Origin: Phycisphaerales bacterium Planc_01
GTDB lineage: Bacteria; Planctomycetota; Phycisphaerae; Sedimentisphaerales; Anaerobacaceae
Length of the DNA: 64,000 bases
Assembly (NCBI GenBank): GCA_001603075.1
Contig: LVBB01000006.1
Span: 140,181-204,180 of the forward strand
Direction: 5' to 3'
In this document: positions 1 through 64,000 of the stretch, piece after piece
How the letters are laid out: each line of letters opens with the position of its first letter
How positions within the stretch are numbered: the stretch's first letter is position 1
Translations under genes and position numbers: made by a program
Notes under the pieces: model-generated
What the model was told of the DNA's origin: nothing
What the model saw: only the letters and a program-made list of their open reading frames with translations
Database searches by the model: none

Positions 1-97
1 GGGCTTGAGGCTGCCACACAGCCACTTCTATGGCTCGGGAATGCCAGTGCCTTGGAATCTACACACATGTGCTATGCGATGCGCCGAGCGTTCTGCC

Positions 98-125
98 TTG
101 CGACACGGGGGCGTTGTGCTATACT
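98..125 (+). promoter_or_regulatory. Sigma70-like promoter for the lpdA-lipB-lipA module
   Basis: A TTGCGA box (98-103) and a TATACT box (120-125) are separated by 16 bases. Transcription would begin near base 132, leaving a leader of about 70 bases before lpdA. The rest of the first 204 bases shows no supportable gene. This is a pattern match only. Confidence 0.45.
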
Positions 126-204
126 TGGGCCTCGCGCCGGGGGTACCGGCGTGCGAGGAGCAATTGACGACGAAATGCCAACCCGTACAGTGAGGTAGTC
201 GAGC

Positions 205-1578
205 ATGGCCGATAGGTTTGACGTTGTGGTGATCGGGGCCGGTCCCGGCGGCGCCAGGGCCGCCAGACGCTGCGCCCAGCGAGGGGCGTCGGTGGCCCTC
301 GTCGAGAAGGAGTTCATCGGAGGCACCTGCCTGAACTGGGGCTGCATCCCGTCCAAGACCCTGCTGGCGTCGGCCCACCTGCTGATGCGGGCCCGCAGCG
401 CCTCGGAGATGGGCATCGACATCCCATCGGCCACGCCCAACTGGCCCAAGATCCAGCAGCGTCGCGAGAGCATCATCGTAAGCCTGCGCAAGGGTATGCA
501 GGGTGGGATGAAGTCCGGCAAGATCGCCTACCTCGAAGGGACCGCCGTCGTTCACTCGCCGACGAAGGTCACGGTGGAAGCCAACGGGCAGAAGACCGAC
601 CTCGAAGCGGGCAAGCTGATCCTGGCGACCGGCTCCGACTCGATCCAGATCCCGAGCATTCCATTCGACGGCAAAGTCGTCATCAGCAGCACGGAGGCGC
701 TGTCGCTGCCGGAAATCCCTAAGTCGATGGTCATCGTCGGTGGCGGCGTGATCGGCTGCGAGTTGGGCTGCGTGTACGCGGCGATGGGAACGAAGGTCAC
801 GATCGTCGAGGCGCTCGAGAGCCTGCTGCCGATGCTCGATTCGTGGGCGAGCCGGCTGGTCGAACGCGAGTTCAAGAGCCTCGGCATCGAGGCGCTGACC
901 GAGCGAAAGGTCGTGAGCGTGGACAAGGGCGCGTCATCGGCCAAGGTCAACCTCGACGGCGGCCAGGCCATCGAGGCCGAGCGCGTACTGGTGGCCGTCG
1001 GGCGGCGCGCCGCTGTGGACAAGGCCATCGTCGCGGCTCTGGGGCTCGCAATGAACGGACCGGCCATCAAGGTCAACCAGCGGATGGAGACGAACGTGCC
1101 GGGCGTCTACGCGGTCGGCGACGCCGTCGGGACCACCTACCTGGCGCACGGCGCGACCGCTGAGGCGGAGGTCGCTGCGGCCAACGCCACCGGCAGCAGC
1201 GAGGAGATGCTCGACTACGACCTGATCCCGCGTGTGATCTTCACATTCCCCGAGGTCGCATCAGTGGGCAAGACCGAGGCAAAGTGCCAGGCTGAAGGAC
1301 TGGACATCTCCGTCGGCAAAGGCTTCTACAAGGCCAACGGCCGCAGCGTCGCCGAGAACGACACGAACGGCCAGATCCACGCCATTCGCAACAACGCGAT
1401 CAACGAGATCGTGGGCGTCACGATGGTCGGACCGCTGGCGACCGAGTTCGTGGCGTTCGCCCGGACGCTGATCGGCACGTGCGAACCGATCCGCCAGATC
1501 ACGTTCCCGCACCCAACGATCTCCGAGACGCTCGAAGACGCCGTCCACGAGGCCTTGGGCGAGTTGCTCCTGGAATAG
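205..1578 (+). CDS. lpdA: Dihydrolipoyl dehydrogenase (E3/L-protein)
   Basis: This flavoprotein disulfide reductase reoxidises protein-bound dihydrolipoamide with NAD+. It serves 2-oxoacid dehydrogenase complexes or the glycine cleavage system in the cytoplasm. The 457-residue product has an N-terminal FAD dinucleotide fold (GAGPGG, residues 11-16). The redox disulfide motif is CLNWGC (C42 and C47), followed by IPSK. A central NAD-binding GGGVIG segment is present, and the C-terminal interface carries the HPTISE motif (about 436-441) with the His-Glu pair that acts as catalytic base. Length is normal for the family. The ATG has a modest GAGG ribosome site about 9 bases upstream. lipB starts 125 bases later, so lipoate attachment genes follow the lipoamide-reoxidising enzyme. 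No E1, E2 or glycine-cleavage P/T/H gene lies in the window, so which complex it serves is not visible. Confidence 0.96.
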   Translation: MADRFDVVVIGAGPGGARAARRCAQRGASVALVEKEFIGGTCLNWGCIPSKTLLASAHLLMRARSASEMGIDIPSATPNWPKIQQRRESIIVSLRKGMQGGMKSGKIAYLEGTAVVHSPTKVTVEANGQKTDLEAGKLILATGSDSIQIPSIPFDGKVVISSTEALSLPEIPKSMVIVGGGVIGCELGCVYAAMGTKVTIVEALESLLPMLDSWASRLVEREFKSLGIEALTERKVVSVDKGASSAKVNLDGGQAIEAERVLVAVGRRAAVDKAIVAALGLAMNGPAIKVNQRMETNVPGVYAVGDAVGTTYLAHGATAEAEVAAANATGSSEEMLDYDLIPRVIFTFPEVASVGKTEAKCQAEGLDISVGKGFYKANGRSVAENDTNGQIHAIRNNAINEIVGVTMVGPLATEFVAFARTLIGTCEPIRQITFPHPTISETLEDAVHEALGELLLE

Positions 1579-1702
1579 CACGGAATGATGAATAAAAGAG
1601 CAAAGAGCAAGGATCAAAATTTCGGAATCCGCTTTCAGCAGATGACTTCCTTTTCTTTGCATTTTGCGCTTTGCCTTTTGATTTCATAGGGAGAGTCCGA
1701 GG

Positions 1703-2380
1703 GTGACGCGTGACGTTGCGATCGATCAGAAAGCTGCTGAGGTGCTGGATGTCCGCGACCTCGGAGTGGCCGACTACCGCGAGGTTCTGTCGCTCCAGCA
1801 GCGGTTGAACCAGCAGCGTCAGGCCGGGCAGGTGGGCGACACGGTGTTGATCGTCGAGCATCCGCCTGTGATTACCCTGGGAGCGCGCAGGAGCGCCAAT
1901 AAGCTGCTGGTCGAGCCCGACGAGCTGACGCGGCGGGGAATCGACGTCGTCGAGATTCGTCGCGGCGGCGGCGCCACCGCCCACAATCCGGGCCAACTGG
2001 TGTTCTATCCGATCCTGCACCTGCAACACCTCGGACTGGGCGCGTCCGAATACGTCCGAACGCTCGAAGCAATCGGCATCGACCTGCTCGCACGGGCGGG
2101 CGTGGCGGCCGAGAGGAAGAAAGGTTTTCCAGGACTCTGGACCGGCGGCAGGAAGATCGCTTCGATCGGCGTGCGCATCAGTCGGTTCGTGACGTATCAC
2201 GGCATGGCCATCAACATCTGCAACGACCTGACCATCTTCGACGCGATGGTCCCCTGCGGCCTCGACGGCGTCGAGATGACCTCGGTCGAGAAGGAAACAG
2301 GCCGGCCCTGCGACGTCGGTTCGCTCAAGATGCAACTGGTGCCACTGCTGCGGGAACACCTGGGGGAGCCACGACGATGA
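1703..2380 (+). CDS. lipB: Octanoyl-[acyl-carrier-protein]:protein octanoyltransferase
   Basis: LipB moves an octanoyl group from acyl carrier protein to the lipoyl-domain lysine, the first step of de novo lipoate synthesis. The 225-residue product shows the family signature RRGGGATAHNPGQ (86-98), the catalytic lysine in GGRKIAS (K151) and the thioester cysteine in VPCGLDG (C185). The start is GTG at 1703; no better ATG precedes the conserved region. A short purine-rich stretch (gggagag) sits upstream as ribosome site. The gene overlaps lipA by an ATGA junction, so the two are almost certainly translationally coupled. The A/T-rich stretch between lpdA and this gene (about 1585-1690) is compositionally unlike its surroundings but codes for nothing obvious. 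Confidence 0.95.
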   Translation: MTRDVAIDQKAAEVLDVRDLGVADYREVLSLQQRLNQQRQAGQVGDTVLIVEHPPVITLGARRSANKLLVEPDELTRRGIDVVEIRRGGGATAHNPGQLVFYPILHLQHLGLGASEYVRTLEAIGIDLLARAGVAAERKKGFPGLWTGGRKIASIGVRISRFVTYHGMAINICNDLTIFDAMVPCGLDGVEMTSVEKETGRPCDVGSLKMQLVPLLREHLGEPRR

Positions 2381-3237
2381 CCGCCAACGCCAAGCGTCTG
2401 CCCCCCTGGCTGCGAAGGCCCTGGCCGGCCAGCCACAGCTTTCAGCACACCGAGCAGACGCTCGAATCGCTGCACATCGAGACGATTTGCAGCCACGCGA
2501 ATTGCCCGAACAAGGGCGAATGCTGGGGCCGGGGCACGGCGACCGTCCTGATCCTGGGCAATGTCTGCACGCGCAACTGCAAGTTCTGTTCGGTGGGCAC
2601 GGGCAAGCCGGAGCCGCCCGACCCCACCGAACCGGCGAGGCTGGCGCGGATGGTCCAGGAGATGGGCCTGAAATATCTCGTGATGACCAGCGTCAACAGG
2701 GACGATCTGCCCGATGGAGGGGCCGGACACTTCCGCGACTGCATCGCGGAGGTCCGAAAACAGCGACCTTCGGTGCGATTTGAGATCCTCACGCCGGACT
2801 TCTGCGACAACCAGTCTGAGGCGCTCGACATTCTGGCCGACGCCCTGCCGTTTGTCTTCGCCCACAACGTCGAGACGGTGCCCTCGCTCTATCCGAAGGC
2901 CCGCTCCGGCGGCAATTACCGCCTCTCCCTGGGTCTGCTGGAGATGGCCGGCCGACGTTATTCCGGCATCCCCATCAAGTCGTCGATCATGCTCGGTCTG
3001 GGCGAGACCGACGACGAAGTGATGCAGGTTCTGCGCGACCTGCGGGCCGTCGGATGCCAGCGCATTACGATCGGGCAATACCTCAGACCCTCCGGGGATT
3101 CTCTCGATGTGATCGACTACATCCGGCCGGAGAAGTTCCAATGGTGGGCCGATCAGGCCCGGCAGGTTGGGTTCTCGTGGGTCCAGTCTTCCCCTTTCGC
3201 GCGCAGCAGCTATTTCGCTGAGCGTCAGTGCACATAG
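2377..3237 (+). CDS. lipA: Lipoyl synthase (radical SAM)
   Basis: LipA inserts two sulfur atoms into the octanoyl chain made by LipB. The 286-residue protein carries both diagnostic iron-sulfur motifs: the auxiliary-cluster cysteines C38, C43 and C49 (CX4CX5C) and the radical SAM motif CTRNCKFC with C64, C68 and C71 (CX3CX2C). The C-terminal ARSSYFAE stretch holds the conserved serine that ligates the auxiliary cluster. The ATG overlaps the lipB stop by ATGA. A weak inverted repeat (GACGAAG 3243-3249 with CTTCGTC 3275-3281, then a short T-run) follows the stop and could end the transcript, but its loop is long. Function is secure from motifs and operon. Confidence 0.97.
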   Translation: MTANAKRLPPWLRRPWPASHSFQHTEQTLESLHIETICSHANCPNKGECWGRGTATVLILGNVCTRNCKFCSVGTGKPEPPDPTEPARLARMVQEMGLKYLVMTSVNRDDLPDGGAGHFRDCIAEVRKQRPSVRFEILTPDFCDNQSEALDILADALPFVFAHNVETVPSLYPKARSGGNYRLSLGLLEMAGRRYSGIPIKSSIMLGLGETDDEVMQVLRDLRAVGCQRITIGQYLRPSGDSLDVIDYIRPEKFQWWADQARQVGFSWVQSSPFARSSYFAERQCT

Positions 3238-3374
3238 CAGACGACGAAGCCATTCTGCAGGCCTTTCGCTATGCCTTCGTCAGGTGTTTTCTGTCCATTC
3301 CTGCCACCACGTTGTTTGGCCTTTGCTCCTTCATTATTTATGCTTTTCTATGGCTTCGTAAAGGTGCTACGGCA

Positions 3375-3397
3375 CGCTCTTGCACCCAACAAGAGCG
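3375..3397 (+). promoter_or_regulatory. Hairpin immediately upstream of a ribosome site
   Basis: A perfect 8-bp inverted repeat, CGCTCTTG (3375-3382) and CAAGAGCG (3390-3397), with a 7-base loop ends just before the purine-rich ribosome site (agggggtagc, 3401-3410) of the gene at 3413. It could modulate translation of the PilX-like gene, or be a weak terminator for the lip genes; there is no T-run, so I favour the first. Confidence 0.4.
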
Positions 3398-3412
3398 CAA
3401 AGGGGGTAGCAT

Positions 3413-4801
3413 ATGACACGGTCAAGGATCAACTGCGCGTGCCGGCGCGGTTCTGCGCTGGTTCTGTCACTTCTGTTCGTCGCGGTGCTTTCGGCCCTGG
3501 CCGTCGCCATGGCGACGATTTCGGGCGCCAACGTCCAGGTCGCACACAACCAGCGTCAAGGAGGCTGGGCGCTTGCCAGCGCACACTCCGGCATCGAGGT
3601 CCTTCGATACTATCTCAAGGACGTCAGCATCGCCGCGGGCGCCCCGGCCGGCCGGCTGGAAGCCCTCTTCCACCAGTTGGAGGAGCAGTTCGCCGACGCG
3701 TCGAACCTCAACGTATCCTACAGTGGCAATGCGGTGACGCTGGACTCCGTCGTCCTCAGCTCGACGACCGACCAGAGCTTCGACGCCACGGTCACCTATG
3801 GAAGCCACGCAGACGGCACGCCGGACTACGACGCCATCGACGTCACCGTGACCGGCAGCAGCGGCCGAGCCGCCAAACGGGTCGGCTTCACGTGCCTCTT
3901 CAAGGAGACCGGCAACCCGATCTTCGACTACGGCATCGCCACACGGGGCCCTCTTGTGACCCAGGGCAACGTGGACATCGATACCTTCAACGAGGCGTTC
4001 TCGGCCGACATCTATATCGAGAGCTTCAACAGCAATCTGGCCCTCGAAATGATCGGTAAGTCCTCTATCGCGGGCAAGGTAACCATCGCCAACGAAACAG
4101 CCAATGTTGACATCGCCAACAGCAGTTCCGTCTTTGGGGCCAAGGGCTCGGACGCCATCGCGTTCATCACGATCGGCGCCGACACCTGCGCGTTCCCCGT
4201 TCCCAATCCTTCCGAATTCCTTGGGTTTGTGACGACCACATTCCAGTCCGGCGACCCCACCTCGAACACCACGCTGACGAACGTCGAGATCCCGGCGGAC
4301 ACCAATCCGCAGTTCACGGGCAATACGACGATCAACGGCATCATGTACATCCGTCAGCCGAACACCGTCCGTTTCGTGGGCAACGCCACAATCAACGGTA
4401 TCATCGTGGCCGAGGGGCAATTGGAGGCCCCCTCGGAACTGAACCACCTCGATTTCGGCGGGACGGTCATCAGCAATGATACTTCTACGTTGTCTTCGGA
4501 AGAGTTCGGAACGCTCACGGAGCAGACCGGGACCTTCATAGTGGCGCCGGGATTCAGCGTATCTTTCGGAGGCAATGCCAGCATGATCAATGGAGTCATC
4601 GCCGCCAGCGGGGTCCAGTTCTACGGCCATGCCGGCGGGACGATCAACGGTTCGATCATCAACTACTCCGACGACCGCATGAATCTGGCGGGCAATACGG
4701 ATCTCGTGTTCAACCGCTCCGGGCGCGACAAGATTCCAGCCGGTTTTACCCCTCAGACAACACTCGAGTTCATGCCAGACAGTTACCAGGAGTACCTGTA
4801 G
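3413..4801 (+). CDS. PilX-like exported protein with beta-solenoid-like passenger (paralogue A)
   Basis: The 462-residue product opens with a short basic stretch and a single hydrophobic helix (about residues 14-40). The motif that follows, SGANVQVAxNQ, is shared almost exactly with the next gene. This layout resembles PilX/PilW-type minor pilins, which lack the classical FTLIEL prepilin site. The rest is rich in Asn, Thr, Gly and Ile, with short repeats such as GNTTINGIMYI and GNATINGIIVAEG typical of a beta-solenoid or bactofilin-like stack. It therefore looks like a membrane-anchored or pilus-associated surface protein. No catalytic motif is seen. The ATG at 3413 lies within CATATG, as does the paralogue's start, and is preceded by agggggtag. 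The assignment to PilX is by N-terminal organisation only; passenger function is unknown. Confidence 0.7.
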   Translation: MTRSRINCACRRGSALVLSLLFVAVLSALAVAMATISGANVQVAHNQRQGGWALASAHSGIEVLRYYLKDVSIAAGAPAGRLEALFHQLEEQFADASNLNVSYSGNAVTLDSVVLSSTTDQSFDATVTYGSHADGTPDYDAIDVTVTGSSGRAAKRVGFTCLFKETGNPIFDYGIATRGPLVTQGNVDIDTFNEAFSADIYIESFNSNLALEMIGKSSIAGKVTIANETANVDIANSSSVFGAKGSDAIAFITIGADTCAFPVPNPSEFLGFVTTTFQSGDPTSNTTLTNVEIPADTNPQFTGNTTINGIMYIRQPNTVRFVGNATINGIIVAEGQLEAPSELNHLDFGGTVISNDTSTLSSEEFGTLTEQTGTFIVAPGFSVSFGGNASMINGVIAASGVQFYGHAGGTINGSIINYSDDRMNLAGNTDLVFNRSGRDKIPAGFTPQTTLEFMPDSYQEYL

Positions 4802-4969
4802 ACAGAAACGGCCCCTGCCCCGGGCGTGCCGGCGGGGCACATCCAGACGGATTCACGAGACGATTCATCCGCCACGGCCAACAACGGATGCCGAGGGGCC
4901 CGTCTCTGCCCATGATCGCCTCGAACAGACCCCCGCATCGGAATCCTTCCCTGACAAGTTGCCCTGTGT

Positions 4970-4998
4970 TTGCCGCGCGTTGCTTTGTTTTCTATAGT
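4970..4998 (+). promoter_or_regulatory. Sigma70-like promoter for paralogue B
   Basis: TTGCCG (4970-4975) and TATAGT (4993-4998) are spaced by 17 bases. The predicted leader is about 60 bases and contains the strong ribosome site gggggagg (about 5049-5056). This gives the second PilX-like gene its own start of transcription. Pattern match only. Confidence 0.45.
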
Positions 4999-5066
4999 TA
5001 ATATGGATCGTAGAAGTGCGGCAAAGTCATCTCAGTAAGGCGTTTTCCGGGGGAGGAAAATAACAT

Positions 5067-6782
5067 ATGTCCGCTGCATGCAAATCCAAACACAGGGCCA
5101 AAGGAACCGCACTGATCCTGTCGATGCTCTTCGTCCTGGTCTTCTCCGCATTGGCGGTATCCTTCGCCACACTCTCGGGGGCCAATGTCCAGGTGGCCTC
5201 CAACCAGCACCGGGTGAACACCTCGCTCTACGCGGCCCAGTCCGGTCTGGAATGTGGCAGGTACCTTGTCAAGACCGTCAGTCTGGACCAGACCAAGGAC
5301 AATCGCGTCAGCGACACCGAGGCCGAGAAGGTGTGGAGCGACCTGTGCGCGTATGTTGCCACCCAAGGCCTGGATGGCAAGACGGTGGCGTACGACGCCA
5401 ATGAACTGACGATACAGGGCATGGCGCTCGACGGTTCGGACGCCACGTTCACCGTCCGGTTCTACCGGTATGCCGGCGACCCGCACGCCATCATGCTTCA
5501 GTCAACAGGGTCTCATAACGGGGCCACTCGAACGGTCGGTATCACAATGGGCATCACGAAGGATCGCGAGATCCTCACCTATGCGATCGCCGGCCGGGGT
5601 CGCATGTGGCTGACCGGCGACACCACCATCCACGGCGATCTCTTCAGCACCTGGAACAACAAATATGTTTCTCCGTTCAATACCACCAGCGACACCACGA
5701 TCCTCGGCACAGTCAACACTGTGATCCAGAAGGACAGTCTCGGCTCCTATCACTACGATCTGGAGACCCTCGACGGCAATGGCAATCCCCTGTTCACCTT
5801 CGGCCAGACGGTTTACGACATCGACGGCAATCCGCTGACCGCCACCGTCGGCACGATTGACGAGGATCTCTGTCTGACCGATACCAACGGCAATCCGGTC
5901 TTTGACGAGAACGGGAACCGCATCCCGGTGGACTTCGAGAACCGCATCTACAGCACGGCCGATCAGCTCCAGGGGTACCACCAGAACGTGCAGTACTACG
6001 ACCCGACCAAACACTCCACGAGTATGGCCGGCCTGAGCATCTCCGATTACAACACGGACGACTACCGAGACGGACTGACCTCGCTTGCCACCAGCACCAC
6101 GACGACCGAGTACTTCCCTCACGCCCCCGGCAACTATGCCCAGGCCAGCAGCAGTTCCAGTCGCAAGCTGACGCGCCGCGTGTACCAGAACCAGACGTTC
6201 ACCAACGTCCTGCTGCCGTCCAACCAAAACGCGCTCTTTCGCAACTGCACCTTCCAGGAGGTGCTCTACGTGGACTGCAACAAGAACGCCAGCACCTATT
6301 ACAACAACGTCCGTTTCGAAGACTGCACCTTCAACGGCGTGATCGTCACCAACACACCCAAGAGCCTCCTGTGGCAGAACAACGCTCTGTATTTCACCGG
6401 GACCGCGACATTCAACAATCAGTCGTCGATCCAGGAAGCCACCATCCTGGCCCCCCACTTCAATGTGGACCTGGGCAACACCAACCCGGAACAGAGCGAC
6501 AACAACGTTCTGACGGGTGCCATCGTCGGGGGAATCGTCGATATCCGCGGCAACGCGCAGATCTACGGAACGATCATCTCCATGGCGGACACGAGCCAGT
6601 GGACATCCGGCTTCGTGACGAACATCGGAGCGACCCTCGACGACGGTGGCTCGGAGACGACGGAACTGGGCGACATCGGCGTCATCAGCATCACGCCCGA
6701 AGAGGACATGATGCTGCCCAGTGGGATCACCAGCCCGATCATCATCAAACCCGATCAGAATACGTATTCCGAAAGTGTCTGA
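5067..6782 (+). CDS. PilX-like exported protein with beta-solenoid-like passenger (paralogue B)
   Basis: The 571-residue product shares its N-terminal anchor with the preceding gene: a basic start, one hydrophobic helix (about 13-38), then SGANVQVASNQ. In place of the upstream protein's weakly conserved stretch it reads SLYAAQSGLECGRYL, which resembles the alpha-helical N-terminal region of PilX-type pilins. The passenger is larger and different, with many short Asn/Thr/Asp-rich turns such as DGNGNPLFTFG, DTNGNPVFDENGNR and RNCTFQEVLYVDCNK. These suggest calcium-binding-like turns and a beta-helix. Neither gene has a neighbouring pilus ATPase, platform protein or prepilin peptidase, so export would depend on machinery elsewhere. 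Function unknown; a surface or adhesive role is inference. Confidence 0.7.
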   Translation: MSAACKSKHRAKGTALILSMLFVLVFSALAVSFATLSGANVQVASNQHRVNTSLYAAQSGLECGRYLVKTVSLDQTKDNRVSDTEAEKVWSDLCAYVATQGLDGKTVAYDANELTIQGMALDGSDATFTVRFYRYAGDPHAIMLQSTGSHNGATRTVGITMGITKDREILTYAIAGRGRMWLTGDTTIHGDLFSTWNNKYVSPFNTTSDTTILGTVNTVIQKDSLGSYHYDLETLDGNGNPLFTFGQTVYDIDGNPLTATVGTIDEDLCLTDTNGNPVFDENGNRIPVDFENRIYSTADQLQGYHQNVQYYDPTKHSTSMAGLSISDYNTDDYRDGLTSLATSTTTTEYFPHAPGNYAQASSSSSRKLTRRVYQNQTFTNVLLPSNQNALFRNCTFQEVLYVDCNKNASTYYNNVRFEDCTFNGVIVTNTPKSLLWQNNALYFTGTATFNNQSSIQEATILAPHFNVDLGNTNPEQSDNNVLTGAIVGGIVDIRGNAQIYGTIISMADTSQWTSGFVTNIGATLDDGGSETTELGDIGVISITPEEDMMLPSGITSPIIIKPDQNTYSESV

Positions 6783-6842
6783 CCCGCTGCGATAAGAAGT
6801 AGCTGACGGTGCGTTCCAAACCTCCAAAGAAAGGAACGGAAC

Positions 6843-7154
6843 ATGCAAAGAGTCTCTGTCAGAACCCTGACCCTGCTGCTGCTGTTGCTGGCCTCGGTGC
6901 TCACGCATCAGTACGTCAAGCTCGTGCCCTCGGCCAAGGCCGACGCGGTCTGGCTGGCATTCGACGATCCGAACGACCCGAACGAGGGGCCCGGACCCGA
7001 GTGCAGCTTCCTGCCGGCGCCGCGTACGTGGCTGGACGAGGATCCCAACGAGCCGTCCGAGCCCGGACCCGAGATGGCCGGAGGATTGCGGGGGCTGCGG
7101 CTATCGGACGACGATCCGAACGAGCCCAGCGAGCCGGGGCCCGAAAGGGCATAG
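6843..7154 (+). CDS. Small secreted acidic protein with DPNEPSEPGPE repeats
   Basis: This 103-residue product has a basic N-terminus and a Leu-rich hydrophobic core (about residues 8-18) that can act as a signal peptide or membrane anchor. The rest is strongly acidic and Pro-rich, with three related blocks: DDPNDPNEGPGPE, DEDPNEPSEPGPE and DDDPNEPSEPGPE. There is one cysteine and no recognisable domain. It begins 60 bases after paralogue B with an aaaggaac ribosome site, so it is likely co-transcribed with it. The repeats look like an extended, unstructured, negatively charged spacer, perhaps for cation or wall binding; that is inference. I do not recognise the family. Confidence 0.6.
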   Translation: MQRVSVRTLTLLLLLLASVLTHQYVKLVPSAKADAVWLAFDDPNDPNEGPGPECSFLPAPRTWLDEDPNEPSEPGPEMAGGLRGLRLSDDDPNEPSEPGPERA

Positions 7155-7175
7155 AGTCCACGACAATACACCCTC

Positions 7176-7206
7176 TTGCGGCAGGCTGAGCAGGGGCCTG
7201 CCGCAA
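7176..7206 (+). terminator. First of two consecutive hairpins before carB
   Basis: A perfect 10-bp inverted repeat, TTGCGGCAGG (7176-7185) and CCTGCCGCAA (7197-7206), with an 11-base loop lies 22 bases after the small secreted protein's stop. There is no T-tract, so it may end transcription with help from Rho, or protect the 3' end of the mRNA. Confidence 0.45.
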
Positions 7207-7211
7207 CCAGA

Positions 7212-7262
7212 GCCGGAGACAGTGCGATCCCCACCCACAAGAGGGCGCATGCTGTCTCCGGC
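7212..7262 (+). repeat. Second strong hairpin before carB
   Basis: GCCGGAGACAG (7212-7222) pairs perfectly with CTGTCTCCGGC (7252-7262), and an inner TGCG/CGCA pairing extends the stem past a two-base bulge. It follows the first hairpin by only five bases. Between 7155 and the carB start at 7533 I see no supportable gene; bases 7263-7532 hold no other recognised element. Confidence 0.45.
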
Positions 7263-7532
7263 ATTGGGGTTTCTGCCTGTCCGGCACCCGTTCGACTGCT
7301 GCACCAGACCCGAAGGCATCCGGTCTCTCCACATCTCTTCCGACCCACACCACCGGAATCTCCTCGAACACCAGAATCGGTGATGCCCGCGACGACGCCC
7401 CGGCCAGCCGCACCCCCTGAACTCCCCGTCTTTGGCGTTTGACAATCCGTCTGCGATCTGCTCTAATCCCGCCGACCTGTTCGACACCCAGCAGTCTCTG
7501 CGTGAGACTTGTCCCATACAGGAGAAGACCGA

Positions 7533-10500
7533 ATGCCAAAGCGCGCCGACATCAGGAAGATCATGATCATCGGGTCAGGTCCCATCGTCATCGGGCAGGC
7601 CTGCGAGTTTGACTATTCCGGCACCCAAGCCTGCAAGGCCCTTCGGGCCTTGGGCTATGAGATCGTGCTGGTCAACTCCAACCCGGCCACCATCATGACG
7701 GATCCTGGCATGGCCGACGCCACGTACATCGAACCGCTCACACTGGAAACCGTGACCAAGATTGTGGCCAAGGAGCGTCCCGACGCCCTTCTGCCGAACC
7801 TGGGCGGTCAATCCGGACTCAATCTCAGCTCCGAGCTGGCGCGGGCCGGCGTGCTCGACAGGTACGGGGTCAAGATCATCGGTGTCCAGGTCGACGCCAT
7901 CAAGCGAGGCGAGGACCGTCAGGCGTTCAAGGAAACGATGACCAAACTCGGGATCGACATGCCGCGAAGCCTCATTGCCAATAGCATGACGCAAGCCGAG
8001 ACGGCCGTCGAGAAGGTCGGACTGCCCTGCGTGATCCGCCCGGCCTACACCATGGGCGGAACCGGCGGCGGCTTCGCCTACAACATGGAGGAGTTCCGCG
8101 CCATCGCCGAGCGCGGCCTCAGCGCCAGTTTCGTCGGACAGATCCTCATCGAGGAATCCGTTCTGGGCTGGGAGGAGCTGGAGCTTGAGGTTGTGCGCGA
8201 CAGCAAGAACCAGATGATCACCGTGTGCTTCATCGAGAACGTCGACGCCATGGGCGTTCATACGGGCGACAGCTTCTGCACCGCGCCGATGCTCACCATC
8301 AGCGCCGACGTGCAGCAGCGTCTCCAGAAGCACTCCTACGACATCGTCGAGGCCATCGAGGTCATCGGCGGCACCAACGTTCAGTTCGCCCACGACCCCA
8401 AAACCGGACGGATCGTCGTCATCGAGATCAACCCCCGGACCAGCCGCTCGTCGGCCCTGGCATCGAAGGCAACGGGTTTCCCCATCGCCATGGTCTCCTC
8501 GCTGCTGGCCGGCGGCCTGACCCTCGATGAGATCCCCTACTGGCGCGATGGGTCCCTTGAGAAATACACGCCCTCGGGCGACTACGTCGTCGTGAAGTTC
8601 CCTCGATGGACGTTTGAGAAATTCGAGGGCCTCCAGGACAGACTCGGCACGCAGATGCGGGCCGTCGGTGAGGTCATGAGCATCGGCAAGACCTACAAAG
8701 AGGCCTTCCAGAAATCGATTCGCTCCCGCGAGGACGGTCGTTACGGCCTGGGGTTCGCCAAAGACTACCACCACAAGAGCCTCGAAGAGTTGATGCGTCT
8801 GCTGACCGAGCCATCGAGCGAGCGACAATTCATCATGTACGAGGCCCTGCGCAAGGGCGCCGATGTGCAGACCCTGCACGAGACGACCTATGTCAAAACC
8901 TGGTTCATCGAACAGATGAGGCAATTGGTCGAACTGGAAGAGACGATTCTGCAATACAGGGGCAGGACCCTTCCCGACGATCTCCTGGTTCGGGCCAAGA
9001 AGGACGGCTTCGCCGACCGCTACCTTGCGAAGCTTCTGGGGCTCGAGGAAGCGAAGATCCGCGACCGGCGCAGGACGCTGGGCGTCGTCGAGGGCTGGCA
9101 CCCCGTGCCTGTCAGCGGGGTCGAGGACGCGGCGTATTACTACTCGACCTATAACGCGCCGGATGCGACCAAGGTCTCGCCGAACCGCAAGATCATGGTT
9201 CTCGGCGGCGGACCCAACCGGATTGGCCAGGGCATCGAGTTCGACTACTGTTGCGTCCACGCCGCGTTTGCCCTCCGCGACGAGGGCATCGAATCAATCA
9301 TGGTCAACTGCAACCCGGAGACCGTCTCGACCGACTACGACACGTCGAATAAGCTCTACTTCGAGCCCCTGACGGTCGAAGACGTCTTGAGCATCTACGA
9401 GAAGGAGAAACCCGAGGGGATCATCTGCCAGTTTGGTGGCCAGACCCCATTGAACATCGCCGCCGAGCTCGAAGCCGCCGGCGCCAAAATCATCGGCACG
9501 ACGCCCGATGCCATCGATCTGGCCGAAGACCGCGACCGATTCCGTCAGAAGATGGAGAAGCTTGGGATCCCGCAGCCCGAAAGCGGCATGGCCAGCACGC
9601 AGGAGCAGGCCCTGGAGATTGCGGCCCGTATCGGCTACCCTCTCATGGTGCGTCCCTCGTTCGTCCTGGGCGGCCGCGCCATGGAGATCGTGCACGACGA
9701 AGAGATGCTCGAGCGCTACATGCGGGCGGCGGTCGATGTCTCGCCCGAGCGGCCCATCCTCATCGACAAGTTCCTCGAAAACGCGATCGAGGCCGAGGCC
9801 GATGCCATCGCCGACGGGACCGATGCCTTCGTGCCGGCGGTCATGGAGCACATCGAGGAAGCGGGCATCCACTCGGGCGACTCGGCGTGCGTGATCCCGC
9901 CGACGACCATTCCGCAGAAGCACATCGACACGATCTGTGAATACACCCGGCGGATCGCCGTCGAATTGAAGGTGGTCGGCCTGATGAACATTCAGTACGC
10001 GATCTGCAACGACAAGGTGTACATCCTCGAAGCGAACCCGCGCGCCAGCCGGACCGTGCCGCTGGTGAGCAAGGTCTGCGGCTTGTCCATGGCGAGGATC
10101 GCCACCCAGATCATGCTCGGCAAGAAACTCGCCGACCTCAACCTCAGGCAGAGTAAGGTCCCCCACTACGGCGTCAAGGAATCGGTCTTCCCGTTCTACT
10201 TCTATCCCGAAGTGGATCCCGTGCTCGGGCCCGAGATGCGATCGACGGGCGAGGTCCTCGGCATGGCCGATTCCTTCGGCCTGGCCTTCTACAAGGCCGA
10301 GGACGCCGCACAAGGACGCCTGCCCACCAACGGCACCGTCCTGATCACCGTGGCCGACAAGGACAAGAAGGCCGTCGTCGCCGTCGCCCGCCAGTTCGCC
10401 GAACTCGGTTTTCAGATCAAGGCGACCGGTGGAACGCAGGAGTTCCTCGCCAAGAACGGCATCGAGGCCGAACAGGCATTCAAAATGTACGAACAGCGAC

Positions 10501-10733
10501 CGCACATCGCCGACGAGGTGATGAACGGCAAGATCCAGCTTGTGATCAACACGCCCAAGGGCAAGGCCAGCAAGACCGACGACTCCTACATCCGCAAGGC
10601 CGCGATCCGATACCGGGTCCCGTATATCACCACCATCGCCGCCGCCTTGGCCGCCGCCAAGGGCATCGCCGCCGTCCGACAGAAGGAGCCCGACGTCAAG
10701 AGCCTCCAGGAATACCACGCCGCCATCAAATAA
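7533..10733 (+). CDS. carB: Carbamoyl-phosphate synthase large subunit
   Basis: CarB makes carbamoyl phosphate from bicarbonate, two ATP and ammonia channelled from the small subunit CarA, for arginine and pyrimidine synthesis. The 1066-residue product has the usual two homologous halves. The first begins KIMIIGSGPIVIGQACEFDYSG and the second KIMVLGGGPNRIGQGIEFDYCC; each is followed by an ATP-grasp domain. The C-terminus is an MGS-like regulatory domain (about the last 140 residues, with GTVLITVADKDKK and ATGGTQEFL), the usual site of allosteric control. I chose ATG 7533 because aggagaag lies about 6 bases upstream; an in-frame TTG at 7509 would add eight non-conserved residues. carA is not adjacent. 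Length is normal. Confidence 0.97.
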   Translation: MPKRADIRKIMIIGSGPIVIGQACEFDYSGTQACKALRALGYEIVLVNSNPATIMTDPGMADATYIEPLTLETVTKIVAKERPDALLPNLGGQSGLNLSSELARAGVLDRYGVKIIGVQVDAIKRGEDRQAFKETMTKLGIDMPRSLIANSMTQAETAVEKVGLPCVIRPAYTMGGTGGGFAYNMEEFRAIAERGLSASFVGQILIEESVLGWEELELEVVRDSKNQMITVCFIENVDAMGVHTGDSFCTAPMLTISADVQQRLQKHSYDIVEAIEVIGGTNVQFAHDPKTGRIVVIEINPRTSRSSALASKATGFPIAMVSSLLAGGLTLDEIPYWRDGSLEKYTPSGDYVVVKFPRWTFEKFEGLQDRLGTQMRAVGEVMSIGKTYKEAFQKSIRSREDGRYGLGFAKDYHHKSLEELMRLLTEPSSERQFIMYEALRKGADVQTLHETTYVKTWFIEQMRQLVELEETILQYRGRTLPDDLLVRAKKDGFADRYLAKLLGLEEAKIRDRRRTLGVVEGWHPVPVSGVEDAAYYYSTYNAPDATKVSPNRKIMVLGGGPNRIGQGIEFDYCCVHAAFALRDEGIESIMVNCNPETVSTDYDTSNKLYFEPLTVEDVLSIYEKEKPEGIICQFGGQTPLNIAAELEAAGAKIIGTTPDAIDLAEDRDRFRQKMEKLGIPQPESGMASTQEQALEIAARIGYPLMVRPSFVLGGRAMEIVHDEEMLERYMRAAVDVSPERPILIDKFLENAIEAEADAIADGTDAFVPAVMEHIEEAGIHSGDSACVIPPTTIPQKHIDTICEYTRRIAVELKVVGLMNIQYAICNDKVYILEANPRASRTVPLVSKVCGLSMARIATQIMLGKKLADLNLRQSKVPHYGVKESVFPFYFYPEVDPVLGPEMRSTGEVLGMADSFGLAFYKAEDAAQGRLPTNGTVLITVADKDKKAVVAVARQFAELGFQIKATGGTQEFLAKNGIEAEQAFKMYEQRPHIADEVMNGKIQLVINTPKGKASKTDDSYIRKAAIRYRVPYITTIAAALAAAKGIAAVRQKEPDVKSLQEYHAAIK

Positions 10734-10924
10734 CATCACGCTGCGCAAAGGGCAGACGAAGCGGATGGCTGTGCTGCGGCCGGCGAGCACGATTCCCCCG
10801 CCCTGCTTGCCTTTCGGGGTACCCGTCCCCTGACGACGCGGACCCCCGTTCGGGTGGATCGGGCAAACCGCCCCGGTACGGTCGGGGGCTCCGGCTCTCC
10901 CCGGCGATTTTGCCGTTTTTGCCG

Positions 10925-10954
10925 TTGGGAAAACCGGCATCCGTCGCGTATGAT
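10925..10954 (+). promoter_or_regulatory. Candidate promoter for lon
   Basis: TTGGGA (10925-10930) and TATGAT (10949-10954) are spaced by 18 bases. If real, transcription starts near 10961 and the ATG codons at 10950/10953 cannot be the lon start. Bases 10737-10924 contain no supportable gene. No CIRCE or other heat-shock operator was recognised. Confidence 0.35.
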
Positions 10955-10988
10955 GCAGGAGGAAAGACGAACTCAATTGGACGGATGC

Positions 10989-13436
10989 ATGGCAAGCTAT
11001 TTGAACAATCTCTTCATTGTGGATGATAGTGACTGGCTGAGCGACGCGATGGCGAAGGGGGCGACGCCGGTCGACAGTTATATGGATACGGACGAAGCGA
11101 ACGGTCCGGAAGCGGACCTCGGACCCCGGATTCCCGATGCGATCGGCATCCTCCCGATTCGCAACACCGTGGCCTACCCCGGCACAGTCACCCCGCTGAC
11201 GGTGGGGCGCGAGCGGAGCAAAGCCCTGCTGGCGGACACGCGACCGAATGAGTCGCTCATCGGCCTCCTGACGCAGCGCAATCCGAACAAGGACGCGCCG
11301 GGCTTCGGCGACCTCTATTCCGTCGGAACGACCGCTTCGGTCCTGAAGATCATCAAAATGCCCCAGGGCTCGGTCAACATCTTCGTCCACGGCATCTCCC
11401 GCTTCAAAGTCGTCGAGCGGATCGCCACCGAACCGTACCTCAAGGCGCGAATCAAAGTGCTTAACGTCAAGACGAAGATGACCAAACAGCTCCAGGCGCT
11501 GATGGTCAGCGTCCGGCAAACCGCCAATCGCGTTGTGGCGCTGAGCCCGAACGTGCCGGAAGAGGCCTCCGTGCTGCTGGAGAACATCGAGGACCCCTCC
11601 TCGCTGGCCGACTTCCTCGCGGCCAATCTCAGTATGGACCTGGAGAAGAAGCAGCAACTCCTGGCGGAACTGGACCCGGCCAAGCGACTTGAAGAGATAT
11701 CGGTGATCCTCGCCCATCAGCTGGAGGTGCTCGAACTGAGCCACAAGATCCAGGGCCGCGTCCGCGACTCGATCGACAAGAGCCAGCGCGAGTATTTTCT
11801 CCAGGAGCAGCTCAAGGCCATCCAGTCCGAGCTGGGTCAGCAGGACATGCGCACCGAGGAACTCAAGGAGGTGCGACAGAACATCGCCAAGGCGAAGATG
11901 CCCAAGGCGGTGGAGACCGAGGCGCTTCGCGAGTTGGACCGGCTCAGCAAGATCCCGGCCGCCTCGCCCGAGTACAGCGTCATCCGCACCTACCTCGACT
12001 GGGTCTGTGAACTGCCCTGGGCCGTCCAGACGGAGGACCGCATCGACATCGGCCAGGCCGAGCGCATCCTCAACCGCGACCATTACGATCTGACCAAGGT
12101 CAAGAAGCGCATCCTCGAATTCCTTGCGGTGCGAAAACTCAACCCGGCGGGCAAGAGCCCCATCCTCTGCTTCATCGGCCCGCCCGGCGTCGGAAAGACC
12201 TCACTGGGCAGGTCCATCGCCCGCTCGATGGGCCGCAAGTTCGTCCGCATTTCGCTTGGCGGCATCCGCGATGAGGCCGACATTCGAGGCCACCGCCGGA
12301 CGTACATCGGCGCGCTGCCCGGCCGCATCACGCAGGAATTGCGCAAGTGCCACAGCCGCAACCCTGTCTTCATGCTCGACGAACTGGACAAGATCGGCGC
12401 CGACTTCCGAGGCGACCCCGCCAGCGCACTGCTCGAAGTGCTCGACCCCGAACAAAACAGCAGTTTCAACGACCATTATCTCGACCAGCCGTTCGACCTC
12501 TCGGCGGTGATGTTCATCGGAACCGCCAACTACACCGAGCCGATCCCACCGGCCCTGTTCGATCGCATGGAAGTCATCGAACTGCCCGGCTACACCGAGA
12601 CCGAGAAGCTTCGCATCGCCAAACGATACCTCATCCCCAGGCAACTCAAGGAGCATGGCCTGAAGAAGGCCCAGTTGACCATCCGGGACGACGCTGTCTG
12701 TGCAACAATCAACCGCTACACCCGCGAGGCAGGCGTGCGGAATCTGGAGCGGCACATCGCCGCCATCTGTCGTTCCGTCGCGACCGAGATCGCCAAGGGC
12801 GCCAAGCGACGCGCAACCGTCGCAGCGAAAGACCTGGCCGCCGTTCTCGGCCCGGCGCAGCACGAGTCGGAACTCGCTCTGCGGACCGGAATCCCCGGCG
12901 TCGCCACGGCGTTGGCCTACACCCCCGTCGGAGGCGAGTTGCTGTTCATCGAGTCGGCGGCCATGCCCGGCAAAGGCCAACTGCAACTGACCGGCCACAT
13001 CGGTGAAGTGATGAAGGAAAGCGCCCAGGCCGCCTTCTCCCTGGTCAAGGCCAATGCCAAGCGGCTCGGCATCGACGAGACGCAGTTTGCCAAAGCAGAC
13101 TACCATATCCATGTGCCCGCTGGGGCCATCCCCAAGGACGGCCCCAGCGCCGGCGTCGCCATGTTCACCTCGCTGGTCAGCCTCCTGCTCCGCAAGCCCA
13201 CGCGCCCCGACGTCGCGATGACCGGCGAGATCACCTTGCGCGGTCTCGTCATGCCCATTGGCGGCCTCAAGGAGAAGGTCCTGGCGGCCAAACAGGCGGG
13301 CATCAAGACCGTCCTTCTGCCACTGCGAAACAAGAAGGACCTCCCCGAGATCCCGCGCGAAGCCAAAAAGGGGATCCGGTTCGTCTTCGTCCACGACATC
13401 GACCAGGCACTCGAGGCCGCACTCGCCGCAAACTGA
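10989..13436 (+). CDS. lon: ATP-dependent Lon protease
   Basis: Lon is a soluble homohexameric AAA+ serine protease that degrades misfolded and regulatory proteins. The product (815 residues from the chosen start) has an N-terminal substrate-binding LON domain beginning near IGILPIRNTVAYPGT. A helical linker follows, then the AAA+ module with Walker A GPPGVGKT (397-404) and Walker B FMLDELDK. The C-terminal protease domain carries the catalytic pair S720 (KDGPSAGVAM) and K763 (GLKEKV), 43 residues apart as in characterised Lon. The start is not settled: ATG 10989 gives MASYLNN, an in-frame TTG at 10977 is better spaced from the GGAGGA at about 10957-10962, and ATG 10950/10953 lie on the predicted -10 box. 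A convincing terminator follows. Confidence 0.96.
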   Translation: MASYLNNLFIVDDSDWLSDAMAKGATPVDSYMDTDEANGPEADLGPRIPDAIGILPIRNTVAYPGTVTPLTVGRERSKALLADTRPNESLIGLLTQRNPNKDAPGFGDLYSVGTTASVLKIIKMPQGSVNIFVHGISRFKVVERIATEPYLKARIKVLNVKTKMTKQLQALMVSVRQTANRVVALSPNVPEEASVLLENIEDPSSLADFLAANLSMDLEKKQQLLAELDPAKRLEEISVILAHQLEVLELSHKIQGRVRDSIDKSQREYFLQEQLKAIQSELGQQDMRTEELKEVRQNIAKAKMPKAVETEALRELDRLSKIPAASPEYSVIRTYLDWVCELPWAVQTEDRIDIGQAERILNRDHYDLTKVKKRILEFLAVRKLNPAGKSPILCFIGPPGVGKTSLGRSIARSMGRKFVRISLGGIRDEADIRGHRRTYIGALPGRITQELRKCHSRNPVFMLDELDKIGADFRGDPASALLEVLDPEQNSSFNDHYLDQPFDLSAVMFIGTANYTEPIPPALFDRMEVIELPGYTETEKLRIAKRYLIPRQLKEHGLKKAQLTIRDDAVCATINRYTREAGVRNLERHIAAICRSVATEIAKGAKRRATVAAKDLAAVLGPAQHESELALRTGIPGVATALAYTPVGGELLFIESAAMPGKGQLQLTGHIGEVMKESAQAAFSLVKANAKRLGIDETQFAKADYHIHVPAGAIPKDGPSAGVAMFTSLVSLLLRKPTRPDVAMTGEITLRGLVMPIGGLKEKVLAAKQAGIKTVLLPLRNKKDLPEIPREAKKGIRFVFVHDIDQALEAALAAN

Positions 13437-13453
13437 GCAAATTCGCGCCACCG

Positions 13454-13497
13454 ACCGCGTTGATGGAACCGTCCGTGGCCGTTTCCATGCGGTTTTT
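13454..13497 (+). terminator. Rho-independent terminator after lon
   Basis: ATGGAACCG (13463-13471) pairs with CGTTTCCAT (13480-13488) with one mismatch. An outer ACCGC (13454-13458) pairs with GCGGT (13489-13493) across a four-base bulge, and a run of T follows (13493-13497). The position 17 bases after the lon stop fits intrinsic termination. Confidence 0.65.
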
Positions 13498-13509
13498 CCC
13501 GGAAAAGGC

Positions 13510-13538
13510 TTGACAAAAAGCGATATCGCTGCTACAGT
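13510..13538 (+). promoter_or_regulatory. Sigma70-like promoter for the GspC-like gene
   Basis: A consensus TTGACA (13510-13515) and TACAGT (13533-13538) are spaced by 17 bases. It lies directly after the lon terminator and about 70 bases before the GspC-like start at 13611, so this gene is an independent unit. Confidence 0.6.
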
Positions 13539-13610
13539 TTCCATCCGATGGAGCGACGTGTGCCGAATGGATTCGGGCTGTCGGCAGTTCTAAGGACGGG
13601 GAGGGTGCGC

Positions 13611-14453
13611 ATGGATCAGGGCCAGATCGCTGAACAGAGCTTGTCGCGCCGGGGGGGCATGCGAATTTCCGGACTCACAAGTCTATTTTCTCCTGGTATC
13701 GTATTTCTCGTCGCGGCATTTGTTCTGCTGCTTGCCACGAAGAGCACGGCGACCCATCGCAACGATGCCGGCTTCGAGAGATTCCAAGCCATAGCGGAGA
13801 AGAATATGTTCGCGCGACCGCCAGCCCCCGATGCAGAGGCCGTCGTCCGTGAGTCGCTCGCTCCCGCGGACACCCCCGAGATCAAACTTATCGGCATTGT
13901 AAGGATGCGCAATCCCCTGTCATCCATCGCAATTATCGAAGACGGTGACAGACACCGACTGTGCCGGGTCGGCGATCATATCGGGACGCTGGTCCTGCGG
14001 AGCATCCGCGACCAGGACATCATCTTCGAGACCCCGCAGGGCCCCCTGCGGACTGAGATCGCGTTAGGTGCGACGCGACCGGATTCGTCGCCCTTGAAGC
14101 TGCCCGACCCCGCCGGCCTTGGCCGTCCGAGGGCCAGGTCCGTACCTCCTTCGTGCAGGCGACTGCCGATTCGCGCGATCGACGTCCAACAACTGGCCGA
14201 GACGGGGCTCGCCCCCTATACCGAGGACGGCCATGTCAAGGGGCTTGAGCTGACGCGGGACGTGGTGGGCTTGCGAAAAGGCGACCGGGTCACACACGTG
14301 GACGGCCAAGCCCTGAACGCCGGGCGGCCTCGACAGAAGCTCTGGCAAATCGTAAGGAAACACACCATTTCGCGGATGCCCATACCGGGGATTCACGTCG
14401 TGGTCGAACGAAACCGCAGTACGGTGGAATTCCTGGTCAGCCTCATCGGCTGA
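13611..14453 (+). CDS. GspC/PulC-like inner membrane protein with PDZ-like C-terminus
   Basis: The 280-residue product has an N-terminal cytoplasmic tail and one membrane helix (about residues 27-43). It next contains FQAIAEKNMFARP followed by IKLIGIVRM, SSIAIIEDGD and YRVGD-like text (CRVGDHIG). This order matches the homology region of type II secretion GspC proteins, which link the inner membrane platform to the outer membrane secretin. The C-terminus, with GLELTRDVVGLRKGDRVTHVDGQAL, resembles a PDZ domain. I chose ATG 13611 because ggggaggg precedes it; the upstream in-frame extension lacks conserved features. No other Gsp gene is nearby, so it is an orphan here. It could pair with a GspD elsewhere or with the PilX-like proteins at 3.4-6.8 kb; that is inference. 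Confidence 0.6.
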   Translation: MDQGQIAEQSLSRRGGMRISGLTSLFSPGIVFLVAAFVLLLATKSTATHRNDAGFERFQAIAEKNMFARPPAPDAEAVVRESLAPADTPEIKLIGIVRMRNPLSSIAIIEDGDRHRLCRVGDHIGTLVLRSIRDQDIIFETPQGPLRTEIALGATRPDSSPLKLPDPAGLGRPRARSVPPSCRRLPIRAIDVQQLAETGLAPYTEDGHVKGLELTRDVVGLRKGDRVTHVDGQALNAGRPRQKLWQIVRKHTISRMPIPGIHVVVERNRSTVEFLVSLIG

Positions 14454-14503
14454 AATCCCGCCGACCCGCGCCGCTGCACATCGCACGCACGAACCACCCC
14501 TTG

Positions 14504-15511
14504 TCAGGGTCGGTTGGATGCCCGATCAATCATCGCACCGACCTGGTGGAGCGTGCGAACGTCGATGTCGCGGAGCCTTCCGGTGTAGTCGGGGCCGATG
14601 TTGAGCGAGAAGATGTTGCCGTGCTCGACAGCGCCGAGGTAGTCCCGATAGATTCTGTCCGCCGAGTGGCAGAGGCCGTCGTGCTCTGGCAGGGAATAGA
14701 ACCAGTCGGCGCCGCCCTTGTGGGCCGGCAGAATCGGATAGGTGAATTCGGCGACGAGGTAGCCCCTGTAGTCCTGCTCGGCCTGCTTGTTGTACTCCGA
14801 AGCACCGGCATCGCCCAACGGACCCGGCCGGCCTCGCTCGCGCAGGCACAGCCGTCCAGCGGGCTGGCCGTGGTTGAAGCCGACGAAGCAGTTCGGCTGG
14901 AAGCGATGAACCCACTCGACGGTCTCAACATGGCTGAGCCCGCCGTCGCCGACGGCGTGGTCCATCCAGAAGAACTCGACCGGCCCGTACCGGGTGCATA
15001 GCTCCTTCAGTTGCGCCTTCTTGGTCTGGGGATCGTGGCCTCCCCCCTGCCCGCCCTGGCCATCGACAGCGCCGGGCCAGTTCCAGTCCCCCTCTGAGAA
15101 ATACAGCGCCAGCTTGACGCCGTATTTGTCGCACGATCGTCGCAGCGCCGCCAGCACATCCATCCCGAGCGGACTGTTCGTCACCTTCTTGTCGGTCGTG
15201 GCGGTGTCCCACAGACAGAAGCCGTCATGATGCTTCGCAAGAAAGAGGATGTAGCGCATGCCGGCCTCGCGGGCAACCTGCGCCCACTGGTCGGTGTCGC
15301 AGCCGGCGGCGCGGAAGTACGAGGCATCCTTGTCCTGCGTGGGCGTCCATTCGCGGCCGGAGAAGGTGCTGAACGACCAGCAGATGAACATCCCAAACCG
15401 CAGGTCACGAACCTGTGCGGCGCGAACGTCGTCGGCGATACGTTCCGCATCAATCCCGGCGGCTGATCCACCGGCCCAAAGCAGCACCAGGACCACAGCA
15501 ACGCTCTTCAT
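14504..15511 (-). CDS. GH29-like alpha-L-fucosidase, secreted
   Basis: The 335-residue product has a signal peptide (hydrophobic about 3-16). It shows GH29 features: RFGMFICWSFSTF near the N-terminus, the substrate-pocket motif AKHHDGFCLWD, the YGVKLALYFSEGDWNWPG strand, and EFFWMDHAV, where the aspartate is the likely nucleophile. The end resembles the NIGP segment that closes the catalytic barrel in this family (SLNIGPDYTGRL). It would remove terminal L-fucose outside the cytoplasm. It is shorter than many GH29 enzymes because no C-terminal beta-sandwich is present. I chose ATG 15511 over an in-frame start at 15535 because the signal peptide begins there. It is 88 bases downstream of the metal-efflux pump gene on the same strand, so read-through is possible, but a functional link is not obvious. 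Confidence 0.75.
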   Translation of the reverse strand: MKSVAVVLVLLWAGGSAAGIDAERIADDVRAAQVRDLRFGMFICWSFSTFSGREWTPTQDKDASYFRAAGCDTDQWAQVAREAGMRYILFLAKHHDGFCLWDTATTDKKVTNSPLGMDVLAALRRSCDKYGVKLALYFSEGDWNWPGAVDGQGGQGGGHDPQTKKAQLKELCTRYGPVEFFWMDHAVGDGGLSHVETVEWVHRFQPNCFVGFNHGQPAGRLCLRERGRPGPLGDAGASEYNKQAEQDYRGYLVAEFTYPILPAHKGGADWFYSLPEHDGLCHSADRIYRDYLGAVEHGNIFSLNIGPDYTGRLRDIDVRTLHQVGAMIDRASNRP

Positions 15512-15599
15512 TACAGGGCCTTTCGATCCAACCAAGCGTCGATCTCACGAACGTGGCCATATCTTCGCTCGAATCATCGGCGGCCGCAAGGCCGAACCG

Positions 15600-18500
15600 T
15601 CAGTATTCGACTGTTCCCCGGCTGAACCACGAATAGAGCGCGGGGATCACGAACAGGGTCAGGAAGGTGGCCGAGGTCAGGCCGAAGACCACAACGGTCG
15701 CCAGCGGCCGCTGGACCTCCGAACCGATCCCGTGCGACAGCAACAGCGGCAGCAGACCCAGCACGGTCGTGGTCGCGGTCATCAGGACCGGGCGGAGCCG
15801 CTGCAGACTGCCGGCGATGACCGCCTCATCGACCGTCATGCCCTCGTCGCGCATCTGGTTGATCCGCGTGACGAGCACGACCCCATTTTGCACGGCGATG
15901 CCGAACAGCGCGATGAACCCGACGGCGGCGGGAACGGACAGGTACTCGCCCATCCCCAGCAGGCCGAAGACGCCACCGATCAGGGCCAGTGGGATGCCCG
16001 ATACGATCAGCATCGCGTGGCGCAGAGACCCGAACGCCAGAAAGAGCATGAGCACGACCGCCGCGATGACGATCGGCACAATGATCGACAGGCGGGTCAT
16101 GGCCCGCTGCTGGTTCTCGAATTGCCCGCCATATTCGATGTGGTAGCCCGGCGGCAGCGTCACTTTCCGGGCGATCGCCTCTTGGACGTCGGCGATGACG
16201 CTACCGGTGTCACGGCCTCGAATGTTGGCTTGGACGACCCATCGCCGCTGGTTGTGCTCCCGATGGATCTGGATGGGTCCCGTGACCTGATCGACTCTGG
16301 CGACCTGCTTGAGCGGTATGAGCATCCCGTTCTGCGCGGGCACGAGAAGGCCCTCGATGGCCTCCGGATCGGCGCGGTACGGCTCCTGGTAGCGTACGTG
16401 GATGCCGAACCGACGGCTCTGGAGGTAGATCGTGTCGATGACTTCACCGCCGATGGCCAGTTCCACCAGTTCGAGAATGTCGCTGACGTCGATGCCGTAG
16501 CGGGAACACGCCGCCCGGTCGGCGATAACCTGCACCTGGGGCTGGCCGAAATTCTGCTCGGCGGCCAGGTCGACCAGGCCCGGGACGCCCGCGATGGCCT
16601 CGGCGATCTCGCCGGCCTTGTCGCGGAGGACGTCGAGGTCCTCGCCGAACAGCTTGATCGCCACCTGGGCCTTGATGCCCGAGAGCAACTCGTCGAAGGC
16701 GTTCTGAATGGGCTGGGTGAAATTCAGTTGCACCCCGGGATAGGCCGACAGCGTCTCGTTCAGGGCGGCAACCAGTTCCTTCTTGTTCGCGAATTGCGTC
16801 CAGCGATTCGCCGGTCGCAGCGCGATGTGCACCTCGGCGTAATTAACCGGGTGCGGGTGGCTTCCGCTCTCAGGCCGTCCGACGCGAGAAACGACCTCCT
16901 CGACTTCCTCGAATCGCACGATCTTGCGCTCCAGGAGCTGGACCGTCTCGGTGGCCTTCGCAAGCGAGATGGACGGCGCCATGGTCACACCGATCAGGAT
17001 CGAGCCCTCTTCGAGTGTCGGGATGAATTCGGTCCCCAGATGCGGTACTGCCAGAAGGCTGGCGAAGAACGCGACGAGCACGGCCGCAAGCACCACCGCC
17101 CTGTGCCGGATCGCCCAGCGAAGCGGCCGGTGGTATAGCAGCGTGAGCCAGTTGACCAGGGCGAATTCCCGATGCCGGCGTTCTTTCAGGAAATACGTGC
17201 ACAGCGCCGGCGCCACGGCCACGGCCACGATCAACGACCCGGCCAGCGCAAAGCACAGCGTCGCAGCCATCGGCGCGAACATTTTGCCTTCCACGTCCTG
17301 CAACGCGAAGATCGGCAGGAAGACCGTCACGATGATCAGGATGGAGAAGACGATCGGTCGGCTGACCTGGCTCGCCGCGTCGAACACGATCTGTGCCTTC
17401 TCCCGAGCCGTGTCCTTCACGTCCAGATTGAGGTGCCGAAAGATGTTTTCGACCATGACGATCGCGCCGTCGGCCAACATGCCGATGCCGATCGCGATCC
17501 CGCCGAGCGACATCAGGTTGGCCGAGATGCCCGTCAAACGCATGAGGATTACGCTGATCAATGCACACAGCGGAAGCGACAATGACACGATCAGCGCGCT
17601 GCGTACATTGCCCAGGAAGACAAAGAGCGTCACGACCACCATCACGGCGCCCAACAGCAGGGCCTCTTTGACGGTCCCGGTCGCCTGGCGGACGAGTTCG
17701 GCCTGTTCGTAATACGGCACGAGACGCACGCCGGCAGGCAGGGACGCCTGGACGTCAATGATCTTCGCGTACAGCCGCTCGATGACCTTGGAGGTGTTCT
17801 CGCCGTAGAGCTGGAGAACCATGCCGGAGACGACCTCGGCAGTTCCGTTTCGGGAGACCACGCCTCGACGGACTTCTGGACCATAGCGGACGTCGGCGAC
17901 GTCGGCGACCCGGATCGGGACGCCGTTGCGGACGGCGATGGGAACGCTGCCGATGTCTTCAAGATCGCGCAGCAGGCCGATGCCGCGTACGAGGTGCTCT
18001 TCCTGGCCCAGGACCATGAACTGGCCGCCCGCATTGGCGTTGTTGGCCTTCACGGCGCGCACGAGATCGCTCAGGGATACGTGGTGCCGGTTCAAGGCGT
18101 GCGGATTGACCTGAATCTGATACTGCAGAACGTTTCCACCGATCGAGAGGATGTCCGTAACGCCGGGCACCGTCTGGAGCTGCCGCTTGACCACCCAATC
18201 GTTGACCTCGCGCAGGTAGATGTCGGAAGCCTTGCCTTCCGTGTCGGCCCCCTCGTCGAGCGTCAGGTAATAGATGAAGATCTGACCGAGGCCGGTGGAG
18301 ATCGGTCCCAATTGAGGCGGCTCGTGCATCGGCGGCAGCTCGGCCAAGGCCCGATTGAGACGCTCGGCCACGATCGTCCGCGCGAAGTAGATGTCCACGT
18401 CGTCCTCGAAATAGACGTAGACGGCCACCAGGCCGAATGCGGAGGTGGACTTGATCTGCGTGACGCCGGGCAGGCCGTTCATCGCCGACTCGATGGGAAA

Positions 18501-18698
18501 CGCGATCAGGCGTTCGATCTCCTCCGGGGCCATGCCGTGCGCGTCGGCAAAGACCGGCACCATCACGGGCGAGATATCCGGGAAGGCGTCAATGGGCAAC
18601 TGCGTATAGGCGTACGAGCCGAATCCGATGATCCCAGCGATGGCGACAACGACGAGGAATCGATAGCGTAATGAGATGTCCATGATTCTCGCGGACAT
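15600..18698 (-). CDS. Heavy-metal efflux RND pump, CusA/CzcA family
   Basis: This inner membrane proton-driven transporter exports metal ions through a CusCBA/CzcCBA tripartite complex. The 1032-residue product has the classical layout of two halves. Each half has a single N-terminal helix, a large periplasmic loop and a bundle of membrane helices. The heavy-metal-RND signature in the first bundle is GMLADGAIVMVENIFRHL, with the acidic residue used in proton relay. FMVLG and QIKSTSAFG elements of the porter domain are also present. The start at 18698 has an AAGGAG ribosome site 8 bases upstream and follows the adaptor stop by 13 bases. Which metal (Cu/Ag, Zn/Co/Cd) cannot be settled by eye. 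Confidence 0.92.
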   Translation of the reverse strand: MSARIMDISLRYRFLVVVAIAGIIGFGSYAYTQLPIDAFPDISPVMVPVFADAHGMAPEEIERLIAFPIESAMNGLPGVTQIKSTSAFGLVAVYVYFEDDVDIYFARTIVAERLNRALAELPPMHEPPQLGPISTGLGQIFIYYLTLDEGADTEGKASDIYLREVNDWVVKRQLQTVPGVTDILSIGGNVLQYQIQVNPHALNRHHVSLSDLVRAVKANNANAGGQFMVLGQEEHLVRGIGLLRDLEDIGSVPIAVRNGVPIRVADVADVRYGPEVRRGVVSRNGTAEVVSGMVLQLYGENTSKVIERLYAKIIDVQASLPAGVRLVPYYEQAELVRQATGTVKEALLLGAVMVVVTLFVFLGNVRSALIVSLSLPLCALISVILMRLTGISANLMSLGGIAIGIGMLADGAIVMVENIFRHLNLDVKDTAREKAQIVFDAASQVSRPIVFSILIIVTVFLPIFALQDVEGKMFAPMAATLCFALAGSLIVAVAVAPALCTYFLKERRHREFALVNWLTLLYHRPLRWAIRHRAVVLAAVLVAFFASLLAVPHLGTEFIPTLEEGSILIGVTMAPSISLAKATETVQLLERKIVRFEEVEEVVSRVGRPESGSHPHPVNYAEVHIALRPANRWTQFANKKELVAALNETLSAYPGVQLNFTQPIQNAFDELLSGIKAQVAIKLFGEDLDVLRDKAGEIAEAIAGVPGLVDLAAEQNFGQPQVQVIADRAACSRYGIDVSDILELVELAIGGEVIDTIYLQSRRFGIHVRYQEPYRADPEAIEGLLVPAQNGMLIPLKQVARVDQVTGPIQIHREHNQRRWVVQANIRGRDTGSVIADVQEAIARKVTLPPGYHIEYGGQFENQQRAMTRLSIIVPIVIAAVVLMLFLAFGSLRHAMLIVSGIPLALIGGVFGLLGMGEYLSVPAAVGFIALFGIAVQNGVVLVTRINQMRDEGMTVDEAVIAGSLQRLRPVLMTATTTVLGLLPLLLSHGIGSEVQRPLATVVVFGLTSATFLTLFVIPALYSWFSRGTVEY

Positions 18699-18711
18699 TC
18701 GCAGGCTCCTT

Positions 18712-19944
18712 TCAGTGACCGTGACCGGCATGGCTGCCGAGGCCGGCGGTAACGATGGCCGCTTTCAGTTCGAAGGCGCCTTGGATCACGAAGGGCTCTC
18801 CGGCCGTCAGGCCGGACGTGATCTCCACAGCCCCCTGGCTCGACCGGCCGACCGATACGAACCGAGCCTCGAAACCGTGCGCGGACGGCACGAAGACGCA
18901 CGGCCGCCCTTCGAGCGATTGCACGGCCGACCTGGGCACCAGCACGTCGACCGTTGCCGCCTCGGTGAGGATCTCGGCCGTGGCGAACAGGCCGGGACGG
19001 TACCGGCCGCCAGTGTTGGGCAGCACGACACGGGCCTGCACCGTGCGCGTGTCTTCGGCTGCAATCGGGGCCACATAGCTGATCCGCCCGGTGGCCTGAG
19101 GCACGCCTGGTCCCACCGTGACGATGGCCTCCTGACCTTCTTCGACATAGGGCAGGTCGTGCTGATGTACGTCGAGCTGAACCCAAACCGTGGACAGATC
19201 GGCGATCGCAAAGAGTTCCGAGTCGTCCTTCAGGGCCTCTCCAATCGTGATGTGCTTGGCGATCACCGTCGCGTCAAAGGGTGCGAGGATTTCGTATCGC
19301 GTCAGAGACTGATCCGACTGCTCCGGCAACGTACGGACGTAGTCGTCGCTGAACCCCAGCGCATGGAGCTTCTGCTCGGCCGCGTGCAATTCAATCTGCG
19401 TTTCGGCCACCGCCTGCCTGGCATCGAGGAACTCCTGCTCGGAGGAGATTCGCTTGTCCCAGAGGCTCTGCTCACGGTCAGACCTGGTTCGGGCCAGTTC
19501 CAGCCTGCGCCACGCGGCCAGATAGGCCGCCTTGCCATCGGCCAACTCGCGGCTTTCGACCACCGCCATGACCTCGCCTTGGGTGACGTTGTCGCCGAGT
19601 GTCTTTCGGACTTCGGTGGCCACGCCGGCAACCCGCGTCACGATGTGGGCAAGCCGATCGGCGTCGGCGGCAATGCGGCCCGGCAGAGACAGTGTTCGAT
19701 GCAATGGTCCGGCCTCAGCGATGGCCGTCTCGATTCCGAGCTCCGCGATCTGCTCGTCGCTCAGCTCGACGATGTGCTCGTCTTCGTGCTCCTGCACATC
19801 GCGCTCCTCATGGTGTGCATGGTCGCACGTCTGACCTTGCGGCACAAGACGGACGAGCACGTCGAGTTTCCCTTCCAGCACAATCCCTGCGATCAGGCCG
19901 ATGGCCAGGATGGCCAGGGCCAATGGCAACAGGCGGTATTTCAT
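18712..19944 (-). CDS. Periplasmic adaptor of the metal efflux system, CusB/CzcB family
   Basis: This membrane-fusion protein joins the RND pump to the TolC-like channel. The 410-residue product has an N-terminal membrane anchor (about 5-25). A His/Asp/Glu-rich stretch at about residues 40-58 (CDHAHHEERDVQEHEDEH) may bind metal before transfer. It then has a helical hairpin, a lipoyl-like/beta-barrel core (KHITIGEAL, WVQLDVHQHDLPYVEEG) and a His-rich C-terminal tail (GSHAGHGH). Two separate His-rich segments strongly suggest a divalent or monovalent metal substrate. It overlaps the channel gene by ATGA and precedes the pump gene by 13 bases, so the three form one translation-coupled operon. 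Confidence 0.9.
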   Translation of the reverse strand: MKYRLLPLALAILAIGLIAGIVLEGKLDVLVRLVPQGQTCDHAHHEERDVQEHEDEHIVELSDEQIAELGIETAIAEAGPLHRTLSLPGRIAADADRLAHIVTRVAGVATEVRKTLGDNVTQGEVMAVVESRELADGKAAYLAAWRRLELARTRSDREQSLWDKRISSEQEFLDARQAVAETQIELHAAEQKLHALGFSDDYVRTLPEQSDQSLTRYEILAPFDATVIAKHITIGEALKDDSELFAIADLSTVWVQLDVHQHDLPYVEEGQEAIVTVGPGVPQATGRISYVAPIAAEDTRTVQARVVLPNTGGRYRPGLFATAEILTEAATVDVLVPRSAVQSLEGRPCVFVPSAHGFEARFVSVGRSSQGAVEITSGLTAGEPFVIQGAFELKAAIVTAGLGSHAGHGH

Positions 19945-21311
19945 TGTTCTGCCCCTTTCGACTGGCGTTCGTCATCTGCCGGGCTTGGATCGAGAGGCCG
20001 TCCCGTCAACCTCTCCACGTCCGCACGCGCGCGATGGCACGCCTCGACGGTGTCGATGTATTGAACCTTGGTCTCGAAAAACGTGCGCTGCGTGTCCAGC
20101 ACGTAGAGATAGTCGAACTTGCCCTCGCGATATCCCTGTTGGGCGGCCTCGAAGGCCTGTTGGGCCCTGGGCAGCACGTCGGCCCGAAGGATGTGCGCCT
20201 CATCGTACGCCGCGGCCAGACCGTTCACTGCTTCGGCCAGCATCGCCGCGATTTCGATCTCAGCCGCCTGCTGTTGCTTTCTGGCTTTGGCGAGGTTTGC
20301 CGTGGCCTCTTCGATGCCTCCCTGGTTCCGGTCGAACAGGGGAATCGGCAGCGCCAAGCCCACCATGAATGCCGAGTCGTCGCTTTCCCGGAAATGCTGC
20401 ACGCCAGCGGCGACGGTGATATCCGAAGTCGCCCTGGCCCTCTCCAGATCCAACGCCGCCTGGCGCTGCCGTTGCTCGATCACCCAACGCGCCAGATCGG
20501 GATTGGCGGCGATCAGCTCATCGGTGTCCAAGGCCGATGGAGCGGGTGTCACCGCATAGAAATCCCCTGCCGCCGCCTCGAACGATGCAGTGCGAGCGCC
20601 CCAAACGGCCGCCAGATTGCGTCTTGCGGCTGTCAGTGCACGCGACGCTTTCTGGAATTCGATCCGGCTCATGGAGAAGACCACGTCCGCCCGCAGGTTC
20701 TCGACCGCGGAGTCCTTGCCCGCCTCGACCCGTTGGGCTACGGCAGATTGGGCCTGGCCCGACAGGTCACGCAGTTGTTCGGCCAGCGCCAGGCGCTCCT
20801 GGGCCGCCAGCACGGCGACAAACGCCTGCGTAACGTCTCGGAGCGTGTCGAGACGCTGCGATTCGAAGTCCCACTCCGCCAGTTCCGTCTCCAGTGACGC
20901 GACCCGTATTCGCTTATCGCGTTTGCCGCGCAGCTCGATGAGCTGGCCGAGAGAGATGGTGATCTCGGCAGCGTCGAAACCGCTTCGCTCACCGCGTCCG
21001 CCCAGCGATTCGACCTCGACGTCAAGTTCGGGATTCGGCCGCAGCGACGCCTGGAGCCCTCGCGCTTCTGCCGCGCGTCGCTCCATTGAAACGGCTCCGA
21101 GTCGCGGGCTGTGCATCAGAGCCAGCGCAGCCGCCTCGCGCAGGGTGATATGGCCTGTCGGCTCAGGAGACACCGGCGGCGCCTCAGAGGTCGCCGAGGC
21201 GGGTCTGGAAACACCGCCTGGGGGCGGAGGAGGCGGATTCCGGGTCGCCCGGCAGCCGGTCAGCACAACGAAAATCGTCAGGACAGGCAACGTGTAAAGA
21301 CTATGGCACAT
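19941..21311 (-). CDS. Outer membrane efflux channel, TolC/CusC family lipoprotein
   Basis: The 456-residue protein forms the outer membrane duct of the metal efflux complex. A lipoprotein signal ends in LTGC (C20). A Pro-rich linker (PPPPPPGG) follows, then two repeats of long amphipathic helices typical of TolC (for example SPRLGAVSMERRAAEARGL and GYREGKFDYLYVLDTQ). I chose ATG 21311 because the lipobox sits at the expected distance from it; longer in-frame starts put the signal peptide inside the protein. The stop overlaps the adaptor start by ATGA. Confidence 0.9.
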   Translation of the reverse strand: MCHSLYTLPVLTIFVVLTGCRATRNPPPPPPGGVSRPASATSEAPPVSPEPTGHITLREAAALALMHSPRLGAVSMERRAAEARGLQASLRPNPELDVEVESLGGRGERSGFDAAEITISLGQLIELRGKRDKRIRVASLETELAEWDFESQRLDTLRDVTQAFVAVLAAQERLALAEQLRDLSGQAQSAVAQRVEAGKDSAVENLRADVVFSMSRIEFQKASRALTAARRNLAAVWGARTASFEAAAGDFYAVTPAPSALDTDELIAANPDLARWVIEQRQRQAALDLERARATSDITVAAGVQHFRESDDSAFMVGLALPIPLFDRNQGGIEEATANLAKARKQQQAAEIEIAAMLAEAVNGLAAAYDEAHILRADVLPRAQQAFEAAQQGYREGKFDYLYVLDTQRTFFETKVQYIDTVEACHRARADVERLTGRPLDPSPADDERQSKGAEQ

Positions 21312-21425
21312 GAGAACGACTCCCACCACAAGCTTCTCGATCGCCCCGTGTTCACGGGCGCAGGGATTCTGCACTCGGCCGTTCGGCAAGACGCGAATCG
21401 GCCCAATCACAAAGGAGGGGGGAGT

Positions 21426-21860
21426 CTACACTTGCAGCACGATGCTGCGCAGCGGATCGTGGAAGGCGGGAAGAGGGACTTCTTCCGACCCGGCGTCAAG
21501 GACGAGGAGATTCTGACGCGCGGCAGATGATTCACCGACCACTGCAGCGGCGATGGCCTTCAGCCCGTCGGACAAAGACCGCCCATCGAGAGGTCCAATC
21601 GGCAGTGCGATATCCACACAGCGACCGCAACCCTCTGTTCCGGAATACTGAGCCTCCTTGTCATCGCATGGCTCAGGATCGAAATCATGGTGATGCGCCG
21701 CATGGTCACAGTGGCTGTGGTCCACCGGCTCGATGGCAACGTGTCCGTAGGAGCCGGAACACAGAACAATCCCCTGCGATGCGTTGACCGCCGCGATGAG
21801 GCAGAACAAAACCACACCCAAGGACTTCCCGTTACCATATTGTCGGCGTTTTCGATTCAT
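21426..21860 (-). CDS. Small exported His/Cys-rich protein heading the metal efflux operon
   Basis: The 144-residue product has a basic N-terminus and a signal peptide (hydrophobic about 13-28). A dense metal-ligand cluster follows (H48, H50, C51, H53, H56-H58, then acidic residues), with further cysteines at 65, 78 and 81. The C-terminal half is ordinary and unrecognised. It ends 114 bases before the outer membrane channel gene and is the first gene after the operon promoter. Position and ligand content suggest a periplasmic metal-binding protein that buffers or delivers the metal exported by CusCBA. I know of no named family for it; small His-rich proteins do accompany Cus/Czc loci in other bacteria. 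ATG 21860 was chosen because a promoter and leader end just upstream. Confidence 0.65.
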   Translation of the reverse strand: MNRKRRQYGNGKSLGVVLFCLIAAVNASQGIVLCSGSYGHVAIEPVDHSHCDHAAHHHDFDPEPCDDKEAQYSGTEGCGRCVDIALPIGPLDGRSLSDGLKAIAAAVVGESSAARQNLLVLDAGSEEVPLPAFHDPLRSIVLQV

Positions 21861-21867
21861 AAACCGC

Positions 21868-21948
21868 GTTCTGTGCTCAGAACGAGACTGCGTAGGTCGC
21901 ACAGGACCCATATGACTCATTCTACGCAAGAGTCCGGCATTCGTTCAA
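21868..21948 (-). promoter_or_regulatory. Promoter and possible operator of the metal efflux operon
   Basis: Read on the minus strand, TTGAAC (complement of 21943-21948) and TAGAAT (complement of 21919-21924) are spaced by 18 bases. An inverted repeat GACTC-N11-GAGTC (21914-21934) brackets the -10 box and is a plausible repressor or activator site. A second repeat, GTTCTG/CAGAAC (21868-21883, 4-base loop), lies in the short leader just before the first start codon. No regulator gene is adjacent. Confidence 0.45.
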
Positions 21949-21981
21949 CCCTTATCCCGCGAGAATAGCCAGCAGAGGCTG

Positions 21982-22695
21982 TTACGAGCCCGACTCGTTG
22001 AGGACTTTGATGTAGGCGTCGCGAATCTGCACGTGGCTGCCGCCGCGACTGAGCTCCTGGAAACCGATGTGGCCTCTGCGCGGCCGGTCCTTGATGGGCG
22101 GGGCCGCCGAACCATCGTGCCGCTTGACGGCCTGGGTCTGCTCGTTCAAGTCCACGTCGAGGATCAGTTCGCCGTTGAGGACGACGTGCATGTGCGATCC
22201 GGCCAATACGATCAGGTAGCTGTTCCATTCGGTGGGCTTGTAGACCTGCTTCTTCGGCGCGATCGCCCGGTAGATGCCCCCGGTCAACTCGGAATCGGCG
22301 GCGCTGGTGTTGTAGCGGTAGTCGGCCATCTGGAGTTCCATCCCGTCGAAGGCCGGGTCGCCGAAGAGCGGCGCCCGCAGCGCACAGCCGCTGTTGCCCG
22401 TCTCACCGAGCTTGAAGTCGTACTTCAGGATGAAATCGCCGTACTGCCGCTCGCTCACCAGCCAGGTCCCTCGCAACGGACTGCCGTGAAGGATGCCGTC
22501 CTTGACGAGCCACTTGACGTTGGAATCGACCGGTTTGCTCAGGTCGTTCCAGGTGCGCACCGACCAGCCTTCCGGCGCCCCTTCCTTCGGGAACAGGGGA
22601 ACGAATCCATCGTCAGAGGACTGTGCCGCCGGCGCCACTGCCCCGATCACGAGAACCGCCAGCACCACGCATCGCACGCCAATTCGCCTTGCCAT
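21982..22695 (-). CDS. DUF1080 (3-keto-disaccharide hydrolase) domain protein, secreted
   Basis: The 237-residue product has a signal peptide (hydrophobic about 8-22) and a single concanavalin-like beta-sandwich of the DUF1080 family. Recognisable strands are FVPLFPKEGAPEGW, YGDFILKYDFKLGETGNSG, GMELQMADY and NSYLIVLAGSHMHVVLNGE, ending in HIGFQE. Members are abundant in planctomycetes and have been linked to cleavage of 3-keto-glycosides made by Gfo/Idh/MocA oxidoreductases, two of which lie elsewhere in this window. The start at 22695 has a GGGAGGT ribosome site. Substrate cannot be read from sequence. Confidence 0.85.
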   Translation of the reverse strand: MARRIGVRCVVLAVLVIGAVAPAAQSSDDGFVPLFPKEGAPEGWSVRTWNDLSKPVDSNVKWLVKDGILHGSPLRGTWLVSERQYGDFILKYDFKLGETGNSGCALRAPLFGDPAFDGMELQMADYRYNTSAADSELTGGIYRAIAPKKQVYKPTEWNSYLIVLAGSHMHVVLNGELILDVDLNEQTQAVKRHDGSAAPPIKDRPRRGHIGFQELSRGGSHVQIRDAYIKVLNESGS

Positions 22696-22798
22696 GATTC
22701 GACCTCCCGTACGCTGTTCTTCGAAATCTGTTTCGATGCCCTCCGCCATTCTATGCTCGGGCAGACCGATCCGCAACGTCCGATTTATCCGAGCGGGC

Positions 22799-24025
22799 CT
22801 ATACGGGTGGGTGCTCGTGGGCGACCGCCTCGGCTACAGACGCACCGGCCCGGCGTCGCGTATCAGGGTATTTCCACAGGGCCCAGAGACCGAGCAGGCC
22901 CGACGCAGCGTAGCCCAGAGGCGTCAGCTTCAGGACGGCTCCGGTACCGACGTGATCGGCCAGCACGCCAAGGCCCATGAACGCGACGTAGGCGATGCCC
23001 CAGGTGCCACCGACGATCGCCGCCATGCGCTGGCCGAGTTTCAGGCCCTGAGCATAGCGGGCGAGCGTAATGGTCAGGATGTAAGCAGACATGGAGAAGA
23101 AGCCGGCGGCGCACAGCAAGCCGACCGCCGCCCGGCTCTCGATGAACAGCAGGTAGAGTACGGTGAAAGGCACGGACAACACGAACGCCAGCGTCGAGCA
23201 TGGCAGGTCGCCCTTGCGGCGGGCGATTGCGGCCCAGGCAAACGGCCCGATGGCGCCGCCCCAGCCGAACATCGCGACGGAGAACCCTCCGAACGTCAAT
23301 GCAAAGCCCAGCGTGTTCAGATGGGTGGGGACCAGAAGCAGGATCACGGTTGTTGAAACCGCCGCCGGCACGCCGATCGCCAGGAGCAGCCCGAACGGCA
23401 ATTGGTGCGAGACCCCGACCGGCGTGCCGTCGCGACCGGCCCGGCTCTCCACCGCAAGAGTCACGCGTGACAGAGCGATGGCGGCCATGCCGACCGCCGG
23501 CAGCAGGACCAGGGGATAGAGCCCCGGCAGTCCGAATCGGGAAACGAGATAGGCGGCAATCACTCCGCCACTGGCGAAGCCGAGAAAGCCCGATGTCATG
23601 AAGACCGCTGTGCTCGTTGCCGCCGGGATGTGATCCAGCGTGTGAACGGCGCGTAGGCCCTCAGGGTGAACGATCGCAATTCCGCAGCCGCTGATGATCC
23701 CCAAGGCGACGATCGTCGCGACGCCAGCACTTGATCGAGGCGCCAGAGCCATCACACAGATGCTCGCGGCCAGAAGGAGTCCAACGTGCAGAAAGAGCGG
23801 CCGGTGCCGATCGGCCCGCATGTGCCCGGTCAACATCTGGACACCGTTGGCCGTCAGCGTCAAGGCGGCCAGCACGAAGCCCCCGACGGAAAGACTCAGC
23901 GAAAACCGCTCCCGGACGACCGGAAGGATCGCCGGCAGCATATTGCCGAACATGTCCACGAGAAAGTGAACACCCGACAAAACGACCAAACGACTCCATT
24001 GTGCTTTGAGAGGGCTTGCACCCAT
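22799..24025 (-). CDS. MFS transporter, fosmidomycin-resistance-like
   Basis: The 408-residue product has about twelve hydrophobic helices typical of the major facilitator superfamily. The opening LVVLSGVHFLVDMFGNMLPAILPVV and the early NGVQMLTGHMRADRHRPLF loop resemble Fsr/YnfM-like drug exporters. It would expel a small hydrophilic compound by proton exchange. The start is uncertain: ATG 24025 gives the normal family length, while an in-frame ATG at 24082 would add 19 residues of no recognisable function. It is separated from the DUF1080 gene by 103 bases on the same strand. Confidence 0.75.
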   Translation of the reverse strand: MGASPLKAQWSRLVVLSGVHFLVDMFGNMLPAILPVVRERFSLSLSVGGFVLAALTLTANGVQMLTGHMRADRHRPLFLHVGLLLAASICVMALAPRSSAGVATIVALGIISGCGIAIVHPEGLRAVHTLDHIPAATSTAVFMTSGFLGFASGGVIAAYLVSRFGLPGLYPLVLLPAVGMAAIALSRVTLAVESRAGRDGTPVGVSHQLPFGLLLAIGVPAAVSTTVILLLVPTHLNTLGFALTFGGFSVAMFGWGGAIGPFAWAAIARRKGDLPCSTLAFVLSVPFTVLYLLFIESRAAVGLLCAAGFFSMSAYILTITLARYAQGLKLGQRMAAIVGGTWGIAYVAFMGLGVLADHVGTGAVLKLTPLGYAASGLLGLWALWKYPDTRRRAGASVAEAVAHEHPPV

Positions 24026-24142
24026 ATCGGCTCCGAGAGGAATCGGCAAACCTCCGTGGTCTGCCGGAATCCCAGAAAGCATAGCGAATTCGCCGCCGGA
24101 CACAAGAGTCCACTTGACGGGTTGTCGGCCGAGACCACGGTG

Positions 24143-24171
24143 TTGAACTCGACGCCTCCGTCGGTTAGTCT
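24143..24171 (+). promoter_or_regulatory. Candidate promoter for the PIG-L gene
   Basis: TTGAAC (24143-24148) and TAGTCT (24166-24171) are spaced by 17 bases within the 207-base divergent region between the MFS gene and the PIG-L gene. The leader would be about 55 bases. Confidence 0.35.
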
Positions 24172-24232
24172 GGTGGGATAGAGGCGTCAAACCAGGCAAT
24201 GCAGACACATATGCGAATCAAGGAGGTGCAGG

Positions 24233-25183
24233 ATGCAGATCAGAAGACGAACTGCGATGACAGGGCTGCTGTGCGCCCTGACGGTGGCGCTGGTTGGGAC
24301 TTCGAGAGCCCCGCTTGCGGCTGCACAGGCCGGCGGCCCGGGCGACGACGGCAAACTGCGGATCATCGTCTTCGGGGCCCATCCGGACGATTGCGAACTG
24401 AAGGCCGGCGGCACGGCGGCCCTGTGGGCGGCACAGGGACATCACGTCAAGTTCGTCTCCACCACCAACGGGGACATCGGTCACGCCGCGATCGCCGGTG
24501 GACCGCTGGCCCGGCGGCGGATCGCTGAGGTCAAGGAAGCAGCCAAGGTGCTCGGCATCGAGACCGAGGTCCTCGACATCCACGATGGGGAGCTCATGCC
24601 GACGCTGGAGAACCGCAAGACGTTCGTCCGGCTGATCCGCGAGTGGAAGGCCGACATCGTCATGGGACACCGGCCGAACGATTATCATCCCGACCACCGG
24701 TACACGGGCATCCTGATGCAGGACGCCGCCTTCATGGTCACGGTCGCCTTCTTCTGCCCCGACGTGCCCCAACTCGCGAAGAATCCCGTCTTCCTGTATC
24801 TGTCCGATAACTTCCAGAAGCCCAATCCGTTTGAGCCAGCCGTCGTCGTCGGAATCGATTCGGTCTACGACAAGAAGGCTGACGCCATCTGGACGCTCCA
24901 ATCCCAAATTGAGTCGTTGTGGGCCACCGGCAATTTCGAGAAAGTTGTCCCCGTACCTGCCGATCCGGTCGCACACGAGCGGCGGCGGCAACAGGTGCGA
25001 GAGCGCATCGCCGCCCGCGACCGGCGCGTCGCCGACAAATACCGTGACAGGTTGATCGAATCCTACGGTCCGGAAAAGGGCGCCCGCATCGTGCACGCCG
25101 AGGCGTTCGAACTATGCGAATATGGGCGCCAGCCGACGGCCGAAGAACTGAAGGCCCTCTTCCCGACCGCGAGCGAGCGATAA
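24233..25183 (+). CDS. PIG-L family deacetylase (LmbE-like), exported
   Basis: PIG-L enzymes are zinc-dependent amide hydrolases acting on N-acetylglucosamine-containing substrates such as GlcNAc-PI, GlcNAc-inositol or bacillithiol precursors. The 316-residue product shows the diagnostic metal-binding motif AHPDD near residues 45-49. It also has GDIGHAAIAGGPLARRRIAE and the second ligand motif GHRPNDYHPDHR. A hydrophobic N-terminus (about 6-27) suggests export, which is common in planctomycete homologues. The ATG at 24233 follows aaggaggtgcagg, an excellent ribosome site. Substrate is not predictable. Confidence 0.9.
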   Translation: MQIRRRTAMTGLLCALTVALVGTSRAPLAAAQAGGPGDDGKLRIIVFGAHPDDCELKAGGTAALWAAQGHHVKFVSTTNGDIGHAAIAGGPLARRRIAEVKEAAKVLGIETEVLDIHDGELMPTLENRKTFVRLIREWKADIVMGHRPNDYHPDHRYTGILMQDAAFMVTVAFFCPDVPQLAKNPVFLYLSDNFQKPNPFEPAVVVGIDSVYDKKADAIWTLQSQIESLWATGNFEKVVPVPADPVAHERRRQQVRERIAARDRRVADKYRDRLIESYGPEKGARIVHAEAFELCEYGRQPTAEELKALFPTASER

Positions 25184-25324
25184 CCGTCGGCCTCGGCAAA
25201 GCCACGCCTGGAGACCGGTGGAATGGCCCGCTTCAGCCCCGGGGGACTCGGTCGTTGCCGTCGATCGAGAGCGGTCCGATAAGGGGGTTTGCTGCCTCTG
25301 TGCCGATTCTCTGCAAAAGAGTGC

Positions 25325-25353
25325 TTGACCCGAGGATTCGTTTCTGGTAGAAT
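25325..25353 (+). promoter_or_regulatory. Strong sigma70-like promoter with long leader
   Basis: TTGACC (25325-25330) and TAGAAT (25348-25353) are spaced by 17 bases. The predicted start near 25360 leaves a leader of about 240 bases before the start codon at 25599. This is unusually long for the window. Bases 25184-25324 hold no recognised feature. Confidence 0.55.
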
Positions 25354-25394
25354 ACGGTTCGAACTGGGGGTAAGAAAAGACAACCTTTCTACCG

Positions 25395-25471
25395 GATACG
25401 GCAATTCCCAAGGATGGCGTTTGACGGGCAAGGTCTACAGACGCAGGGATCCAGACCTTGGGCGAAGTATC
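25395..25471 (+). ncRNA. Structured 5' leader with two mutually exclusive folds
   Basis: Three nested pairings form one long hairpin: GATAC (25395-25399) with GTATC (25467-25471), CCCAAGG (25407-25413) with CCTTGGG (25456-25462), and GCGTTTG (25417-25423) with CAGACGC (25438-25444, one G-U pair). An alternative 8-bp hairpin, CAAGGTCT (25429-25436) with AGACCTTG (25453-25460), uses the same 3' strand, so both cannot form at once. Competing folds in a long leader are typical of riboswitches or protein-controlled leaders. It does not match any class I can name; the flanks vaguely recall the c-di-GMP-I aptamer but the core does not fit. Confidence 0.4.
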
Positions 25472-25598
25472 GCACATTGGAGGGGCCTGGTCAGCTCGCT
25501 GTGGGGCCGTTGTTTTTGGCCGCATCAGTTGTTGGATCGCACAGTATCTCGAGCTTCGGCGAGTTTCGTCGAGCGAACAGATCGCGAATTGGGGGGTG

Positions 25599-28238
25599 AT
25601 GAAAGTGAAAAGCGCAAATGCGACGGACCGATTCAATTACGGCAACCGCCGTGATGCGGTGTCTCGTCGGGTCTCCGGCTTATCGCAAGCGGCTTCTCCG
25701 ACGCGATTGGCGGCTGTTGCAGCGGTATGCCTGATCCTCTGGGGGGCCATGTCGCCGCTGGGCATCGGGACTTGCGGGGCCAAGGAGAGCGAGAAAAAGA
25801 CGTCCTCCAACCCTGACCCCGGACTGGGCAAACTCTCGCAGCAGATCGACGATCCGGAGACCTACATGAGAGAGCTTGCCGGCCGACTGAACACCTCAGG
25901 CGGCCAGAACCTGCTCACGAGAGGCATGCCGAAACAGGGATGGCGGCCTTCGAGCTCTCAGACGACCACGGCCGGCGCGGACAGTGCCGCAGCTCCGCTC
26001 GGGGGCAGCCCCACGACGGAAGCCTCCTTGAAGGATGATTCCAGCCGGGGACTGAGCCCTGCGCCGACCCAGACAAGATTCGGTTGGAACCCGGGCAGTG
26101 GATCGCCTGCCACGGCCACCGAAGAAATGGCCCGGCTCAGATACCAGACTGGGGCAACCGGCCAGACCTGGATGAGCCCAAGCGAGCGGGCCAGACAGCT
26201 TGACCCCGTCGCTGCCGCCAGCCAGGTGTGGGACCGTGAGACCACGCAGACAACGCCTCGTGACAGTGCAGCGATCCCCCAGGGTTGGGGAGCGCCTGCC
26301 GATCAGACATCACGGCCATCTCTGGATGGGACGAGAATGCTGGGCCAAGACACATCCATGCCCACGCTGGACACTCGCACCTGGATGTCACCTGAAGATC
26401 GCACATCGCAGCCGAGTCTCGACGGCACACGGCTGTTGAGAACCAGTCCGCAGTCGGCTAAGAAGGAGCCGTGGCAGTATGCTACACCAAGCCAGACATG
26501 GCAGACGCCGCAGAATCAGATGAGGCAGACCGCCCCTGGTGGAGCGGCCATGCCCACGCAGAACCCCTATGCGGCGCAGGCGGCACCCCAGCAATGGCCC
26601 GCTGCACCGAATCAGACATGGCAGACGCCGCAGAATCAGATGATGCAGACCGCCCCTGGCGGAGCGGCCATGCCCACGCAGAATCCCTACGCGGCGCAGG
26701 CGGCACCCCAGCAATGGCCCACTGCACCGAATCAGACATGGCAGACGCCACAGAATCAGATGATGCAGACCGCCCCTGGCGGAGCAGCCATGCCCACGCA
26801 GAATCCCTACGCGGCGCAGGCAACACCGCCATGGCCTGCGGGCACGACGCAGAGTGTTTCGGAAGCCGGTAACCAAGCCGGCCAAGTGCCCATGGGCGAA
26901 TTGGAGACGATCTATCCCGGTGGACCACAACCTCTTCCGGCATCCGCTCAGACGGCCCCGATGAATCCCTCGGTAGCCGACTGGGGTGACCAGCCGGCCC
27001 GAGCCATTGCGCAGGATCCGCGTCTTTCGATCACAGGCGCCATAACGGAAGCCGCGCCGCCACAGTCGCAGGCCGACCTCACACAGACGTGGCTGTCGTC
27101 CAAGAACAGGGCTGCTCAGGCGGCACTGGAAGAGATGCGTGCGGGCAACCAACCGCAGAGCGCACCTTTCCCGGCGACCGCACCGACCCGATCGGCGGCA
27201 TCAATCGTACCAACCACGCCGACGTCGCCCGTCGTTACACCGGAGATGGGACCGACGCCGGGCAGCCAGGCGGCGCGCACCGTGGTCAACGGGTCGCAGG
27301 CCAGACATTTCTACGAGGAGAAGGAACCCGCCTGGTCACTCGGCGCCGACCTGGACAAGTACAGGAGCCACGCGGTCAATGAAGGTTCCCGCGATTCCGG
27401 CGAAAGCCTCAAGAAGGCGTTGGGCGGCATCGGCCTGGCCATCGAGGATACGACCAACATCATCACGCTGGGATATGCCTCCGATCGTGCCAAGCCGTTC
27501 CGATCGAACGACGGCAAGGGCTTCTTGGATGAGCCGGGGCGGGTGCCACAGCAGGCGGGGATCACAATCGCCAGCCTGGGGCATGGGTTGTACTCTGTGG
27601 CCGACCTGGTCACGTTCAACGCTCTGCCGGACAGCCAGAAGGAAGCCTATATCGACAACCATCCACTGATCCGCCCTCTCGTCTTCACGGGGCAGACGAT
27701 CGGGGGAGTGTGGAAGACAACCGAGGAAATCGGCAACGCTCTGACCTGGGGCTACTTCGACAACGTGGCCGGCTCGATCGGAATGTGCATCGAGAGCCTG
27801 ATCGAAGCGCTGAAACACACCGGCCAGGCAGTGACGAATCTCGCCCGTGTACCGATGCGTTTGATCTCCGGCAACAACGAGAAGGCAGACAAGGCCCTGG
27901 ACTGGGTGTTGCTCGTCCCGCTGGAGATGGCCAGCAACGTGGTGCAGATGAAGGGCATCGCCAACATGGACGACTACAAGACGGCCTTTGCCGACAAGGG
28001 CGTGATCGGATCGGTGCTCGAATTCGGCGGTTCCACGTTCCTCGTGTACCGCGCCGTCGACAAGATGCTCGACGAACTCGACAACAACAAGCGCAGCAGC
28101 AAGAAGAGCGGCAACAACAACGGCGGTTCATCCGGCGGCTCGACGCCCGACTTCCCGGCTGACGTCGCCGACCCACCCGGAGCAGGCATCATCTTCTGGT
28201 GGGAAGATGGATGGCCCACCGTTCCGGTCGAATACTGA
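25599..28238 (+). CDS. Large exported repeat protein of unknown function
   Basis: The 879-residue product starts at ATG 25599 just after a GGGGGG ribosome-site-like run; a GTG one codon earlier is also possible. A basic N-terminus and hydrophobic segment (about residues 35-52) suggest a signal peptide. The first two thirds are low-complexity, rich in Gln, Pro, Thr and Ala. They include short repeats (SRPSLDGTRML, SMPTLDTRTWM, SQPSLDGTRLL) and then three copies of a 40-residue unit containing TWQTPQNQM, TAPGGAAMPTQNPYAAQA. The last 310 residues are well-ordered and non-repetitive, opening with WSLGADLDKYRSHAVNEG and ending in a Lys/Ser/Asn/Gly-rich linker plus an aromatic tail (GIIFWWEDGW). 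I do not recognise any domain. A cell-surface role is inferred. A strong hairpin follows the stop. Confidence 0.65.
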   Translation: MKVKSANATDRFNYGNRRDAVSRRVSGLSQAASPTRLAAVAAVCLILWGAMSPLGIGTCGAKESEKKTSSNPDPGLGKLSQQIDDPETYMRELAGRLNTSGGQNLLTRGMPKQGWRPSSSQTTTAGADSAAAPLGGSPTTEASLKDDSSRGLSPAPTQTRFGWNPGSGSPATATEEMARLRYQTGATGQTWMSPSERARQLDPVAAASQVWDRETTQTTPRDSAAIPQGWGAPADQTSRPSLDGTRMLGQDTSMPTLDTRTWMSPEDRTSQPSLDGTRLLRTSPQSAKKEPWQYATPSQTWQTPQNQMRQTAPGGAAMPTQNPYAAQAAPQQWPAAPNQTWQTPQNQMMQTAPGGAAMPTQNPYAAQAAPQQWPTAPNQTWQTPQNQMMQTAPGGAAMPTQNPYAAQATPPWPAGTTQSVSEAGNQAGQVPMGELETIYPGGPQPLPASAQTAPMNPSVADWGDQPARAIAQDPRLSITGAITEAAPPQSQADLTQTWLSSKNRAAQAALEEMRAGNQPQSAPFPATAPTRSAASIVPTTPTSPVVTPEMGPTPGSQAARTVVNGSQARHFYEEKEPAWSLGADLDKYRSHAVNEGSRDSGESLKKALGGIGLAIEDTTNIITLGYASDRAKPFRSNDGKGFLDEPGRVPQQAGITIASLGHGLYSVADLVTFNALPDSQKEAYIDNHPLIRPLVFTGQTIGGVWKTTEEIGNALTWGYFDNVAGSIGMCIESLIEALKHTGQAVTNLARVPMRLISGNNEKADKALDWVLLVPLEMASNVVQMKGIANMDDYKTAFADKGVIGSVLEFGGSTFLVYRAVDKMLDELDNNKRSSKKSGNNNGGSSGGSTPDFPADVADPPGAGIIFWWEDGWPTVPVEY
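26493..26830 (+). repeat. Tandem 120-bp repeat inside the exported protein gene
   Basis: Units begin at about 26493, 26613 and 26733 with a period of exactly 120 bases (40 codons); the third is incomplete. The copies differ at only a few positions, many silent, pointing to recent expansion or homogenisation. The frame is kept, so copy number can change without breaking the protein. Confidence 0.9.
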
Positions 28239-28263
28239 CAAACCCGACCTGGGTATCGTGATA

Positions 28264-28301
28264 GCGGCGGCCATGCGATTTGCATGGCCGCCGCGACATT
28301 T
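28264..28301 (+). terminator. Strong hairpin terminator after the repeat protein
   Basis: A perfect 13-bp stem, GCGGCGGCCATGC (28264-28276) and GCATGGCCGCCGC (28282-28294), closes a five-base loop (GATTT) 25 bases after the stop codon. A short TTTT follows within a few bases (about 28299-28302). It isolates this gene from the next one, which has its own promoter. Confidence 0.6.
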
Positions 28302-28389
28302 TCCCCCGACCTCCCCGCCGCGACGCCATTCTCCTCAGCGAAGGCCCAGGAACCACCTCGGAAACCTGTCCATACGGCGCGCAAATCCC

Positions 28390-28417
28390 TTGGCTCACAG
28401 GCTCGCACCGGTATACT
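28390..28417 (+). promoter_or_regulatory. Promoter for the Gfo/Idh/MocA gene
   Basis: TTGGCT (28390-28395) and TATACT (28412-28417) are spaced by 16 bases. The start codon at 28435 is so close that the mRNA leader would be only about 11 bases, just covering the ggagg ribosome site. Confidence 0.4.
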
Positions 28418-28434
28418 GTGGACCAGGAGGTACC

Positions 28435-29724
28435 ATGGCCATGAAGAGAATATCACGACGCGATGTCCTGCATCGCGGTGCAGCCGCAATTGGGCTGCCT
28501 ATGATGACGACCTGCCTTCGGATGGCGCGTGCCAGCACTGCTGCCAGCGAGCGGCTGACGATGGGCGCTATCGGCTTGGGCGGCCAGGGCATGCACAACC
28601 TCAAGAGCTTTCTGACCTGCGAGGACCTGCGCGTGGTCGCGGTCTGCGACGTGGACGCGAACCATCTGCAGCGTGCCAAGCAGACCGTTGACGCTGCCTA
28701 CGGCACCCTGGACTGTACTGCCTACAGGGATTTCCGAGACGTTCTGGCCCGCGACGACATCGATACCGTGCTGATCGCCACGCCGGACCATTGGCATGCT
28801 CTGCTCGCCATCGAGGCCGCCAAGGCCGGCAAGGACATCTACTGCGAGAAGCCGATCTCGCTGACGATTGCCGAAGGCCGGATGGTGGCGGATGTGATGC
28901 AGCGATACGGGACGGTCTACCAGAGCGGCACGCAAAGGCGCAGCAACGCCTGCTTCCGGTTCGGAGTCGACATTGCTCAAAGCGGCCTGCTCGGGCGGCT
29001 TCGAGAATTGCACTGTTACTACCACAACGGCCCGACCTGCCCACCGCAGAAGCCTGAGCCCGTCCCGGACGGCTTCGACTACGACCTTTGGCTCGGGCCG
29101 GCCCCCTACGAGCCATATACTCCCAGGCGGTGCCACGGCACCTTCCGCTGGTTGTACGACTATTCAGGCGGCCAGCTCACCGACCTCGGGGCTCATTTCA
29201 ATGACTTGGCCCAGTGGGCCAACGGCACACAGGAGTCCGGCCCGACCGAATACGAGGGGTGGGCCGAGTTTCCCAAGGACGGCCTGTTCGACACGCCCGT
29301 AAGGTTTGGCGTCGTCGCGACCTATCCCGGCGGCGTCAGGATGATCATCCACGACGAGACCGAACCCGGCCGAGGTCCACGAGGCAACAAGTTCATCGGC
29401 ACCGACGGCTGGGTCAGCGTCGACGATACAGGCAAAGTCACCGCGTCAAGCGACGAGATCATGCGAAGGCTCAGCGGCGCGCAGCGGGGCTATGAATACA
29501 TGATGGGCCACCACCGCAACTTCCTCGATTGCGTCAAGACCAGAGCCAAGACCATCGCGCCGCCCGAGGTGGCGCACCGCTCGACGACCACCTGCCACAT
29601 CGCCAACATCTGCCTTCGATTGGGCCGCAAACTCACGTGGGATGTCGGGGCCGAGCGATTCGTCAATGACGCGCAGGCCAACGGTATGATGGCCCGGGCC
29701 ATGCGCAGCCCCTGGCGATTGTAG
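28435..29724 (+). CDS. Gfo/Idh/MocA family oxidoreductase with twin-arginine leader
   Basis: These NAD(P)-dependent enzymes oxidise or reduce sugars and inositols; exported planctomycete members often oxidise a sugar C3 position. The 429-residue product has a Tat-type leader (KRISRRDVLHRGAAAIGL). A Rossmann fold follows, starting MGAIGLGGQGMHN and including AVCDVDANHLQRAKQ, then the family signature DTVLIATPDHWHALLAIEAAKAGKDIYCEKPIS with its EKP lysine. The C-terminal substrate domain contains YDYSGGQLTDLGAHFNDLAQW. ATG 28435 has a GGAGG ribosome site; ATG 28441 is the alternative. The gene is followed by a convergent transhydrogenase operon. Substrate unknown; a DUF1080 protein at 22 kb may act on its product. 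Confidence 0.88.
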   Translation: MAMKRISRRDVLHRGAAAIGLPMMTTCLRMARASTAASERLTMGAIGLGGQGMHNLKSFLTCEDLRVVAVCDVDANHLQRAKQTVDAAYGTLDCTAYRDFRDVLARDDIDTVLIATPDHWHALLAIEAAKAGKDIYCEKPISLTIAEGRMVADVMQRYGTVYQSGTQRRSNACFRFGVDIAQSGLLGRLRELHCYYHNGPTCPPQKPEPVPDGFDYDLWLGPAPYEPYTPRRCHGTFRWLYDYSGGQLTDLGAHFNDLAQWANGTQESGPTEYEGWAEFPKDGLFDTPVRFGVVATYPGGVRMIIHDETEPGRGPRGNKFIGTDGWVSVDDTGKVTASSDEIMRRLSGAQRGYEYMMGHHRNFLDCVKTRAKTIAPPEVAHRSTTTCHIANICLRLGRKLTWDVGAERFVNDAQANGMMARAMRSPWRL

Positions 29725-29768
29725 GCCTCATCCGACGCCGACAGCCTTGTCCGTAAAGCCGGGAGGCT

Positions 29769-31492
<1,724 letters not shown>

Positions 31493-31504
31493 AGCCGACT
31501 CCTT

Positions 31505-32635
31505 CTACGCAATGGCCTCCTGGATGGCCGGATGGACGATTTCGCCTGCGTGCGTAATCAGGCATCCTTGAATGATCGCATCCTCCCGATTGAGGACAAA
31601 TCGCTTGGTTTCCTTGTGCCAGAAGTGCTCGACGAAGTTGTACAGATTGCTGCTGAACATCTGGCTGGCGGCGACGGGGACGCGACGGGGCAGTTCCACC
31701 CGCCCGATGATCGTCACCCCGTGCCGCTGGACCTCCTTGTCGGGCTTGGACCCCTCGACGTTGCCGCCCGTCTCGACCGCCAGATCGACGATCACGCTGC
31801 CGGGCCGCATCCCGTCGATCATCTCATTGGTCACGATCAGCGGGGCCTTCTTGCCGAAGACCTTGGCGGTCGTGATTACGATGTCGGACAGGGCGCATTG
31901 CCGGGCCATCGCCTCGCGCTGTTTGGCCAGTTGCTCGTCGGAGAGCTTCTTGGCATAGCCGTCCTTGGTCTGCCCCGTCTCGCCCAGGTCGACCTTCAGT
32001 GGCTTGGCGCCCAGCGAGAGGATCTGCTCCTGGGCGTCGGGGCGCACGTCGAAGGCGTCGACGCGGGCGCCGAGACGCTTGGCGGTCGCGATGGCCTGCA
32101 AGCCCGCCACGCCGGCGCCGATGACAAACACGCGGGCCGGCGCGATCGTCCCGGCAGGAGTCATCATCATCGGCAGAATCCTGTTCTGCCGCGACGCCGC
32201 CAGGATCACCGCTACATAACCCGCCAGGTTCGCCTGCGAGCTGAGCACGTCCATCTTCTGGGCAATGGTCGTGCGGGGGATCATCTCCAGGCTGATCGCA
32301 CTGACCTTGCGAGCGGCAAGGGCCTGGACCACCTCGGTGTTGTTGAAGGGGTCGAGCAGACTGATGTGGATGGCCCCTTCGCCGATCTGCTCGACGTCGT
32401 CGGTATCGGGGACACCCATGCGAAGGACCATTTCAGCCGCAAGAGAAGCCTTGGCATCACTGGAGACCTTCGCACCGGCCTTCTCGTACTCCTCGTCCGT
32501 GACATTGATCGCCCGGCCGATTCCGGCGGCGACCTCGACCTCCGCGCCAAGCTGGACCAGCTTGCCCGCATCGCTCGGCAACATGGCCGCCCGCGTTTCC
32601 TGACGGCCGGGCTCTTTGGCGATGAATAGCTTCAT
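31505..32635 (-). CDS. pntAA: NAD(P) transhydrogenase subunit alpha part 1 (NAD-binding)
   Basis: This 376-residue soluble subunit is domain I, which binds NAD(H). It starts MKLFIAKEPGRQETRAAMLPSD, close to the alanine-dehydrogenase/PNT N-terminus. The Rossmann segment is FVIGAGVAGLQAIATAKRLGARVDAFDVRP, and the mobile-loop region and RDQAXR-like neighbourhood are present in the N-terminal half. I chose ATG 32635 because AGGAG lies 7 bases upstream and the conserved region begins there; the upstream open frame is not conserved. It is the first gene of the pntAA-pntAB-pntB operon. The separate alpha parts are the usual arrangement in many bacteria rather than a break. Confidence 0.95.
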   Translation of the reverse strand: MKLFIAKEPGRQETRAAMLPSDAGKLVQLGAEVEVAAGIGRAINVTDEEYEKAGAKVSSDAKASLAAEMVLRMGVPDTDDVEQIGEGAIHISLLDPFNNTEVVQALAARKVSAISLEMIPRTTIAQKMDVLSSQANLAGYVAVILAASRQNRILPMMMTPAGTIAPARVFVIGAGVAGLQAIATAKRLGARVDAFDVRPDAQEQILSLGAKPLKVDLGETGQTKDGYAKKLSDEQLAKQREAMARQCALSDIVITTAKVFGKKAPLIVTNEMIDGMRPGSVIVDLAVETGGNVEGSKPDKEVQRHGVTIIGRVELPRRVPVAASQMFSSNLYNFVEHFWHKETKRFVLNREDAIIQGCLITHAGEIVHPAIQEAIA

Positions 32636-32738
32636 AGGGACTCCTGACCTTCCGTGACCGCAATCCCCTGGCCTACGCACCACGACCGCATCAGGTTCAC
32701 CGAAACGGGCTCTCCGTCCGGATTCGCGCTGGGACAAC

Positions 32739-35700
32739 CTACCGGATCGGGTACTGCGGTAGCGGCGGGATCTCCTTTTCCTGAGTCTTGAGCTCTTCGA
32801 GAATCACCTCAATGGCCTTTTCGAGCTGTTCATCGATGCCCACGTACTCCTTGGCGGGATCGTTGTCCACGACGATGTCCGGCTCGACACCATGGCCCTC
32901 GATGATCCACTCCCGCCCTTCCACGTCATATCGCGAGAATTCCGGCTTGTTGAGGTAGCCGCCATCCAGCAGAGGCAGCGAGCCGCGAATGCCGACCACG
33001 CCGCCCCACGTGCGTTTGCCGATCACTTTGCCCATTCTGTACTTCTTGAACCGGTAGGTGAACAGGTCGCCGTCGGAGGCGGAGAACTCGTCGCACAGGC
33101 AAACCATCGGCCCATAGATCATGGCCTCGGGGTCCGGCCCTGGCGCCGTGTTCCGGGCGAACTCGATCATGACGATCTCGCGGCGAAGCCGCTCGATAAG
33201 CATCGGGGAGACGTTGCCGCCGCCGTTGCCTCGCACGTCGATGATCAGGGCCTTCTTGCGAATCTGCGGATAGAAATGCTCGACGAATCTGTTCAGGCCG
33301 TTCGGCCCCATGTCGGGGACATGGATGTAGCCGACCTTGCCGTCGGTGGCCTGCGAGACCTTCTCGATATTGCCCTGGACCCATTCGTGGTAGTACAGGT
33401 CCGCTTCGTCGGCCGTCGGAACAACAACCACCTTGCGGCTGCCCTCGGTCGTCGGCTGCGAATTGAGTTCCAGCGTCACCTGCCGGCCTGCCTTGTTCAC
33501 CAGCAATTCATAGAGGTCCGTCGCCTCCGCCGTCGAGGCCCCGTCTACCGAGAGAATGTAATCGCCTTCGCCGGCATCCACGCCGATCTCCGTCAGCGGC
33601 GACCGGACGCCCCGGTCCCAGTTCTTGCCGCGAAGGACCCTGGCGATCCGATAGTAGCCCGAGTCGGCGTCTCGCTCCAATTCAGCGCCGAGCAGGCCCA
33701 ACGGGACCCGTTTGGGCGTGGGGTACTCGCCCCCGCCAACGTAGGTATGTCCGGCGTTCAGTTCGCCGATCATCTCGCCGAGAACGTACGTCAGGTCGGC
33801 CCGATGGTTGACGTGCCGAACGAGCGGTGCGTAGCGATGACGCATCGCCGCCCAGTTCACGCCGTGCATGTTCGGCACGTAGAAGAATTCGCGCATCTGC
33901 CGCCAGCACTCGTCGAAGATCTGCTTCCACTCAGCCCGTTTGTCGAGGAACACCTCCATTCCCGACAGATCGAGCGTGTCCTTGATGTCGATCCTGCCCT
34001 TGGGCCGGTCGAGGATCGCATACCGACCGTTGGAAGCCACCAGCATCTTCTTGCCATCGGCCGACAGCCTGTATCCGTTGACGGCTCCGAGTTCCGTCTC
34101 CTTGCGTTCCTTCAGGTCGTACATGAGCAGTTGCGATCCGCTATCAGAACTGCCCCGCCGAATGTAGTAGAGCTGGTCGTCAGCCGCCTGAAGATTGCCG
34201 TAGTTCGATACCGAGATCGGCAGGACGGCGATGCGGTCTTTGATCCCGTCGAGGTCCACCCGGATCGCCTCGTGGTCCTTGTCCTCCTTCGCCTCGGCTG
34301 TCGCGGCGGGCTCGTTCGCGTCCGTTGCCTTCTCGTCCTTCGTGTCCTTCTCAGCCTCTTCGATTTCCACCTCGTCGCTGAGGGGCTTGAACGGCGATTC
34401 CGTCGCTTTCGCCAGCGTGACAAGATAGATGCGGGACATGTCGCGATAGATGTGGTTCCACTCCGTCCGCCCGTAGATCGGGTTGAAATCGCGATCGGAG
34501 ACGAAGAAGAGGAACTTGCCGTCGGAACTGAAGGCCGGATCGGAAGAGTCGTACCAACCGTCCGTCACATCGTGGGACGTCTTGTCTCGCAGCGAGTAGA
34601 GGCGGACCTTGTTCATGCCCTCCATCTCCGCCCGGGCATAGGCCACCCACTGGCTGTCGGGCGACCAGGCGTAGTCGCCAAACTCCCATCGGTCCGACCG
34701 ATCCACCTCGGTGATGTGCCCGCTCTCAACCTGGACGTATCGGAGGCGCAGTCGCTTGTCGGCCCAGAGGATCTTCTTGCTGTCCGGCGACCAGACCAGG
34801 CGATACTTGTACGTTTCGCCATTCCGCGTAACCTGCCGGGCCGGCTCACGCCCGTCCTGGGCAACGACCCAGATCTCGTCCTCACCGGTGGTGTCGGAGA
34901 TGTAGGCGATCCATCGGCCGTCGGGCGACCAAAGGGCATTGCGCTCGTGTGCGCCCGGCGTGGCCGTCAGATTGCGGACCTCGCCGTACTTGACCGGGAC
35001 GGTGAAGACGTCGCCCCGCGCACCGAAGACCGCCCGCTTGCCGTCGCGGGCGATGTCGTAACTGGTCACCTTGTCAGCCACGCCGACCAGGCTCCCTCGC
35101 CCGCCCGCGAGGTCCTCCCGGATCGAAATGTCCACTTTTCTGCACTCCTCCGTTTCGAGGTCGAACCGGTAGATGTACCCGCCGTTCTCAAAAACGATCG
35201 CACGGTCGCCCAGCGAAGGGAACTTGATGTCGAACTCGACGAACTCGGTCAGCTTGCGCGTCTGCTTCGTGTTGAGATCGTACACGAACAGGTTCATGCG
35301 CGCGTTCTCGTCGCGGTCGGAAAGGAAGTAGATTCGCTCGCCCTTCCACATCGGGATGATGTCCTGGGCCGGATGGTTCGTGATGTTCTCGGTGGTCTTG
35401 GCTTCGAAATCGTAGATCCAGATGTCGTCGGCCATGCCGCCGCGATAGCGCTTCCACGTGCGAAACTCGCGAAAAACACGGTTGTAGGCAAGTCTCTTGC
35501 CGTCAGGTGAAAGCGAGCAGAAACCGCCGCGAGGCAACGGCAGCTCTTCGACCGGCCCGCCGGCCACGGGGACGGTGCACAATCGCCCCTGGAAGCTGTT
35601 GAACGACCGGCGGCGCGAGCGAAAGACGATCCGCTGCCCATCGGGCGTCCAGGCCATCACGATGTTGTTCGGCCCCATGCGGTCGGACACGTCGTCCCGG

Positions 35701-36026
35701 TCGAGGGTCGCGGTATAGCTCAATCGCTGCGGCACGCCCCCGCCGGCCGGCATCAGATATACCTCGGTATTGCCGTCATACTGGCCGGTGAAGGCGATGG
35801 ACTTGCCGTCGGGTGAGAACCGTGCAAACATCTCGAATCCCTCGTGGCTCGTCAACCTTCGCGCGATGCCGCCGTCGGCGCTAACCGTGTACAGATCGCC
35901 GGCATACGTGAAGACGATCTGGTCCTCGTGGATCGCCGGAAAACGCAGCAGACGCGCTTCACTGCCGAAAGAGATGCTCGCAAAACCTACGATGATGGCG
36001 ACGCAGAAGGCACGTGCTCGATTCAT
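32739..36026 (-). CDS. Tricorn-like exported protease (beta-propellers, PDZ, S41)
   Basis: Tricorn proteases are large serine proteases trimming peptides; bacterial homologues are often periplasmic. The 1095-residue product has a signal peptide (about 5-21). Two propeller domains made of repeated SPDGKSIAFTG/WSPDGRWIAYIS-type blades span about 30-690. An acidic, Lys/Glu/Asp-rich insert sits near residues 548-590. The core region is followed by a PDZ-like domain (GVDAGEGDYILSVDG) and a C-terminal S41 domain, with the oxyanion region VRGNGGGN and the nucleophile serine in EFSASDGD (S982 or S984). Family order and length are normal. It begins 103 bases after the pntAA start on the same strand and is likely its own unit. 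Confidence 0.93.
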   Translation of the reverse strand: MNRARAFCVAIIVGFASISFGSEARLLRFPAIHEDQIVFTYAGDLYTVSADGGIARRLTSHEGFEMFARFSPDGKSIAFTGQYDGNTEVYLMPAGGGVPQRLSYTATLDRDDVSDRMGPNNIVMAWTPDGQRIVFRSRRRSFNSFQGRLCTVPVAGGPVEELPLPRGGFCSLSPDGKRLAYNRVFREFRTWKRYRGGMADDIWIYDFEAKTTENITNHPAQDIIPMWKGERIYFLSDRDENARMNLFVYDLNTKQTRKLTEFVEFDIKFPSLGDRAIVFENGGYIYRFDLETEECRKVDISIREDLAGGRGSLVGVADKVTSYDIARDGKRAVFGARGDVFTVPVKYGEVRNLTATPGAHERNALWSPDGRWIAYISDTTGEDEIWVVAQDGREPARQVTRNGETYKYRLVWSPDSKKILWADKRLRLRYVQVESGHITEVDRSDRWEFGDYAWSPDSQWVAYARAEMEGMNKVRLYSLRDKTSHDVTDGWYDSSDPAFSSDGKFLFFVSDRDFNPIYGRTEWNHIYRDMSRIYLVTLAKATESPFKPLSDEVEIEEAEKDTKDEKATDANEPAATAEAKEDKDHEAIRVDLDGIKDRIAVLPISVSNYGNLQAADDQLYYIRRGSSDSGSQLLMYDLKERKETELGAVNGYRLSADGKKMLVASNGRYAILDRPKGRIDIKDTLDLSGMEVFLDKRAEWKQIFDECWRQMREFFYVPNMHGVNWAAMRHRYAPLVRHVNHRADLTYVLGEMIGELNAGHTYVGGGEYPTPKRVPLGLLGAELERDADSGYYRIARVLRGKNWDRGVRSPLTEIGVDAGEGDYILSVDGASTAEATDLYELLVNKAGRQVTLELNSQPTTEGSRKVVVVPTADEADLYYHEWVQGNIEKVSQATDGKVGYIHVPDMGPNGLNRFVEHFYPQIRKKALIIDVRGNGGGNVSPMLIERLRREIVMIEFARNTAPGPDPEAMIYGPMVCLCDEFSASDGDLFTYRFKKYRMGKVIGKRTWGGVVGIRGSLPLLDGGYLNKPEFSRYDVEGREWIIEGHGVEPDIVVDNDPAKEYVGIDEQLEKAIEVILEELKTQEKEIPPLPQYPIR

Positions 36027-36150
36027 TCCGTTTCCTCGCTAATACGATCTTATTCGATCCTTCGGCCGCTGCCGCGACAACAGACTCGATCCTACCACAA
36101 AGATCCCGATCCGTCACGCATTTTGCCTGCACGACAGGGCTGCGGCCGCA

Positions 36151-37581
36151 TCACTTTGCGCGCAGGCGGTGCAGGATATCCCAGTACGCGCCTCGGGCGC
36201 CTTGGGCGATGGCGTCGACGAGTTCGTTGTTGTCGTTGTAGTTGTGGTCGGTTGCGGCGGCGGCGGGACGCTCTTCGGTCGGCTCGAAGAACCGCTGGTC
36301 CCCGGCGATAAGGTCCTTGATGAGGCGAGCCGGCTCGGGCCCGAGGCCGGGAGCGATGTAGAAGGTCGGCTGGAAGAAATCGCACGGACCGGCATACTTG
36401 CGGCGAATGGCGGGGTTCGTCTCCAGGGGCCCTTCACCCGCGACCCTCTCGACCATGCCGGTGCCGGGATAGATGCGAATCCCCACCGACGCCCCCGCAC
36501 AATCGGGGCCGATCTTCTTGACGAACTCAATCGTCGTGGCGGCCGTATCGGGCGTCTCTCCCGGCCCGCCGAGCAGCAGATCGATCATCACCTTGATCCC
36601 GTTGTCGCGGCACAAACGCACTGCCTCGGCCAGGTCTGCGGCACGGTGCGGCTGGCGATACGTCCGCAGCATCGTCTCACTGGCCGAGTCGCCCGTGAAG
36701 TTGATGCCGACGCAGCCGGCCCGCTTCATGGCCCGCGCCAGCTCGGTATCGAACGGCGTCACCGCCAGATACGTGTACCACTGTACCTTTTCACCCAGGC
36801 CGCGCTGGATAAGCTCCTCGCAGACGGCCAGTGCGTGATTTCGCGGGATGTTGAACTCCGCATCACAGGTGTGCAGAACATCGATCCCCTGCGCCAGCAG
36901 CGACTCGACTTCGTCGGCCACTTCGCCCGGCTGGCGCAGTCGGCTGCGCGCGCCCTTGGCCAAGGGATCGGCACAGTACAGGCACCGGCGGTCGCAGCCC
37001 CGCTTGGTCTCGATGCCGCACTGACCACCCCGCGCAAAATACGTCGCGTTGTCCACCGTGTGTCGCCGCGTCGGCAGGGACAACCTCGACGGCCATGCGG
37101 GCCGATTGCAGATGATCTGTCCATCCCGCCGCCAGAGGAGCCCATCGACTGTCTCGAACGCCCGTCCGTCGTGCAACTGGCGGTACAGCGCCACGGTTGC
37201 CTGCTCGCCGTCGCCGTGGACGCCGAAGTCGACGCCGCTCGCCTCGACGACGCGCCGGGCGAAGGTGCTGAACCCGACCCCACCCACAACGATGGGAGCA
37301 TCGCTGAGCGATCGCAGACGCTGCACCAGGCGCGTCAGATCGGGAACAAAGCACTGGGCGCTGGGCCAGAAGCAGTCGTCCACGTTGCGAAACGACAGAC
37401 CGATCAGCGCCGGGGCGTGGTCCGAGAAGTATGCCGTCAGGGTCGTATCCGGGTCGCCGCAAAGGCACAGGTCCAGCACCTCGACGTCGAGCCCCTGGTC
37501 CTGGGCCGCCTCGGCGACGTATTCCAGCCCGATCGGTCCAATGGGCGGCATCATCCGGTTCGTATTGATCAGGGTCAGCAT
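36151..37581 (-). CDS. B12-binding-domain radical SAM protein
   Basis: The 476-residue product has an N-terminal cobalamin-binding-like domain (residues about 1-130, MMPPIGPIGLEYVAEAA to APIVVGGVGFS). A radical SAM domain follows with the cluster motif CDRRCLYC (CX3CX2C) inside GIETKRGCDRRCLYCAD. The usual glycine-rich and GGPGE elements follow (LLLGGPGETPDTA). Such proteins methylate or rearrange unactivated carbons, or act in modification of natural products or lipids; the reaction cannot be predicted. The start ATG 37581 lacks a good ribosome site, and no better start is seen upstream. It stands alone, 124 bases from the tricorn gene, divergent from the CotH gene. Confidence 0.8.
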   Translation of the reverse strand: MLTLINTNRMMPPIGPIGLEYVAEAAQDQGLDVEVLDLCLCGDPDTTLTAYFSDHAPALIGLSFRNVDDCFWPSAQCFVPDLTRLVQRLRSLSDAPIVVGGVGFSTFARRVVEASGVDFGVHGDGEQATVALYRQLHDGRAFETVDGLLWRRDGQIICNRPAWPSRLSLPTRRHTVDNATYFARGGQCGIETKRGCDRRCLYCADPLAKGARSRLRQPGEVADEVESLLAQGIDVLHTCDAEFNIPRNHALAVCEELIQRGLGEKVQWYTYLAVTPFDTELARAMKRAGCVGINFTGDSASETMLRTYRQPHRAADLAEAVRLCRDNGIKVMIDLLLGGPGETPDTAATTIEFVKKIGPDCAGASVGIRIYPGTGMVERVAGEGPLETNPAIRRKYAGPCDFFQPTFYIAPGLGPEPARLIKDLIAGDQRFFEPTEERPAAAATDHNYNDNNELVDAIAQGARGAYWDILHRLRAK

Positions 37582-37648
37582 GGCGTGACAGGATACCGCA
37601 CCGTCAGGCCGACGGCAAGCCCCGCACCCGTTCGCCGTGCCTTGTGGG

Positions 37649-37677
37649 TTGATCCGGACGGCCTGTTCTGCTATACT
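37649..37677 (+). promoter_or_regulatory. Promoter for the CotH/LTD gene
   Basis: TTGATC (37649-37654) and TATACT (37672-37677) are spaced by 17 bases, about 80 bases before the GTG start at 37756, in the divergent region. Confidence 0.45.
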
Positions 37678-37755
37678 CAGACGTGGGTCTGAAGGAAATG
37701 CGCGTTTCCGCCCGCCGTCGTTCTCGGTGCTTCTGCCGATTGGGGGCAGCACAGG

Positions 37756-40728
37756 GTGATTCCTCACACGAACTACTGGCAGACTCTGGTCGCCGCAGTC
37801 CTGATCTCGTGCACGGTCTGCGCGCTGCCGGCGCAGGAACGGGTGTGGATCACTGAGTTTCTGGCGATCAACGACCGCGGCCTGGACGATGAGGACCGCG
37901 ATGAGTCCGACTGGATCGAGATCCACAACGCCGAGACGAGCGAAGTGAGCCTGGAAGGCTGGTTCCTCACCGACAGCCGCAAAGACCTGACCCAATGGGA
38001 GTTCCCTGCTGTGACGCTCGGCCCCGGTGATTACCTGGTCATCTTCGCATCGGGAAAAGACCGACGCGATCCGGCGGGCGAGCTGCACACCAGCTTCAAA
38101 CTCAGCGGCGATGGCGAGTATCTGGCGCTGGTCCGCCCGGACGGCATCAGCACAACGTCGGAATTCTCCCCCACCTATCCAATCCAGGCGCCGGACATCT
38201 CCTATGGGCTGGCAGCAGTCACGTCTGAGATCATCTTGCTGCCGCAGGGAGCACCCGCCAAAGCCCTCGTCCCATTGAATGGCCGATTGGAGGACCGGCC
38301 TATGTCGAATGCGCCGCGTCCCTGGACGCTGGAGGACTTCGACGATTCCACATGGCCATCCGGCACGACGGGTGTCGGCTACGGCTATGGCGGCGTGATT
38401 GGAATGGACGTTTCGACGATGGATGGCGTCAACGAGACGGTCTACGTCCGCATCCCCTTCGTCGTGCACGACCTGACCGAGATCCGGAGCCTGACCCTGC
38501 GGGTCTGGTTCGACGATGGGATCATCGCCTATATCAACGGGCATGAGGTAGCCAGATACAACGCCCCTGCGCCGGGGGCCGAGACGTGGGACTCCGGGGC
38601 ACCCGAAGCCTGGCCCAGGAATCGGATGTTCGAATCGGTGGATTTCGATATCCCCCATGTCGACGTCCTCCACGCAGGAACCAACATGCTGGCGATTCAA
38701 GGATTGAACCACGGCTCGTCGAATCGGGACCTGCTGGTCCTGCCGGAACTGCTGGCGCACGTCGTGGCAGTCGATCCACCGGTATACTATTTCCCGATCC
38801 CCACGCCGGGCCGGCCGAATAGTGGCGGCGTGGAGGCGATCGGCCCGGTCATCGACGATGTCGACCATTCTCCTGAAACCCCGTCGGGACAACAGTCCCT
38901 GCAGGTGACCGCCCGAATCGCGGAGAGCTGCGACCCGCTGGTTTCGGCGCACCTGCATTATCGTGTGATGTTCGGACCGGAGGTAACGTTGCCGCTGTTG
39001 GACAACGGCGACGGGCCTGACGGTGTGGCCAATGACGGCATCTTTGCCGCAAGGATCTCAGCCGGCACGTTCAACGCCGGAGATATGATCCGCTGGTACA
39101 TCACCGCTGCCGACGCCGCCGGACGCGTCTCGCGATTCCCCCGCTTTCTTGACCCGCTGAACTCTCCGCAATACTGCGGGACTGTGGCGGCCGATCGCGG
39201 TCTCAGGACCGCCCTGCCGGTGCTGCACTGGTTCATCGAGGACCCGCAGGCAGCCAATACGGACCAGGGCACGCGATGTGCGCTCTTCTACGACGGGCTG
39301 TTCTACGATAACCTCTGGATCTACATTCATGGCCAGTCCAGCCGGGGCTTTCCCAAGAAGAGCTACAACATCGATCTGCATCCGGGCCACAACTTCAAGT
39401 GGGCCCAGGGCCGCCCGCGAGCCGACGACATCAACCTCATGACGACCTATCCCGACAAGGCCCAGATGCGCAACATCCTGGCCTACGAGACCTATCGCGA
39501 CGCCGACTGCCCCTATCACTGGGTCATCCCCGTGCGCGTCCAGCAGAACGGACAATTCTGGGGCACGGCCCATCTGATGGAGAATGGCGATGAGGACTGG
39601 CTGATTCGGATGGGCCTGAACCCGCAGGGGGCCCTCTACAAGATGTACAACTCGTTCTCCAGTCCGGCCGACGCCGGCTATGGGGCCGAAAAGAAGACGC
39701 GAAAGAACGAGGGCAATGAGGACCTGCTGGCCCTCTACAACGGCTTGAGCACATCCGGCGAGGCACGTCGGCGGTACATGTACGACAACGTGGACGTCGC
39801 TCAGGTCGTCAACTTCCTGGCGGCCCGAACGCTCACGGGGGACACCGACTGCTGTCACAAGAACTACTACTTGTACCGCGACACGGGCCGAACCGATCTC
39901 TGGCAGATGTGGCCGTGGGACGTCGATCTGAGTTTCGGCCGCCGGTGGATCAGCTCGCTGACATACTGGGATCAGAACCTGATCGCGAACACTCCCTTGT
40001 TCATTGGCAGCGGCAACCGCCTGCCGCAGGCGATCTTCGATACGGCGGAAATGCGGCAGATGTATCTCCGGCGTCTGCGAACGCTCATGGACGAGTTGCT
40101 CAAGCCGCCCGGCACGCGGCCGCGGGAGCTGCACTACGAGCCGCGAATCAACGAACTGGCGGCGATGATCGCCCCCGATGCCGCACTGGATGCCGCCAGG
40201 TGGGGCTCCGACTCCTGGGGCAATGGCTCGACGGCTCCCTGCTGCCCGCAGTCGCTGCCAGAAGCGGTCGCGGAACTCAAAGATGTCTATCTGCCCGAAC
40301 GCAGGCGGCAGTTGTACGATGGCCTGGCCCCCGGCGCAAGAGAAATCCCCGGCCCTCAGCCGACCGAGATGATCATCTCATTCGGAATCGTCGAGAACGC
40401 TTTTGTCGACGGCCATCCCGATGCAAGCTACATCCAACTGCTCAACCCCAACCGCTTCGCAGTGGACGTTTCAGGCTGGACCCTCAATGACGACACCGAA
40501 CCGCCGCTTCCGCTGTTCACCTTCCGCGGCGGCACCGTCATCCCGGCCGATGGAACGCTCTACGTGGCCGTCAGCCGAGCCGGCTTCGATTCGCGCCTTC
40601 ATTACCCCACCAAAGGGCGGGCTCTGTTCGTCGTCGGCGACTGTACGCGAGCCCTTCCGGCCTCGGGCACAATCCTCGAACTGACCGACCGGCGTGGGAT
40701 GCCCGTCGACCGGACGGTGCTGCCGTAG
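37756..40728 (+). CDS. Secreted CotH-kinase-like protein with two lamin-tail domains
   Basis: The 990-residue product has a signal peptide (about 10-26) and an N-terminal lamin-tail domain (about 28-125: VWITEFLAINDRG, DWIEIHNAE, GWFLTD, GDYLVIFASG). A middle beta-rich region follows. A CotH-like kinase domain (about 480-780) holds HGQSSRGFPKKSYNIDL, DDINLMTTYPDK and the metal-site-like MWPWDVDLSFGRRW. A second lamin-tail domain ends the protein (about 870-990: YIQLLNPNRFAVDVSGWTLNDD). CotH kinases phosphorylate secreted proteins in spore coats; in planctomycetes such proteins are common with unknown targets. The start is GTG 37756 with aggg just upstream. Catalytic activity is not proven. 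Confidence 0.85.
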   Translation: MIPHTNYWQTLVAAVLISCTVCALPAQERVWITEFLAINDRGLDDEDRDESDWIEIHNAETSEVSLEGWFLTDSRKDLTQWEFPAVTLGPGDYLVIFASGKDRRDPAGELHTSFKLSGDGEYLALVRPDGISTTSEFSPTYPIQAPDISYGLAAVTSEIILLPQGAPAKALVPLNGRLEDRPMSNAPRPWTLEDFDDSTWPSGTTGVGYGYGGVIGMDVSTMDGVNETVYVRIPFVVHDLTEIRSLTLRVWFDDGIIAYINGHEVARYNAPAPGAETWDSGAPEAWPRNRMFESVDFDIPHVDVLHAGTNMLAIQGLNHGSSNRDLLVLPELLAHVVAVDPPVYYFPIPTPGRPNSGGVEAIGPVIDDVDHSPETPSGQQSLQVTARIAESCDPLVSAHLHYRVMFGPEVTLPLLDNGDGPDGVANDGIFAARISAGTFNAGDMIRWYITAADAAGRVSRFPRFLDPLNSPQYCGTVAADRGLRTALPVLHWFIEDPQAANTDQGTRCALFYDGLFYDNLWIYIHGQSSRGFPKKSYNIDLHPGHNFKWAQGRPRADDINLMTTYPDKAQMRNILAYETYRDADCPYHWVIPVRVQQNGQFWGTAHLMENGDEDWLIRMGLNPQGALYKMYNSFSSPADAGYGAEKKTRKNEGNEDLLALYNGLSTSGEARRRYMYDNVDVAQVVNFLAARTLTGDTDCCHKNYYLYRDTGRTDLWQMWPWDVDLSFGRRWISSLTYWDQNLIANTPLFIGSGNRLPQAIFDTAEMRQMYLRRLRTLMDELLKPPGTRPRELHYEPRINELAAMIAPDAALDAARWGSDSWGNGSTAPCCPQSLPEAVAELKDVYLPERRRQLYDGLAPGAREIPGPQPTEMIISFGIVENAFVDGHPDASYIQLLNPNRFAVDVSGWTLNDDTEPPLPLFTFRGGTVIPADGTLYVAVSRAGFDSRLHYPTKGRALFVVGDCTRALPASGTILELTDRRGMPVDRTVLP

Positions 40729-40744
40729 AAGCGTCGCATCGCCT

Positions 40745-42271
40745 TTACGTCAATTCCCACCCCTTGCGGCACTCCCGATCGAGGTACTTGTTCGCCTCCG
40801 GCACGTTTGTCACCTTCATGTTCGCGGCGTCCCAGATCAGCCGACGGCCCCCAAGCCGCAACGAGACGGCACCGAGATTGAAGGCCTCGGAGATCGGCCC
40901 GGCCAGCAGGAAATCGCCGTACGAAGGCTTGCCCGTCCGAAATGCCTCGATCCAGGCGGCGGTCCGAGCGCGCCGGTCGCGTCGACGCGCGTCCGATGCG
41001 GCGGTGTCTCTGGCGGCCTCGAACGCGCGGGCCTTCCGCTCGGGAATGATCTGCGGGTTCTCGCACAGGAAGCCGGCGAGGATTTTGCCCTTGTCGCCGA
41101 CGAACATCATGCCCTCAGCGGGCAACTCGCGGTTGTCCTCTTCCGCCTCGGGAGGCGTCGGCGGTTTCATGCCACCGTCATGCCAAAACAGATCCAGAGC
41201 AGGCCGGTCGCCCTTGGCGGCAAACTTGAACCGAATGGTGCAGGCCAAGGGGAAGGCGTAGTCGTTGTGGATCTTCTTGCTGACGCCGTCTTCGATCGTG
41301 CAGACATGACTCGGCGTCGATTCGACCGCAACCGGAGCGTCCAGATCGAACTCCTGGAAGACGGGCCACAGGCTGTAGTGCCCCATGTCGGCCACCGGGC
41401 CGCCTCCGAACTCGTACCAACCCCGGAACACTGCGTGCGTGTAGTGAGGATGGTAGGGCCGAGGCAGCGACGGGCCAAGCCAAAGGTCCCAGTCGAAACC
41501 CTTCGGAACAGGGGGCCGGTCGGTCGGAATCGTCGCGTACTGAGGCCACACGGGTCGGTTCGACCAGTTGTGCACCTCGCGAAGCGTTCCGATGGCGCCG
41601 TCGGCAATCCAGCCGGCGGCCGTGCGAACGTTGTCGCCGGCGCTGGCCGCCAGGAAATGCGTCGAGACCTTCGTCTTGCGGGCGGTTTCGATGACGATCC
41701 GGGCCTCACGCACGCGGTTGGCCAGCGGCTTGTGCATCACGACCTGTTTGCCCTTCCGCATCGCGGCAACGGAGACAATCGCATGAAGGTGGTCTGGCGT
41801 CATCACCTTGACCGCGTCGATGTCCTTGCCGTTCTCCAGCAGGTCGCGGAAGTCGGCGTATGAGGCGCAACCGCGATACCCACCCGACGGGGTCTTGTCC
41901 GAGTAGTACAGCTCCACGATCTCCTTGCCGACGTCCCGGCCTCCGGGGACCCTGCCGGCGCCCTTTCGCCATTGGGGCCTGCCCAGACCCGCGGCAATCG
42001 TGCTGCGTACGCTGTCCTTGCCCCACTCCACATAGTCGCTGCTGTCCTTGTTCGGATCGCAGACCGCAACGACCTGCACCTCCGGCGCAGTCAGCATGCC
42101 GAACATTTCCGTCAGGCCCTGCGTGCCACAGCCGATGTTGGCGACGGTGATCTTCTCGCTCGGAGCGACATACCCGGCCCCTCCGAGCACGTGACGTGGA
42201 ACGATGGTGACGGCGCCGGCCGAAGCGGCGGCGTACCCCAGAAACTCACGACGGTTCATGTCAGATGCCAT
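40745..42271 (-). CDS. Gfo/Idh/MocA family oxidoreductase with twin-arginine leader (second copy)
   Basis: The 508-residue product starts at ATG 42271 (AAGGAG 7 bases upstream) and has a Tat-type leader (MNRREFLGYAAASAG). The NAD fold opens ITVANIGCGTQG, and the family core includes VKVMTPDHLHAIVSVAAMRKGKQVVMHKPLA with a KPL in place of the usual EKP. The C-terminal half contains GWYEFGGGPVADMGHYSLWPVFQEFDLD. It is longer than the copy at 28 kb, by about 80 residues, and has an extra segment near the substrate domain. It is divergent from GH28 and likely acts on the same glycans. The KPL variant at the lysine dyad deserves comparison with characterised members. Confidence 0.85.
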   Translation of the reverse strand: MASDMNRREFLGYAAASAGAVTIVPRHVLGGAGYVAPSEKITVANIGCGTQGLTEMFGMLTAPEVQVVAVCDPNKDSSDYVEWGKDSVRSTIAAGLGRPQWRKGAGRVPGGRDVGKEIVELYYSDKTPSGGYRGCASYADFRDLLENGKDIDAVKVMTPDHLHAIVSVAAMRKGKQVVMHKPLANRVREARIVIETARKTKVSTHFLAASAGDNVRTAAGWIADGAIGTLREVHNWSNRPVWPQYATIPTDRPPVPKGFDWDLWLGPSLPRPYHPHYTHAVFRGWYEFGGGPVADMGHYSLWPVFQEFDLDAPVAVESTPSHVCTIEDGVSKKIHNDYAFPLACTIRFKFAAKGDRPALDLFWHDGGMKPPTPPEAEEDNRELPAEGMMFVGDKGKILAGFLCENPQIIPERKARAFEAARDTAASDARRRDRRARTAAWIEAFRTGKPSYGDFLLAGPISEAFNLGAVSLRLGGRRLIWDAANMKVTNVPEANKYLDRECRKGWELT

Positions 42272-42401
42272 TGCTTGTCTCCTTGACCATGTGGATTGAA
42301 CAGTCATCCAGGCGCGCAAGAACGGAACGGGTCCTTGTGGGATCATCTCTATGCTAACCTGTAGCTCCGCCATGTACAAGGAGTCGTTGCCCCACGAAGG
42401 C

Positions 42402-42429
42402 TTGAGATTCCATACATCCATGCTATGAT
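42402..42429 (+). promoter_or_regulatory. Promoter for the GH28 gene
   Basis: TTGAGA (42402-42407) and TATGAT (42424-42429) are spaced by 16 bases, about 60 bases before the GH28 start at 42493, within the divergent region shared with the Gfo/Idh/MocA gene. Confidence 0.4.
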
Positions 42430-42492
42430 GGTATGCGTTCTGGTACGCAATACGAATGGAAGAACTGCCTGCCCTGACACAAGGAGCCTCTG

Positions 42493-43896
42493 ATGCCGAA
42501 GACCTTTGCCATCGCACTGGTATCGATCCTGCTACCGATTGCCAGCAGCCGGGCCGCCGATCCCCGCGTTGTCGTCTATCCTGCCCCGGCGGAAGAGACC
42601 CTGCCGACCGACTACGAAGTACAGGTGGAGAACCTGAAGGTGGACGTATACGGCGCCCGGACCCTGGACCCACCGTTTGCCGACAAGCAGTGGGACTTCG
42701 GCGGTCCGTATTCGTTCGCCAACTTCGACATGGCAGGGGCGGTCGCCGTTCGCGTCGTGTCGAAGCGGTCCCTTCGCAATGTTGCCATCCGACCGCAGTC
42801 GTCCGGCATCGTCCCCACCCTCGAGGACGACCACACAATGACCCTGACGCTCGACCGCCCGCGTAAGCTCAGCATCGAGCCGGACGGCAAACGAGGCCCC
42901 CTGCTGCTGTTCGGCAATCCTCTGGAAACGAACGTCCCCAAGAGCAACGACGAAAATGTGATCTACTATGGTCCGGGCGTACACAGGCCGGAGAAGATCG
43001 TCGTTGCGAGCGGCCAGACCCTCTATCTGGCCGGCGGAGCGGTCGTCAAGGCCGAGGTCCTGGTCCAGGGCTCCAATATCCGAATCTGCGGTCGCGGCAT
43101 CCTGGACGGCTCCGACTGGGAATGGCGCAAAGGCCCGGTGGGCAACCTGATCGCCATCCGCAACAGCAGGGACGTCGAGATAGAGGGCATCACGCTTCGC
43201 GGCTCCTCGCACTGGACCATCGTCGCCAGGAGCAGCCAGCACGTGACGATCCGAAACGTGAAGCTCTGCAATTCCCGCGTCCAGAACGACGACGGCATCA
43301 ATCCCTGCAACTCCCAGGACGTGCTGATCACCGACTGCTTCATCCGAAGCGACGACGACTGCGTCGCCATGAAAGGACTCGATTTCGCCGGCGCCAACAG
43401 CAACGTCGAGCGCATCACCGTGGAGAATTCGATCCTCTGGTGCGACCGCGCCCGCATCTTCCTGCTCGGACACGAGAGCCGCGCCGCATACATGCGGGAC
43501 ATCGCGCTGCGCAATCTCGACATTATCCATTTCACCATGACGCCGTTTCTGTTCGAGCCGGGCGAGGACATGCGTCTGGAGAACGTCACCGTGGAGGACA
43601 TTCGGATGCACGGAGAAGGTCAACGGGAATTCATCCGCCTGCGTCCGGTCGTGAATCAATACATGCGCAAGAAGGTGCCCGGCTTCATCCGCGACGTGCG
43701 GTTCAGGAACATCACGATCGAAGGGCAGCCCGGCGAGTATCTCGTACAGATCGAGGGAGCCGATGAGGAGCACGACGTTCGCGACGTGACGTTCGAGAAT
43801 GTGCTGGTCAATGGGCAGACGCTGAATCGAGGATCCGAACGACTCCGCATTGGAAGCCACGTCGAGGCGCTACGTTTTCCGTCCGAAGCCCCATAG
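42493..43896 (+). CDS. GH28 polygalacturonase-like glycoside hydrolase, secreted
   Basis: GH28 enzymes hydrolyse alpha-1,4-galacturonan and related rhamnogalacturonan bonds in pectin by inversion, on a right-handed beta-helix. The 467-residue product has a signal peptide (about 4-20). The helix carries the family motifs: NDDG (N265, D266, D267) in place of NTDG, the catalytic pair in SDDDCVAMKG (D287-D289), and the later His in LGHESR (H327). The ATG follows caaggagcctct. It is convergent with the carbohydrate-binding protein at 43.9-46.2 kb and divergent from the Gfo/Idh/MocA gene. Polygalacturonase against rhamnogalacturonan activity cannot be told apart by eye. Confidence 0.88.
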   Translation: MPKTFAIALVSILLPIASSRAADPRVVVYPAPAEETLPTDYEVQVENLKVDVYGARTLDPPFADKQWDFGGPYSFANFDMAGAVAVRVVSKRSLRNVAIRPQSSGIVPTLEDDHTMTLTLDRPRKLSIEPDGKRGPLLLFGNPLETNVPKSNDENVIYYGPGVHRPEKIVVASGQTLYLAGGAVVKAEVLVQGSNIRICGRGILDGSDWEWRKGPVGNLIAIRNSRDVEIEGITLRGSSHWTIVARSSQHVTIRNVKLCNSRVQNDDGINPCNSQDVLITDCFIRSDDDCVAMKGLDFAGANSNVERITVENSILWCDRARIFLLGHESRAAYMRDIALRNLDIIHFTMTPFLFEPGEDMRLENVTVEDIRMHGEGQREFIRLRPVVNQYMRKKVPGFIRDVRFRNITIEGQPGEYLVQIEGADEEHDVRDVTFENVLVNGQTLNRGSERLRIGSHVEALRFPSEAP

Positions 43897-43945
43897 CAAA
43901 CTGGCACCAACGCAACGACGCGCCGAGACCTGTGAGCGATACTCC

Positions 43946-46240
43946 TTATCGCCGGACGACGGTTCCTCCTCCCCCTTCGCCTCCTCCCGGCGCTGCTCCG
44001 CCTCCGCCGCCGGTATTGGTGCCGACGTTCGTCACCATGCTGGAAATCGTAAAACTGGCATACTTCGTGCCGGGCGTGTAGGTCCCATCCTGGTGCAGAC
44101 CGTCATAGACCGAACCCGTAGAAGTGCCCCCGTAGTAGACATCGTAGGTGGAACCTCGCACAAGGTCCTGTGAGGAAAACGCCACGGAGTTGTACTGTTT
44201 CGTGGGCGTGAAGCTCAGGACATCTTCTCCTGTGCCGTTTTGAATGTGGACCAGAGTGCGGGCCGGCAGCATCGTGTTAAAGGTCAGCAGTATGGAATAC
44301 TGGGTCGAGGAGGTGCTGGGGGCTTGCGCCATCCCGGAATTGCCGGCCGCCACCATGAATCCTCCGGTCATCGTGAACAAAGAGTGATCGATCGCAGCGT
44401 CCATATTGGACGTAGGACCATGGACAATGACGACACCGTCCGTCATGACGATGGAGCCGTTGGAGTCGATGCCGTCGCCCGCCGCGTCGATGACGAGATA
44501 ACCGCCATGGATGTAAAGGCAGTAGTCGCCCGAAGCTGCGGGCGTGGCCCCAGCTCCACCCGGCCATCCGCCCGGACCACCCATTCCCATAGTATCCCCG
44601 CCTCCGGCAACATTGATGCCATCGTCACTCGAGACGATGCGAACCCAGCCGCCGTTGATGATGATATCGGCATTGGCGCTTTCCAGCCCTTCATAGGACT
44701 TGACGATATGGATGTCCCCGCCGTTAATGACCAGGTCGGTGTCGGCGCGGATGCCGTCGTCTCCGGCAGAGAGAACAAGCGTTCCTCCATTGATGGTCAC
44801 GCATCCATCCGAATGGATGGCGTCGTCCGCAGAATCCACGGCGAGAGTTCCCCCGTCGATGACGATGCTGTCGGCCGCCTTGATTGCCTTGGCCGATACC
44901 ATCGCGTTGATTCTGGCATTGCTGCCTCCCCCCGAGGACAGGCTGATCTGCCCATCCACAATCGTGATGTCGGTTCCGGCTGCTATTGCATCACCGCTCG
45001 AGGTGATGTCGATCACCCCGCCCGCAATCGTGATATCCTCTCCGGCGACCATGCCGTCATTGCTCGACACGATACGAACGGTCCCGGCGTTGACCGTGAT
45101 CGTGTTGCTGTCAATGCCCTCGTAACACCAAGTGACCTCGACATCGCCACCGTTGATCTCCACGGCACGATCGGAGTGAATGGCATCGTCGCTGGAGGAA
45201 AGGACAAGCGTCCCTCCGTTGATGGCCAGGGTCCCGTTGGAGTGGATCGCGTCATCACAGGAGTTGATGACATGTTCTCCGCCGTCGATGATCGCACTGA
45301 CCCCGGCAACGATGCCCTTTCCAAACGTGGTCACACCAACCCTGCGGTTGGTACCCCCGCCCGAGCGCAGCGTGATTTGCCCGTCGGCAATGAGAACATC
45401 AGTTTCGGCCTGAATGCCGTCCGCACCGCTGGTGATCGCCAGCACGCCGGTCTCGACAGAAACATATCCCTTTGTGTCGTCTGTCTCATTGTCGGACTTC
45501 AGGCCGTCGCCCCCGGCAATGATGGAGATGTCTCCACCTCGGATCACAAGGTAGTCTTTGCCTCGGATTCCATCATCGATCGCCTGGATGTCGATACTCC
45601 CGCCCGCGATGATGAGGCCGTCCTTGCTGGAAATGCCGTCCCTGACCTCGCCACGAACCGTCAACAGACCGCTGCCACAGATCGTCAGGTCATCCCTGCT
45701 GAGAATCACGGCATTCGGCTCGTCGACCTCTGCCTCTTCGGCAAGGCCGATCCTTCCATCTGCCACGTAGTTCTCCGTATCTTCGGCGAGGACAATGACC
45801 GTCTTCTTGGCGTTCTCAACAAGGATCGGTGCGCTCCAGGAACAACGAATGTCGGCCCCGTTCAGAACAAGCTGCACCGTCTTTTTGTCGGTGGAATTCA
45901 CGACGATCCGTCCATCGGCCAGGATACCACGCACACTGTATGTGCCTCCACGAGTGATGGTCACTGTGCCGCCATCCACCTCCGCTCCCGCTCCGTCCGC
46001 CACAATCGTCGTTCCGCTTAGAACGATCTCAACGACATCGGAACGATCCCATAGATAGTCTTCGGGATCCTCGTGATCCGGGCGGTTCTCAGCAGACGCG
46101 GCTGCCACGGTCGTTTCACTGCCCTCGGTATCCACAACCGGGTCATCTGCCGTCACCTGGGCATGCGATACAACCAGGTGGCCCATTCCCATCATCACAA
46201 GCACGATGGCGACACTTACGACAGTCCTGCCTGCCAACAT
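43946..46240 (-). CDS. Exported beta-helix carbohydrate-binding protein (Cthe_2159 / DUF4353 family)
   Basis: The 764-residue product has a signal peptide (about 3-25) and a long run of beta-helix rungs that repeat motifs such as INGGTLVLSSSDDAIHSD, VINGGDIHIVKSYEGL and GWVRIVSSDDGI. The Asp-rich turns fit calcium sites. This is the PF14262 family; the Clostridium thermocellum member Cthe_2159 was reported to bind cellulose and polygalacturonic acid. The C-terminal 200 residues include SGDYCLYIHGGYLVIDA and a Gly-rich tail (GGGGGAAPGGGEGGGG). ATG 46240 was chosen because the signal peptide begins there; the upstream open frame is not signal-like. Its acid-sugar-binding relatives and its position beside GH28 suggest pectin capture. 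Confidence 0.85.
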   Translation of the reverse strand: MLAGRTVVSVAIVLVMMGMGHLVVSHAQVTADDPVVDTEGSETTVAAASAENRPDHEDPEDYLWDRSDVVEIVLSGTTIVADGAGAEVDGGTVTITRGGTYSVRGILADGRIVVNSTDKKTVQLVLNGADIRCSWSAPILVENAKKTVIVLAEDTENYVADGRIGLAEEAEVDEPNAVILSRDDLTICGSGLLTVRGEVRDGISSKDGLIIAGGSIDIQAIDDGIRGKDYLVIRGGDISIIAGGDGLKSDNETDDTKGYVSVETGVLAITSGADGIQAETDVLIADGQITLRSGGGTNRRVGVTTFGKGIVAGVSAIIDGGEHVINSCDDAIHSNGTLAINGGTLVLSSSDDAIHSDRAVEINGGDVEVTWCYEGIDSNTITVNAGTVRIVSSNDGMVAGEDITIAGGVIDITSSGDAIAAGTDITIVDGQISLSSGGGSNARINAMVSAKAIKAADSIVIDGGTLAVDSADDAIHSDGCVTINGGTLVLSAGDDGIRADTDLVINGGDIHIVKSYEGLESANADIIINGGWVRIVSSDDGINVAGGGDTMGMGGPGGWPGGAGATPAASGDYCLYIHGGYLVIDAAGDGIDSNGSIVMTDGVVIVHGPTSNMDAAIDHSLFTMTGGFMVAAGNSGMAQAPSTSSTQYSILLTFNTMLPARTLVHIQNGTGEDVLSFTPTKQYNSVAFSSQDLVRGSTYDVYYGGTSTGSVYDGLHQDGTYTPGTKYASFTISSMVTNVGTNTGGGGGAAPGGGEGGGGTVVRR

Positions 46241-46610
46241 TCTGATTGCCCTTTCCGGCTGAAACGGTCCGACGGTACCCATCCACAAACCACGGCCAAG
46301 AAGCGGATTCCCGCCCATCGCCTGCATGGTTAGTGTCTCGGAGGGGCGAATGGTAACACCTGAACTCGCAAATTTCCCGTGCCCACCCTCGCCGGGCGGT
46401 TCATGGAGCAAGTCCCTTTCGCATGGGCGGACCCCGCAACGCACCGCATCGCTATAACTATTTGCGATACAACGGCTTACACAACAACAAGAGGACTCTC
46501 CCTGCTTTCCATGCGGACCAAATCAGCCGCCTGACGACAGCGGATCGGCTCGTTGCGGCAGTCTCCCGACGGGCGATAGTCCTGGTCGAGCCACAGCTTG
46601 GCGGCAGGAA
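46241..46610. other. Intergenic stretch without supportable gene
   Basis: These 370 bases separate the carbohydrate-binding gene start from the prepilin-like gene's stop. No open frame with codon bias, hairpin or convincing promoter was found. Minus-strand -35/-10 candidates for the carbohydrate-binding gene were all badly spaced. Confidence 0.5.
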
Positions 46611-47372
46611 TCAGTTCTTATTGAGCGGGTCGTACCAGCGTTTGGGAACGTCCTCGCCGTTCGTCTCCTTCATGCTGGAGATATGGCCGTCAAGCCAGAG
46701 GAGGTTGAGGGTTCCGCTGGTCTCGAAGTCGGCAGACCGCCGGATATTGTGCCGAAAGATGCCTCGATACCAATTGCCTCGCCCGCCGCCCTGTCGGTAG
46801 TGCGTCAGGTTGACCCCGCCGGAGCCGGGAAAGAGCATGTCGGCGCTGCCGTTCTCGATCCGGGGCTCCATGTGGTCATGGGCAAAGATCACTTCGGCAT
46901 GACGCGGAATCCGGATCGTATTCTCCTTGGTCAGCCACCCGTTGGCCGCAAAAGCCGATGTGTAAATGAGCTTCTGATCTCCGCCGTAGAGCATCTCCGT
47001 GGCAAGCATCTCGCAGAAGTTGCGGAAAGCCGGACAGCCGAAAAGCTCGCGTTCCTTGACGTAGTCGATATAGGCAATCCCCCAGTACGCGTTGTTGGCG
47101 TTCGCCTTGAGCGGGTTGCCGGCCGTATCCCACCACAGGTGTCCATTGCTGCTGCCCGTGTGCGTGTACATATCAGGCATGGTGTAGTTATGGTCCTGGA
47201 GGTACATGATGACGCCCAGACCGATTCCCTTGAGATTGGCCCGGCAGGCCTGGTCGCGGGCCTGGTCGCGCACGCGCGACAGGGCAGGCATAAGAACGGC
47301 CATGAGCACGGCGATAATCGAAATAACGACCAACAGTTCAATAAGCGTAAAGGCTTGCGGGCGACGCGTCAT
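46611..47372 (-). CDS. Prepilin-type pseudopilin-like protein
   Basis: The 253-residue product begins [18 protein letters not shown], the classical type IV prepilin/type II pseudopilin leader cleaved before the Phe and methylated there. A hydrophobic helix (about 8-30) follows, then an alpha-helical [32 protein letters not shown] stem. This layout is abundant in planctomycetes. The C-terminus ends in [13 protein letters not shown], typical of that expansion. It would be inserted by the pilus/secretion machinery and exposed outside the inner membrane. Substrate or partner is unknown. The promoter at 47470-47499 suits it, and it follows the DUF5648 beta-helix gene. Confidence 0.85.
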
Positions 47373-47469
47373 GATGTCGGATTCTCCTCAACGGAGGCCA
47401 TCCATCCGCTGACAGATAACCGTCCACATCAATATCCGTGTTCCCATCCCGTCCGCGTCGATCCTCTCC

Positions 47470-47508
47470 ATCATACACCAAGCGGCGTGCGTCCTGCAAG
47501 CCGCTTGG
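47470..47508 (-). promoter_or_regulatory. Promoter and inverted repeat before the prepilin-like gene
   Basis: On the minus strand, TTGCAG (complement of 47494-47499) and TATGAT (complement of 47470-47475) are spaced by 18 bases. A perfect 9-bp inverted repeat, CCAAGCGGC (47478-47486) and GCCGCTTGG (47500-47508), overlaps the promoter spacer and could be an operator or an intercistronic hairpin. Confidence 0.45.
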
Positions 47509-47555
47509 CAAAAAAGGCGAATTGGAGCCGGAGGGCCGGTCTGACGAGCCCCGGA

Positions 47556-50288
47556 CTACTTGCGTTCGTCCTCGGTCTGCGACAGGTTCTTGCCGTGCCA
47601 CAGCCCCGTCGGCCGGACCTGCACCGATGTGACGTATAGCTCAAGCGTATGCCCCTTGATCGTCGTTGCGAGCAGCCGATCCTGTCCGCGACGGGCCCAG
47701 CGGAACGGTCCATCCATGGTCACATCCAGACGATCCGGATAGCCTGAATCGTCAATAACGCCTGTGCCATCCAACTCGAACTCCAGGGCATCGAGCGTCA
47801 GATCTATATCGAACTTGCCCTCATCCATCGCCGCCGCACCCACGATGCGGAACGTCTCATCGGCGGCGGCCTCTACCACGCCGGCGGCCGAGAACGACAG
47901 GCCCCTGGATTCGACGGGGTACGGGCCCCGTGGCGTCAGGGCATCGAAGAAGCCGTTGAGCGAGAGCGCCACGGGTAGTTCCATCATCCCCGCTGCCGGA
48001 TGCGTCACAGTGGCGACATGCTCGACAAACTCGGTTTCGACCTGGAACTCGGCCATTTCGACGGTCATCGCATCGAGATCCACAGCCATCCGCATGCGTC
48101 CGAGGGCTGCAACAAAGACGATAGTCGGGTTGTGAAGCTGGGCCTCCTGGCCATCGACCAAGGCGCTCAACTGCACGACGTAGGAAACAGCATCATCGGC
48201 CCCCGTAAACTCGTAGGCCACAGACGACTCCGGCGTCGAGGGGGTCTGCGGTTCGTCGGAGATGTACGGCGTGTCGAACGCGTACCAGACGATGCCTTCG
48301 AAGGCCCACGTGGCGGTGTTGGCCCGATACAGCTCCCGCTCGGCTTCGTCGATCGTGTAGAAGTGCCCACCAAGCCGGTCGGACCAGAAGCGATACACCG
48401 GTTTGGCCTTCTCCGGCTGGCTGCCCTCCGGATACGCATAGAAGGCGATGCCTTCATAGGCCCATACATCCGTCGTATAGCGGTCGATCAGGTTGTCCTT
48501 CTCCGACTCGCTGATCGTGTAGAGATGGCTGCCGAGCTTGGCCGACCAGAAGCGATAGACCGGTTTCAAGTCCGTCGTGACAGCCCGCTTGTAGACGTAA
48601 TATACGATGCCCTCATACTCCCACAGTTGGAAGTCCCGATTGACGAGCTTGTCCTTCTCGCTCTCGCTGGCCGTGAACAGATGCTTGCCCGTCACGAGCG
48701 AGCGGAACCGATAGACAGGTACGAGGTCCTGGGCCTCGTATGCCCCCATGTCGGCGGCATCACCGCCCAGACGAGGCCTGCCGTCAAGATCAGTCTGCGC
48801 GAAATCGTACGTCTGTTCCGGATCGGCGGCGTCGATGCACGGCGAGCCGGCGGTCAGATGGTAGTCGCCGCTGACCCAGATCGCATCGGGGTCGTCGGAC
48901 CGGGAGACCACCCGAGGATCGCGTGCATTGGCCCAGTATCCAGCCTCCACGAACAGAGGATCGGTGCTGATGTTGCTGCGGCTCACCAGGCAGGTTTGCC
49001 CCTCGATGTTGCAGTAGAGGACGTTGGCGCAGTCGTGGTCCGCGATCTGGTCGGAGGTGTTGCCCCACAGGATCGAATTGGCCACGGTCGTCTGCGACGT
49101 GCAGGCGACGCCCCCGCCCGGGCCGACCGCGTCGGCCTTGCCGTCCGTCACCTGTCCGAAGGCGGCGTTTCCAACGATGGTGCAGTGGTCGATGACGGCG
49201 AAGGTGCACGAAACGCCCCCCCCGCGACCGGCCAGCGCCGCCAAACCCGAATCAGCGCCACCGGCCAGGCCGGCGCGATTGCCGGCGATCAGGCTATTGC
49301 GCAGGTCCAGCGAATCGACGCAGACAATACCCCCACCGTCGCCGCCGAGGCCGCCAAGGCCCTTGGCTCCGAGGGTGGTCTGTCCGCCGGTGCCGGCGCG
49401 GTTGGCCTCGATGACGGTTGTGACAATCGTGGCGCGCGAACAGTGGATGCCCGCGCCGTTGCCGCCCGGTCCGCCCTGCGGCCCGTCGCCGCCTGAGCCA
49501 CAACGATTGTTGACGACCGCCGAGCCGGTCACGACCAGTGAATCGGCATGGATGCCGGCGCCGTTGCCGCCGCGTCCCGGGATCACCTCGGAGTTCCCGC
49601 CGCCGCCGGTGGTGTTGTCGCGAATCGTCGAATCGGTCACATAGAGAACCGAGCCGGTCGAGTAGATGCCGGCCCCGTCGCCGCCCGAGCCGGCCAGTGT
49701 CTCACGGGAGTCCCCGCCTGCGCCGGTGGCGTTTTCGGCGATGGTGCAACCGACAATCTCCAGCGTCGAGGCGGTGCAGTAGATGCCGCCGCCCGCCCCC
49801 CCATCGGACTGGCCCCGTTCGGCGCCGGCCAACGTGGCGTTGTTAACGATGCGACATTGGCGCAGCGTCAGGGCGCTGTTGCGGCAGTAGAGCGCTCCGC
49901 CGGCGGCGGCCAGGCCGTTCGTGATGGTCAAGCCCGCGATCTCACCGGCGAAGTCCTGCATGTAGAAGGCGCGATGGGGATCGGACGTCGTCCCGCCACA
50001 ATCGAGGATCGTTGCTTCCACGACGGCTGCGTCCTCGGGATCGGCGCTCTGAAGGCGAAGGGTCTTTCGCTGCAACTCGATATCCCGGTTGCCCCGGCCG
50101 GTGTACGTGCCCGGCTGGATGATGATGACGTCGCCGTCGGCGGCGGCGTCCACGGCCGCCTGGATGTTCGAAAAACCTGTCTTCCCGCTGCCGTCAACGT
50201 ACAGCGTGGCAGCCAGCGACGAGGCCGAAATGCCGAGAAGACATGCCAACACAATCAGCACAGAAATACAACGGGGTCGCGAGACCAT
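47556..50288 (-). CDS. Exported beta-helix protein with three DUF5648 repeats
   Basis: The 910-residue product has a signal peptide (about 7-27). A right-handed beta-helix made of short GNxAGIxC-type rungs spans about 28-500 (VDGSGKTGFSNIQAAVDAAADGDVIIIQPGTY opens the pectate-lyase-like fold; then GGDGAGIYSTGS, GGNGAGIHADS). Three tandem DUF5648-like repeats (about 520-670) follow, each running PVYRFWSxxxGxHxYTxSExEKD through AYEGIxxYAY. A C-terminal beta-rich domain ends the protein. No lyase catalytic residues could be assigned. ATG 50288 has AAGGAGGG upstream, which decides the start over a longer in-frame option. It is likely a surface-exposed, glycan-facing protein. Confidence 0.8.
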   Translation of the reverse strand: MVSRPRCISVLIVLACLLGISASSLAATLYVDGSGKTGFSNIQAAVDAAADGDVIIIQPGTYTGRGNRDIELQRKTLRLQSADPEDAAVVEATILDCGGTTSDPHRAFYMQDFAGEIAGLTITNGLAAAGGALYCRNSALTLRQCRIVNNATLAGAERGQSDGGAGGGIYCTASTLEIVGCTIAENATGAGGDSRETLAGSGGDGAGIYSTGSVLYVTDSTIRDNTTGGGGNSEVIPGRGGNGAGIHADSLVVTGSAVVNNRCGSGGDGPQGGPGGNGAGIHCSRATIVTTVIEANRAGTGGQTTLGAKGLGGLGGDGGGIVCVDSLDLRNSLIAGNRAGLAGGADSGLAALAGRGGGVSCTFAVIDHCTIVGNAAFGQVTDGKADAVGPGGGVACTSQTTVANSILWGNTSDQIADHDCANVLYCNIEGQTCLVSRSNISTDPLFVEAGYWANARDPRVVSRSDDPDAIWVSGDYHLTAGSPCIDAADPEQTYDFAQTDLDGRPRLGGDAADMGAYEAQDLVPVYRFRSLVTGKHLFTASESEKDKLVNRDFQLWEYEGIVYYVYKRAVTTDLKPVYRFWSAKLGSHLYTISESEKDNLIDRYTTDVWAYEGIAFYAYPEGSQPEKAKPVYRFWSDRLGGHFYTIDEAERELYRANTATWAFEGIVWYAFDTPYISDEPQTPSTPESSVAYEFTGADDAVSYVVQLSALVDGQEAQLHNPTIVFVAALGRMRMAVDLDAMTVEMAEFQVETEFVEHVATVTHPAAGMMELPVALSLNGFFDALTPRGPYPVESRGLSFSAAGVVEAAADETFRIVGAAAMDEGKFDIDLTLDALEFELDGTGVIDDSGYPDRLDVTMDGPFRWARRGQDRLLATTIKGHTLELYVTSVQVRPTGLWHGKNLSQTEDERK

Positions 50289-50595
50289 GCGTAACCCTCC
50301 TTCTAAAGATACCTGAATGTCGGATGGTTCACTGTTTGACAATTAGTGCCATCCGGCGTGGAGTTCGTAACGGCGTTTTTTCGTGTTTTCCGCCTCAGGA
50401 TGCTGCATCCGGACAGACCTTCACCCCCATGAGCCATTCACGTCCGCGATCCCTGCTCCAATCACGTGGTTGTCCACCCAGCGCGTTATTGTAGCAAATC
50501 CATCTGCGTTTGTCCAGTATTTTCGCGCACGCACAGGCCCCAGGCACGATTCTTTCGGGCTCTGCTCGACCTATAGGACCTATCGTGCGTCAGAT
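50289..50595. other. Intergenic stretch with a hairpin
   Basis: No gene is supportable in these 307 bases. An imperfect hairpin, CGGATGG-TT-CACT (50321-50333) and AGTG-CCATCCG (50345-50355), lies about 35 bases upstream of the beta-helix gene start on its leader side. The remainder shows no recognised signal. Confidence 0.45.
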
Positions 50596-51294
50596 TCAGC
50601 GGCCCTCTGAGGAGCGACTCAACACATGGTTGAGAATGGGCCTCAGAGTTTCGTTCCAGACAGCATAACCATTCGGACTGAGGTGGAGTCGGTCGTCGAG
50701 GAACAGGTCATCGTTCGGTTTGCCTTCGGAATCCAGCAGCGGCGTCGCCAGGTCGGCGAAGAACAGCCGGTCGTCCGCCGTGCATAGATCGCGAATCAGG
50801 GCGTTGGTCCTGTTCATTTCAGGCCAGAGCGTCCAGCGCTGGCCACTGGGCTTGATCGTGACGAAGATCAGGCGAGTCTGCGGCAGCCTATCGTTGATCA
50901 GGTTCACGAACTTGCGATAGTCGTCGCGGACCCGCTCGGCAGATTTGCGGCCGGCCACGTCGTTGTCTCCGGCGTAGAAGACGATCACTTTCGGGCGATA
51001 CGGCAGGACAATACGGTCGGCGAAATGCAGAACGTCGGAGATATGGGACCCGCCAAACCCGCGGTTGATGACGGGCAGGTCCGGAAAACCCTCGCGCGTG
51101 CGCCACATCCGAATGCTGGAGGAGCCGACGAACAGGACCGGCTCTGCGGGAAACGCATTCTTGCTGTCCCACTGTGCAAACGCCTCGATTTCCCCGGCGA
51201 ATCGATTCGGATCGGGATCGGCGCCGGGTCCCCCCGTCTGGACGGCGGCGATCGCCGACAAGATCGACAACAGTATAATGTTTGCGGTGTACAT
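50596..51294 (-). CDS. SGNH/GDSL-type esterase or lipase, secreted
   Basis: SGNH hydrolases deacylate lipids, carbohydrates or acetylated glycans. The 232-residue product has a signal peptide (about 4-18). The block I motif is VLFVGSSSIRMW (nucleophile Ser about residue 58), block II is GFGGSHISD, block III is GDNDV, and block V is DDRLHLS with the Asp-His pair. This layout is close to platelet-activating-factor acetylhydrolase-like esterases. In this neighbourhood removal of acetyl groups from pectin or hemicellulose is plausible, but that is inference. Confidence 0.85.
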   Translation of the reverse strand: MYTANIILLSILSAIAAVQTGGPGADPDPNRFAGEIEAFAQWDSKNAFPAEPVLFVGSSSIRMWRTREGFPDLPVINRGFGGSHISDVLHFADRIVLPYRPKVIVFYAGDNDVAGRKSAERVRDDYRKFVNLINDRLPQTRLIFVTIKPSGQRWTLWPEMNRTNALIRDLCTADDRLFFADLATPLLDSEGKPNDDLFLDDRLHLSPNGYAVWNETLRPILNHVLSRSSEGR

Positions 51295-51997
51295 CCACGA
51301 GCCCCTTCAATGCCTCTGCTGCCGAATTCGGCGAATCGAACATTCCACAGACAGGGATCGTATAGACTTCCGAAGGAACACGCAAGGGCTGCATTCTATC
51401 GGAGGCGCCTCCCATCTGTTGTTCGGACGGCATCCGATGCAAGACGCAGCGCGCGGAGGGCTTGACTTCTATGGCCGTTATGGTATGTTCCGTACAATTG
51501 CGCATCTGTGCGCGCACATGATAGGGGCGGTATCAAGAAAGGCAGGTGACCGCGATGACGTTGAGAACCACAGAGGACGTGCGGGAGCGCCATGCAACAG
51601 ACTACGGAATCGACTGGTGTTTCTTCTGACGCAGCGAGGTGTAATGATGGAAACCCTTACAGGTCATCTCCTCTGCGCCGTTGCCTCGGCGTCCAAGCGG
51701 AAGCTGAACTGCGCGTATCCGTGCAATCCTGTCCGGCCCGCTCTTGAGAACAAGCACCCGCATCTGCCCCGAAATGAGGATCTGCCTGCGCCCATCGTGT
51801 TCGCGGCAGACGTCCTATAGGGCCGGCATACCCCTGTCCGGGACCCTATCGCGGCACACGACGGTCGGCCTGTCGCCCTGCCGACGTGCGATCCTCGCCG
51901 TACCCATCGCCTCCTCGCCGGAGGCTGTCCGCGCCCGATACGGGCCGCGCGCGGGACGGCGGCAGAGACAAGTTACCTTCGATGGGAGTGTGGAAAC
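51295..51997. other. Gene-poor stretch of 700 bases
   Basis: No protein of recognisable family is encoded here. Two short open frames follow possible starts: 51555-51629 (24 residues, ending GIDWCFF, upstream cagg) and 51644-51820 (58 residues, MMETLTGHLL). Neither has a good ribosome site or codon evidence. The GC-rich end (51930-51970) can form local hairpins. A small RNA or small regulatory protein is possible but not demonstrated. Confidence 0.4.
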
Positions 51998-52282
51998 ATG
52001 GCAACGTGGAAGATCGAATGGAAGAATGTGGGACCCGAGAGAGCTGACGGCACCCTTGTGGTCGAAGCGCAGAACCTGGTCAAGGCCAAGGTCCATGCCG
52101 TGCGGGCCTGTCGCCGGCATCTGCCCTCCGGCAACATCTACCTTGAGGCCGAGGGGCACTACCGGTATCTGATCATCCACGACATGGACGAGTGCGGCGA
52201 GGTCCAACTGACGTGCCTCACTGCCCGTCCCGGCGGTCCATCGCAGCGGCCGCAGATCCAGGAGTCCGAAGCCCTGCGATAG
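51998..52282 (+). CDS. Small hypothetical protein
   Basis: The 94-residue product (MATWKIEWKNVGPER, then VEAQNLVKAKVHAVRACRRHLPSGNIYLEAEGHYRYLIIHDMDECG) has no signal peptide or membrane helix. It looks like a compact soluble beta-strand-rich fold. Ribosome site gggag lies about 10 bases upstream of ATG 51998. It is followed after 95 bases by the Rnk-like gene on the same strand, so the two may be one transcription unit. I do not recognise its family. Confidence 0.5.
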   Translation: MATWKIEWKNVGPERADGTLVVEAQNLVKAKVHAVRACRRHLPSGNIYLEAEGHYRYLIIHDMDECGEVQLTCLTARPGGPSQRPQIQESEALR

Positions 52283-52377
52283 CGCACAGGACAGCAAGTC
52301 CCCTATGAGAACCGACAGCGGCGGCGACATATAGCGTCGCCCATGCGGGCAAACGAACCCGCCAAGGAGATGATGTC

Positions 52378-53079
52378 ATGACCGAAAAGCGAGCCCAGCA
52401 ACTCATTGCCAAGGCCATCGCATCGACCCCGATCGATCGCACGCGGTACTACCACATGTGCTGGTGGGAAGGCCGACTTCGGTGTCTTCACGTGCACCAT
52501 ACCAAAGACGTTCACCCGGTCTTCTTCGCAGCACCCGGCGAGACCTTTGCCGAGGCGTTGAACGAGCGTCAGTGGCAACTTCTGACGGAACGCATCGCGG
52601 CATACTGCCGGACGCACAACGTCACGGCCAGCGGCCGGCCCCCGCGAAGCAACCGAGGCACCCGCGTTGAGTCGTCGTGGCAGAGACCGACGCTAACCGG
52701 ATTCGACTCGATACGTTTGCGTCGACTGCTGGCGAGCCTGGGTACGTCGCAGATTTCAACGAAGGCATCCGTCGAACGACTTCGCTGCCTGCTCGAAACG
52801 GCGGACACGGTGCCATCGGAAGAGGTTCCCCGCGACGTGGTGACGATGAACTCGCGGGTGCGACTGAAGAAGGACCGGGGTCGGCATGAGATGCGTGTCT
52901 CGCTCGTATTCCCCGCGGACGCATCAGGGAACGGCGATTGCGAGCCGGCAAGGGTTTCGGTGCTGACACCCACCGGGCTGGCCCTTCTCGGACGGCGTGT
53001 CGGAGACAACGTGGAGGGCCGCGTGAAGATTCATGATCTGCTGTACCAGCCGGAGGCGGCCGGACACTTCGACCGGTAG
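52378..53079 (+). CDS. Protein with C-terminal Rnk/GreA-type domain and novel N-terminal domain
   Basis: The C-terminal 120 residues (about 110-233) match the regulator of nucleoside diphosphate kinase (Rnk) family, which is a GreA/GreB C-terminal-like fold. The order is a short helical hairpin, then EEVPRDVVTMNSRVRLK, VSLVFPADA, VSVLTPTGLALLGRRVGDNVEG and the end LLYQPEAAGHFDR. Rnk binds RNA polymerase near the secondary channel. The N-terminal 85 residues (MTEKRAQQLIAKAIASTPI to RTHNVTASG) are a distinct soluble domain rich in Trp, His and Cys (YYHMCWWEGRLRCLHVHHTKDVHP) that I do not recognise. An Arg/Ser-rich linker joins the two. The ATG follows aaggagatgatgtc, a strong ribosome site. Confidence 0.7.
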   Translation: MTEKRAQQLIAKAIASTPIDRTRYYHMCWWEGRLRCLHVHHTKDVHPVFFAAPGETFAEALNERQWQLLTERIAAYCRTHNVTASGRPPRSNRGTRVESSWQRPTLTGFDSIRLRRLLASLGTSQISTKASVERLRCLLETADTVPSEEVPRDVVTMNSRVRLKKDRGRHEMRVSLVFPADASGNGDCEPARVSVLTPTGLALLGRRVGDNVEGRVKIHDLLYQPEAAGHFDR

Positions 53080-53180
53080 GCCGGTCCGCGCAGAAGGCCC
53101 CAGCCGCTGTCTGCTGGATATCTCTCGGAGCGCAGGCTGCCGCCCGGAACCCGAACCGCAGGACCAAGGAGATCCCTGTT

Positions 53181-54032
53181 GTGAAGAAGAAAATCGTTCA
53201 GTTCGTCTATCACACCGCGCTGCTGGTGCTGGGCAGCGCCTTATGTGCGTTCTCTGTGAACGCTATCCTGGTCCCGCATGGTTTTTTGGCACGCGGCATG
53301 ACGGGAGCCGCATTGATCGTGCATTATACGCATCCGGTATTGCCCATCGGCGCGCTGTATCTGCTGATGAACATCCCCCTGTTCGCTCTGGGCTGGCGTT
53401 TCGTCGGCCTGCGATTCGTGCTCTATTCGCTGTGGGGCATGGCCATCTATTCGGCGATGCTGCACATCATCACAGTTCCTCTGGCAATTCACGACAAGAT
53501 GCTTGCGACGGTGATCGCCGCGGCCATCACCGGAACGGGTGTAGCGGTGATCCTGCGTTCCTACGGCTCGACCGGCGGAGCGGAGATCCTGTGCGTCATC
53601 ATGCACAAGGTCTTCTCGATCACGTTGGGTGCGGGGTCCATGATCCTCAATGCGGCGGTCCTGGCCGTCGCCGCCATCCTCTTGCCCATCGAGACCGTGC
53701 TGTACACGCTCGTTTATGTCGCCGCGACAGCGCAAGTGACGAACATGGTGTTTCACGGCCTTGCCCGGCGGCAGGCGGCGCTGATCATCTCAGACAAATG
53801 GCAGGAGATCGCTCTGGAACTGACGAACGTGCATCGTTTCGGCGTCACCCGGATCAGCGGTCGGGGTGGCTACCAGGGAACCGACAGGACCATTCTCTAT
53901 TCGGTCATCAACCGCAGAAACGTCTCAGCTCTGAAGCGGATCGTCCTGGACCGAGACCCGAATGCCTTCATCGCGCTGATGGCCGCCGAGGACGTCACCG
54001 GCGTGGAGGTGGGCAACCAGCCGCATTGGTGA
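53181..54032 (+). CDS. YitT family membrane protein (DUF161, DUF2179)
   Basis: The 283-residue product has five or six hydrophobic segments in the first 190 residues. It opens VYHTALLVLGSALCAFSVNAILVPHGFLARGMTGAAL, the signature of the YitT membrane domain. The C-terminus (about 195-283) is the soluble DUF2179 domain (GYQGTDRTILYSVINRRNVSALKRIV, ALMAAEDV). YitT proteins occur widely; their transport or regulatory role is unsettled. Start is GTG 53181 preceded by aaggaga. It follows the Rnk-like gene by 101 bases. Confidence 0.88.
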   Translation: MKKKIVQFVYHTALLVLGSALCAFSVNAILVPHGFLARGMTGAALIVHYTHPVLPIGALYLLMNIPLFALGWRFVGLRFVLYSLWGMAIYSAMLHIITVPLAIHDKMLATVIAAAITGTGVAVILRSYGSTGGAEILCVIMHKVFSITLGAGSMILNAAVLAVAAILLPIETVLYTLVYVAATAQVTNMVFHGLARRQAALIISDKWQEIALELTNVHRFGVTRISGRGGYQGTDRTILYSVINRRNVSALKRIVLDRDPNAFIALMAAEDVTGVEVGNQPHW

Positions 54033-54078
54033 TCCAGACAACGGATGGCATCCCGCCCTGCGGTTGAACACCGCTCGC

Positions 54079-55347
54079 CTATTCGTGCCGCAGGGCGATG
54101 ATCGGATCGACCTTGGCGGCGTTGATGGCGGGGTAGAGGCCGAACAGGATGCCGATCCCCATACTGATGAACAACGGCAGCAGGATCCCGTTCAAGGTCA
54201 CCACCGTGGCCATGCCGGAGAAATACGTGATCAGCAGCGGAATCAGGATGCCTACGCCCAGCCCGATCAGCCCGCCGGTCGTGGACAGAACGACGGTTTC
54301 GACGAGGAACTGATAGATGATCTGCTTGCGTTTGGCCCCGATCGCCCGCCGGATGCCGATCTCGCGGGTCCGCTCCGTCACGGACGCCAGCATGATGTTC
54401 ATGATTCCGATCCCGCCGACGAGCAGACTGATACCCGCGATTGAGCCCAGAACGATATTGAATGTCCGCTTGGTCGCCTCAGCCTGTTTGAGCAAAGCCA
54501 GGGGAACGCTGACGCTGTAATCCTTCTTCCTGTGGAAGCGTTCCAGCATGCGCTCGATGCCGGCGGCAACGGCCTCGACCCCCTTCGGGTCTTCGACCTG
54601 GACAATGACCTGGTGCAACTCGACCTTTTCTCGTTCCTCCGCACCGGAGGTCCGCTTCATGAAGATGTCGCCGAAATACCGGCGCGCCACCTCCATGGGA
54701 ATGTAGGCGTCGGCCTGCTGGTCGGGGATCTGGATGTTCCCGGCCTGCCCGCTTTCGCTGCGAACAATCCCGACGACCTCGAACTCGTCGCCCCCGATGC
54801 GGATGGTCTGGCCCACCACCGCCTCGGTGGCCAGGATCTTCCTGGCGCCGAACTCCGTCAGGACGGCAACGGGTGCCAGTCTCGCCTGGTCAGCGGGCAT
54901 GAGCACGCGACCGGCCAGAACCTCACGGGGAACCAATTCAAACCACTCGGGCGTCGTTCCGACAATCCGCAGCTCCAGACCACGTTCGCGCAGACGGGTC
55001 TCCTTTCGCGTCAGCTTCACCGGTGCAACCTGCTTGATGTTGCCGAAAGACTCGGCGATCCGCCGGTGGTCTTCATAGGTCAGGCCGTACACACTCATGA
55101 AGGACGTTGTCGTCCGCTGCTGGTCGTCGGCCGAGGGCTTGACCGACGAGATGATGATGTTGTTGCTGCCGAGCTTGCGGATGTTCTCCATCGCCTCCAT
55201 GCTGGCCCCCTCGCCGACCGAGAGCATGGCCACCACACTGCCGACGCCGAAGACCACGCCCAGCATCGTCAGGAACGAGCGAAGCTTGTGCAGCAGCAGG
55301 TTCTCTATCCCCAGCCAGATGTTCCGGGCAATCCTGGTCTGTCTCAT
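54079..55347 (-). CDS. MacB-like ABC transporter permease (second copy)
   Basis: The 422-residue product has the MacB-type permease layout without its own ATPase: one N-terminal helix (FLTMLGVVFGVGSVVAMLSVGEGAS), a periplasmic MacB-PCD domain, and three C-terminal helices (GSIAGISLLVGGIGIMNIML, FGG-like GGLIGLGVGILIPLLITYF, then LFISMGIGILFGLYPAINAAKVDPI). It is identical in length to the upstream permease and about three quarters identical in residues. It lacks its own ATPase and promoter; a hairpin at 55509-55532 separates it from the first permease. It likely forms a permease dimer with that protein. ATG 55347 starts the conserved region. Confidence 0.9.
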   Translation of the reverse strand: MRQTRIARNIWLGIENLLLHKLRSFLTMLGVVFGVGSVVAMLSVGEGASMEAMENIRKLGSNNIIISSVKPSADDQQRTTTSFMSVYGLTYEDHRRIAESFGNIKQVAPVKLTRKETRLRERGLELRIVGTTPEWFELVPREVLAGRVLMPADQARLAPVAVLTEFGARKILATEAVVGQTIRIGGDEFEVVGIVRSESGQAGNIQIPDQQADAYIPMEVARRYFGDIFMKRTSGAEEREKVELHQVIVQVEDPKGVEAVAAGIERMLERFHRKKDYSVSVPLALLKQAEATKRTFNIVLGSIAGISLLVGGIGIMNIMLASVTERTREIGIRRAIGAKRKQIIYQFLVETVVLSTTGGLIGLGVGILIPLLITYFSGMATVVTLNGILLPLFISMGIGILFGLYPAINAAKVDPIIALRHE

Positions 55348-55508
55348 GTGTACTGACTCCGTTGCGGACTGACGATGAATCGTCCCGCACGCCCGCTTTC
55401 GTTCCGGGCAAACCGCTCCTGTGTTCCACGTCAGCCGCAAAACGCCAACCCATCCGGCTTGTGGCCGGCGGGGCGGGCTGGGTTACAGTCTCGTCCAATG
55501 TTCCTTCG

Positions 55509-55532
55509 CCGCACGGCAAATCCCGCGTGCGG
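55509..55532 (-). repeat. Intercistronic hairpin between the two permease genes
   Basis: CCGCACG (55509-55515) and CGTGCGG (55526-55532) form a perfect 7-bp stem with a 10-base loop, just after the first permease stop. It has no T-run. It could attenuate read-through so that the second permease is made at a lower level. Confidence 0.4.
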
Positions 55533-55543
55533 TGTCCTTTGCT

Positions 55544-56812
55544 CTACTCATGGCGCAGTGCGACGATTGGATCGACCCTGGCCGCGTTCATCGCCGGATA
55601 CAGGCCGAACACGATGCCAATGGCCATGCTGATGAACAGCGGCAGCAGGATTCCGTTCCAGGTTACCACGGTGGCCATGCCCGAGAAATAGGTGATCAGA
55701 AAGGGAATCAACACACCGACGCCTAAGCCGATCAGACCACCGAATGTGGACAGGACGACCGTCTCGATAAGAAACTGAACGATGATCTGCCGGCGCTTGG
55801 CCCCGATCGCCCGGCGGATGCCGATCTCGCGGGTCCGCTCCGTCACGGACGCCAGCATGATGTTCATGATTCCGATCCCACCGACGAGCAGGCTGATGCC
55901 CGCGATCGAGCCCAGAACGATGTTGAACGTCCGCTTGGTCGCCTCGGCCTGCTTGAGCAGGGCCAGAGGAACACTCATGCCATAGTCCTTCTTCCCATGG
56001 AAGCGTGCGAGCATGCTCTCGATACCCGTCGCCGTCGCCTCGACCTGTTCGGCGTTATTGACCCGGACGATAATCTGGTGCAGTTCGACCTTTTCCCGCT
56101 CGTGGGCGCCGGCGGTCCGTCGCGTGACGATATCCCCGAAATACTTCCTCGCGACCTCGATGGGGATATAGACGTCCACATCCTGGTCGGGGATCTGCAT
56201 GGTCTGGCCCTGCCCGGCTTCACTGCGGACGATGCCAATGACCTCGAAGGCGTCGCCGCCGATCCGCACCATCTGCCCGACGGCGCTGCGGGTGGCGAGG
56301 ATCTTCCTGGCGCCGAACTCGGTCAGGACGGCCACCGGGGCCTGTCGTTGCCGATCGGACGGCAGAATGACTCTTCCGGCCAGGACCTCGCGCGGTACCA
56401 GGTCGAACCACTCGGGCGTGGTGCCTACCACACGCAGCTCCATCGCCCGATCGTGCAGACGCACCTCTTTGCGCACCAGCTTTACGGGGGCCACATGGCC
56501 GATGCTGGCAAAGCTCGACGCGATGCGCTCGAGATCGGCGTAGGTCAGTCCATAGATGCTCATGTGACTGCGGACCGTGCTGGTCTGCTCGTCTTCCACC
56601 GGCTTGACGGAGGAGAGAATGATGTTGTTGCTGCCAAGTCTGCGGATCTGTTCGAGCGCCTCCTTGCTGGCCCCTTCGCCGACGGAGAGCATGGCCACCA
56701 CGCTGCCGACGCCAAAGACGACGCCGAGCATGGTAAGGAACGAGCGCAACTTGTGCAGCAGCAGGTTCTCAACGCCGAGCCAGATATTCCTGATGAGGTT
56801 GGTCTGTCTCAT
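55544..56812 (-). CDS. MacB-like ABC transporter permease (first copy)
   Basis: The 422-residue product is the tandem paralogue of the gene at 54.1-55.3 kb. It has the same N-terminal helix, MacB-PCD periplasmic domain and three C-terminal helices. It overlaps the ATPase gene by 44 bases (56769-56812), which couples translation. A shared stretch of several dozen residues around SVPLALLKQAEATKRTFNIV is identical between the copies, including at the DNA level over 63 bases. It works with the ATPase, adaptor and TolC-like channel to export a peptide, macrolide, lipid or toxin; substrate unknown. Confidence 0.92.
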   Translation of the reverse strand: MRQTNLIRNIWLGVENLLLHKLRSFLTMLGVVFGVGSVVAMLSVGEGASKEALEQIRRLGSNNIILSSVKPVEDEQTSTVRSHMSIYGLTYADLERIASSFASIGHVAPVKLVRKEVRLHDRAMELRVVGTTPEWFDLVPREVLAGRVILPSDRQRQAPVAVLTEFGARKILATRSAVGQMVRIGGDAFEVIGIVRSEAGQGQTMQIPDQDVDVYIPIEVARKYFGDIVTRRTAGAHEREKVELHQIIVRVNNAEQVEATATGIESMLARFHGKKDYGMSVPLALLKQAEATKRTFNIVLGSIAGISLLVGGIGIMNIMLASVTERTREIGIRRAIGAKRRQIIVQFLIETVVLSTFGGLIGLGVGVLIPFLITYFSGMATVVTWNGILLPLFISMAIGIVFGLYPAMNAARVDPIVALRHE

Positions 56813-57524
56813 GGGTCTCCGTCTCGATTCGGTCGATCAGCCCGTCCATCATGTGGAGCCGGCTTCTGGCGTGGGCGGCAATGTCCGGCTCGTGGGTCAC
56901 CATAATGATGGTCTTGCCCTGCCTGTTCAGGTTGTCCAGCAGTTCCATGATCTGCTCGCCGGTGGCGGAATCCAGGTTGCCGGTGGGCTCGTCGGCGAAG
57001 ATGATCTGCGGATCGTTGGTCAGCGCCCGGGCAATGGCCACCCTCTGCATCTGTCCGCCGGACAGTTCCGTCGGCCGATGGTTGAGCCGTCCGCCAAGGC
57101 CGACGACCTCCGCCAGTTCCTTGGCGCGCTGCGCGCTGCGGGCCGCGTCCCACCCCAGATAGTACAGCGGCAGCTCGATGTTTCGCTGCACGGTCAACTG
57201 CGGGATCAGATTGAAGCTCTGGAAGATGAATCCGAGATACGACAGACGCAACTCGCTGAGCGAATCATCGTCGAGCTGACTGACGTCTTTGCCGTCCAGG
57301 TAGTATGCGCCCGAACTGAGCCTGTCGAGACACCCGAGGACGTTCATCATCGTGCTCTTGCCCGATCCGCTGGGTCCCATGATCGCCCAGAAACTGCCCT
57401 TCTCGAATGAGACACTCACACCGGCCAGGGCCCGCACCTCCTCGGCCCCCATCTGGTAGATCTTGCGGGCGTTTTCAAGTCGGACGATATCGTGATTGCC
57501 ATGCGATGAAGTCTTGGCGGCCAT
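56769..57524 (-). CDS. ABC transporter ATP-binding protein, MacB/LolD-like
   Basis: The 251-residue product contains Walker A GPSGSGKST (about 50-58), Q-loop region, signature LSGGQMQRVAIARAL and Walker B IIFADEPTGNLD, the textbook LolD/MacB class. It has no membrane segment. It starts directly after the adaptor stop (zero bases between) and overlaps the first permease gene by 44 bases. One ATPase serving two permeases suggests a heterodimeric membrane unit with two ATPase copies. Confidence 0.95.
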   Translation of the reverse strand: MAAKTSSHGNHDIVRLENARKIYQMGAEEVRALAGVSVSFEKGSFWAIMGPSGSGKSTMMNVLGCLDRLSSGAYYLDGKDVSQLDDDSLSELRLSYLGFIFQSFNLIPQLTVQRNIELPLYYLGWDAARSAQRAKELAEVVGLGGRLNHRPTELSGGQMQRVAIARALTNDPQIIFADEPTGNLDSATGEQIMELLDNLNRQGKTIIMVTHEPDIAAHARSRLHMMDGLIDRIETETHETDQPHQEYLARR

Positions 57525-59429
57525 CTACTGCTGCCCTCCCGGCCTCGGGCCGCCGGGGGCAACGCCCGCTCCAGCGGGTGCCGCCGGTCCGCCCTGCGGG
57601 CCCTGCCCACCGGGGGCGTTCTGCATCTGCTGCCGGAAGCTCTCCATCTGCTTCTGTCGTTCCTCGGGAGTCATGTTCTGGAGACGCTCGCGCATCTGCT
57701 CTCTCTGCTGATCCGAGAGTTGGGGCGGCCCCCCCTGTTCCTGAGCCGGGAGCCCGCCGCCGGCTCCCGGCGGCGGGAACCCCTGGGCGGGCATGGCCTC
57801 GCCGCCCTGCCCAAGGTTGGGCCCGCCACCGAGTCCGTTGGCGTTTTCCAGCCTCTCATTGATCCTCTGCTGCCAGGCGCTGGCTTCGCCATCGCCCTCC
57901 AACTCGCCCCGTCGCGAGCCTTCCTGCAATGTGGCTGCCTTCAGCGGCGGCGCCAGCCAGACGATTTCCCCCTCGCCAAGGCCGCTGACGATCCGAACCA
58001 TGCTGTTGTTGTCCAGGCCGATCTCAACGACTCGTTCCTCCACCGTTCCGTCGGGACGCACGACATAGACGGTCGGCTTGCCGTCGACACGGATGACGGC
58101 CTGAATCGGAATGTAGATGGCTTCGTCGTACTGGGCGACGATGATCTCGACTTTGCAGCTCATTCCCGTTCGCAGGGCCGGATCATCCCCTTCCAGGAAA
58201 ATATCGGAGTTGTAGACCTTCAGGTCGGGGTTCATCCACATGCTCTGGGGATCGGGCAGCGGTGCGATGCGTCCGACGGTCCCCATGAACTTCTTGCCGG
58301 GAAGGGCATCGACGGTAATGATCGCCGGCAGCCCGACGCGGACCTTCTCAAGGCTGGCCTCGTGGATATCCACCTCCGCCTTCGACGAGGCCGCCGTCGG
58401 AAGGTAGATCAACTCCTGACGCTCGAAGACCTCGACACCCTCATTCAGCGGTTCGCGGTTGTCGCGCCACCCGCCGCGGCGGGCACTGGTGGCGTAGATG
58501 ACCATCCCATCGGCGGGAGCGTAGATCTTGGCCTTGCTGAGTTGGTCGTCGATCTTGTCAAGTTTGTCCTTCTGACGGTTGTACTCCTGCTCTCGGGCCA
58601 GCAACTCGGCCTTGGCCTGAACCACGTTGGCGCGGGCCTTGGCCCGCGTACGCTCCAACGCCATCTCCGCCTGCCGAACGTCGCTTTCGAGCTGTGCGAT
58701 CTGCCGCTGATACGTGTACGTCTCAAGAAGTTCCCGATCTCTCTGCGCCACCTGGAGATTGACTTTGGCACGGCTATAGGCCAGCTCGTCCGTCTTCAGT
58801 TCGGTGGTGGAGAGGTATTTCTCCTCATGGAGTCTCTTGGACCATTCCGCCTTGTCCTCGGCCCGATTCAGATCCTCCTGCGCCAGTTGGATGTCGCTCT
58901 CGGCCTTCGCTAACTGGTTGGGATACTCGCCTTCGATGTACTTCTTCAGGTCCTGCTTGGCGAATTCGAGCGTTAACTCGGCCACTTCCACGTCGCTCTG
59001 CGCCTGGTTCTCGACAATCGCCATGTTCTCATTGGCGTTGACATAGGTGGCTTCGGCATTTCTGACCTTGATGTCCTGGTCGATGCGCTGATCCTGCATC
59101 GTGCTGGCGTCCAGTTGGACGAGCAGTTCTCCCTTCTTGACCCTTGTGCCCTCCGGGATCAGGTAGATGATCGAGGTGCGGCCTTCGAGTTGATTCGTGA
59201 TGATGATCTGCTCGCGCGCCTTGATCGTGCCTGATTCCAGTACGCTGATCGTCAACGGCCCCCGCTTGGCCTCGAACGTAGCCATTTGGGTCGTCGATGA
59301 GTCCGACGCGCGGACCACCTTCAGCCAGATGATGACCAGGGCGATCGCCGCAACGATCGCCAGAACACCGATCATTCTGAGAGGCCTGCTTCTGCCGTTT
59401 GTCGTTCCGTTGGTGCTGTTAGCTGTCAT
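57525..59429 (-). CDS. Periplasmic adaptor (HlyD/MacA family) with Gln/Gly/Pro-rich tail
   Basis: The 634-residue product has an N-terminal anchor helix (about 18-38) and a lipoyl-like domain (IKAREQIIITNQLEGRTSIIYLIPEGTRVKKGELLVQLD). A long alpha-helical coiled coil spans about 110-290 (AESDIQLAQEDLNRAEDKAEWSKR, VRQAEMALERTRAKARANV). Beta-barrel strands follow (YIPIQAVIRVDGKPTVYVVRPDG), then a disordered C-terminal tail of about 120 residues rich in Gln, Gly, Pro and Met. That tail is unusual for MacA-type adaptors, which end after the barrel, and may contact the peptidoglycan or substrate. It overlaps the TolC gene by 11 bases and abuts the ATPase gene. Confidence 0.9.
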   Translation of the reverse strand: MTANSTNGTTNGRSRPLRMIGVLAIVAAIALVIIWLKVVRASDSSTTQMATFEAKRGPLTISVLESGTIKAREQIIITNQLEGRTSIIYLIPEGTRVKKGELLVQLDASTMQDQRIDQDIKVRNAEATYVNANENMAIVENQAQSDVEVAELTLEFAKQDLKKYIEGEYPNQLAKAESDIQLAQEDLNRAEDKAEWSKRLHEEKYLSTTELKTDELAYSRAKVNLQVAQRDRELLETYTYQRQIAQLESDVRQAEMALERTRAKARANVVQAKAELLAREQEYNRQKDKLDKIDDQLSKAKIYAPADGMVIYATSARRGGWRDNREPLNEGVEVFERQELIYLPTAASSKAEVDIHEASLEKVRVGLPAIITVDALPGKKFMGTVGRIAPLPDPQSMWMNPDLKVYNSDIFLEGDDPALRTGMSCKVEIIVAQYDEAIYIPIQAVIRVDGKPTVYVVRPDGTVEERVVEIGLDNNSMVRIVSGLGEGEIVWLAPPLKAATLQEGSRRGELEGDGEASAWQQRINERLENANGLGGGPNLGQGGEAMPAQGFPPPGAGGGLPAQEQGGPPQLSDQQREQMRERLQNMTPEERQKQMESFRQQMQNAPGGQGPQGGPAAPAGAGVAPGGPRPGGQQ

Positions 59430-61299
59430 GCGTGGTTTCCTCTGGCGAATATTCCTGCCACAACCCTTTTTCGTTCACTTCGAGCAGACCCAAGTCGCGT
59501 TGAAGCTGCAACTCCGCTATCCGGTAGTTTACGACGGCCGCCGTGAGCTGGTTCTGCGCCAGGAGCAAGGCGTCCTGGGCTTCGAGCAGATCGCGGATCT
59601 GCGCCCGACCCGCCTCAAGGAACAGCGTGGCGCTGCGAACCCGCTTCTCGGCAACCACCACCTGCTGGGCGTTGATTTTGATGCTCTCCCTTGATTCCAG
59701 TAGCGTTCGCAACTGACTGCGAATCGACAGCTTGATCTGATCTTCGAGCTGCTGAACGCTGCGGGTGGCCCTCTCCAGGTCGATCAGGCTGTTGCGATAC
59801 GCATTGCGTTCGGCAGTCCTGTCCAGGGGCAGGTCCAGCGAAAGCAGGGCCGCATATTGCCCTCCCTTGAAGCTGAGACTGCCATCGTCGTCGGTATCGG
59901 CGAAACGCGCCTGGCCCCCGAGAGTCAGGCCTGCCCGCAGGGCGTCGGCTCGGACGACCACCCTTCTCTGGGCGTCGTAGACTTCGCCGTTGGCCACCTG
60001 CAGATCGCGTCGATTCTCAAACGCCAGGCGGATCGCGGTAGCCACGTCGATCTCATAGGGTCCGGCGTCGTCATACGTTGCTTGCTGCAACTCGACGGGA
60101 GCGTCGGCGGGAGGGGCCTCCTCAGACCCCGCATCCGAAGCGGCTCGTATCTCCTCAACGATCTCATCGGAACGGGAGCGAAGTTGCATGAGATCGTTGG
60201 GGTCCAGTTCGATCAAGGCGTCCGGCGGAAGGCCGAGCTGGCTCTTGAAGGAATCGAGGCGACCCGTGAGCTGCTCCTGGGCCGAGATCCAACTGTTGCG
60301 AGCGCCCAGTTCGCGCTGAACGGCCTGGTCCACCTCGACCTGGGTGATCCGCCCGGCATCCGCCCGGCGACGGGTCCAGCGGGCCGATGTGATCGCGCTG
60401 CGGTAGTTGTCTCGGGCATTGGCCACCGAGTCCATCTGGCGCAGGACGCCGAAGTAATCCTGGGCGATGCTGACCGCAAAGGTCCGCTTGTATCGCTCGA
60501 ATTCCCAGATCGCATAGATGACGTTCCGCTCGGCCTGCGTCAGCGGCTCGGTCACAATGTGCCGCCCGGCGCCGCGCAGCAGCGGGATCGAGACAGACGT
60601 GTCGGAACTGAGCCCCAGGGAAGAGGATCCGCCCTGGGTCAGAACGTTCAGCAGATCGACGGCCACGGCCGAACTGACGCTCAGTCCGTTCATGAAGTTG
60701 CGCGTCACTCCAAGCGTCCCGCCGCTGTCGAGCGTCGTGACCGTGTCGTCTCCCGTCGTATCGGTGGATAACCGGCTGTCGGCCTGGGCCCGGAAGATGT
60801 TGCGGAAGTCGTTCCGCGTCAGGTCGAGACTCAGGGCGGTACGAAAGACGTCCTCTTTGCGGGACTGATACTCGAAGCTGTTCTTGGCCCCGACCTGAAG
60901 GGCATCGATCAGCGAAAGCTTGACGGGTTTGTCGGCGACGACAACAACGTCGGGCCCATCGGACGCCTCTTGCGGCCGATAGTTCTCATCCGGCCAATGT
61001 GGAACCGGATCCAGCGCGTCGGTTCCGAACGAGGCCGGGCCCGAATGGGGCAGTTCCTGCTCGGCCATGAGTCGGCGTCGCAGGATGTCGCTCGGACGCT
61101 CGATACTGAAGGGCTCCGTGCGGCCGATGGCTTCGGCCTGTTTGTGGGCGACGATTTGCGTGCCGACCTCGTCGGCCTTGCGACGATGTTGCTCGGGCGA
61201 CTTGCACCCGATCAGGCCGCCGGCCGCAGCCAGCAGCAAAATGCTCCGCAGCGGCCCACCCGCCCATTTACGCCACAGATTACGATGCCAATGCCCCAT
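59419..61299 (-). CDS. Outer membrane efflux channel, TolC-like lipoprotein
   Basis: The 626-residue product has a lipoprotein signal ending GLIGCKSP. A long N-terminal extension precedes the TolC helices. The channel repeats follow with periodic hydrophobic alpha-helices (TDTTGDDTVTTLDSGGTLGVTRNFMNG strands and LDRTAERNAYRNSLIDLERATRSVQQ helix). It is longer than typical TolC because of the roughly 100-residue N-terminal segment. ATG 61299 was chosen because the lipobox lies at the right distance. It is the first gene of the MacAB-like operon and overlaps the adaptor gene by 11 bases. Confidence 0.88.
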   Translation of the reverse strand: MGHWHRNLWRKWAGGPLRSILLLAAAGGLIGCKSPEQHRRKADEVGTQIVAHKQAEAIGRTEPFSIERPSDILRRRLMAEQELPHSGPASFGTDALDPVPHWPDENYRPQEASDGPDVVVVADKPVKLSLIDALQVGAKNSFEYQSRKEDVFRTALSLDLTRNDFRNIFRAQADSRLSTDTTGDDTVTTLDSGGTLGVTRNFMNGLSVSSAVAVDLLNVLTQGGSSSLGLSSDTSVSIPLLRGAGRHIVTEPLTQAERNVIYAIWEFERYKRTFAVSIAQDYFGVLRQMDSVANARDNYRSAITSARWTRRRADAGRITQVEVDQAVQRELGARNSWISAQEQLTGRLDSFKSQLGLPPDALIELDPNDLMQLRSRSDEIVEEIRAASDAGSEEAPPADAPVELQQATYDDAGPYEIDVATAIRLAFENRRDLQVANGEVYDAQRRVVVRADALRAGLTLGGQARFADTDDDGSLSFKGGQYAALLSLDLPLDRTAERNAYRNSLIDLERATRSVQQLEDQIKLSIRSQLRTLLESRESIKINAQQVVVAEKRVRSATLFLEAGRAQIRDLLEAQDALLLAQNQLTAAVVNYRIAELQLQRDLGLLEVNEKGLWQEYSPEETTHDS

Positions 61300-61727
61300 A
61301 GATGCGCCTAAATACTGTAGTTTCCCTTCTTCATGCTCCTGAGTCAACACCAAACCTGCCTTACTCCCCACCGGCCCCGTTTATCCCCGTCCCGTGGACA
61401 CGTGCTGGCGGGATCATTGGCCGAGATCGCAGACACAGAACAGACGTGGCGAAATCGTCTTTCATTGCATGGAAACAGGCGTTTCCCGTCATTTCCCACG
61501 CGTCTCCAGGCACGGAAGTCCATGTCTGAAAAGAAGTTGGTGGTTGCGGCCTCGCTGTGGTTACACATCCAGCCAGGAAAGCCGGTCAGAGCATGGCCAT
61601 TGCATTCGCCCGGAGACGAGGGTATTGTGTCTGGCCGTTATGGATGACACGGCCTCGGATTGCCGGCAGCAGTCCAGACACCGAGGCCCGCGATCCTCAA
61701 TTGGTACTGGCAGTGGAGAAAGACGAC
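61300..61727. other. Divergent intergenic region
   Basis: These 428 bases separate the minus-strand TolC gene from the plus-strand acyltransferase-like gene. No gene is supportable. -35-like TTGACT on the minus strand (just before the TolC leader) lacks a well-spaced -10, so no promoter is claimed. Confidence 0.45.
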
Positions 61728-62849
61728 ATGGAGTTCCCGCCCGAAAGGCCCCTCGCCGCAACCGAGGGACGACTCGTTTCCCTGGATGCCCTCAGAGGCT
61801 TCGATATGTTCTGGATCATCGGCGGCGGCTGGATCATCAGCGGTCTGGCCAAGGGCCTGCAGAATGAGTGGTTCAACCAGCATGTGGTCCCGCATGCCGA
61901 ACATGTGCCCTGGGAGGGCTTTGTCGCGTGGGACCTGATTATGCCGCTGTTTCTGTTCGTGGTCGGAGCGGCCATGCCGTTTTCCTTCGCCAAGCGGCTC
62001 GAACAGGGCCACCCCAAAGGCCGGCTCTACGTGCACATCCTCTTTCGCGTGGTCGTTCTCTGGATTCTCGGCATGATCGCCCAGGGCCGACTGCTCCAGT
62101 ACGACTTATCGAAACTGCGCCTGTACAGCAACACGCTCCAGGCCATCGCCGCCGGCTACCTGATCGCTTCGGTCCTCCTGCTGAACCTGCGAATCTGGTG
62201 GCAGGCCGTTGTGACCGTCGCCCTGCTGCTGTTGTACTGGGCCCTGCTGATGCTGGTCCCGGTGCCCGGATTCGGCCCCGGTCAACTGACGCAGGAAGGC
62301 AACCTGGCGATCTACATCGACAAGCTGATCCTCGGCCCCTACCAGGATGGCACGTCCTACACATGGATCCTCAGCAGCATGACGTTCGGCTGCACGGTCA
62401 TGATGGGCGCCCTGGCAGGTCAACTGCTGCAGTCCGACTGCGGCAAGATCCGAAAGGTGCTGTTCCTGCTGGCTTCGGGCATCGCCTGCATCTGGATCGG
62501 CTGGGCCTGGGGCCTGGTCTTCCCGATCATCAAGCATATCTGGACCAGTTCGATGGTGCTCTTCGCAGGCGGCCTGAGTCTCGTGCTGCTGGGGGGCTTC
62601 TACCTCGCTTTCGACGTGCTGCGTCTGCGCTTCCTGGCGTTCCCGTTCGTCGTGATCGGGATGAACGCCATTGCTGTCTACATGATCACCCGGGTGTACG
62701 ACTTTCGTCCGCTCGGCGATATCGTCGTCTCGGGCCTGTCGCGGTGGACGGGCGACTGGCACGAGTTCGTCCGCGCCGTGGCGGGAGTGCTTGTGATCTG
62801 GCTGATCCTGTTCCATCTGTACCGCAAGAGAACCTTCATCAAGATCTAA
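61728..62849 (+). CDS. Membrane acyltransferase, heparan-alpha-glucosaminide N-acetyltransferase-like (DUF5009)
   Basis: The 373-residue product has ten or so hydrophobic helices and opens RLVSLDALRGFDMFWIIGGG, the diagnostic NagX/HGSNAT/DUF5009 entry. The conserved HAEHVPWEGFVAWDLIMPLFLFVVGAAMPFS loop follows. Homologues acetylate amino-sugars across membranes. Start ATG 61728 is preceded by ggagaaag at a normal distance, deciding against longer in-frame options. tdh starts 13 bases after its stop, so they may be co-transcribed, although a functional link is not clear. Confidence 0.85.
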   Translation: MEFPPERPLAATEGRLVSLDALRGFDMFWIIGGGWIISGLAKGLQNEWFNQHVVPHAEHVPWEGFVAWDLIMPLFLFVVGAAMPFSFAKRLEQGHPKGRLYVHILFRVVVLWILGMIAQGRLLQYDLSKLRLYSNTLQAIAAGYLIASVLLLNLRIWWQAVVTVALLLLYWALLMLVPVPGFGPGQLTQEGNLAIYIDKLILGPYQDGTSYTWILSSMTFGCTVMMGALAGQLLQSDCGKIRKVLFLLASGIACIWIGWAWGLVFPIIKHIWTSSMVLFAGGLSLVLLGGFYLAFDVLRLRFLAFPFVVIGMNAIAVYMITRVYDFRPLGDIVVSGLSRWTGDWHEFVRAVAGVLVIWLILFHLYRKRTFIKI

Positions 62850-62862
62850 GGGAGAGTAGTTC

Positions 62863-63891
62863 ATGAAAGCGCTTGTCAAGAGCAAGGCGGAGCCGGGCCT
62901 GTGGATGGAAGAGATTCCCGTACCCCGGATCGGCATCAACGACATCCTGATCCAGGTGGTTAAGACCGCGATCTGCGGCACGGACGTGCACATCTACAAC
63001 TGGGACGCCTGGGCGCAGAAGACCATCCGCGTCCCGATGGCGATCGGACACGAATTCGTCGGGCGGATCGTGGAAATCGGCAGCAACGTCCGCGATTTTG
63101 CCGTCGGAGACCTTGTGAGCGCCGAGGGGCACGTGGTCTGTGGGCGCTGCCGCAACTGCCTGGCGGGCCGTCGCCATCTTTGCACGTCTCCCAAGGGAAT
63201 CGGGGTCAATCGCGACGGTGCGTTCGCCGAGTACATCGCCGTGCCCGTGACCAACGTCTGGTACTGCGACACCTCCATTCCAACGGACGTTCTGAGTTGT
63301 TTCGACCCTCTGGGCAATGCCGCACATACGGCCCTGAGTTTCAATCTGGTGGGGGAAGACGTGCTGATCACGGGGGCCGGCCCGATCGGTTGCATGGCCG
63401 CCGCCATCGCCAAACAAGTGGGCGCTCGGCATGTCGTCGTCACCGATGTCAATCCCTACCGGCTCGATCTGGCCAGGAGAATGGGCGCAACGCTGGCCCT
63501 GGACGTGCGGACCATGCGACTGGCCGATGCGCTGAAGCAACTTGGCATGAAGGAGGGCTTCGACGTCGGCATGGAGATGTCGGGCAGTCCCGAGGCCCTT
63601 CGCGAGATGATCGCCAACATGGCCCACGGCGGCAAGATCGCCCTGCTGGGCATCCTGCCCCGCACCGAGATCGAGTGGGATTTCGTCGTGTTCAACGGCC
63701 TGACGATCAAGGGCATCTACGGACGCGAGATGTACGAGACGTGGTACAAGGTCACGATGCTGATCCAGGGCGGCCTGGACCTGGGCCCGCTGATCACGCA
63801 TCGCTTTCACTACACCGACTTTCAAAAAGGCTTTGACGCCATGCGTTCGGGCAACTCCGGCAAGGTCGTTCTGAGTTGGCACGACGAATAG
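62863..63891 (+). CDS. tdh: L-threonine 3-dehydrogenase
   Basis: Tdh oxidises L-threonine with NAD+ to 2-amino-3-oxobutyrate, which Kbl then splits to glycine and acetyl-CoA. The 342-residue medium-chain zinc alcohol dehydrogenase has the catalytic-zinc ligands in [12 protein letters not shown] and GHEFVG. The structural-zinc cysteines are in [15 protein letters not shown], and the NAD-binding GAGPIG motif follows. The end ([20 protein letters not shown]) matches Tdh. The ATG follows agggagag. kbl begins 40 bases later. Confidence 0.93.
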
Positions 63892-63911
63892 GGGCGAATC
63901 ATGATTCGCCC
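63892..63911. repeat. 20-bp perfect palindrome between tdh and kbl
   Basis: GGGCGAATCATGATTCGCCC is a perfect palindrome directly after the tdh stop. It has the look of a bacterial repeat-extragenic palindrome, or it could be a translation-coupling hairpin. No second copy was noticed in the window. Confidence 0.55.
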
Positions 63912-63931
63912 TCCTGCAGGAGGACACGACG

Positions 63932-64000
63932 ATGTACGGGAGCATGAAGACACATCTTCTGCGCGAACTAACGGAGATTCGCCAGGCGGGCCTGGAGAAG
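63932..64000 (+). CDS. kbl: 2-amino-3-ketobutyrate CoA ligase (glycine C-acetyltransferase), partial
   Basis: Only the first 23 codons are present (MYGSMKTHLLRELTEIRQAG, then LEK), cut by the window end. The opening resembles Kbl, whose N-terminus is a short helix before the PLP-binding fold, and its position right after tdh supports the name. The ribosome site caggagg lies about 10 bases upstream. The enzyme would make glycine and acetyl-CoA from the Tdh product. Identification rests mostly on context. Confidence 0.7.
   Translation, partial: MYGSMKTHLLRELTEIRQAGLEK

Follow-up and report, generated by a model that had tools for sequence, protein, structure and literature searches.

In type IV pili, the initiation (tip) complex that contains PilV and PilW normally includes PilX. 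Tapirins, which are beta-helix surface proteins of Caldicellulosiruptor, have been associated with cellulose binding and with loci for type IV pili. The solenoid-bearing tip pilin is already known as a kind, with ComZ of Thermus thermophilus (PDB 6qvi) as the solved example (PMC6561018). ComZ binds DNA, its tip position has been argued on structural grounds, and FfIBP, an ice-binding protein, serves as a relative of its solenoid (PMC6561018). Display of a functional module on a filament through its addition to a pilin is also seen in the modular pilin PilB of Streptococcus sanguinis (PMC8179133).

The window analyzed is a stretch of 64,000 nucleotides from Phycisphaerales bacterium Planc_01 (GCA_001603075.1, contig LVBB01000006.1, positions 140,181 to 204,180 of the forward strand). 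Its + strand carries gene A (3413..4801, 462 aa), gene B (5067..6782, 571 aa), and gene C (6843..7154, 103 aa), and all three open reading frames named in a preliminary description are present. A and B are assigned as ComZ-like minor pilins through the PilX_N domain, AlphaFold2 (AF2) models, and Foldseek, as well as, for B, operonic position in relatives. C is assigned as a small exported acidic repeat protein linked to B through locus counts and composition. We consider it very probable that A and B are paralogous minor pilins of the ComZ kind, which would form part of the tip of the type IV pilus whose genes lie on another contig of the genome (C36); C would probably assist B.

The N-terminal anchors of both proteins score above the Pfam cut-off of 25.5 bits for PilX_N, at 28.6 bits for A (E 1.4e-6) and 36.3 bits for B (E 5.4e-9), as the PilX-like anchors of the preliminary description led one to expect. 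No other place in the 5.65 Mb genome matches this domain. Among homologs, 26 of 33 for A and 36 of 56 for B match PilX_N at E 0.01. Other Pfam and NCBIfam matches (pentapeptide, SV2 luminal domain, HalA) are weak and fall well under their cut-offs. A Gly13 at the end of the leader, a hydrophobic helix, and an A-x-SGLE region are conserved in A and B. The two anchors had been called nearly identical, which holds for the shared SGANVQVAxNQ motif but is generous for the helix, given 34 identical positions in 58 (59%). Kinship extends beyond the anchor: in BLASTP, the first 215 residues of B match A at 34% over ~225 columns, and a second aligned segment lies within the passengers. Profiles built from the 56 B and 33 A homologs align in hhalign with E 9e-48 over 441 columns, and a joint tree splits A from B into two groups, each fully supported. 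From the BLASTP segments, the profile alignment, and the separate tree groups, it follows at the level of sequence that A and B are old full-length paralogs whose passengers are diverged copies of one fold. The alternative of unrelated passengers on A and B is rejected by the hhalign result.

Both proteins were modeled with confidence by AF2 (pLDDT 88.3 and pTM 0.83 for B, pLDDT 86.1 and pTM 0.70 for A). In both models the N-terminal helix is long and is accompanied by a pilin sheet, a solenoid, and a final strand with a conserved Y-x-E end (SYxE in A). Since the matches to the pilin part run from residue 80 to 567 in B and from 42 to 462 in A, the last strand probably rejoins the pilin sheet. 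A and B are thus predicted to be type IV pilins whose sheet is interrupted, before its last strand, by a beta-solenoid of the ice-binding type, whereas the vWA module of PilB is linked after the pilin domain. ComZ is the best match in the PDB by Foldseek for both B (E 1.4e-9) and A (E 3.2e-9), with a probability of 1.00. Superposition of the two models on ComZ with VIA-align covers 351 residues (Z 12.5) and 333 residues (Z 13.4). The placing of the two domains in the models appears to differ from that of ComZ or to be uncertain, because the rmsd of the full-length superposition is ~12 A. The solenoids taken by themselves superpose on ice-binding proteins with Z ~15 over ~195 residues at 3.2-3.4 A (VIA-align). 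In profile searches, ComZ is the first match of B, though a weak one (E 0.032), and the two share W-L-x-G-x-x-T-I-x-G, a motif found where the solenoid of B begins; ComZ is not among the matches of A at E 1. The preliminary description, which spoke of different beta-solenoid-like passengers, was therefore right about the solenoid but not about the difference, as both heads are paralogous solenoids of the ComZ/ice-binding type.

By their predicted fold, A and B share with ComZ a type IV pilin bearing a large ice-binding-type solenoid in its sheet. They differ in their low identity to it (~10-15%), in their acidic heads, and in forming a tandem paralogous pair, which lies either between pilV and pilW or away from pilus genes and has C after it. 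That A and B serve a competence pilus as its DNA receptor at the tip, as ComZ would in Thermus, is quite unlikely. The idea draws on a best structural match that binds DNA (PMC6561018) and on a genome that encodes both PilT and ComEC. Yet the heads are strongly acidic, with net charges after residue 165 of about -27 (B) and -20 (A), and ComEC occurs in all near-complete relatives, even those without A and B, leaving no signal of co-inheritance. A competence link sought through ComEC is uninformative for this reason. Among other beta-helix proteins, the tapirins (PDB 4wa0 and 6n2b) align with the A solenoid at VIA Z scores of 9.7 and 9.2, but A reaches only 12 bits against the NCBIfam tapirin cut-off of 600, and B has no match.

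A scan of genome contigs recovered 66 loci, all from Planctomycetota by title except for one 'uncultured bacterium'. In four of these (L087, L091, L131, and L138), two A paralogs stand beside B, giving three solenoid pilins. B adjoins type IV pilus genes in 14 of the 66 loci, and in 11 of these 14 B, or A and B together (L146), sits between pilV and pilW. The operon order in these 11 loci is pilM-N-O-orf-B-T-C-V-X-W, with A/B filling the X slot; gene B of the window is the copy that occupies this gap in relatives. In the other loci, including the window, the usual order is lipB-lipA-A-B-(C), and carB or lon often comes next. Here lipA, encoding lipoyl synthase (2377..3237, + strand), is the conserved upstream neighbor of non-operonic A-B, and carB (7509..10733, + strand) a frequent downstream neighbor; both are context and lie outside the function. 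Operonic positions of B have two or three separate origins on the tree, and the operonic B of one clade nests among non-operonic B. Given that nesting, the tree favors neither direction of movement, and the proposal that A and B were lost from the operon in this lineage was not retained.

In the genome under study, the orthologous pilus operon is found on contig C36 (~G000:C36:38157-46501). Its Pfam content comprises PilM_2, PilN, PilO, T2SSE+MshEN, T2SSE, T2SSF, and two N_methyl pilins. Within it, pilV and pilW are directly adjacent, with no pilX in between; among 30 loci fetched, the two genes adjoin in all 26 in which both are visible, this one included. A gene of 237 aa between pilO and pilB in the C36 operon (L068:10405-11118) is conserved in position in relatives and has no Pfam match. 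At 462 and 571 aa, A and B are several times larger than classical PilX. They resemble the PilX of the PilV/PilW/PilX-PilY1 tip complex (PMC7541494) in the PilX_N domain and in the pilV/pilW gene slot of relatives, and are unlike it in their solenoid head and in belonging to a genome in which no PilY1 was found.

The presence of A/B also tracks that of the pilus. In a survey of 61 genomes, in which an orthologous pilC was defined by at least 430 bits (paralogs scored below 252), those at least 90% complete have either both A/B and pilC (24) or neither (10), with none discordant (34/34 in agreement). The Fisher probability of this agreement is 7.6e-9, a value that ignores relatedness. The joint absences fall in three families (f1, f2, and f4), each of which also has members with both, so that at least about three independent joint losses are indicated. 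Taken together, the pilV/pilW slot in relatives, the C36 operon, and the perfect tracking of pilC indicate that A and B do not stand alone but most probably belong to a type IV pilus encoded elsewhere in the genome. It is by this measure very improbable that A, B, and C make up a surface or adhesion system of their own, unrelated to a pilus, as the preliminary description had suggested. Such a system would account for genes that here and in most relatives lie among housekeeping genes, apart from the pilus operon, and for four incomplete genomes that have A/B without an orthologous pilC. Set against it are the repeated placement between pilV and pilW elsewhere, the confidently predicted pilin fold of both proteins, and the fact that the discordant genomes, seven in number, are all at most 87% complete. 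The related remark that no standard pilus gene accompanies the pair is correct for this locus but fails genome-wide.

It is likewise very unlikely that A and B act as pseudopilins, in the role of GspK, within a type II secretion system of this genome. GspK is also a tip subunit with an inserted domain, the genome encodes many T2SSE ATPases, and the first 60-70 residues give weak NCBIfam GspK matches. However, these matches reach only 24.4 and 17.5 bits against a cut-off of 130, B in relatives sits with pilM-N-O, pilT, pilV, and pilW, and the presence of A/B follows the pilC of the C36-type operon.

If A and B are tip pilins of the C36 pilus, prepilin peptidase would cut them after the conserved Gly13, and their N-terminal helix and pilin sheet would then associate with PilV and PilW as part of the initiation (tip) complex. 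The large beta-solenoid would be displayed at the end of the filament as a rigid ligand-binding head, and A/B may thus act as a tip adhesin or receptor. With no PilY1 recognizable in the genome, A and B are the best candidates for this role. Their tip location is carried over from ComZ and GspK and is therefore presumptive; expression of A and B jointly with the pilus is assumed, and their non-operonic site and possible own promoter tell against taking it for granted. C, being exported and linked to B, would probably help in the folding, storage, or tip assembly of B.

C has a Sec-like signal peptide followed by three acidic units of the DPNEP..GPE type. Neither Pfam nor NCBIfam contains a family that it matches with a meaningful score. 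It has no paralog in its own genome, and appears to be undescribed. A C-like ORF, defined by a hydrophobic N-terminus, a length of 40-260 aa, and a start at most 200 nt from the stop of B, irrespective of charge, comes after B in 41 of the 48 loci outside the operon. None of the 13 operonic loci checked has one; there B is followed by pilW or by no C-like ORF. Of the 41 C-like proteins, 40 carry a net negative charge on their mature part, and 27 end in E. Their tails are highly variable, mostly with one to five units, each made of a hydrophobic stretch plus an acidic linker, and in some loci long divergent versions are matches by position only. At the N-terminus of C, second codon positions change least among near relatives, which fits a coding sequence, albeit on small numbers. 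One locus (L121) has the order B-C-A, which ties C to B rather than to the last position in the cluster. The small partner gene of the preliminary description accordingly gains support by position.

It is possible, and advanced here tentatively, that C represents a hitherto unrecognized class of accessory proteins for pili. Members would be small, acidic, exported, and fast-evolving, each dedicated to a ComZ-like tip pilin as its chaperone, cap, or ligand in cases where the gene for that pilin is not part of the minor-pilin operon. That C is instead unrelated to A and B, and owes its downstream position to chance or to the order of genes between lipA and carB, seems unlikely. The barely conserved tail of C speaks for such a chance placement, as does its absence from 7 of 48 non-operonic and all 13 operonic loci. 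It is difficult to reconcile, however, with a C-like ORF recurring after B in 41 of 48 loci despite differing downstream genes (carB, lon, A, and others), and with the position of C directly after B in L121 although A comes next. The notion that the repeat of C mimics the C-terminal strand of A and B, all of which end near E, was rejected, as profile scores do not exceed those of shuffled sequences (mean z 0.08).

No literature on proteins of the A, B, or C type in planctomycetes was found in a search that had most subscription journals outside its reach, and the literature found says little about pili in Planctomycetota. As far as can be told, protein C is new, and so are the tandem arrangement of the pair, its occurrence in this lineage, and its separation from the pilus operon. 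In Planctomycetota the ComZ design appears in duplicate, as two anciently diverged copies connected with a type IV pilus. A and B become specific candidates for how the mostly uncultured planctomycetes hold on to surfaces or particles, and C a small accessory candidate whose link to the pilin is directly testable.

Upstream of B, a promoter-like site, TTGCCG-17-TATAGT, matches the consensus at 4970..4998 (+ strand), which is weak by itself given three matches found against 1.1 expected. From the -10 element onward, the block in front of B is conserved in three relatives of the genus. In an alignment of the four genomes, the leader of B (4999..5066, + strand) is conserved and includes a ribosome-binding region rich in purines. 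This conserved promoter-like block suggests that B and C may have their own transcription start. Intrinsic terminators around A-B-C are in no excess over shuffled sequences.

Two further observations concern the wider genome. A prepilin-like protein with a classical leader (L024:9229-10119) is encoded a few kb upstream on the opposite strand, just outside the window. Nineteen matches to T2SSE-type ATPases, many beside a PilC/GspF-like gene, are spread over contigs C6, C24, C36, C48, C58, C99, C121, C128, C134, and C139; so many filament or secretion machines of type II/IV are unusual for one genome.
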